Shown here piece by piece: positions 1-33,055 of a stretch of 33,055 nucleotides of DNA; position 1 is the first letter of the stretch, and every line of letters begins with the position of its first letter. Where the stretch lies: the IMG/VR virus record IMGVR_UViG_3300027708_000207, positions 1 through 33,055 of that record. One strand, written 5' to 3'. The notes under the pieces were generated by a model. That model did not search any database and was not told the origin of the DNA. It worked only from the letters and a program-made list of their open reading frames with translations. The position numbers and the translations under genes are program-made. The stretch is from a virus.

Positions 1-12
1 TTTGTATTCCAT
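1..12 (-). CDS. Possible first codons of the next late gene (cut by the window edge)
   Basis: After the stop codon of the glycine-rich adhesin (complement of 23-25) the minus strand reads AGAGATAAAC and then ATG, giving Met-Glu-Tyr-Lys before the window ends. The purine-rich AGAGA at a suitable distance could act as a ribosome binding site, and the genes upstream are spaced just as tightly. Four codons cannot identify a protein, so this only suggests that the operon continues. Confidence 0.25.
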
Positions 13-22
13 GTTTATCTCT

Positions 23-937
23 TTAATATGATACAGTTATATAACCATTACCACCAGCAGCGTAACTTCCACCGCCATTACCTATAGCCCCAGAAATTGC
101 ACCCACTGGAACTAGACCAGTTCCGTTTTGCCCGTAACATCCACCTGAATCATTACCGTAATAAGTATATGTAATACCAGCTCCAATGCCGTTAATGGTA
201 CCAGAACTATATGAGGATTGTACATACCCATTGCTTGGGCCTCCTAATCCACTTGTAACTCCACCGCCACCACCGCCACCACCGCCACCATCTGACGGAT
301 GATTATCTCCGTTAATCCCAGTTGGCCTATATGAATTAGCTGCGTACGCAAGTCCATTACCGCCACCAGAACCAGAGCCGCCAGCTCCTGATCCGCCATA
401 CGCTACTGCAAGAACAACCCCTGCTCCTGTAGTTAAAACAGAAGCAGCACCTCCGCCACCCCCTGCGCCGGATGCACCAAATATACCAGCATTTCCTCCT
501 GTACCGCCATTATATGGAGCTCCTAAAGTATTAATACCGCCAGAGCCTTTGCCTGTGCCTGTAACTCCACCTAAACCACCACCGCCCCCGCTTCCAGGAT
601 ATATATTGAATACTTGGCCTGGAGTAACAGCATAAGTGACTGTTATATATTGGCCTGAATTTCCGCCATAACTTCCATAACCTCCATCACCACCGCCAGA
701 TCCGCCACCACCACCAACAATAGTAAATGATACAGAATACACCGCAGCAGGAACAGTAAATGCAGTAGCAGTACCTGCGGTATAAGTTATAGTACCAGTA
801 TTACCCCAAATCTTTTGCCATACACCACCAACTTTAGTATAACCGGTCTTGATTAATCTCCAAGTGCCAGCATCTTTTACATATAAGTTTTGTGCATTTC
901 GCCATGCACCGGCGTCTTTAATATAGATATTTGGCAT
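23..937 (-). CDS. Glycine-rich tail adhesin with a triple 14-residue N-terminal repeat
   Basis: 304 aa. Residues about 3-44 hold three tandem 14-residue repeats, each with a Tyr-x-Lys-(x)-(Asp/Gly)-Gly-x-Trp core (IYIKDAGAW, LYVKDAGTW, GYTKVGGVW), a motif common at the start of phage tail-tip proteins. After a short beta segment (ITYTAGTATAFTVPA) the rest is a glycine-rich domain with runs of 5-9 Gly, ending in GGNGYITVSY. The same domain type ends the 509-aa protein at 17543-19072. Glycine-rich domains packed as polyglycine-II sandwiches form the receptor-binding tips (gp38 type) of some T-even phages, so a receptor-binding role at the fibre end is likely but inferred. It is the last complete gene of the minus-strand run and lies two bases after the fibre gene stop. 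The target receptor cannot be told from sequence. Confidence 0.75.
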   Translation of the reverse strand: MPNIYIKDAGAWRNAQNLYVKDAGTWRLIKTGYTKVGGVWQKIWGNTGTITYTAGTATAFTVPAAVYSVSFTIVGGGGGSGGGDGGYGSYGGNSGQYITVTYAVTPGQVFNIYPGSGGGGGLGGVTGTGKGSGGINTLGAPYNGGTGGNAGIFGASGAGGGGGAASVLTTGAGVVLAVAYGGSGAGGSGSGGGNGLAYAANSYRPTGINGDNHPSDGGGGGGGGGGVTSGLGGPSNGYVQSSYSSGTINGIGAGITYTYYGNDSGGCYGQNGTGLVPVGAISGAIGNGGGSYAAGGNGYITVSY

Positions 938-939
938 AA

Positions 940-2019
940 TTAATATTGATAGATAATGTCGCCATTATTTCCAGCAGAATTTGAAGGAACACCAGTTGTA
1001 ATTACTTGAACAGTTTTAGCACCTTGGGAATTTTGACCAGCAGTTTGTACATATTCTACAGTAGCAATAGTACCATCTGCTGCAGGAATATTTAATATTC
1101 TATTAGCATTTGCTGGAGCAGCTGCAGCACTTAATGTAGATAATTGAAATACTAAAGTTTTAGTTGGATCAACATTATCCGTAATAGTAATTAGATTATC
1201 ACTAAATGTTTGTGATGATGTCCATGCACCACTAATTGTTTTAATATCTATTGATCCACCTAATGAAACTGTATTACTATTAATGCTGATTGAACTATTA
1301 GTTAATTTGCCATTAGCAATAGAACCTGCAAGCATAGCATTAGTTACTGTACTAGTATCATTAGTATATACTGCAGTACCACCAGTAGAATTTTTAACAG
1401 TACCTGTTACATCGCCCACAAAAGCTTTTGTGGCTGCATTAAATACTAATGTAGCATCATTTGCATATAAGTTACCAGTAACATTACCAGTTAATGTTGC
1501 TGTAATTGTCCCAGCTGAAAAGTTACCAGAACCATCTCTAGCAACAATTGAATTTGCTGTATTAGCATTAGTGGCAGTACGAGCACCAGAATTAAATGTT
1601 AATGTGTCTGCATTTAAACCACCGCCGGATCCACCAGTCAATGATTTAATACTATTAAGCATATCATAAGGAGAATAAACTATTCTAGCAGTAGTATTAT
1701 TACCAGCATAAGTTAAACCAGAAACTACTCCAGTGGTGTGTGTTGGTGCAGTTGTTGGCATTGTGCCTGCAGTAGTTACTTGATAATAGTTATAAGTAGG
1801 TAAGTTTGATGTTGGATTTGCTGAATAATAGATATATTGGCCAAGTACCATTGTAGCACCAGATACCCATTGTATACCAATAGTAGGCTTTAATCCAATA
1901 TCATTATTAAGATTAATAAAGTTATTATCAATCTCAGCATTGGTAAGTGGCGTAGTCTTTACACTAGTTGTAGTAGTATTTGATGACGTTGCATTATTTC
2001 TAAGAGTTATGAATGCCAT
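940..2019 (-). CDS. Tail-fibre protein
   Basis: 359 aa, rich in Thr, Asn, Ser, Gly and Ala. Residues 24-38 (PLTNAEIDNNFINLN) match a short N-terminal motif seen in many T4-like marine phage fibre proteins and probably used for attachment. Residues about 51-108 hold a Trp/Tyr module (W51, YQVTTAGT, then PTHTTG) resembling small chitin-binding-type domains, also seen in the gp8-like and DUF4815 proteins here. Residues about 140-250 contain fibre-shaft signatures (NSIVARDGSGNF, GTITATLTGNVTG, SIANGKLTNSSI). The end reads NNGDIIYQY. ATG 2019 follows the upstream TAA directly, consistent with coupled translation. The protein is probably a trimeric fibre on the baseplate, with the glycine-rich protein downstream as a possible tip. 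No enzymatic domain is visible. Confidence 0.75.
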   Translation of the reverse strand: MAFITLRNNATSSNTTTTSVKTTPLTNAEIDNNFINLNNDIGLKPTIGIQWVSGATMVLGQYIYYSANPTSNLPTYNYYQVTTAGTMPTTAPTHTTGVVSGLTYAGNNTTARIVYSPYDMLNSIKSLTGGSGGGLNADTLTFNSGARTATNANTANSIVARDGSGNFSAGTITATLTGNVTGNLYANDATLVFNAATKAFVGDVTGTVKNSTGGTAVYTNDTSTVTNAMLAGSIANGKLTNSSISINSNTVSLGGSIDIKTISGAWTSSQTFSDNLITITDNVDPTKTLVFQLSTLSAAAAPANANRILNIPAADGTIATVEYVQTAGQNSQGAKTVQVITTGVPSNSAGNNGDIIYQY

Positions 2020-2238
2020 TTAAGTGCCCTGTTTATTCTTTATAGTATCTATTAATAACTGAACTGTTTGAGTAAGTTCACTAACTTGGTTTTTCAGAGT
2101 ATCCATTTCTTGGCGCTGAATCATTCTTTGCTGTTTTTGTTTTAAGTATTTATCATACTCAGATGGATCACTTATAATAGCACCAGTAGTAGGATCCCGG
2201 TATAACCCGGGATGATCTTCAACTTTAATCATATCCAT
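2020..2238 (-). CDS. Small conserved virion-type protein with a C-terminal coiled coil
   Basis: 72 aa from the chosen start. An earlier in-frame ATG at 2253 would give 77 aa but would overlap the 2168-aa gene by 14 bases. ATG 2238 sits one base after that gene's TAG, which fits the spacing in this operon, and a further Met two codons on (MIKVEDHPG) is also possible. The N-terminal part (HPGLYRDPTTGAIISD) resembles small proteins encoded next to fibre and baseplate genes in T4-like marine phages. Residues about 35-67 are charged, with heptad-like Leu/Val/Met spacing (QEMDTLKNQVSELTQTVQLL), so a coiled coil is likely. It could be a fibre connector or assembly factor. No function is established by the sequence. 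Confidence 0.7.
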   Translation of the reverse strand: MDMIKVEDHPGLYRDPTTGAIISDPSEYDKYLKQKQQRMIQRQEMDTLKNQVSELTQTVQLLIDTIKNKQGT

Positions 2239-2239
2239 T

Positions 2240-5200
2240 CTAAGCGCATCCAACTACTTGTAAGTCAGCAATTCTAACAATATCTGCACCAAATGTTGAA
2301 TTCATTACCAATTTAATTTGAACTGCATCAAATGGTGGTAAATCTGCAATTTCATATTCAACATCACTAAAAGCACCATCATTAGAAGCTACTGCTGCTT
2401 TATATGGTGTTGCTTTAATATACGGAACAGTATTAAAGTCAGCAATAGTACCAGCTGGTTGTAATTTATAATACATTGTAACAGAACCAGATTGTTCAAC
2501 ATCAGCAGCAAATCTTACTTTTAAGTAAGTTGTAGAAGCTTGGAAATTGATTTTACTTGTTACATATTTAGCAACAGATGAACCACCAATTGGAGCAATT
2601 TCATCTACAAAATCTTCAATCTGATTAATAACTGGAGTATTACCTGTAGTGGATGCTACTACATTAACTAATGTTGCATTTACTTTAATATATGAACCAT
2701 CTGAAGCTACATCAGTAATTAAGAATCTACCATTATTAGATGTTGTACCTGTTGAAGTAAAACCAGAAACTACAATATATTTACCAATGCTAGCATTTTT
2801 CCATTGTGTCCTTAAAGTTGCATCTGCTGTATAGAATTTATTAGTTTCAGTAACAGCAATTAATGCATTACCAGTATTAATTAATCTAGTATCTAATGGA
2901 TACACATTTGTTGAACTAGCAAAGTTTGTATTTAGATCTGAAGGATAATTAATTCTATCTTGTATTAATATTGCAGATAATCTAGCAATATCAATAACAG
3001 GAGAAACATTTATATTATTAGTAATCATTGTTGAAGTAAGTTTCAATGATTTAGTTGCACCAGTATAAAAAGGCTCAATTTGGCTATTACCAATCATTGC
3101 TAATTTAGGTAATGTGTTAGTTTCATTTGGTGTAATTATAATTCCCGATGTTGCTTGATAAGGAAATTCAGATCCTCCATTTGTAGAATTTGGTGAACCT
3201 GTTGTAGCTTTACCTGATACAACTGTTAAACTATGATTTAATGTTGTATCAGAAAATACTTGTTGTGCAATTATTGGTTGAATATTTGCATACAGAATAT
3301 TTTGTGTAGCAAATACAGTGTCACCACCAGAATTACCAGTTGAGGAAGCTTGCGCAGCACCAGTACTTTGAATAATATAGGTATCTAGATCTGCCCAAAG
3401 AACTTGTTTTGCACCATTAATTGCTAAAGCAGCAATACCGTTAACTGCTGCAGTTACTCCTGATATTGTTAATGATGCACCATTCCATAAACCATGGTTT
3501 TCATGAGTAACTCTAATATAACTAGAACCAGACACAGTATAGAATGGATTGCTATTAAGAAGTCTTAATGGAATCTCAGAATTAACAAATGTTGGAGTAC
3601 CAGCTTGTAAACTAAATTGAGCTTTATTAATCTTAAACATTAGATCTTGGTCTTGATTAGCAGTCCATGTTGAAGCATTTTGTGATTTAAACAATACACC
3701 GTTATAAGGTTGAGCAGAAATCTTATTACCATCAACTACAGAAGTATCTCCCATTTGAGAGATCCATACTTTATAGTTATTTGAATCAGATAATAGAACC
3801 AAGCAATATTCTGTTTTATCATTTAGATAAACAGGAGATGGGAACTTAAAGTTAGTTGCAACTTTAGGAGCTGGTAATGTTTGTCCATCAGCAGATACTA
3901 CAGTATGAAGATCTGTTAAAGTTGCAGTATCTGTATATAAGTTAACTTGATTAGGATTTAATACAACTTCAGAGAATGGTAAGATAGCTTTACCTGGATA
4001 TCCATTAACTACTTCGCGAATTTGCATTCTAACTGGAATGGTATTATCTCTAGATGCAAAGTAAATATCTACTGATGTTACAAATGCACCACCTTTAGAA
4101 TCAACTAAGAATGTTTGTGCAAGTGGGTCATACCAACCAGTATCAGAAACAACTCTGTAAGATTCTTGAATAATAGATTTTGTATCTGAAACTTGTTGAG
4201 TTACAATTTCTGCATTTCTTGTTGCAGTAACAGAAGCCTGTTTAGTTTGTAATACACCAGAAGCATGATATTTTTTAGATGCTCTTGATGTTGCAGTTGC
4301 ATCATTATTATTTGTGTCATCTGTTAATTTAAATTCACGTTCACCAGTTCTAAATCTATTAGAACTGGTATTAGGAATATTAAATACACCAACAACATCA
4401 CCTGCATCATTAGAAACTAATGCATTACCTAAAGTTTTTGCAGCATAAGTACTAATAATGGCAACACCACCAGTAATAGATCCAGTAACTTCATCTCCTG
4501 CAATAAATGTACCAACAGGATTTACTACATGTAAAGTAGTAACTTGGCCATCAGTTTTACCTGTTAAATTATTTAATGGGCTAGAAGCATAAGCTAATAC
4601 CGCTGTTGCTGGGGAGGTTGTTTTAGTATATGTTGTTGTTACACCGCCTGATGTACGCTTAGAAACATAAATTACATCACCACGATCTAAACCAGATTGA
4701 GCTGTACCACTAACACGACGTGCAGTTTCAGCCGAATCACCACCTGCAGGAACAGTAAAGCTAAATACTGAATTTAAAGCAGTTAATTTAATTTGACTTG
4801 CTGGTGTTGTGAATGAACCAATAGCAACTGAGTCGAAATATGGCGTAAATGTTGTTTTAGGTTTTAAACCTCTAACTACAAATAATAAACTTCTAGCTCT
4901 AATATATGGAATAATAGCGCTTGAAAGAACCCTATCATCTGTAATTTGTCGATCTATTTTAGTAATAATTGATGTCTGAACCCCAGTTCTAGATATAACA
5001 GCAGGAGTTGCTATTACTTGTGCAGTAATAGATCTTAAACTAGAATTACCAGAAGAATGCCAATTACCATTTAAGCTATTTAAGAAATCTCGTGATGAAT
5101 TAGCTTGATTAAAAGTTGTAGTAACTTTTGAAGTAGTTGTTCTACCTAAACGATCTGTAGTTGTTGTAGTTTTATCTACTGGAACGCCAGTCCATTGAGT

Positions 5201-8200
5201 TTGCCATGCATTCCAAACTGTGCCTAAAATGCCAAGTTTTTCTGATGCTAATTTAATAAAGTTAAAATTACCTTCAACATTACTAACAATATCAGGTAAA
5301 CGTTTAGTTTCAAACCATTCGTCAGAAGCAGGGTTTAATTCAATGTTACCAAAGAATGTAAAGATTGCAAATGGGTTAATATTTTCAACTCTAGATGAAT
5401 TTAATTGACTAACCATTGCTGTTTCTGTATACGGCAATGTTACTAAATCTCCAGTTACTTGATACCCCTTTGAAGCTCTAGTGGCGTCAGTAGCAGATTC
5501 TTCAATAATATTAATATTATCTACTGTATATGGTGGGCGCAATAATCCATTTTCCATATCAAGCGCACAACGATAATCTACAGAACCAGCATCACCAATG
5601 TTAATACCAGTAAAGTTATCTACAATAAATCCTCTTTTAAATCTATTAAACCCATCAGGATCTTGAATCTCTAATGATTGAGCATCTTGCTCTAACATTG
5701 ATAGTGAAGTATAGTATTCAATATTATCAATACGTTTTTCTAATTTACCAATATCTCTCATTGTATAACGTTTATTATCAACTGTAGTAATATCCAATGA
5801 GTCTGTGGTTTTAGTATATGGGAATAAATCTAATTTATATAATACCATACCAGAAGAATTATCTACAGGTTCTGCTGGGGTTAATGACGGATTGCCGGCT
5901 AATGTAAAGAATTTACCATCTTGTCCCATTAAGATTTTATCTTTACGACCTGTGTAATGAGTAAATGAAGATACAATATCTACTCCACGTTTTGGTAATG
6001 CGCTAACACTTGCGTTAGTTGATGTAAATGAGTTTGATGTATAACCTACACCAGTAGCATACTGCCCATCTGAAATTCTTGGGCGGAAATCATATACATC
6101 TGCTAATGAAATACCATTAAATGTAGGTATTTCGTCATATGCTATAGTGTTATAGCTATTAACTGTAAAATGATCACCAGTACCTGAATGTGTAAAATAT
6201 TCATATATAACTTGAATTTTTCCAGTTGGAGGAGCTTCGCCTGGGTTTAATTGAATAGAGGCTAATCCATAATGTGTAGGTAATTGACCGTCATTAAATG
6301 AATATCTACTTGTAATATCAATAGTGTATGTGGGTGTTGCATTAGTAAAACTACCAGCATCCATCATAACTCTTAATAGTCTTAAACCATCTGCTTTGCT
6401 TAATGTAATATTAGTTGCAGTTGCTACTACTGAAGTATTATCAGTAAATGTTTCTGTTGAAGTAGCTAATGCTTTAGTTTTTTCTGTACCAGAACCAATA
6501 CGCTTAACTGCAGCAATAACTACATAATTTTTATTAGCATATAATGGATAATTTGTAACATTATATGGCAATTGAATATTAATTTGTGCAGTTGAAGTGC
6601 CGTAACTAATTGAACTAGCAGCAATACATGAGCCAGTCCCTAGATATGTAATACCACCATAAGTTATAGCTGATACACTAGTAGTATCAAGTAATACTAA
6701 GAAATTATCAGGATCATCTGGGCTTGCAAAAATATCAGAACCAGTTGCATCAAGAGTAATTAAACCAGATCCGTTAGAAGTTTTAGTAAATTTAACTGCT
6801 GCTGTATATGCAGTATCACAACCTCCAGTAGCATTTCTAGCCTTTTCCATATATGAATATGGAGCAGGGAATATCAATGCAGTACTATCTGACTCTTGTA
6901 AGGAAGTTTGGTTTCTATATGGTAATTCACCAGAAAGAGCTGTAGTATAAGCAGAATCAACTGTTAATGATGTATTAGATGCAATAGATTGGACTAACCT
7001 ACGTTGGGTTACACCGCTAGTATTTGTTGTTGAGATATAATCACCAACTTTTAATTCTGTTAAGAATAAAGTACGATACCCAGTAACTGTTGTACCAGAT
7101 GATGTAACAGAACCAGATAATTGATAAGGATCTGGGTATATATCAGCTGTCCATGCACCAACTGCAGATGCACTTGCTAAGTATAATTGTTTAACATCGC
7201 GGTTAAAACTATAACCTGAATTCATTTTAACATCAAATAGAGATAATTTGTAATGTGTTGCTTGCGTACCTTGTTGGGTATCATTAGCAAATTCTAAATA
7301 TCTTACTCTAGCAGTACCAATAGGTGATCCTGCTGAATTACCGCCAATTGTAGTAAATTGATTATATAATGTCACTAATGGAAAATCTAAAATATTAGGT
7401 AGGCCAAACATATTAGTAACTATAATATAATTACCAACAGTTGCTGGAATAGTAATATTAGTTTCCTGAATAGTACTTCTAGATTTTGGTACTGTTAAGA
7501 ATTCCTTACCAACTTTTTCAATTTCATAGCCACGAACATATGCTTTACCTGGTTCCATGCCAATAGCAAGTTGAGCTTTTGCTGCATTTTGTGTAGCTAC
7601 TGAATCACCAATTGCTGATGTATTAATACCACGGTTAAAGAATGGATTTTTTTCATATGTAAAGATAACGTCTAGAGAACCACCAGATGTAGTAGAACCT
7701 ACTGTTTGAGTAGGTGCAGTATTATATGTTGTACCATCATTACGGGCACGATAATAATTGCCACCATTAATTACAATATCACCTGCTAAATAATTTGTAT
7801 ATGCAGTCCATTGACCACGATAATTATTGCGGTATTCTCTAACATCAATTTTAAAGTTTTTAACTGTATAGTCACCTGATTCATCATATGTACGACGAGC
7901 CATTGTTTTTTCTAATTCAGCATATTCAGTATTATCAATTCTTTGGGTAACTACACCAGATTTTACTGTAATTAATTGAATAAAGTTTTCTTGTTTTAGA
8001 TTTGTGTCAATAGCATATTTGTTAAATTGTAAATCAATTTTCCAACGGTCTGCACCTGGAGCATTATAATTTGAAAACCCTTGTGCATTATCCAATAAAT
8101 ACGTATCATCATCTGATGTAGTAGCTGTCTCTACTGCATCTAAACCAATTTTATATGATGGAGTGTTTGAATATTTGTCAAGAATAATAGTTTGATCTGT

Positions 8201-8746
8201 GGTATAAACAAATGCATCTTTAATAAAATAAAACCCAGATTTAATAGATGCAATAGAACCAACCCCAACCGGATTTGTACTACCAACTGTAGCAAATTTA
8301 CCACCAACAGAAGACACATAATTTAATTGTTCATTGGCAGTAAAAGTTTTAGTTGTAGTTGCTGTGCCAGAATTTGTATATTTTACAAAAAGAGTAGGTG
8401 AATCTGTACCTTCAACGTTAACTGCATGTACTACTAATGCGGTAACACCTGAAGTAACACCAGTAATTTGTTGCCCAATTACCCCAGTAATTGCAGTATC
8501 TGTATATGAACCCGATAAGATAACATAATTTGCATTTGTATCAATAGAAGCATTACCTGGAATAACCATTGCACCAGTTTTGTATAAGTGGCGGCCATTG
8601 ATAGCAATTTGATTTTGAAGAATTGTTTGTAATTGAGTTAATTCTCTAGCCTGAACAGCATAACCTGGTTTAAACAATATTCTATAGTATTTGTTTGTTA
8701 TAGCATAGTCATCATGCCATGGTTCAGTCTTAAAATTTATTCCCAT
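2240..8746 (-). CDS. Giant DUF4815-type virion structural protein (baseplate/fibre)
   Basis: 2168 aa, the largest gene here. Residues 1-65 carry the family signature (FKPGYAVQARELTQLQTILQ and NGRHLYKTGAMVIPG), and residues about 282-305 (ARRTYDESGDYTVKNFKIDV) continue it. A second conserved block contains RYTMRDIGKLEKRIDNIEYY, and the C-terminal half contains SVDIYFASRDNTIPVRMQIR and NYKVWISQMG, all typical of the large structural proteins of T4-like marine phages. Inserted small modules are visible: a Trp/Tyr chitin-binding-like unit at about 313-364, a beta unit at about 540-605, and an HGLWNGASLTISGV unit near the C-terminal third. It follows the gp8-like wedge gene and precedes the fibre genes, so a peripheral baseplate or fibre-platform role, perhaps replacing T4 gp10, is inferred. 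Start ATG 8746 is preceded by TTTTGGAAAAATAAA, with GGA as a weak ribosome binding site. Confidence 0.8.
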   Translation of the reverse strand: MGINFKTEPWHDDYAITNKYYRILFKPGYAVQARELTQLQTILQNQIAINGRHLYKTGAMVIPGNASIDTNANYVILSGSYTDTAITGVIGQQITGVTSGVTALVVHAVNVEGTDSPTLFVKYTNSGTATTTKTFTANEQLNYVSSVGGKFATVGSTNPVGVGSIASIKSGFYFIKDAFVYTTDQTIILDKYSNTPSYKIGLDAVETATTSDDDTYLLDNAQGFSNYNAPGADRWKIDLQFNKYAIDTNLKQENFIQLITVKSGVVTQRIDNTEYAELEKTMARRTYDESGDYTVKNFKIDVREYRNNYRGQWTAYTNYLAGDIVINGGNYYRARNDGTTYNTAPTQTVGSTTSGGSLDVIFTYEKNPFFNRGINTSAIGDSVATQNAAKAQLAIGMEPGKAYVRGYEIEKVGKEFLTVPKSRSTIQETNITIPATVGNYIIVTNMFGLPNILDFPLVTLYNQFTTIGGNSAGSPIGTARVRYLEFANDTQQGTQATHYKLSLFDVKMNSGYSFNRDVKQLYLASASAVGAWTADIYPDPYQLSGSVTSSGTTVTGYRTLFLTELKVGDYISTTNTSGVTQRRLVQSIASNTSLTVDSAYTTALSGELPYRNQTSLQESDSTALIFPAPYSYMEKARNATGGCDTAYTAAVKFTKTSNGSGLITLDATGSDIFASPDDPDNFLVLLDTTSVSAITYGGITYLGTGSCIAASSISYGTSTAQINIQLPYNVTNYPLYANKNYVVIAAVKRIGSGTEKTKALATSTETFTDNTSVVATATNITLSKADGLRLLRVMMDAGSFTNATPTYTIDITSRYSFNDGQLPTHYGLASIQLNPGEAPPTGKIQVIYEYFTHSGTGDHFTVNSYNTIAYDEIPTFNGISLADVYDFRPRISDGQYATGVGYTSNSFTSTNASVSALPKRGVDIVSSFTHYTGRKDKILMGQDGKFFTLAGNPSLTPAEPVDNSSGMVLYKLDLFPYTKTTDSLDITTVDNKRYTMRDIGKLEKRIDNIEYYTSLSMLEQDAQSLEIQDPDGFNRFKRGFIVDNFTGINIGDAGSVDYRCALDMENGLLRPPYTVDNINIIEESATDATRASKGYQVTGDLVTLPYTETAMVSQLNSSRVENINPFAIFTFFGNIELNPASDEWFETKRLPDIVSNVEGNFNFIKLASEKLGILGTVWNAWQTQWTGVPVDKTTTTTDRLGRTTTSKVTTTFNQANSSRDFLNSLNGNWHSSGNSSLRSITAQVIATPAVISRTGVQTSIITKIDRQITDDRVLSSAIIPYIRARSLLFVVRGLKPKTTFTPYFDSVAIGSFTTPASQIKLTALNSVFSFTVPAGGDSAETARRVSGTAQSGLDRGDVIYVSKRTSGGVTTTYTKTTSPATAVLAYASSPLNNLTGKTDGQVTTLHVVNPVGTFIAGDEVTGSITGGVAIISTYAAKTLGNALVSNDAGDVVGVFNIPNTSSNRFRTGEREFKLTDDTNNNDATATSRASKKYHASGVLQTKQASVTATRNAEIVTQQVSDTKSIIQESYRVVSDTGWYDPLAQTFLVDSKGGAFVTSVDIYFASRDNTIPVRMQIREVVNGYPGKAILPFSEVVLNPNQVNLYTDTATLTDLHTVVSADGQTLPAPKVATNFKFPSPVYLNDKTEYCLVLLSDSNNYKVWISQMGDTSVVDGNKISAQPYNGVLFKSQNASTWTANQDQDLMFKINKAQFSLQAGTPTFVNSEIPLRLLNSNPFYTVSGSSYIRVTHENHGLWNGASLTISGVTAAVNGIAALAINGAKQVLWADLDTYIIQSTGAAQASSTGNSGGDTVFATQNILYANIQPIIAQQVFSDTTLNHSLTVVSGKATTGSPNSTNGGSEFPYQATSGIIITPNETNTLPKLAMIGNSQIEPFYTGATKSLKLTSTMITNNINVSPVIDIARLSAILIQDRINYPSDLNTNFASSTNVYPLDTRLINTGNALIAVTETNKFYTADATLRTQWKNASIGKYIVVSGFTSTGTTSNNGRFLITDVASDGSYIKVNATLVNVVASTTGNTPVINQIEDFVDEIAPIGGSSVAKYVTSKINFQASTTYLKVRFAADVEQSGSVTMYYKLQPAGTIADFNTVPYIKATPYKAAVASNDGAFSDVEYEIADLPPFDAVQIKLVMNSTFGADIVRIADLQVVGCA

Positions 8747-8780
8747 TTTATTTTTCCAAAATTATTTAGATTAGTTTTAT

Positions 8781-8788
8781 TATTTATT
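8781..8788 (-). promoter_or_regulatory. Candidate T4-type late promoter (AATAAATA) for the DUF4815 gene
   Basis: On the minus strand the gap between the gp8-like gene and the 2168-aa gene reads AATAAATA, one mismatch from the T4 late promoter TATAAATA. Transcription would begin near 8774, about 28 bases before ATG 8746. The 47-base gap is one of the few real intergenic spaces in this run, which supports a promoter. A/T richness makes chance matches common. Confidence 0.45.
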
Positions 8789-8793
8789 ACTTA

Positions 8794-11388
8794 TTACAGA
8801 GTAACTACGGTTCTTAATGTAATAATTTGTTCAGTAGATGGAGCAAATGGTTCTCTTACCGTAAAGAATAATAGATCACCTGAGAATGGATCAATTTCTC
8901 TTGGTACTATAGAACCTGCAGCATTTGGCACAATAAATTCATATCCACTAGGATTTACTAATACATCACCAGCAGCAATTTCAAAATTATTAAATACTGA
9001 TAATAATATTTGTGTTGTATTAAATTCTACTACACGATAATTTTTATAATTACTACCAGATGCTTCTTTCTTTTGTAATAGCATATCATAATCTAATTTA
9101 GATATATCAAAAGTAGTTCCTGCTGCAGCATTAATTAAAATACAACCAGAACCAGTATCAGCAGTAAAATTTAATTTACTATTAAACTTTTTAATATTTT
9201 TTATAAGTCCAGCTTTTCTATAGTCATTACTAATAATCATGCCTTGATTTTTAATTCTAGAGAAAGAACTATAGAACATTAATGAACTAGCATTTAGTTC
9301 GTCAATAGCATTTTTACCATGGCCACCCACTGGTGACATAATAGCTCTTGCTGATGCATTAATGCCAGAACCTGTTATAATAACATTTGTCCAAGTATAA
9401 TTTACACCTTTAGTTATTATATTGATTCTAGTAATTCTACCACCAACAATAACTGCTCTTGCTGTAGCACCAGTACCATCGCCTTGAATAGTAACTGTTG
9501 CCGTAGTATAACCAGTACCGGTATTAACTACTTTAATAAATTCAATTGCACCATTTACTGCTAATAACTCAACGTTAGCTTGTAAAGTATCAACATTACC
9601 TACAAATAAATTTGGTGTTATACTTGCATAAGTTGTATTAGGTGTTGCTGTAGCAGGATGTGCATAGTCAACTACTTGAATATTTGCATTAGTATATCCA
9701 ACTCCTGCGTCAGTAATTGTTATACCAACAATTTGACCAGCATCAGATACAATAGGAGTCATAATTGCTTCATTTTTTTGTGTTACTAATGTAACTGATG
9801 CTTGAGTACCAAAATAAGTTAAACTTAAAGTGCCATTTGTATTATTTGCTGCAGGATTTGCTAAACTAGCTGGAGAACTAGTAGAACTAGTTCCGCCACC
9901 AGAGTTAGAAACATAATAATAATAACCGCCTGCATTAATAATTGCATATTGATCATAAAATGTATTTTTAGCCCAAGTCTGTGGACCTAAATAAGTAAAT
10001 TGTAAGTTTCCAGTACCATTACTTTGCACTCCACTAGTATGTGTAGGCCCAGTAGAACCAGATGTTTGCCCTGCGGCTGTTATAGTTGATACTCTATAAA
10101 ATTGCCCATTATTTAGTACTACTGCATTAAGAGTAGTATATGCTGTATTTGCTATAAAATATGTATAATTACTAATACCTACACCCAATGGCGGATCAAT
10201 TGTTACTATTGGAGTAGACTCGTATCCTTTACCATAATTAGTAAAAGTTACTCCAGTTAAAGCGCCCGAAGAAATTGTTGGAGTAAGTGCAGTAGTTGCC
10301 ATAGTAGTACTAACTGCAGTTGGTGCTGTAACTGCTAAAGTTGGTAAAGCTTGCGCTGACCCCGCTGCTCCTGTGCCATATCCAGCCCCCGCATTAACAA
10401 TAGTTACTGATTTAACTGAATAAGGATCATCTTTTAAATACCCATCTCCGCTTACAGTAACTTTTGCTACATTACTATCGGGTGGAACAATTATATAAGA
10501 TACTGGAGTACCAGATGGAATAGTAGTTCCAGTATAATTTGCAGATAACACTGCAGCATAATCATTAGTCACTGAACTAATAGTACCAATTGTTTGCAAT
10601 GCACTATTTGAATCGTAATATTTAACAATATAGCCGGCTTTAAGTTGTGTACTAAACTTAGTAGGATAATTACCAGTAGCAACCCCAACTAATGCAGTGG
10701 GGGCGGCTGATGTAATATAAACTTGCCCTGCCCCATTAATTTGTGCAATGTAACCAGTACCACCAGATTCAATAGTAACACTAGTTATAGCACCATTAGA
10801 ATAAAATTGATTCTTAATTGCAGTACTTACTGGCATATAATCATTTGATAAAAATCTATTTCTTAATGAAATAGGAATTGTATACATAAACTTCCAAATA
10901 TAACCATCAGCAGTAGAAAAAGAAGTTGAACTTGTACCAGATGGGGTAACAGTAGATTTTGAATTATAATTATTTGAAATACATTTGTATACATTATATT
11001 CAGTAGTAATTACATAGAATTTTGCAGTTTCAAGTTTAGTAGCACCTGAATATGCAGGTTCATTTGCCGTAATAGCGTCATCATACATATCATATATAGT
11101 ACCAGAAGCCCAGTCATATCTAGGCACTACAAATGCAACATCTGAAGAACTAATTGCTTTTGCTGTTAAAATGTCTCTTCTTACATGTAAGTCATATCTA
11201 AAATTATCTTGCGGTTCACCTGGGTTATCCGTTGTACTAGATGAAATAAATGGGCTTAAAAAGTCTGTCCAAGTATTCTCTTTGCCAATCCAATGATAAT
11301 AGCGTGCAGTTTTACCAGTAACCTCATTAAAGATTGCTTCAGTAATAGACTTTTTAAATCTTGACTTAAATAAAGAATAGCTTGACAT
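8794..11388 (-). CDS. gp8: gp8-like baseplate wedge protein with a large central insertion
   Basis: 864 aa against 334 in T4. Residues 1-195 match the gp8 N-terminal half: a Trp-x-D start, VPRYDWASGTIYDMYDD (88-104), a VYKCI segment, ADGYIWKFMYTIP (160-172) and NDYMPV. Residues about 684-735 match the C-terminal half: SPVGGHGKNAIDELNA followed by NDYRKAGLI. Between them lie about 480 residues: several I-x-x-V-x-I-x-x-x-G-x-GY repeats (near 201-213, 326-338, 377-390, 553-566 and 616-628) and two tandem Trp/Tyr modules (about 410-467 and 470-530) with the PTHTSG motif. In T4, gp8 is a dimeric wedge part that binds gp6, gp7 and gp10. The gene lies between a fibre-type gene and the DUF4815 gene. 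The gp8 assignment rests on both conserved halves. The role of the insert is unknown, with surface exposure and glycan contact possible. Confidence 0.85.
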   Translation of the reverse strand: MSSYSLFKSRFKKSITEAIFNEVTGKTARYYHWIGKENTWTDFLSPFISSSTTDNPGEPQDNFRYDLHVRRDILTAKAISSSDVAFVVPRYDWASGTIYDMYDDAITANEPAYSGATKLETAKFYVITTEYNVYKCISNNYNSKSTVTPSGTSSTSFSTADGYIWKFMYTIPISLRNRFLSNDYMPVSTAIKNQFYSNGAITSVTIESGGTGYIAQINGAGQVYITSAAPTALVGVATGNYPTKFSTQLKAGYIVKYYDSNSALQTIGTISSVTNDYAAVLSANYTGTTIPSGTPVSYIIVPPDSNVAKVTVSGDGYLKDDPYSVKSVTIVNAGAGYGTGAAGSAQALPTLAVTAPTAVSTTMATTALTPTISSGALTGVTFTNYGKGYESTPIVTIDPPLGVGISNYTYFIANTAYTTLNAVVLNNGQFYRVSTITAAGQTSGSTGPTHTSGVQSNGTGNLQFTYLGPQTWAKNTFYDQYAIINAGGYYYYVSNSGGGTSSTSSPASLANPAANNTNGTLSLTYFGTQASVTLVTQKNEAIMTPIVSDAGQIVGITITDAGVGYTNANIQVVDYAHPATATPNTTYASITPNLFVGNVDTLQANVELLAVNGAIEFIKVVNTGTGYTTATVTIQGDGTGATARAVIVGGRITRINIITKGVNYTWTNVIITGSGINASARAIMSPVGGHGKNAIDELNASSLMFYSSFSRIKNQGMIISNDYRKAGLIKNIKKFNSKLNFTADTGSGCILINAAAGTTFDISKLDYDMLLQKKEASGSNYKNYRVVEFNTTQILLSVFNNFEIAAGDVLVNPSGYEFIVPNAAGSIVPREIDPFSGDLLFFTVREPFAPSTEQIITLRTVVTL

Positions 11389-11391
11389 ATA

Positions 11392-12345
11392 TTAACCTAC
11401 GGTAATTGTCCATGAAATAACTAATGTATCAGTAGTTGCGGTTTTATTAATAGCCGGGAATGTTGTTCTACACATCATAGTACCTGATGCTAATTTATGA
11501 TTAGTACCCAAACCAGATGTAATTGGAATAATTGGGTTAAATGTATATGTTCCAGCAGCTTGGGCTGCAGTAATATATGAACTTAAAGTAATAGTATTAG
11601 TAGTAGTGTTTACATTAGTAACAGTTGTACCTGCAGGTATACCTGATGTTCCTGTTATAACTTGACCAGGTAAAATATTTGTTGTACCAGTAAGTACAAT
11701 AGTATTTGCTCCTACTGCTCCACCAGATGAATAAGTACCACTTATTGCAGTGCCACCAAGTGCAGCATTAGCAGCAGAATTTGCTAATTTAATTGCGCTG
11801 CTAGTACTAGTAACATAAACATAATAAATGCCAGAATCGATTAAGCCAGAAATAGCAGTACCGCCACCTGTAGTATATCTTACTTGATCTTGAGTAGTAA
11901 AACCATGTATTGATGGGGTTACTGTTGCTATTGTACTTCCAGTAACACTGGTATTACCATCAAATGTTACTGATTTACTTGCTGATGCATTAAAAATACC
12001 AGCTTCTTGAATAGTATAAGTAGTTGATACTGGAGCAAATGAAGCAACGTATGTAATATTAGTACCAGACACAGTGGTAGTAGCCGTAGCAACCCGCTGA
12101 ACTTCACCAGTTAAAAGTGTTTGCGCTATGGCAGATGTTGCATTTCCTGTCCCAATTGCCATTTGTGACATAGCATTCATAATCATATTGGAAGAGCCAG
12201 CATAAGCTAACTTATTAGCAACATATTCTTTACCTGCAGTAACTACTAAGTTAGGAACATGGCGAGAATCTTTAATATTATTATTCTTGTCATATAGTTT
12301 TATATCTAAATCACCGGTTAAAGTAATTCCTGAGTTGAAGTTCAT
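11392..12345 (-). CDS. Fibre-type beta protein split by an inserted module pair
   Basis: 317 aa. Residues 1-120 and 285-317 together look like a compact phage beta protein of about 150 aa: GDLDIKLYDKNN, VVTAGKEYVANKL, AIGTGN, LLTGEVQR, EAGIFNA, then TMMCRTTFPAINK and LVISWTITVG. In proteins of this type EAGIFN is normally followed closely by the MxxRTxFPxINK strand. Here about 164 residues intervene (121-284), holding an HGFTTQDQVRYTT unit and a TTNILPGQVITGT unit. A strong ribosome binding site, AGGAG, lies seven bases before ATG 12345, in the gap after the 874-aa gene. It sits between wedge genes, so it is probably a virion part, perhaps a tail-fibre connector. No enzyme motif was seen. Confidence 0.7.
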   Translation of the reverse strand: MNFNSGITLTGDLDIKLYDKNNNIKDSRHVPNLVVTAGKEYVANKLAYAGSSNMIMNAMSQMAIGTGNATSAIAQTLLTGEVQRVATATTTVSGTNITYVASFAPVSTTYTIQEAGIFNASASKSVTFDGNTSVTGSTIATVTPSIHGFTTQDQVRYTTGGGTAISGLIDSGIYYVYVTSTSSAIKLANSAANAALGGTAISGTYSSGGAVGANTIVLTGTTNILPGQVITGTSGIPAGTTVTNVNTTTNTITLSSYITAAQAAGTYTFNPIIPITSGLGTNHKLASGTMMCRTTFPAINKTATTDTLVISWTITVG

Positions 12346-12353
12346 TTTTTCTC

Positions 12354-14978
12354 CTATGCCTCAGTAAATACTGTGGCTGTTTCTGGGTTATATGTATCGG
12401 CAAAATATATTTCTGAATCATATGGATTAATTTTAGCCCAACCACCAAGACCAGACATATTTGCAAAATCATTTGTTATTGATTTATTTATTGTAGCAAA
12501 AGTTGCCTTAGAAACGTATTGAGATATTGTTTGTGATCCAGTTAAACTAGTTGGATTATAATTATTCTGAATTTGGAATTCAGAGTATAATGCAGTACCA
12601 GCTGGGTGAACAATAGATTTTACATATGATTTATAGCTTTCTAATTTCTGATTAATTTTTAATAGATATGAATATTTTTGATAGTACTTACTATCTTGAA
12701 TATAAACAGTATCACTAACAAACCCATCATTTGCAGTATAATAACCTTGATATTTAGCTACTGCACCAATTTTAAAACTAATAAGAGCTAAATTATCTGT
12801 TTGCGTACTAGTACCATTAACTGATTCAGAATAGAATGTTTTCTTAATATCACCAGTATATGAAGGATCAGAATATGAATTAACACCAATTGCCCATTGT
12901 GCTGCAGTTTGAGCTGCTACAGTAACTCCAGATGGAACTGCTACTGTTAAACTAGAATCTGATGCTATTGCAGTTACATAACCAATTGATGTAGTAACTC
13001 CACCAATAATTAACTGAAATATATCATTAACTGCAACCTGCTTAGTAAATACTGTAGCTGAGCCAACAACTACACTTCCAGTTACTGTAATAGAACCTGC
13101 AGCAGAAATTGCAGGGGTAGCAACAGTACCAATTGAAGTTGTTATGGTAATCTCATTTGCTACCAATTGTGGAGTATTTACAGTATACGTATATGGATAT
13201 ACAGAAGTTTGTAATGCACCAGTAATTATAGTATTTGCAGTAACACCAGTACCTGTTAATATTGAGCCAATTGGTAAAATAGCTGATGATTGAGATGATA
13301 CTGTTAATACATTACCAGAAGTACCAACTACTCCACTATCAATTCTAGCAACAATTGTTTGGTTACCAATTGATGCATCTGCTACTGTCCACGTATTTGG
13401 ATTAATTAAATATCCATAATCAACGTATGGTAAAAGACTAGAATCATCTGGTAATGAAAATGATGCGGCTTGATTAGGTGCACCACCTGAAATTGATGAT
13501 GCAGTAACAACGTTTTGCTTAGATGCTAAAAATAAAAAGTCATCTTGATAGCCTGCACCAAATTGTAGAATAGAAAGCTTTAATATACCACCAGTACTAT
13601 CTACCTTTGTAACTTTAAGTAATTGATTAATAGTAACTGAGCCAACTTGATTGCTACAGGTAATCAAATCACCAATAGCCCAGCCAGACCCATTGTTACC
13701 AGAATCAATACTGTATCCCACAACAGTAGGAATTAATGTAGCATAAGAATCATATCCATCTAAATAAATTGTATCACCGGCACTTAAATTACCATAAAAG
13801 TTTTTATCTAATGAAAGCTCATATACATAATCTCTTACATATGCTGCTTTTGACGCAATAACTTTAACAGATGTTCTAGCGCCTTTAATTAATACTTGAT
13901 TACCAATAAATGTATTTGCAATTATTCCAGATTGTTCCGGATCACTTGTTGACGCATATCCAGTACCAGATCCTGCATCATTTGCAACAAATTGAGCATT
14001 TTCAGCAATTGCAGTAACCGTAATGTTTGATAGGTTATATGATTCACTTATTGCATATACACCTCTGCCACTTGTACCAGAAATAACTGCAGTAATATAT
14101 GTACCTGGGTTTAATCTTGCGCTTGAAATTTGTTGGCCAATTGCTAAACTGCCTGATTTTACATTAGTAACAGTCATAACAGATCCTGGTAATAATGGAT
14201 CATTTGATGCACTAATTGATGCCGTAAATACAGCAGTGTTAGGCGTAGCATTAACTATATTTACATTATATAAATTACTATGCGAAATACTAATAGTGTA
14301 TACTGTATTAACATCCCCATAACCTGATACTAAGTTAGATATTTTTGTACCATTAGTAATACCAATGCCAGAAATAGTTTGACCAACAACTAGCATTCCA
14401 GAATTAATTGAAGTAACAGTTAATGTTGTTCCAGATATATCACATACAACATCAGTTGTTGTTGAAGCGCCATAACTAAACCAATCTGTGTTACCAACGT
14501 CAGTAATAGTATATACTATACCTGGTGAAAATTTACCAGCAGAAGCATTTATTGTTGTTGGGAATTGCGCAAAAATAGAAGTATCTTGGTTCCATTTACC
14601 ATCAGAACATTTAAGAACTGAATCCCATGGATATGATACATCTACATTTTTATTATAAAGTATTTTAAAAAGAAACTTATATGACTCTTCAGTACCTTTT
14701 GATATAAAGGTTTGTTTAGATTTTCTTAATAAGAGTCTAGGATCTGCATATAAATTAGAAGCATCAGGTGCAGAAATTAAACCTAGTTCAGAATTAATGT
14801 ATGTAATATAGTCATATAATGTAGTATCTACATCACGTAAGTCTGCTAAATCGCGTTTATCAACAATATCTAAATACTCATAATAAGCTTTTAGGAATTG
14901 AACAAACGTATCATAATCCTCCCTAATAAAATCGGGAAGTTGTTGACTAACTACATTTTGTAATTTGGTTTCAGCCAT
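12354..14978 (-). CDS. Modular baseplate wedge-type structural protein
   Basis: 874 aa. Residues 1-140 are a conserved helical head (LPDFIREDYDTFVQFLKAYY, RDVDTTLYDYITYI, ISKGTEESYKFLFKILYNK, SDGKWNQDTSIF), found in large virion proteins encoded beside gp6 in T4-like marine phages. A second conserved block is at about 740-804 (YQGYYTANDGFVSD, DSKYYQKYSYLLKIN, VKSIVHPAGTALYSEF). Between them are small beta modules: two of the type V-x-S-G-x-L-x-x-G-Q-x-I-S (about 184-235 and 266-325), another at about 556-615, and one at about 625-700 (GSVVVGSATVF). Its place directly after gp6 (TAATG overlap at 14978) is that of T4 gene 7, so it may replace gp7. That is inferred from position, not from detectable gp7 similarity. 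Confidence 0.75.
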   Translation of the reverse strand: MAETKLQNVVSQQLPDFIREDYDTFVQFLKAYYEYLDIVDKRDLADLRDVDTTLYDYITYINSELGLISAPDASNLYADPRLLLRKSKQTFISKGTEESYKFLFKILYNKNVDVSYPWDSVLKCSDGKWNQDTSIFAQFPTTINASAGKFSPGIVYTITDVGNTDWFSYGASTTTDVVCDISGTTLTVTSINSGMLVVGQTISGIGITNGTKISNLVSGYGDVNTVYTISISHSNLYNVNIVNATPNTAVFTASISASNDPLLPGSVMTVTNVKSGSLAIGQQISSARLNPGTYITAVISGTSGRGVYAISESYNLSNITVTAIAENAQFVANDAGSGTGYASTSDPEQSGIIANTFIGNQVLIKGARTSVKVIASKAAYVRDYVYELSLDKNFYGNLSAGDTIYLDGYDSYATLIPTVVGYSIDSGNNGSGWAIGDLITCSNQVGSVTINQLLKVTKVDSTGGILKLSILQFGAGYQDDFLFLASKQNVVTASSISGGAPNQAASFSLPDDSSLLPYVDYGYLINPNTWTVADASIGNQTIVARIDSGVVGTSGNVLTVSSQSSAILPIGSILTGTGVTANTIITGALQTSVYPYTYTVNTPQLVANEITITTSIGTVATPAISAAGSITVTGSVVVGSATVFTKQVAVNDIFQLIIGGVTTSIGYVTAIASDSSLTVAVPSGVTVAAQTAAQWAIGVNSYSDPSYTGDIKKTFYSESVNGTSTQTDNLALISFKIGAVAKYQGYYTANDGFVSDTVYIQDSKYYQKYSYLLKINQKLESYKSYVKSIVHPAGTALYSEFQIQNNYNPTSLTGSQTISQYVSKATFATINKSITNDFANMSGLGGWAKINPYDSEIYFADTYNPETATVFTEA

Positions 14979-16849
14979 TAATTTCTACTTGATGTAAAGA
15001 TATAATTAGTATTACCTGCAGCATCACCAGAAGCAACACGATCAAGAATGATGTTAACATTCAAAGTTTCTGGAGGAATTTTAACTAATTGATTGCGAAT
15101 TGCAACAACATCATTTGATTGTGGTTTAATAACAAATTCAAATGCTGTGCCAACAATAGCAGAAATTTCTAAATTAGATATGTTTAAAATTCCATTAAAA
15201 TAATCAACAGTACCAATATTTTCATTAATATATATTTTTGAATTATTATAATAATAGAACATTCTTAATGTTCCTAATCCAGTTGCAGATAATCCACCAT
15301 CAATTATTTGTGGAATATCATCGATATACATAACTTGGGAATATCCAGGAATATAGAATCCTGAAGATAAAACCGATTCTTCAGCAGCACCTGAATCATA
15401 AATTGGATTTGCTAAGTTTATATAATAATTTGCTAGTAGGTTATATTTAACTTCAACTTGACGATGTAATAATATTGTCATAATATTAGAAACAATAGAT
15501 GCTTCAGTATTATCAATTAATGAACTTAGTTTAGAGAACCTAAATACACCATCAAATTTGTTTAATGCTGTATCATTATAATCTGTAATAGTAGCATAAA
15601 TTAATGCTTTTAATTGATCTGCAGAATATTGTGTTAAGCGGGGGTTATAGTATGCAGTAACATCTATTTGCAAGTCAATATAGTTTGCATCTACAATTTC
15701 AGGTGTAATAGATACTACATTCTTTTTCTTAAGTACTTCACGTTTAACGTATGCTTTTTCTACATCAGTTAATGTTAAAGCATTATATGGCTTAATGCAA
15801 ACAAATACTTTACCGTAAACTGGAGGTAGATTATCTTCTCCACCCCATACTGATATAGATTCAGCATTTGGGTAATAGTTATAGATTAAAGATTTGTAAT
15901 CTTCTGTTGTAACCGCTCTATTTTGAGTTGAATAAGCACGAGGTGCATTAAATCTAATTGATTCAATTGATTCAATATCAGAGCCACCAGTTGCAGCTAT
16001 ATTTGTAGTAACATTAATTGCACCACCTAGAGATATATCACTACCCGTATATGTAAATACTTTTGCGCCATTAGGAGCAGATTTATTACACACTAAATAA
16101 TTTAATATTACAATATTTCCTGTATTTACCGCTTTACCAATAACCCCATTACCAAATTCTAATTCATATAATTGATTTTCAATTTCTTTTATATGATAGA
16201 TTGCATCTGATTCAGTTAAACTAAGAATATATTCTTGATTATTAAATGTAGTAAATTGAGCTGAAGTAGCACTATCTTGTACTCGTACAGTAAGTGTACT
16301 TAAATCTACATCCATGTTTGGCACTAAATATCTTTGACCTTCTGCTGCAGTATATTTAAATTGTAAAGGAGTACCTTCTTTAATTTGTACATTGTCAAAT
16401 GTATATGAAGTACCATCAACATTAATTGCGGTAATAATATCTTGTGTTGTAGAAAATACATAAGATGTACCGTCAAATGTAGTAGAAAATGTACTTTTAG
16501 CTGGAAGTAGTAATGTTGCAGGTTTTACTCCGTTACTAGGTAGTGTAACTACAATTTTTATATAAGCAGTAGATGCTTTAACTGAAGATGGAATATAACC
16601 AATTTCTTTTGCACGTGATACAACGCTTGAACGTTTAGAAGCAGAATCAATAAACATTTCATTAACTGCAAGATTTTTATATAATGCATTATAATGTGTA
16701 TTATATGCTAAAATGTCCATAAGAACGTTCATTGCTGAACCTTCAAAATTATAATCTTTTAATTCTGTTTGACTACTCATGAACGTTATTAAGTTTTTCT
16801 TAATTTGATCAAAGTCAAGGTCAGTGGTTGGGATTCTGATATTAGCCAT
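14978..16849 (-). CDS. gp6: Baseplate wedge subunit gp6
   Basis: 623 aa against 660 in T4. The N-terminus (IPTTDLDFDQIKKNLITF, then FEGSAMNVLMDILAYNTHY and NEMFIDSASKRSSVV) is diagnostic of T4 gp6 and of the Baseplate_J-like superfamily. Further on it has YELEFGNGVIGKAV, the RAYSTQNRAVTTEDYKSLI segment and YPNAESISVWGGED, all typical of the family. In T4, gp6 dimers form the ring joining adjacent wedges around the hub and contact gp25 and gp53. The start overlaps the gp25 stop as TAATG, and its own stop overlaps the next gene in the same way. No truncation or odd residue was noticed. Confidence 0.95.
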   Translation of the reverse strand: MANIRIPTTDLDFDQIKKNLITFMSSQTELKDYNFEGSAMNVLMDILAYNTHYNALYKNLAVNEMFIDSASKRSSVVSRAKEIGYIPSSVKASTAYIKIVVTLPSNGVKPATLLLPAKSTFSTTFDGTSYVFSTTQDIITAINVDGTSYTFDNVQIKEGTPLQFKYTAAEGQRYLVPNMDVDLSTLTVRVQDSATSAQFTTFNNQEYILSLTESDAIYHIKEIENQLYELEFGNGVIGKAVNTGNIVILNYLVCNKSAPNGAKVFTYTGSDISLGGAINVTTNIAATGGSDIESIESIRFNAPRAYSTQNRAVTTEDYKSLIYNYYPNAESISVWGGEDNLPPVYGKVFVCIKPYNALTLTDVEKAYVKREVLKKKNVVSITPEIVDANYIDLQIDVTAYYNPRLTQYSADQLKALIYATITDYNDTALNKFDGVFRFSKLSSLIDNTEASIVSNIMTILLHRQVEVKYNLLANYYINLANPIYDSGAAEESVLSSGFYIPGYSQVMYIDDIPQIIDGGLSATGLGTLRMFYYYNNSKIYINENIGTVDYFNGILNISNLEISAIVGTAFEFVIKPQSNDVVAIRNQLVKIPPETLNVNIILDRVASGDAAGNTNYIFTSSRN

Positions 16850-17241
16850 TAGCGTGTTCTCGTGAGTACTAAATCTACATTAATTGGGGTTGTTGTATTA
16901 ACAATTAGGAATTCTATTCTTACATATACTTCATGATTGTCTGGTGAAATATTAACATAAACATCAATTAGTCTCACCCTTGGCTCAAAATTTGTTATAG
17001 TGTCAATAATAGAACGCTGAATCATTGTTCCTAACATAGGAGTTGCTGGTTCAAATAGTAAACCACGCAACTGAGAACCAACTTCTGAATGGAATGGTCT
17101 CTCATAGTTTTGAGTTAGTACTAGATTCTTAACTGATTGTTTTATTGCTTCTTCGTCGTACTTCAATGTGACGTCACCAGTTCCTGGGTGAGCAATAAAG
17201 TTTAAGTCTAAATCTGAGAATGTTCTAGTGTTTCTTGCCAT
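16849..17241 (-). CDS. gp25: Baseplate wedge subunit gp25
   Basis: 130 aa against 132 in T4. The gp25/W-family core is clear: DLDLNFIAHPGTGDVTLKYD, EEAIKQSVKNLVLTQNYERP, GSQLRGLLFEP and the characteristic FEPRVRL motif (about 91-97). gp25 contacts gp6 and gp53 at the inner baseplate and helps trigger sheath contraction. Related proteins occur in type VI secretion (TssE). A perfect TATAAATA lies just upstream of ATG 17241, so close that the late transcript would start at or near the start codon. No other Met is found before residue 80, so this start is preferred. Confidence 0.95.
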   Translation of the reverse strand: MARNTRTFSDLDLNFIAHPGTGDVTLKYDEEAIKQSVKNLVLTQNYERPFHSEVGSQLRGLLFEPATPMLGTMIQRSIIDTITNFEPRVRLIDVYVNISPDNHEVYVRIEFLIVNTTTPINVDLVLTRTR

Positions 17242-17246
17242 GGTAA

Positions 17247-17254
17247 TATTTATA
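17247..17254 (-). promoter_or_regulatory. Candidate T4-type late promoter (TATAAATA) at the gp25 start
   Basis: The minus strand reads TATAAATATTACC and then ATG of gp25. The octamer matches the T4 late promoter exactly and lies in the 14-base gap between the PAAR and gp25 genes. Initiation about six bases downstream would give a leaderless or nearly leaderless gp25-gp6 mRNA. A chance A/T-rich match is a serious alternative. Confidence 0.45.
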
Positions 17255-17255
17255 G

Positions 17256-17543
17256 CTATCCAAAGAATGTATTAGGAGAACCTTGAGCTATTGCTGATCC
17301 ACATGCAACCATATCTCCGATTCTTGCCGCAGGAATACGATTAATGAAAACTGTGGAAGATCCGGTTTTACATGTAGAATCATGGCAAGAACCTGAATGA
17401 TCACAATGTTCTATCCAATGGTCTCCAACTCTATGTGCATTTAACCCATTAACAAATGTATCTGGGGAACCTGCATCATTCTTGCGCGGTTCAAATCCAT
17501 CATGACCTGTACAAACATCTCCTAATCTAGTAGCGGCTGGCAT
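17256..17543 (-). CDS. PAAR-repeat spike-tip protein (gp5.4 type)
   Basis: 95 aa from the start MPAATRLGDVCTGHDGF. A longer ORF begins at 17579, but ATG 17543 overlaps the upstream stop as TAATG, like its neighbours, and PAATRLGD is the normal PAAR beginning. The protein carries paired PAAR-like units, AATRLGD (3-9) and PAARIGD (71-77), each followed by a GSP(D/N)TF or STVFING segment. PAAR proteins sharpen the gp5 spike and bind a metal through His and Cys. H14, H42 and C81 are plausible ligands. A dense Cys/His stretch lies between (H42, H46, C47, H49, C53, H54, C58). It is encoded after the spike and adhesin genes and just before gp25, as expected for a tail-tip cap. Confidence 0.92.
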   Translation of the reverse strand: MPAATRLGDVCTGHDGFEPRKNDAGSPDTFVNGLNAHRVGDHWIEHCDHSGSCHDSTCKTGSSTVFINRIPAARIGDMVACGSAIAQGSPNTFFG

Positions 17544-19072
17544 TAGTAATATATAACGACATAACCACTGCCGCCCCAATTATTAACAAATCCGGCTGCA
17601 TTTGAAGTCATAGTGTTTGTTGATGGCCACCCGCCATAGCAATAAATTGAAGTATTATGTAATGGGTCAGCAACATTTGGAAAATCTACATCAGTTGTAC
17701 CGCCAGGAATATTATAATTACCACGAACTGTAGTTGAGAATAATACTGATGGATTTATATAACCAGATCCACCGCCACCACCTGCCATAGTATTAGGTTC
17801 AACATATGCTCCACCACCGCCACCAAAGTATCCACCACCTCCGCCGCCGCCATATCCTTGTGAGGTACCTCCTATTCCACCATACAAAGCTCCACCATAA
17901 CCAGCTAAACTAGCACCACCAGCCCCAGTACCACCAGCTGCTGATGCTGCTAAAGTATTAGCACCATAACCACCACCATAACCACCACGAAGTTGTGTTC
18001 CTTCCCATCCACCCATAGCAATTCTTCCATCCGCCATTGCACCACCAGCTTGACCTTGTAATCCTCCACCAGCTCCACCATAGCCAGCACCAGTCCAATA
18101 TTGACTTGAGTTTATACGTTCAAATGCATCCCATGGACTACGACTTGATCCGCCACCACCACCACCACCTGCAATTAATAATGCATTTGCTTGAGTGATC
18201 ACACCAGTTGAGTTAAATATACCACTATATCCGCCGCCTGATCCAGCATATCTATTATCTACATTACTATATAAACCACCGCCACCACCAAATCCTCCAG
18301 TTTGAGTTGATGAATTATTACCTGGGCCCCACCAACAAGTCATTCCAGCTTGGCCAACAACAATAGGTAATACTTGACCAGCAGTTACTGGAATAATTCC
18401 ACGGGTATAACCACCTCCACCACCAGTACTTCCAAAAACCCAACCTCCTACATTACCACCTCCACCACCAGCGCCCCATACTTTTGCAAATATATAGGTT
18501 ACTCCAGCTGGAACTGTCCATGATTGTACTGCACCGGTGTAAGTAAATACAACCTTGGTTTTATTAGTAGGAGTTGGAAATCCTCTTCCATCATCAGAAA
18601 GATTAAATCCATAAAGTGTATTAGTATATGGGGTTGTCATTTTACCAGTAGTTTGGTTAAATACAAATCCATATGGATTATTTGAAATACTTAAACCTGT
18701 TGTCAATGAAGTATTTGTATTTGTTATTCTTAATTTTTCTGTTGTACCAATATAAAACACATGATCTGCATCTGCTGGGGAAGAATAATCTTGTTGATGA
18801 AGTGATACGCCTAAACCAAATGTAGTACCAGCACCATCTGACCAAAGAATTAATTTTGAATTTTGGCCAGCAACTGAACTATATGTAGCACCTAAATCTA
18901 GATTTATTGGATTTGCTGTTGATACTATACTGTTATTACCTAAACTAGTTTTATTATTAACTGGCATTAATGGATCAAGCGCATTAACTATATACGTAAA
19001 GTTATCATCAAGCAAACCTAATTGTGCTTGTCCGGTTTTACTAGCTAATGTATTTGGTATTACTAAACTCAT
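17543..19072 (-). CDS. Glycine-rich tail-tip adhesin or fibre protein
   Basis: 509 aa. The N-terminal region (1-165) has a short attachment-like segment (GLLDDNFTYIVNALDPL) and a beta region, with FYIGTTEKLRITNTN at 106-120 as in phage fibre and coat-associated proteins. From about 172 it has FTYTGAVQSWTVPAGVTYIF and then a Gly-rich domain (about 200-450) with many Gly runs and a closing SGYVVIYY. The domain parallels that of the 304-aa protein: a WTVPAG/FTVPAA strand, a V-x-x-GQV strand and a GY-(I/V) end. It overlaps the upstream gene by ATGA and the PAAR gene by TAATG, so it is translated within the spike block. Receptor binding is the likely role. A spike-associated adhesin is an alternative because of its position between gp5 and PAAR. 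Confidence 0.75.
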   Translation of the reverse strand: MSLVIPNTLASKTGQAQLGLLDDNFTYIVNALDPLMPVNNKTSLGNNSIVSTANPINLDLGATYSSVAGQNSKLILWSDGAGTTFGLGVSLHQQDYSSPADADHVFYIGTTEKLRITNTNTSLTTGLSISNNPYGFVFNQTTGKMTTPYTNTLYGFNLSDDGRGFPTPTNKTKVVFTYTGAVQSWTVPAGVTYIFAKVWGAGGGGGNVGGWVFGSTGGGGGYTRGIIPVTAGQVLPIVVGQAGMTCWWGPGNNSSTQTGGFGGGGGLYSNVDNRYAGSGGGYSGIFNSTGVITQANALLIAGGGGGGGSSRSPWDAFERINSSQYWTGAGYGGAGGGLQGQAGGAMADGRIAMGGWEGTQLRGGYGGGYGANTLAASAAGGTGAGGASLAGYGGALYGGIGGTSQGYGGGGGGGYFGGGGGAYVEPNTMAGGGGGSGYINPSVLFSTTVRGNYNIPGGTTDVDFPNVADPLHNTSIYCYGGWPSTNTMTSNAAGFVNNWGGSGYVVIYY

Positions 19073-19638
19073 AGTTTATTGATCCAATTAATTGGTTGAT
19101 TTAGGTTATTAACCCAAACAATAGGTTCGTTATTCATATTTATCCAAGTGACCGTATGTAGTTTATATTGAGTTGGAGGATCAATATATGATAACATCTC
19201 ATCTCTACCAGTATTCCAATTATTCATTACTGTAACAGTATAAACTTGTGTTGCACCACCAGATGCAGTAGCAAGATAATGATAATCTCTGGTCTTATTT
19301 ACATCTGCTTTATAATAAATCAAATGCTCATTATTTGTTTTATCAATTTGATTAAATTTCTGTACATCTACAAGTTGCTCATCAGGAGTTCTATATTCTA
19401 TAGCATTTTGAAATGACTCAGAATAATAACCAGTTATCTTATTTCCAGCAATAGTAATAGTATCATTAGGATCTATTGCAGTTAAAGTTACTGTTTGGGT
19501 GGTAGTTACAGTAGGAGTACCAGCTAAACCGCCAATACCAGCAGTCCCTAAAGTAGTTGTTTCATATGTTATTGCATACGATACATTCTTAAATTCATCA
19601 GTAGTACCTAATACAGTATTTGTTGGTAGAAATGCCAT
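19069..19638 (-). CDS. Unknown 189-aa protein with a C-terminal Trp-Asn repeat
   Basis: I do not recognise this protein. The N-terminal part (1-65) is Thr-rich and beta-like (TTTQTVTLTAIDPNDTITI). The middle (about 70-160) is mixed and charged, with YRTPDEQLVDVQKFNQID and DYHYLATASGG. The end (165-189) is a short repeat, WINMNNEPIV / WVNNLNQPIN / WINKL, with Trp every ten residues. It lies between the gp5-like spike gene (TAATG overlap) and the glycine-rich adhesin (ATGA overlap), so it is co-translated with tail-tip parts and is probably structural. The Trp-Asn repeat could be a binding tail for the adhesin that follows. No signal peptide or membrane segment is seen. Confidence 0.6.
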   Translation of the reverse strand: MAFLPTNTVLGTTDEFKNVSYAITYETTTLGTAGIGGLAGTPTVTTTQTVTLTAIDPNDTITIAGNKITGYYSESFQNAIEYRTPDEQLVDVQKFNQIDKTNNEHLIYYKADVNKTRDYHYLATASGGATQVYTVTVMNNWNTGRDEMLSYIDPPTQYKLHTVTWINMNNEPIVWVNNLNQPINWINKL

Positions 19639-22346
19639 TATAACAAGATGAAGCCTTTAGGATTACCAGATGAATCACGTTTGTACACTGAATCATTCAA
19701 CATTGTAAATGCCATCTTACGGTTTACTGATCCTTGACCAGCAGTATCGCCAGCTTTTAGGCCTCTATAACCAATATGAATCCAATTAGAACCATCAGAA
19801 CGATATTCCATAATCATCTGATCATATGGTAATGCTGCTTCTAATTTTTGAATCAATTCAAAATTACGTTGTTTCTTAGTTGCATCATATGGCAATAATG
19901 TAATATCAGTGGCTCTACCATATGGATGATCTGATGTAGGAGCATTAGCACCATTTGTTACACTTCTGAATCCAGAATTAATCTTCCATTGTTTACCATA
20001 TCCACCAATACCGCCAGGTAATAATGCTAAAGCCGGCTCTAGAATGTTTGCACATAATTGAGATAGATTACATACTAATTGCTGTTTAGTTAAACCACAT
20101 TGATCTTTAAGTGCATTATGTCCATTAACACCACCATCAATTAACATGCCTAATGTGAAATTAGCAGATAGTTTAAAGTCATTAGTAAATGATTGTGTTG
20201 CATAGATAACCTGGCAAGATGCAATTGTATTTGCGGCAGTACCTCCAGTTGGGGTTGCTTCATCTTGCGCTGGTGTATTATCTGGGGTTTGTACACCATA
20301 CTTGGCTTCAAGTGCAGCTTTAGCTTTTTGGCCTGCAGGAGTATTCCAATCATCTTCTGATTCTAACTGAAATACTTCTTCACCAGCAGCAACAGGAGGA
20401 ACTAAATATGGAAGTACGTTATTCTTTGGTGAACCCACCGCAGGTGCAGTAAGATTTAATGTAGTAGAGCCAATTGCAGTTTGACCATTAATATTTGCAG
20501 TAGAACCATCTACATTAAATGAACCTGATGCTTTAAGATGCATAGAACTTGCAGCGTATTGATGCATTTCAGATACAGCAGTTAGATGCATTGAAGCATT
20601 AGATTGCAATAACATATCAGAGCCTGCTTGCATTGAAACTGTTCCACCTACTGCAACAGTAAAGTCTTTGGCAATACCTAATTTAAAGTCACCGCCTACT
20701 TGCATGGTAACATCTTGTGCAACTTCAATATTTGCATCTGATTGACATAGGATATTAATCTTACCTTCAGTAGTTAAATTACATTCGCCTGATATGAATA
20801 TGCAACCGTTATTATCAATAATTTGATATGAATCACCAACAATATGGGTAACTTCACTACCATTGGCATCTACTTCAGTAAATGTACCTTTACGATGATA
20901 TGTGTGAGTTCTTTCAAATCCTGGAGTATCATCCCATTCTTGTACATGACCTGACTCAGTTTCAAGTACATGGTTATATGGATACTTAGCACTAAATGCA
21001 GAAGCAGGTTCGTCATAAGTACCACCATCTAATGCAATAGGAATACTACGAGCTCTATTAGCTTCTTTGATAGTAACTACTGTGCCTTTTGAAACGCCAC
21101 GGGCTAAACGATTTGTGTCAGGTTCATTTATAAAATTCTTTAATGGGTACTTATTATTTGGATCCTGAAACCCAATAGAACCAGCTGATGTTTCAGATGG
21201 AGCACCACTTGATGTTGAAGTAGCTGCTGGAGGCGCAGCTCCTACTGATTTTTCTTCAGTAAATGATGATGGAACTTTATTACCATAGAAATATTCATAA
21301 TACTTTAATCTAGTTTCAGCACCATTTCCTGTATCTTTACCATTTCCTTTTTTAACTGCATAAAAATAACCTGGATTATCAGTAGGTACTGCTTTCTTTA
21401 CTATTGGATTATTAATAACCATTTGGCAAAACACTTCAGCAGCAGTAGTTAAGTTAGTTGTTAATAATAATGGATTATTAATAATATCAACGCCTGCTAA
21501 TTGACCATATTTTTGATAATTTGCTCTTCCAGTTACACCATTAAAGCCTCTACCATAATACTTTCCACCATCTCCTGTTTGGGTATTACCTAATTGACGG
21601 CCATTATTTTCAGGAGCATAAACAAAATCAAAAAATTCAGCTCTTGTGCCTTTCCATCTTGCATATTTAGCTGCTAAATCTGGTTTTCCACCAAAAGTAG
21701 TTTTAAAGGTTGATTGTAATGCATCAGCAGAGTAACTATATCCTTCTTCTTTTGGTACCCACAGTGATTCACCACCCGCAATTGCTAGCAATGAGCACTT
21801 TTGTTCTCTTGTTGTTAATCCAAATTTGTCACAAGCTACAAGAATAGCTTTAATACCAGCAGTAGCTGCTGCCGGATTTGGAGTTCCTGGTGGAGGAGTA
21901 GTAGGAATGTCAGTTGTAACTGTAGTAGGTGCCGCAGCAGGAGTTATAGTTGGATCTACTGCTGCTGCCTCAGATTCATTTACTGGTGCTGGAACAGGAT
22001 TATCATCGGGGTCTTTAAGAATAACTGAATCATCATCTCGGCCAAATAATTCAACTGCTTTTGCTTGAGGAATACCACCAAGAGAACCAATAATAACTGG
22101 TTGTTGATTATCTGGTTCATCCATAAAGATACACAATACAGTAGTACCTTCAACTACTCCTACTGGGGATTGGCCAATACCTGACATAGCAGCAGATGTA
22201 ATTGATTGCATTGGATAAGCCCATGGCAAATCATTAGTTGGCAATTGTGTTTTATCGTGGGTATGTAAACCAATAATACGAACTTGACAACGACCCAATT
22301 TTAATGGATCAATTCTGTTCTCAACAATTCCACTATGCACTTGCAT
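19638..22346 (-). CDS. gp5: gp5-like baseplate spike with GH19-type and M15-type hydrolase domains
   Basis: 902 aa against 575 in T4. Residues 1-95 are the gp5 OB-fold (VENRIDPLKLGRCQVRIIGL, LPWAYPMQSITSAAMSGIG, VEGTTVLCIF). After a Pro/Ala linker, residues about 162-355 resemble GH19 chitinase/lysozyme domains: a putative catalytic Glu in AIAGGESLW (E193), then LGNTQTGDGGKYYGRGFNG and VTGRANYQKYG. T4 has a GH24 lysozyme in this place. Residues about 450-625 are the spike region, with short-period beta-helix repeats (HIVGDSYQIIDNNG, QVGGDFKLGIAKDFTVAVGG). Residues about 710-885 resemble M15 (VanY-type) peptidases: SDHPYGRATDI (H807, D814), E847 and WIHIGY (H857) match the zinc and catalytic positions. 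It follows the gp27-like hub gene by TAATG overlap. The role is to puncture the outer membrane and open peptidoglycan during infection. A T4-like self-cleavage site was not identified. Confidence 0.9.
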   Translation of the reverse strand: MQVHSGIVENRIDPLKLGRCQVRIIGLHTHDKTQLPTNDLPWAYPMQSITSAAMSGIGQSPVGVVEGTTVLCIFMDEPDNQQPVIIGSLGGIPQAKAVELFGRDDDSVILKDPDDNPVPAPVNESEAAAVDPTITPAAAPTTVTTDIPTTPPPGTPNPAAATAGIKAILVACDKFGLTTREQKCSLLAIAGGESLWVPKEEGYSYSADALQSTFKTTFGGKPDLAAKYARWKGTRAEFFDFVYAPENNGRQLGNTQTGDGGKYYGRGFNGVTGRANYQKYGQLAGVDIINNPLLLTTNLTTAAEVFCQMVINNPIVKKAVPTDNPGYFYAVKKGNGKDTGNGAETRLKYYEYFYGNKVPSSFTEEKSVGAAPPAATSTSSGAPSETSAGSIGFQDPNNKYPLKNFINEPDTNRLARGVSKGTVVTIKEANRARSIPIALDGGTYDEPASAFSAKYPYNHVLETESGHVQEWDDTPGFERTHTYHRKGTFTEVDANGSEVTHIVGDSYQIIDNNGCIFISGECNLTTEGKINILCQSDANIEVAQDVTMQVGGDFKLGIAKDFTVAVGGTVSMQAGSDMLLQSNASMHLTAVSEMHQYAASSMHLKASGSFNVDGSTANINGQTAIGSTTLNLTAPAVGSPKNNVLPYLVPPVAAGEEVFQLESEDDWNTPAGQKAKAALEAKYGVQTPDNTPAQDEATPTGGTAANTIASCQVIYATQSFTNDFKLSANFTLGMLIDGGVNGHNALKDQCGLTKQQLVCNLSQLCANILEPALALLPGGIGGYGKQWKINSGFRSVTNGANAPTSDHPYGRATDITLLPYDATKKQRNFELIQKLEAALPYDQMIMEYRSDGSNWIHIGYRGLKAGDTAGQGSVNRKMAFTMLNDSVYKRDSSGNPKGFILL

Positions 22347-23632
22347 TATTTGCCACCTTGATCTAGATTGATGCCGTATGAATCTTTAATTAATTCAATT
22401 GAGCATTCATGTTTTTGTCTATTAATATAATGATTTATAGCAGCAACAATATAATTACCAGAATATAACTTATCAGTTACATCCTCTTCATTTTTACCAA
22501 TAGGATTAATCTTATTTAATGTTAATGATACTTTCATGCCTACAGTATAATCTGTTCTACCAAATACATTAATTTGAACTTTAATTCCTTCAGCGGCCTT
22601 TAATGAAGACATACGTTTTTGTATTGTATGCGCATTAGTAACATCTTTATAATTATTAAAGTTATTGTAATATTTTGGATAAAAGAATATTAATGAATTA
22701 GATCTACTAATATTCTTATTTGATGCTAATGCAAAATCATTAAGATGTTTATTTTTTGGAAACTCTGCAATCAAATCGAATTTTTTATCAATATATTGCT
22801 TTGTAGTTAAATCATAATTAATCATTCTATTAGCAAACATACCAGAACGTGTTTTATCCATATAGTCATATGCTTCTGGAATACTAATTTCTTGCACTTT
22901 ACTATAATCTGCTTCTACATTTCTAATAGCTCTGCCATCTGCACCAAAGTCTCTAGAATAAGAGTCATAAACCCAATGTTGTTTAATTGGTTGTTGATAC
23001 AAATATTCTAATGAGTTAAAATTAAACCCAGTTCTATTTTCAAAGAATAGATAATCTACTGCACCATTAGAATTGGCAGCATTGCCTGCAATATAATTTA
23101 AGTTTCTAATTGGAGACCAAAAGTTAGAAATATAATTAACATTATTTGCAGTATCCTCAATGAATACTTTCTTTTTAGTTTCAAGACCATTATACTTATC
23201 TGTAATAAGAGTCTTAGCAATTTCTGAAATCTTTCCGCCAAATGTTTTACTAATTTTTTTATTTAAATCAGCAATACCTTCAGTTGATATAAAATGCAAC
23301 ACATAAGCAACTGAACGATCGCCAAGCAATTCCCTATCAGTCATTTTATAGATATAATATTGATGATTAATAATCTTTTCAGGTTGATCCATTGTTGGAG
23401 TTCTGATTAAAATATTAATAAACTCTTCACCAGTAAATGGGAATAAGTTGGCAAGATCAAGAGAATCTTTAAGGACTACATTTCCTGTAGTTAATGGAGT
23501 AAAAATATCTTCAAATAACTCAATAGCTATAACTTGATTGGTTACATTTTGAATGAACCCATTTCTAGATACAATCTCAATTTTATCAATGCTGACATCG
23601 CCAGCAAATCTTATCGACTCAGCAGGTTGCAT
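22346..23632 (-). CDS. gp27: gp27-like baseplate hub subunit
   Basis: 428 aa against 391 in T4. The N-terminal half (IDKIEIVSRNGFIQNVTNQV, ELFEDIFTPLTTGNVVLKDS, LFPFTGEEFINILIRTP, YYIYKMTDRE) is the first tube-like domain of gp27/gpD-type hub proteins. The C-terminal half ends with VFGRTDYTVGMKVSLTL and LYSGNYIVAAINHYINR, the second domain. gp27 trimers adapt the sixfold tail tube to the threefold gp5 spike. The gene sits immediately before gp5 and after gp53, with TAATG overlaps on both sides. Overall similarity to T4 is modest, so the call rests on domain motifs plus position. Confidence 0.85.
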   Translation of the reverse strand: MQPAESIRFAGDVSIDKIEIVSRNGFIQNVTNQVIAIELFEDIFTPLTTGNVVLKDSLDLANLFPFTGEEFINILIRTPTMDQPEKIINHQYYIYKMTDRELLGDRSVAYVLHFISTEGIADLNKKISKTFGGKISEIAKTLITDKYNGLETKKKVFIEDTANNVNYISNFWSPIRNLNYIAGNAANSNGAVDYLFFENRTGFNFNSLEYLYQQPIKQHWVYDSYSRDFGADGRAIRNVEADYSKVQEISIPEAYDYMDKTRSGMFANRMINYDLTTKQYIDKKFDLIAEFPKNKHLNDFALASNKNISRSNSLIFFYPKYYNNFNNYKDVTNAHTIQKRMSSLKAAEGIKVQINVFGRTDYTVGMKVSLTLNKINPIGKNEEDVTDKLYSGNYIVAAINHYINRQKHECSIELIKDSYGINLDQGGK

Positions 23633-24345
23633 TATATAAGATCTTTATAATTTTTAAGAATAGTATTTATTAGTTCTTTGGCAATAATTTTAATTCTACG
23701 TTTAGATTCATTCAGTGCTATTTCATAATCATAATTAGACACTGGATATGCTTCTAATTGAAGCGCAGCATTCATATTATCTGAACTTACTATAAATCCA
23801 TTTGAATCTACATAATGATGTGTGTTATATTCATTACCTGAACCATAAATAGAAGTAATATGATTTTCTAAATTATGTGTGGCTAGTGGCCATTCAGAAA
23901 CATAATCATAACGCTGATTAGCTAGCATAACTACCCAATGATAATTAGGTGTACCATAGAATTTTTCTGAAATAATTTCTGGTGTTTCACCGTCTTTAAT
24001 GTCATACTCATCATACAGAGTAATATTATCTAGAATTTCTTTTCTGAATCTTACATTATGTGTAATATCAGTCATTAAATATGTTTCTCTATTAATAGCA
24101 GCAATACTTGTTGTGCCAGTAACATCTTCATTTGTAAAGGCTCTTACTTGGCCTGTACCTGGAATTGTTTTTGTTGCAACAAATTGAGTACCTATAACAT
24201 TACTAGTTGCCCCTGCATCTCTAAAATCTGAATTACCTTGGAAGTAAATTGCATAAGGTAACCCAGGAATCATAAGTTGGCAACTTGTCCATTCACGGGA
24301 CATATTAAAATCATACAGCATTTGTGGCATATCTTTGAAATACAT
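23632..24345 (-). CDS. gp53: Baseplate wedge subunit gp53 with an N-terminal insertion
   Basis: 237 aa against 196 in T4. The conserved core is clear: LMTDITHNVRFRKEI (90-104), YDEYDIKDGETPEIISEKFY (111-130), GTPNYHWVVMLANQRYDYVS (131-150), and the end RRIKIIAKELINTI. The family start MYFKDMPQMLYDF is also present, but about 75 residues (14-88) separate it from MTDI, where T4 has only about 24 residues before that motif. gp53 clamps neighbouring wedges into the closed baseplate around the hub. The gene has TAATG overlaps with gp48 upstream and gp27 downstream. The extra segment (REWTSCQLMIPGLPYAIYF onwards) matches nothing I know. Confidence 0.9.
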   Translation of the reverse strand: MYFKDMPQMLYDFNMSREWTSCQLMIPGLPYAIYFQGNSDFRDAGATSNVIGTQFVATKTIPGTGQVRAFTNEDVTGTTSIAAINRETYLMTDITHNVRFRKEILDNITLYDEYDIKDGETPEIISEKFYGTPNYHWVVMLANQRYDYVSEWPLATHNLENHITSIYGSGNEYNTHHYVDSNGFIVSSDNMNAALQLEAYPVSNYDYEIALNESKRRIKIIAKELINTILKNYKDLI

Positions 24346-25535
24346 TAGAATCCGTCCTGTATTTTTTCTTTAGTAAGAAGAGCAAGTTCTCTAAAGTTTA
24401 AACTAATATTAATTTGTGTTGGCATACCATTATCAAATGTAGTAAATTGCCCTTGAGGTGCATAGTTAACTGTCATTTCGGTAAGTACACATGATGTATG
24501 ACGATGCAAGTTCATATTTTCTTTACCGCCTTGATAATAAAAAATATCAAATTCAGATGGATAGATATAAAGAAAATTTCCAGCATCTTTAAACTCAGGA
24601 TGCATATGTAATTTAAACGTATTAATAATATTTAATACCTTTTTTGCTTCATCGGCATCTCTAGGATAAAATTCATACGAGAATGTAAAATTTCGAAAGT
24701 CTACTGATTTAAATATTTGTTCTTTTCGTGGGTTTGCAGCCAAACCAGACATATTAGATAATGCAGCTTTTTCTGGTCCTTTATTTAATGCTATAGCACT
24801 AGCAATAGAAGATCCAGTTTCTTTTAATTGATCACTATTATTGGCACCGTTAAGTGCTTTACCAAGTTGTTCACCCATAGCAGCACCCATCATGAAGGTG
24901 TTAGTATCTTCTTCACCCCAATTCATACCATATCTAATACTTAATTGATTAGGTATATGTAATGCAATTGCAACAGCTAAACGCTTTTGTTGTCTAGAGA
25001 AATTAGAAGTTTGAGTGCCTGTAGCTTCAGCAGTTACAGTAGAAGCACCTGCTGCTAATGCTGCACCAGTAGCTGCAGTTTTTACACCAGATCCAATTAC
25101 TCCGCCTATACTAGATTTACCGCTAGTAGCAGTACTTAATGCAGCTCCACCACCTGCAACTCCAGCAGTACCAACTCCACCTGCGGCTCCACCTGCAATC
25201 ACTTGAGCTTCTGTAAGATTAGCACCAATTAAAGATCCTCTATCTCTAGGAGTTAAATCTTCAACTGTTGCAGTTTTACCATCTTTAAGTAATTTGGAAT
25301 CAGTAGAAACATTAATATAGAATATAACGTTATTATATCCATATTGAGGATCCATTAAATCTGAAGGATATGAGTGTTGTTCTATTTGGTATTGATTATT
25401 AAAGTCTGTACCAATACCAACACCAGCTTTATTCCTAGGGGTAAACGTTTGTTTAGACGCAGTGTTTCCTGAATCAGGAGTAGGTTTTCCCGATGGTGGA
25501 ATACTTGGAGTTGCTTGTGGATTGGATACTGGCAT
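24345..25535 (-). CDS. gp48: Baseplate tail-tube cap protein gp48
   Basis: 396 aa against 364 in T4. The C-terminal half matches gp48: RKEQIFKSVDFRNFTFSYEF, PRDADEAKKVLNIINTFKLH, MHPEFKDAGNFLYIYPSEFD, LHRHTSCVLTEMTVNYAP and NISLNFRELALLTKEKI. The N-terminus is Pro/Ser-rich and probably disordered. Residues about 105-175 are Ala/Gly-rich and hydrophobic, which is usual in this family. gp48 sits on the hub and, with gp54, provides the platform on which the tail tube polymerises. It is the first gene of the minus-strand run, with a late promoter 35-42 bases upstream. No strong ribosome binding site precedes ATG 25535 (only GGGT). Confidence 0.9.
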   Translation of the reverse strand: MPVSNPQATPSIPPSGKPTPDSGNTASKQTFTPRNKAGVGIGTDFNNQYQIEQHSYPSDLMDPQYGYNNVIFYINVSTDSKLLKDGKTATVEDLTPRDRGSLIGANLTEAQVIAGGAAGGVGTAGVAGGGAALSTATSGKSSIGGVIGSGVKTAATGAALAAGASTVTAEATGTQTSNFSRQQKRLAVAIALHIPNQLSIRYGMNWGEEDTNTFMMGAAMGEQLGKALNGANNSDQLKETGSSIASAIALNKGPEKAALSNMSGLAANPRKEQIFKSVDFRNFTFSYEFYPRDADEAKKVLNIINTFKLHMHPEFKDAGNFLYIYPSEFDIFYYQGGKENMNLHRHTSCVLTEMTVNYAPQGQFTTFDNGMPTQINISLNFRELALLTKEKIQDGF

Positions 25536-25546
25536 TGTTTTACCCG

Positions 25547-25554
25547 AATAAATA
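25547..25554 (+). promoter_or_regulatory. Candidate T4-type late promoter (AATAAATA) for gp4
   Basis: AATAAATA, one mismatch from the T4 late promoter, lies 27 bases before the gp4 start in the divergent 46-base gap. Transcription would begin near 25561. It is paired with the perfect octamer on the other strand, as expected for a back-to-back late promoter region. Confidence 0.5.
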
Positions 25555-25569
25555 GTTATACATCTTATT

Positions 25570-25577
25570 TATTTATA
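25570..25577 (-). promoter_or_regulatory. T4-type late promoter (TATAAATA) for the gp48 baseplate operon
   Basis: The minus strand reads TATAAATAAATAAG in the gap between gp48 and gp4, with a perfect late-promoter octamer. Transcription would start near 25563, giving a leader of about 28 bases before gp48 ATG 25535. The position at the head of a sixteen-gene run supports it. Recognition would need gp55-type sigma and gp33 coactivator, neither identified in this window. Confidence 0.65.
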
Positions 25578-25581
25578 TACC

Positions 25582-26022
25582 ATGGCAAAGTACCATCAAG
25601 GTAAATTTAATCCTAAATTCCCAGAAAAGTATGCTGGAGACCCTACAAATATCATTTATAGGTCTTCATGGGAACTTAAGTTTATGAAATGGTGTGACTC
25701 ATCAGTTAATGTATTGAAATATTCATCAGAAGAAACTGTAATACCATACCGATGTGGAACTGATAATCGACTACATCGTTATTTTGTTGACTTTAAACTT
25801 CAAGTTAAATCAAAAGATGGCAGTATTAAAACATATTTAGTAGAAGTAAAGCCATTAGGACAAACTGTGCCACCTAAATATCCAGGAAAACAAACAAGAC
25901 GATACATTACAGAATCTATGGCATTCATTAAGAATCAATCTAAGTGGAAAGCAGCAGAAGATTACTGTAAAGATAGAGGATGGGTGTTTATGATTATCAC
26001 TGAAAGAGAATTAGGTATATAA
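25582..26022 (+). CDS. gp4: Head completion protein gp4 with a nuclease-type motif
   Basis: 146 aa against 150 in T4. It matches T4 gp4 (also called gp50/65) along its length: GKFNPKFPEKYAGDPTNIIY, RSSWELKFMKW, VIPYRCGTDNRLHRYFVDF, YLVEVKPLGQTVPPKYPG and KWKAAEDYCKDRGWVFMIIT. Residues D70, E88 and K90, in HRYFVDF and VEVKP, form a PD-(D/E)xK nuclease pattern, with E31 a possible fourth acidic residue. This is why such proteins are often called head completion nucleases. In T4, gp4 is needed after DNA packaging before tails can join. It is the first plus-strand gene from the divergent promoter region. No Shine-Dalgarno sequence is visible upstream. Confidence 0.95.
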   Translation: MAKYHQGKFNPKFPEKYAGDPTNIIYRSSWELKFMKWCDSSVNVLKYSSEETVIPYRCGTDNRLHRYFVDFKLQVKSKDGSIKTYLVEVKPLGQTVPPKYPGKQTRRYITESMAFIKNQSKWKAAEDYCKDRGWVFMIITERELGI

Positions 26023-26025
26023 ATA
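26018..26025 (+). promoter_or_regulatory. Candidate T4-type late promoter (TATAAATA) after gp4
   Basis: A perfect TATAAATA overlaps the gp4 stop codon (26020-26022). The following 71-base non-coding gap, one of the longest here, would form a leader of about 62 bases before ATG 26094. The gap has a small inverted repeat (TTATA-GT-TATAA, about 26051-26062) but no clear ribosome binding site. Confidence 0.55.
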
Positions 26026-26093
26026 TACTAAGAATTACTAAACTCACCCCTTATAGTTATAATAACACACAAAAGAATTAAAGTACAATATTT

Positions 26094-26693
26094 ATGGCGC
26101 AACAAGAAAAATTAGCAAATATATTTGAAAGAAATCAATATGATTTGCATAAGGCAGCGCGTAAATCAAAAACATGGTTTGATCAGCAATTATTATTAAT
26201 TAGTCGTCAACAGATTACGCCTAATAAGATTATGAAATCTGATCCTAATCAGATGAAAGCATCAATTTTACCTGGTAATCTATATATGTTTTTCTATGAT
26301 GCTAAAAACAAAGATACATTACCGTATTGGGATAGGTTTCCATTAGTGTTTCCATATAAGAAAACTCCTGGTGGATTCATTGGTTTAAATATGCATTATT
26401 TGCCATATCAACTTCGTGTTGTTTTGCTTGACAGATTAATGCAATTTCAAAACAACGGTAAAATGGATGCTACCACAAAAATAAGATACTCATGGGATTT
26501 AATTAATGGAGTATCAAAATATAAAGCAGCAGAACCATGTATTAAACAATACCTAGACGAGCATGTTAGGTCTACATTTAGAAAAGTAGATGCAAATGAT
26601 TGGGCTACAGCAATGTTACTTCCAGTTGAATCATTTGTAGGTGCCAAGAAACAAGCAGTATGGATAGATTCTAAGAGAACAATAAACTCATGA
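26094..26693 (+). CDS. Conserved T4-like virion assembly protein, possibly the DNA-end protector (gp2 type)
   Basis: 199 aa. The central block is conserved in T4-like phages: ILPGNLYMFFYDAKNKDTLP, YWDRFPLVFPY, GGFIGLNMHYLPYQLRVVLL. The C-terminal part, PCIKQYLDEHVRSTFRKVDA and VESFVGAKKQAVW, also looks familiar. In T4 the order is gene 3, 2, 4, 53, and this gene lies next to gp4, so the gp2 DNA-end protector is the best candidate. gp2 protects packaged ends from host RecBCD. I could not confirm the gp2 match residue by residue, so no symbol is given. Its last codons overlap the gp54 start (ATGA). A late promoter precedes it. Confidence 0.6.
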   Translation: MAQQEKLANIFERNQYDLHKAARKSKTWFDQQLLLISRQQITPNKIMKSDPNQMKASILPGNLYMFFYDAKNKDTLPYWDRFPLVFPYKKTPGGFIGLNMHYLPYQLRVVLLDRLMQFQNNGKMDATTKIRYSWDLINGVSKYKAAEPCIKQYLDEHVRSTFRKVDANDWATAMLLPVESFVGAKKQAVWIDSKRTINS

Positions 26694-27415
26694 GTACATT
26701 AAACGATTTTATAGCATCAGTAGCTGCTGAAGGCCTAATGGTTTCTTCAAAATTCTCAGTAGATATTGGGGTTCCTTTAATCATCACATCTAAGAACTTG
26801 TATGTTGGTGATTTAAGAAAAGTACAATTATATTGTGACAATGTAACACTACCAGGAATGAGTATTTCTACTACTCAAGCTAGAACATTTGGTGAAATTC
26901 GTGAGATGCCACATGAAAGACTATTTGATAATGTGACAATGAATTTTTATGTAGATAATGGTATGCATACTAAACTATTCTTTGATACTTGGATTCAATC
27001 TATCCAAGATCCATTTACTAGAAAGTTTAATTACTACAAAGAATATATTTCTGACATTAGTATTAATGTATTTGATGCTGCTAGCAACCAACGTTATATT
27101 GTTACATTATACGAATGCTATCCAAAATCAATTAGTCCTATTACAATGGATTATTCATCTAAAGAAGTAATGAAACTTCAGGTTTCAATGAACTACAAAT
27201 ATTGGTTATCTAATACAACTGATGAAGGTAGCAATAATGGAACCACATTAACTAATAGCAATCAAAACCTAGATCCTATGAGTATCCCTAATGATTACTT
27301 TACAGACTTTCCTAATTATCAGGCAAGTGTAAATTCTTTTGAAAATGCTAGAGCAAGTTTATATGAAGCAGAACCTTTAGGTGTTACAACTGGTCTAGGA
27401 AGTATACTTACGTAA
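26690..27415 (+). CDS. gp54: Baseplate tail-tube initiator gp54 (tail-tube fold)
   Basis: 241 aa against 320 in T4. The tube-fold signatures are present: VQLYCDNVTLPGMSISTTQA, REMPHERLFDNVTMNFYVD, KLFFDTWIQSIQDPFTRKFN and YYKEYISDISINVF, then YECYPKSISPITMDY. These are shared by gp54 and the tail tube protein gp19. gp54 is preferred because gp48, its partner, is nearby, the C-terminus is longer than usual for gp19, and no sheath gene (gp18) is adjacent. gp54 caps gp48 and starts polymerisation of the tube inside the sheath. A gp19 identity cannot be fully excluded. Confidence 0.75.
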   Translation: MSTLNDFIASVAAEGLMVSSKFSVDIGVPLIITSKNLYVGDLRKVQLYCDNVTLPGMSISTTQARTFGEIREMPHERLFDNVTMNFYVDNGMHTKLFFDTWIQSIQDPFTRKFNYYKEYISDISINVFDAASNQRYIVTLYECYPKSISPITMDYSSKEVMKLQVSMNYKYWLSNTTDEGSNNGTTLTNSNQNLDPMSIPNDYFTDFPNYQASVNSFENARASLYEAEPLGVTTGLGSILT

Positions 27416-27424
27416 GGAAACAAA

Positions 27425-27742
27425 ATGATTACACATAATAATATAAAAATAAAACAAGAAAGTTGGTTAACTTCTACATGGAGACCAGCTATGGCATGGA
27501 TGTATATGGCAATTTGTATTTGTGACTTTATGGTATTTCCTGTTGCTTGGGCGGTATTCCAAGCTTATGTTGATGTTAAACCAATTTCACCATGGAATCC
27601 ATTAACGTTACAAGGCGCTGGATTATTCCATATGGCAATGGGTGCAGTGTTAGGTATTACTGCTTGGAGTAGAGGGCAAGAAAAAATGCTAGGTATAACA
27701 AGTATGGATATCCAAACTCCACCAGAGGAACAAGAAAAATAA
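27425..27742 (+). CDS. Holin (marine T4-like type)
   Basis: 105 aa. Two membrane segments are visible: residues about 22-48 (AWMYMAICICDFMVFPVAWA) and about 64-81 (GAGLFHMAMGAVLGITAW). Between them lies PWNPLTLQGAGLFHMAMG, a signature of a small holin family in marine T4-like phages. The start has WRPAMAW and the tail is short and charged. Such holins permeabilise the inner membrane to time lysis. A good ribosome binding site (AAGGAA, 27413-27418) precedes the start. No endolysin gene is adjacent, so the partner lies outside the window unless an unrecognised protein does this job. It sits between gp54 and gp16 among assembly genes. Confidence 0.8.
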   Translation: MITHNNIKIKQESWLTSTWRPAMAWMYMAICICDFMVFPVAWAVFQAYVDVKPISPWNPLTLQGAGLFHMAMGAVLGITAWSRGQEKMLGITSMDIQTPPEEQEK

Positions 27743-27743
27743 A

Positions 27744-28181
27744 ATGAAAATTGATAATAATTTATCACAGGTATTTGATATGGAACCTGTGAAAGAAGGT
27801 GAAATCATTATGCGCACTGGAGAGGTAGTATTACCTCAAACAGATAAGCAATCTGAAAAGATTGAACATGACTACGATAAGACTAGAAGTAATTTACACG
27901 GGTTACTTCAAACAGGAGAAGAAGCATTAATGCATGCGTTAGAAGTTGCAAAATCTTCTGAACATCCTAGAGCATTTGAAGTAGTAGGCAATTTAATTAA
28001 ACAATTGAGTGACATAAATAGCCAATTACTTGAGTTACATAAACAGAAACAAAAGTTAGATACTCCTACTGCAAAAGAAGGTGGAGATCCGGCTAAAACG
28101 GTTACAAATAATAACGCAATATTTGTGGGCAGTACAAGTGAACTAAACAAAATGATTCAAAAACTGAATTCGGGAGAATAA
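27744..28181 (+). CDS. gp16: Small terminase subunit gp16
   Basis: 145 aa against 164 in T4. The helical core YDKTRSNLHGLLQTGEEALM and EHPRAFEVVGNLIKQLSDIN matches the coiled-coil oligomerisation region of T4-like gp16, and the end NNNAIFVGSTSELNKMIQKL is the family C-terminal motif. gp16 forms rings that recognise concatemeric DNA and regulate the gp17 packaging ATPase/nuclease, which is not in this window. The gene begins two bases after the holin stop and ends just before gp26, with GGGAG as the ribosome binding site for the latter. The assignment rests on core and tail motifs. Confidence 0.85.
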   Translation: MKIDNNLSQVFDMEPVKEGEIIMRTGEVVLPQTDKQSEKIEHDYDKTRSNLHGLLQTGEEALMHALEVAKSSEHPRAFEVVGNLIKQLSDINSQLLELHKQKQKLDTPTAKEGGDPAKTVTNNNAIFVGSTSELNKMIQKLNSGE

Positions 28182-28182
28182 T

Positions 28183-28899
28183 ATGGCATTACCAATTAAT
28201 AGTAGCACCCCAGTCTATACATTAACTATTCCTTCAACTGAGAAGACTATTAAATATAGACCATTCTTAATTAAAGAAGAAAAAGCTCTTTTGATTGCAC
28301 AGCAATCTGAAGATCCAATTGTAATGGTTAATTCTTTAAAAGAAGTAATTAAGGCATGTATTAAAGATGATGTTAATGTAGATTCATTAGCAACATTTGA
28401 CTTAGAGTATATTTTTACTCAATTAAGAGCAAAATCTGTTGGCGAAGTTATTGAATTGCAATTAAAATGTGATACATGTACAGATGAAAAAGCAGTAGCT
28501 CCAATTAGAATTGATTTGACTACTATTAAAGTAGAAAAGAATCCAGAACATAAAAATAAAATTGAATTATTTGATGATGTTGGTATTGCATTAAAATATC
28601 CAACTATTGATGTTATTAAGAAATTAGAATCTGTAGATAATAATAATGTTGATCAAGTGTTTGCTATTATGGTTGAATGTATTGATTACATCTATAATTC
28701 TACAGAAGTATTTGCAGCAAAAGACCAAACTAAACAAGAACTATTAGACTTTTTGAATAACTTATCATCACAGCAATTTCTAACAGTACAGAAATTCTTT
28801 GAAACAATTCCTAAGTTAACTCATACGGTATCTTATAAATGTCCAGTATGTAGTAAGGAACATAATAAGATCCTTGAGGGCCTAAACAGTTTTTTTTAA
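28183..28899 (+). CDS. gp26: Baseplate hub assembly protein gp26
   Basis: 238 aa against 208 in T4. Matches the T4-like gp26 family: TIKYRPFLIKEEKALLIAQQ, VIKACIKDDVNVDSLATFDL, EYIFTQLRAKSVGEVIELQL and DDVGIALKYPTIDVI. Two CxxC pairs (C96/C99 in KCDTC and C220/C223 in KCPVC) probably bind zinc. In T4, gp26 takes part in hub assembly together with gp27, gp28, gp29 and gp51. The last sense codons are AGT TTT TTT followed by TAA, giving an in-phase T-TTT-TTT slippery heptamer. A -1 slip would join this protein to 59 further residues encoded up to 29075, giving a 297-aa product. The gene lies just upstream of the tape measure. Confidence 0.88.
   Translation: MALPINSSTPVYTLTIPSTEKTIKYRPFLIKEEKALLIAQQSEDPIVMVNSLKEVIKACIKDDVNVDSLATFDLEYIFTQLRAKSVGEVIELQLKCDTCTDEKAVAPIRIDLTTIKVEKNPEHKNKIELFDDVGIALKYPTIDVIKKLESVDNNNVDQVFAIMVECIDYIYNSTEVFAAKDQTKQELLDFLNNLSSQQFLTVQKFFETIPKLTHTVSYKCPVCSKEHNKILEGLNSFF
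28890..28896 (+). promoter_or_regulatory. Candidate -1 programmed frameshift site (T TTT TTT)
   Basis: Eight T residues cover 28890-28897. In the gp26 frame the codons are AGT TTT TTT TAA, so 28890-28896 is an X-XXY-YYZ heptamer in correct phase with the stop codon immediately after. Slipping back one base lets translation continue as Leu-Ile-Asn-Leu-Ser-His to the stop at 29073-29075. I saw no strong downstream stem or pseudoknot (only A/T-rich short inverted repeats), so any stimulator is unknown. Confidence 0.6.
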
Positions 28900-28937
28900 T
28901 TAATCTCTCACATGAAAGCTTATATAATTTCTATAAA

Positions 28938-29075
28938 ATGAACTTTGCTCTAATGCAATATCATAAATATTCATTGAGCGAATTAGAAAATATGATACCA
29001 TTTGAGAGAGAAGTTTATGTTGCGATGTTAGTACAATATTTAGAAGAAGAAAAACAACGTCAGGAAAAACAATAA
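28938..29075 (+). CDS. Short -1 frame ORF between gp26 and tape measure (gp51 position), probably a frameshift extension
   Basis: From ATG 28938 the ORF encodes 45 aa (MNFALMQYHKYSLSELENMI, PFEREVYVAMLVQYLEEEKQ, then RQEKQ). The same frame is open back to 28878, so the conserved-looking sequence continues upstream as LINLSHESLYNFYK with no ATG, GTG or TTG start. No Shine-Dalgarno lies before ATG 28938. Short proteins of this type (NFALM, HKYSLSELENM, PFERE) are encoded between gp26 and the tape measure in T4-like marine phages, the place of gene 51 in T4. It is therefore more likely translated as a -1 extension of gp26 (residues 239-297 of the fusion) than as a free protein. Independent initiation at 28938 remains possible. 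Confidence 0.6.
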   Translation: MNFALMQYHKYSLSELENMIPFEREVYVAMLVQYLEEEKQRQEKQ

Positions 29076-29081
29076 GGCATC

Positions 29082-31511
29082 ATGGCTAAAAAAGAAGAAA
29101 AATTAAACTTTAATGATCTTGTCAAGGGGTTAGAGAATTCTAACCTCAAGATGTCTGCTGCAATTGAAGAGCAAATTAGAGTACAACTAGACTCGCAAAA
29201 GTCTGCTCAGCAAACAGAAACAATTGTTGAAGCTTCTGCTAAGGACACTGCATCTATCAAGCAAAAAGAAGATGCTATGCTTAAAGTTCTTAAAGCTGGC
29301 TTGATTGATAAAAGTGGCGATGGTCTTAATAGTAATGTGCTTAAGCTTATTAAAGAAATTGCTATCCTACGTACTTCATTTACCAATCCTAAAGCAACTA
29401 AAAAAGAAGATCTAACAGAACAAGATGTTGCTAATGCTGAAGTGCAAAAGCAGCAACTAGAACTTCTTACTAAAATAGAAGAAAATACTAAAGGCAAGAA
29501 AGAAGAAGGCGGAGCAGCTCCTGCAGCAGGTGGCGGCGGTCTTTTTGATGGTATTGGTAAAGGTATTAAAAAGCTTGGTTCTGGAATGAGTGGAATTGCT
29601 AAGAATTTATTAGCATTTGCCGCGGCATTATTCATTACTGCAAAAGCATTACAAGAATTTGCAACCGTAGAATGGACTTCAATCGCAAAGGGTGCAGTAG
29701 CTATTACTGGTTTAGCTTTAGCTGCTAAATTGGCAGGAACCGGAGATGCTTATAAATCAATTCTTGCTTTAGGAGTAGGTGTATTAGCATTAGGATTTGG
29801 ATTACAACAGTTTGCAAAAGTATCATTTGGTGAAGTTGTTTATGGCGCTGCATCTATTTTAATATTTGCAAAGGCTGTTCAAATTGCTGGAACAGGAGAT
29901 GCATCTAAATCTATATTAGCACTAGGTGCTGGTGTAATTATGTTAGCTGCAGGCCTACAATTATTTTCTAAAGTATCATTTGGTGATATTATTTATGGTA
30001 CTGTAGCTATGTTTGCATTAGCTAAAGCTGCACAAGTAGCTGGATCTGGTGACGCATGGAAATCAATCCTTGCATTAGGTGCAGGGGTAACTCTATTGGC
30101 AATTGGATTAAAACAATTTGCAACAGTGTCATTTGGAGATATTATTTATGGCACTGTAGCTATGTTTGCATTAGCTAAAGCCGCTGAGGCAATTAGTAAA
30201 TCTAAAGATGGTATTGTAGCAATGCTAGCATTAGGTGCAGCATTATGGGTTACTTCAAAAGCATTCCAAAATTTCGCTAAATTAGATTGGAGCGGAATTA
30301 TGAAAGGCGTAGTTGGTCTAGGTGCTTTAGCTGCAGCAGCAATTGGTATTGGTGCTCTTGGTGGAGAAATAGCAGTTGGTGCTATAGCTCTGTTAGCATT
30401 AGGTGCAGCTACTTGGATGATAGCTAAAGCTTTCCAAAATTTTGCTAAAGTCTCATGGGGAGATATTCTTAAGGGTATTGTAGCAATTGGTGCATTCACT
30501 GTTGCAGTAATGGCTCTAGGTGCTGCTATGATGACAGGTGTTGGCGCATTACTATTAGGTGCCGGTGTTGTAGCTCTATTAGCATTAAGTGTAGCAATTG
30601 GTGCATTTGGTGCTGCAGCAATGCTAGCTGGTGCCGGCATGAAAGAATTCACTGAAGGTATAGAAAGACTTGCAGCAATTAGTGGTGAAGAACTGCTTAA
30701 GGTAGCTGCTGGTATTGTAGCAATTGGTGCTGCTTTGGCAGTATTTGGTGCAGCATCAATGGTATCTGCATTAGAAAATCTAGTAACTAATTTCTTATCA
30801 ATTGGACAAGATAGTCCTGTAGAACAACTTGAAAAAATTGGTGCAGCTGGCCCCGGTATTGAAAAGGCTGCTACTGGTATGGAAAAATTAGCAGCAGCTA
30901 TGAAAGCTTTTGCTGGAATTGATAATAAGAATCTTGCTGGTATTGTAGATACATTAGATGACTTCCCATGGTTAAAAGCAGCAATCTTTGCAAAAGCTGG
31001 CGGTAGTTTATCAACAGATGGTAAGAAAATATCAGTAGGTACTGCACCCGCAGCAACAGAATCTGCTCCTTCTACTAGTGGTAATGCCCCAGTTGCAAGT
31101 AAAGCACCATTAGCTAATGGATCTATAGTACAAAAACAAGATCAAATCTTAGTAGCCGGCAAACCAGTTATTAAAGGTAAACCATTAGATAAAGATCAAG
31201 TAGTTGCTACAGACATGGCTATAGCTTCAGGCAATAAACCTGATCCTTTAGTTCAAGAATCATATGATCTTGCTAAGAAACAAGTAACTCCAGGTCAAGT
31301 AACACCTCCTGCTTCAAAGGCTAATGGAGTATACGGACAATCAGCACAAAATGCTGCAGCAGCTAATAAGCCAGCCGCACCTGCTAGTTCTCCAGTTGTT
31401 GTTAGTGCTCCTACAACTATTAATAAAACGAATCAACAAGGTTTCTTTAAAACAGCAATTAGAAATGCTGAAACCACGGTCAATCAATTCTATAAGTCAA
31501 GATTTGTATAA
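29082..31511 (+). CDS. gp29: Tail tape-measure protein (gp29 position) with 51-residue repeats
   Basis: 809 aa against 590 for T4 gp29. Residues 1-140 are charged and helical. A Gly-rich hinge (about 142-175) leads into a hydrophobic region. Residues 193-453 comprise five repeat units of 51, 51, 51, 52 and 56 residues, each beginning F-(A/S)-x-(V/L)-x-(F/W), for example FAKVSFGEVVYG and FSKVSFGDIIYG, and a sixth related unit starts at 454. Residues about 660-770 are Pro/Ala-rich, and the C-terminus is AETTVNQFYKSRFV. Length, hydrophobic repeats and position after gp26 fit the tape measure that fixes tail length. The gp29 symbol is by position and type, not by close similarity. AAGG before ATCATG is the ribosome binding site. 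A terminator hairpin follows the stop. Confidence 0.75.
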   Translation: MAKKEEKLNFNDLVKGLENSNLKMSAAIEEQIRVQLDSQKSAQQTETIVEASAKDTASIKQKEDAMLKVLKAGLIDKSGDGLNSNVLKLIKEIAILRTSFTNPKATKKEDLTEQDVANAEVQKQQLELLTKIEENTKGKKEEGGAAPAAGGGGLFDGIGKGIKKLGSGMSGIAKNLLAFAAALFITAKALQEFATVEWTSIAKGAVAITGLALAAKLAGTGDAYKSILALGVGVLALGFGLQQFAKVSFGEVVYGAASILIFAKAVQIAGTGDASKSILALGAGVIMLAAGLQLFSKVSFGDIIYGTVAMFALAKAAQVAGSGDAWKSILALGAGVTLLAIGLKQFATVSFGDIIYGTVAMFALAKAAEAISKSKDGIVAMLALGAALWVTSKAFQNFAKLDWSGIMKGVVGLGALAAAAIGIGALGGEIAVGAIALLALGAATWMIAKAFQNFAKVSWGDILKGIVAIGAFTVAVMALGAAMMTGVGALLLGAGVVALLALSVAIGAFGAAAMLAGAGMKEFTEGIERLAAISGEELLKVAAGIVAIGAALAVFGAASMVSALENLVTNFLSIGQDSPVEQLEKIGAAGPGIEKAATGMEKLAAAMKAFAGIDNKNLAGIVDTLDDFPWLKAAIFAKAGGSLSTDGKKISVGTAPAATESAPSTSGNAPVASKAPLANGSIVQKQDQILVAGKPVIKGKPLDKDQVVATDMAIASGNKPDPLVQESYDLAKKQVTPGQVTPPASKANGVYGQSAQNAAAANKPAAPASSPVVVSAPTTINKTNQQGFFKTAIRNAETTVNQFYKSRFV
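29658..30440 (+). repeat. Tandem 153-bp-type repeats in the tape-measure gene
   Basis: Five in-frame units encode residues 193-453. The first three are exactly 51 codons (153 bases), and the fourth and fifth are 52 and 56. The third and fourth are very close at the DNA level: about 45 bases from GATATTATTTATGG (29985 and 30138, spacing 153) differ at only a couple of positions. This indicates recent duplication, while the outer units have diverged. Confidence 0.85.
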
Positions 31512-31512
31512 C

Positions 31513-31538
31513 AAAAAGGGACCTTTCGGTCCCTTTGT
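31513..31538. terminator. Bidirectional intrinsic terminator between tape measure and gp32
   Basis: AAAGGGACC (31515-31523) and GGTCCCTTT (31528-31536) form a 9-bp stem around a TTTC loop in the 41-base gap between convergent genes. Reading the minus strand, the stem is followed by a T-rich run (TTTTTGTT, partly in the stem), so termination of the gp32 transcript should be stronger than for the plus strand (GTTCT). Confidence 0.88.
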
Positions 31539-31552
31539 TCTATCTACTCTAA

Positions 31553-32485
31553 TTAATCAGCATCAGCAATTGATTGGAAGTATGACATTACATCATCTTC
31601 ATCCTCGTTAATTTCCGGAATTGGAGCTGCTTTTGCTGCAGGAGCAGGAGCTGCCTTAGCTGCTGGTTGTGGGGCTGCTGCTACAGGACGATCTTCTTGT
31701 TCAGAGATCTCTTCAGCAGACATACCTACATACTCAGAACTCAATACACTTTCCAACTTAGCTTTTAATTCAGCATAAGTCTTGAAGTTTTTCTTATCCA
31801 AAAACTCAGATAATTTGTACTGTGCATTAGCTACACTAAGGATCTTATCTTCATCATCAGATAAAGCTTGAACTTCAGAAAAAGCAGAAGTATCGTAGTT
31901 AGGATAACCATCTACTGTCTTCATGCGAAGTTTGAAGTTTGCACCTTCCCAATAATCAAATACATTAACTGGTGTTTCATCATCAAAAGTAGGACGTGCT
32001 TTGTCCATAATCTTGTCAAAGATTTTCTTACCATAACGGAACAATTTAACTTGACCATTATTTTCTGGGTGCTTAGGATCATCAATCACCAAGATATTAG
32101 ATGTGTAATTCAAACGACGTTTTTGAACACGGGCTTGTTTACGACCTGGTGAGTTATCATCTGTTGATGTAGCCCATAACTTACTATTCAATTCACCAAC
32201 TGGATCAGCTTCATTGAGAGTTGTTAATGAGTTTTCAATATACCATTTGCCTGTAGGACCTTGAAAGCCATGTGAGAAGATTTTAACCCATGGTAATTCA
32301 TCACCTTCAGTACGTGGTAAGAAACGGATTGTTGCAGTTGCATTGCCAGCTTTGTCACGTTCTGGTTTCCAGAAACGGTTATCTTCATAAGATTGAGCTG
32401 AAGGAGGGTTGACTGTTTTCTCAAACTCATTAGAGATTTTCGAAAAGTCTGTGTTGCGCATTGCGCGAAGTGCTTTGATATCCAT
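31553..32485 (-). CDS. gp32: Single-stranded DNA binding protein gp32
   Basis: 310 aa against 301 in T4. The N-terminal assembly region (IKALRAMRNTDFSKISNEFE) is followed by the OB-fold core (FWKPERDKAGNATATIRFLP, ELPWVKIFSHGFQGPTGKWY, KRRLNYTSNILVIDDPKHPE, NNGQVKLFRYGKKIFDKIMD) and an acidic C-terminal tail ending MSYFQSIADAD, which in T4 contacts replication partners. T4 uses His64 and three Cys to hold zinc in the core. Here the matching stretch after KWYIEN has no Cys (SLTTLNEADPVGELNSK), so the zinc site is lost. The protein coats ssDNA in replication, recombination and repair. A strong ribosome binding site (TAAGGAA) lies about ten bases before ATG 32485, partly in a small hairpin (CTTA-TAC-TAAG), and the A/T-rich leader could serve autoregulation as in T4. 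Confidence 0.95.
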   Translation of the reverse strand: MDIKALRAMRNTDFSKISNEFEKTVNPPSAQSYEDNRFWKPERDKAGNATATIRFLPRTEGDELPWVKIFSHGFQGPTGKWYIENSLTTLNEADPVGELNSKLWATSTDDNSPGRKQARVQKRRLNYTSNILVIDDPKHPENNGQVKLFRYGKKIFDKIMDKARPTFDDETPVNVFDYWEGANFKLRMKTVDGYPNYDTSAFSEVQALSDDEDKILSVANAQYKLSEFLDKKNFKTYAELKAKLESVLSSEYVGMSAEEISEQEDRPVAAAPQPAAKAAPAPAAKAAPIPEINEDEDDVMSYFQSIADAD

Positions 32486-32545
32486 ATCGTATTTTCCTTA
32501 GTATAAGCGTTGTATAATTGCGTAGTATGATAATATATGTACTGC

Positions 32546-32737
32546 TCACTCTTTATTTATATCTGAATCTACGTCATCTTCAGATAATTCTAAATATTGT
32601 GCTTCATCGACCCAAACATTTAGGATTTGTAATCCACCAAATTTGTGATTGTTAGCATGATTAGCTTGTTTTCCTGATCTTCCAGAGTACTGCTCATCAT
32701 CAAATTTTCTAGATTGCTTCTTGTATGTGTTGCCCAT
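32546..32737 (-). CDS. Unknown 63-aa protein between gp59 and gp32
   Basis: The N-terminal half is basic and Gly/Asn/His-rich (KKQSRKFDDEQYSGRSGKQA, NHANNHKFGG). The C-terminal half is hydrophobic, then acidic (LQILNVWVDEAQYLELSEDD). In T4 the order is 33-59-32, so this is not the gene 33 position, and no gp33 similarity was seen. The start overlaps the end of gp59 by 29 bases, with AGAGGAAA some 15 bases upstream. The basic/acidic split could suit an RNA- or protein-binding adaptor, but no function can be assigned. Confidence 0.6.
   Translation of the reverse strand: MGNTYKKQSRKFDDEQYSGRSGKQANHANNHKFGGLQILNVWVDEAQYLELSEDDVDSDINKE
32554..32561 (-). promoter_or_regulatory. Candidate T4-type late promoter (TATAAATA) for gp32
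   Basis: The minus strand reads GATATAAATAAAG inside the last codons of the 63-aa gene. The octamer is perfect, and initiation near 32547 would give a leader of about 60 bases before gp32. T4 gene 32 is also served by more than one promoter, including a late one. The overlap with coding sequence lowers certainty. Confidence 0.5.
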
Positions 32738-33055
32738 TTGTATTACCCAATATTTCCTCTAACAGATTATCTATAATTGGTGTTACACGTTCTTTATTAT
32801 ATTTAATAAAACCTTTTGACTTATTAATCATTAAGATCCTATCTGAAAACATAGTAGCCATAGCGCTATCTTCAGGTATACGTTTCATAAACTGCAAATG
32901 GTCATCAAGTATTCTTACAGTTTCTATATTGATCTTTTTACCAACGTATAAAGACATTATATACTGAAATGTATTTTTTGTACAATAAAAGATGTCATCA
33001 TAACATTTACCAGATGCTATAAGTTTATCACAATCATCAGAGAACAGTTTTGTAG
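32709..33055 (-). CDS. gp59: Helicase loader gp59, C-terminal part (gene continues beyond the window)
   Basis: The open frame runs from the stop at 32709 to the window edge, giving at least 114 residues with no upstream stop, so the Met at 32957 is internal. The segment DDIFYCTKNTFQYIMSLYVG, GKKINIETVRILDDHLQFM and MINKSKGFIKYNKER matches the C-terminal helical domain of T4 gp59 (compare T4 YIFKLLQSNIISFETFILLD). gp59 loads the gp41 helicase onto gp32-coated DNA at forks and recombination intermediates. It lies just upstream of gp32, its binding partner, as in T4. The N-terminal HMG-like domain is outside the window. Confidence 0.85.
   Translation of the reverse strand, partial: TKLFSDDCDKLIASGKCYDDIFYCTKNTFQYIMSLYVGKKINIETVRILDDHLQFMKRIPEDSAMATMFSDRILMINKSKGFIKYNKERVTPIIDNLLEEILGNTNGQHIQEAI

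Follow-up and report, generated by a model that had tools for sequence, protein, structure and literature searches.

Conserved slippery heptamer at the end of gp26 and a predicted frameshift route to short and long tail assembly chaperones in T4-like viruses

Phage lambda makes two tail assembly chaperones, the short, major gpG and the long, minor gpGT, by a -1 slip close to the end of the gene for the short form, which immediately precedes the tape measure gene. The lambda slip heptamer is G_GGA_AAG. For the T4-like phages, Vladimirov, Gautam and Davidson (2022, Virology 566:9-15) are said to have found frameshifting apparently conserved in several groups, with T4 itself relying on genes 26 and 51. 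In passages that cite this work, the PRFect paper (PMC10274946) refers to T4-like phages in which short and fused long chaperone genes replace the frameshift, and the Adele paper (PMC12846349) refers to poly-T slip sites in T4-like TAC-N genes. The chaperones of the Vandenendeviridae and Andersonviridae (PMC12846349) also have a -1 frameshift at a poly-T stretch near the TAC-N end, upstream of the tape measure gene, although they belong to other virus families and carry a GTTTTT motif, whereas the locus described here has T_TTT_TTY.

Frameshifted tail chaperones of T4-like phages are already known in kind, and the present locus adds one. The chaperones treated by Vladimirov et al. 2022 reportedly have the same gp26-type short and gp51-type long forms with a frameshift in several groups; compared with them, the present virus is uncultivated, and the invariant T_TTT_TTY together with a Shine-Dalgarno (SD)-like element at 10 nt was measured in this work. 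Possibly new are the strictness with which T_TTT_TTY is kept in a wide clade of uncultivated viruses, and the SD-like element. A literature search, to which the full text of Vladimirov et al. 2022 was external, found no paper describing a gp26/gp51 frameshift in cyanophages.

Anatomy of the gp26 locus and its T4 counterparts

The DNA analysed here (the window, 33,055 nt) is a 33-kb fragment of an uncultivated T4-like virus from IMG/VR, and its T4-like gene content includes gp32, the DNA end protector, head closure, tail tube, small terminase and baseplate genes. All features given below lie on the + strand. A gp26-type protein of 238 aa, which would be the short, TAC-N like product, is encoded at 28183-28899 and matches PF12322 (T4_baseplate, 7e-63) and phrog_150 (positions 5-232 of 282, 5e-68). 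The gene ends in AAC AGT TTT TTT TAA. Its T8 run (28890-28897) is the longest T run of the whole window, and the heptamer T_TTT_TTT (28890-28896) holds the X_XXY_YYZ phase in the gp26 frame and adjoins the zero-frame stop TAA (28897-28899). No other in-phase T_TTT_TT occurs among the 10,515 codons in the larger ORFs of the window.

The open stretch of the -1 frame lies between a TGA at 28875-28877 and a TAA at 29073-29075. Its pre-slip part (28878-28895) consists of six codons without a start codon, and no ATG, GTG or TTG is found in this frame from 28878 until the ATG at 28938-28940, which would yield only 45 aa, has no SD and encodes a Met that is not conserved. The post-slip part (28896-29075), which begins LINLSHES and shows a -1 codon-position pattern, appears to be a gp51 C-terminal, TAC-C like segment; it matches phrog_634 (1e-25) and the tail of phrog_150 (4e-8), with identities that reach about 67% in a set of 789 phage records. 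A slip at the heptamer is predicted to give the junction peptide NSFFLIN and a long product of 297 aa. The tape measure protein gene (29082-31511, 809 aa, phrog_4372, 6.8e-15) starts directly 3' of the -1 stop. The initial annotation, which had been made from the letters alone, read the gp26 end and the phase of its heptamer correctly to the base; the open -1 frame from 28878 to 29075 without a start at its natural beginning was confirmed, the segment that it had called conserved-looking is indeed conserved, both product lengths and the junction peptide were rightly predicted, and the gene that follows is the tape measure gene, as it had proposed.

Two further features were observed nearby. 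The tape measure gene contains 2.5 tandem copies of a 153-bp (51-aa) unit at 29799-30181, and changes in copy number would be expected to alter tail length. A holin-like ORF (27425-27742; GTA_holin_3TM, 2.6e-7; phrog_3427) lies between the tail tube and small terminase genes.

We compared the two predicted products with T4 gp26 and gp51 by profile alignment. T4 gp26 consists of the PF12322 domain only, while T4 gp51 consists of a PF12322 domain (residues 1-201) followed by a C-terminal segment homologous to the window's extension. The profile of the predicted fusion (13-284) aligned end to end with T4 gp51 (7-246) at 1.2e-16, and the extension alone aligned with T4 gp51 194-246 at 6.6e-9 (hhalign). 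In the same kind of profile comparison the extension alone gave no alignment with T4 gp26, and the window's gp26 alone aligned with T4 gp26. Because T4 gp51 is a gp26-like domain joined to a segment of the extension type, its counterpart is the predicted 297-aa frameshift product, and that of T4 gp26 is the 238-aa product. The claim of the initial annotation that gp26 and the ORF in the gp51 position form a chaperone pair is supported by these alignments. While T4 gp26 and gp51 are homologous to the window's short and long forms, they are encoded by two separate, divergently oriented genes rather than one locus, and T4 needs no frameshift because genes 26 and 51 are encoded separately.

Conservation of the heptamer and the -1 phase in relatives

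The extension lies in the -1 phase in all 158 loci having both parts (the window's own locus and its IMG/VR relatives). Because the gp26-end heptamer is the sole in-phase T_TTT_TT in the window and 158/158 relatives have a -1 extension, the T_TTT_TTT with its -1 extension is not a chance occurrence. Dereplication at 85% gp26 identity, with isolates included, left 90 loci, in 88 of which the Phe-Phe end was automatically readable. These 88 loci carry T_TTT_TTT (66 loci) or T_TTT_TTC (22 loci); in the remaining two loci the heptamer is T_TTT_TTC (Mosig) and T_TTT_TTG (Rhizobium phage I1_9). Bases 1-6 of the heptamer are T in 88/88 loci with no change on the tree, and position 7 (Z) changes between T and C 11 times. 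The stop codon adjoins the Phe-Phe pair in 70/88 relatives and comes one codon later in 18/88. Among named isolates, T_TTT_TTC or T_TTT_TTT was found in S-RSM4, P-SSM2, P-HM2, S-N03, ACG-2014a, Mosig, Melnitz, Vibrio nt-1 and K575, Aeromonas phiAS5, Xanthomonas X1 and Desulfovibrio 7757.

The invariance was compared with what the codon usage of each genome would predict. The first Phe codon is TTT in 88/88 loci, compared with 58.8 expected, and the preceding codon ends in T in 88/88, compared with 49.5 expected, with seven different codons (AGT, GAT, AAT, TCT, GCT, GGT and ACT) in use. The second Phe codon, which ends on the free Z position, is TTT in 66 loci and is near the background of 58.8. 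On the tree, the third base of the first Phe codon changed 0 times, compared with 10-30 times at seven other conserved Phe codons of gp26. This is the pattern expected of tandem slippage, and we know of no other explanation for it.

Of the loci seen, only that of isolate S-SCSM1 (L176, MK867354.2, around record position 162284) has its extension in the +1 frame. Its heptamer is intact, and the frame is owed to a net insertion just 3' of the heptamer. Because the insertion is absent from its relatives S-B05 and S9220M01, both of which are canonical, S-SCSM1 probably carries a sequence error or a newly arisen mutation.

An apparent homologue of the -1 extension was also seen at the gp26 end in Ackermannviridae and in a Vibrio phage. 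Other possible slip motifs, namely C_GTT_TTT, G_ATT_TTC and A_CTT_TTC, were noted in L171, L173 and L167 (Vibrio VAP7, Salmonella Det7 and Vibrio D494).

Putative stimulators and alternative readings of the locus

The -1 sites of E. coli dnaX and of the IS911 type combine a slippery A heptamer with an internal upstream SD at about 10 nt. The dnaX internal SD stimulator is described in PMC5600365. The window shares with the dnaX-type site a slippery heptamer and an SD-like GAGG (28876-28879, within GAGGG 28876-28880) with a 10-nt spacer, a spacing that is common to most dereplicated loci; it differs in having a U heptamer rather than an A heptamer, and in that folding found no downstream stem-loop. 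In the relatives, GAGG and GGAGG at this place are strongly over-represented by codon choice: where the site encodes Glu-Gly, Glu is GAG in 50/66 relatives, compared with 17% in other Glu-Gly contexts of the same loci, and GGAGG occurs in 35/66, compared with 0.4% expected. The p-values of this enrichment ignore phylogeny, so the differences are to be read as large effects and not as exact odds. GAGG is present in 58/88 loci and missing in about a third. Its presence showed no clear association with T or C at heptamer position 7 (p 0.12), and a weak association (p 0.01), confounded by phylogeny, with a stop that comes one codon later. A role of the GAGG as a frameshift stimulator is putative.

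A downstream RNA structure was considered as stimulator and rejected, since folding of the window and 87 relatives, with a consensus fold of 49, gave no conserved hairpin or pseudoknot. The consensus fold had an RNAalifold energy of -1.15 kcal/mol with no covariation. Downstream folding was weak, with a z of -1.2 in the window and a weak average z of about -1 just downstream. It is about an even chance that, in this large clade, the invariant U_UUU_UUY at the stop codon and the internal SD 10 nt upstream form a two-part frameshift signal that needs no conserved RNA structure, in which the SD is gained and lost between lineages and adjusts how much short chaperone is made relative to the long one.

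The extension could instead be a separate small protein, as in the annotation of gp51, translated by re-initiation or coupling from its own -1-frame start such as the ATG at 28938. That ATG exists, and the annotated records that were inspected do list a separate gp51 or hypothetical CDS. However, 80/87 dereplicated loci have no -1-frame start codon upstream of the slip, in only 3/87 does any -1-frame start come with an SD-like site, these being weak cases, relatives often have Thr or Leu in place of the Met at 28938, and conservation of the protein begins ahead of that residue. This reading also leaves the invariant heptamer unexplained, and we consider it very improbable.

Still less probable is transcriptional slippage, in which RNA polymerase would slip on the T8 run and edited mRNAs would encode the fusion. 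The run is T8 in 63/88 loci, in principle long enough for this, but 22/88 loci have only six T's before the C of T_TTT_TTC, which is too short for the usual slippage. The T6-C variants keep the exact codon phase and the tandem-slip rule, which argues against polymerase slippage, and there would be no reason to expect an SD-like element at 10 nt unless it is the ribosome that slips.

Homopolymers are error-prone, but the view that the T run reflects faulty sequencing or assembly, or that a single-ORF gene has lately acquired a frameshift mutation, is refuted by the identical T8 in a separate contig from a different metagenome (L002, 99.93% identical over 4,314 nt) and by the same -1 step needed in 158/158 relatives, and has next to no chance of being right. 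The developments that the initial annotation had named as speaking against a frameshift were not encountered: the T run is not lost in relatives, with heptamer bases 1-6 invariant in 88 loci, a separate start with a ribosome binding site is confined to the three weak cases, and the T8 is no assembly error. The comparison that it had proposed, on whether the heptamer, the -1 phase and the absence of a start are conserved, came out on its side, with respective counts of 88/88, 158/158 and 80/87.

Predicted expression and annotation of the chaperone pair

Taken together, the sequence comparisons make it very probable that one locus in this virus, of the cyanophage/pelagiphage kind of T4-like viruses, yields a short and a long tail assembly chaperone by a -1 ribosomal slip. 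We infer the slip itself, its rate, the part of the stimulator and the functions of the proteins as follows. Most ribosomes would stop at the gp26 TAA and release the 238-aa short chaperone. Some would pause with the Phe codons in the P and A sites on U_UUU_UUU beside the stop, where the GAGG 10 nt upstream would pair with 16S rRNA and probably aid the slip. After slipping back by one base, these ribosomes would read on through LINLSHES to give the 297-aa protein, the T4 gp51 equivalent. By analogy with lambda gpG/gpGT, the shared N-domain may form a coat on the tape measure protein, and the minor form may use its C-extension to recruit the tail tube or the baseplate hub. The likeness to lambda is one of arrangement, not of sequence comparison, and the predicted slip site in the window adjoins the stop codon.

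An AF2 model of gp26 had a pLDDT of 85. In a Foldseek search of the PDB with this model, 2OB9 (the HK97 tail assembly chaperone) was the only listed entry with a probability above 0.1, and it was a weak match (chains B/A, probability 0.60/0.38, E 1.7/3.1, about 60 columns). Foldseek gave no PDB match for the extension, and sequence searches gave no convincing homologue of solved structure.

In the public cyanophage, pelagiphage and vibriophage records that were inspected, gp26 and a short "gp51 baseplate hub assembly catalyst" or hypothetical CDS are annotated as separate genes, and no annotated record that was inspected joins gp26 and gp51 in one CDS. The starts given for the short cyanophage gp51 CDS differ between records (L162, L174, L175, L181 and others). 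It has been reported that cyanophage gp51 is only about 20% as long as other gp51 proteins and is without the first approximately 200 residues (Sullivan et al. 2010, PMC3037559). The short gp51 CDS in the cyanophage records appear to be the frameshift extension listed as a gene of its own, and the predicted frameshift would explain their shortness, with the absent approximately 200 residues being gp26 itself. The conserved signal permits correct annotation of this locus in many genomes, and the U heptamer with its SD is a simple, testable cassette from an abundant aquatic virus group.
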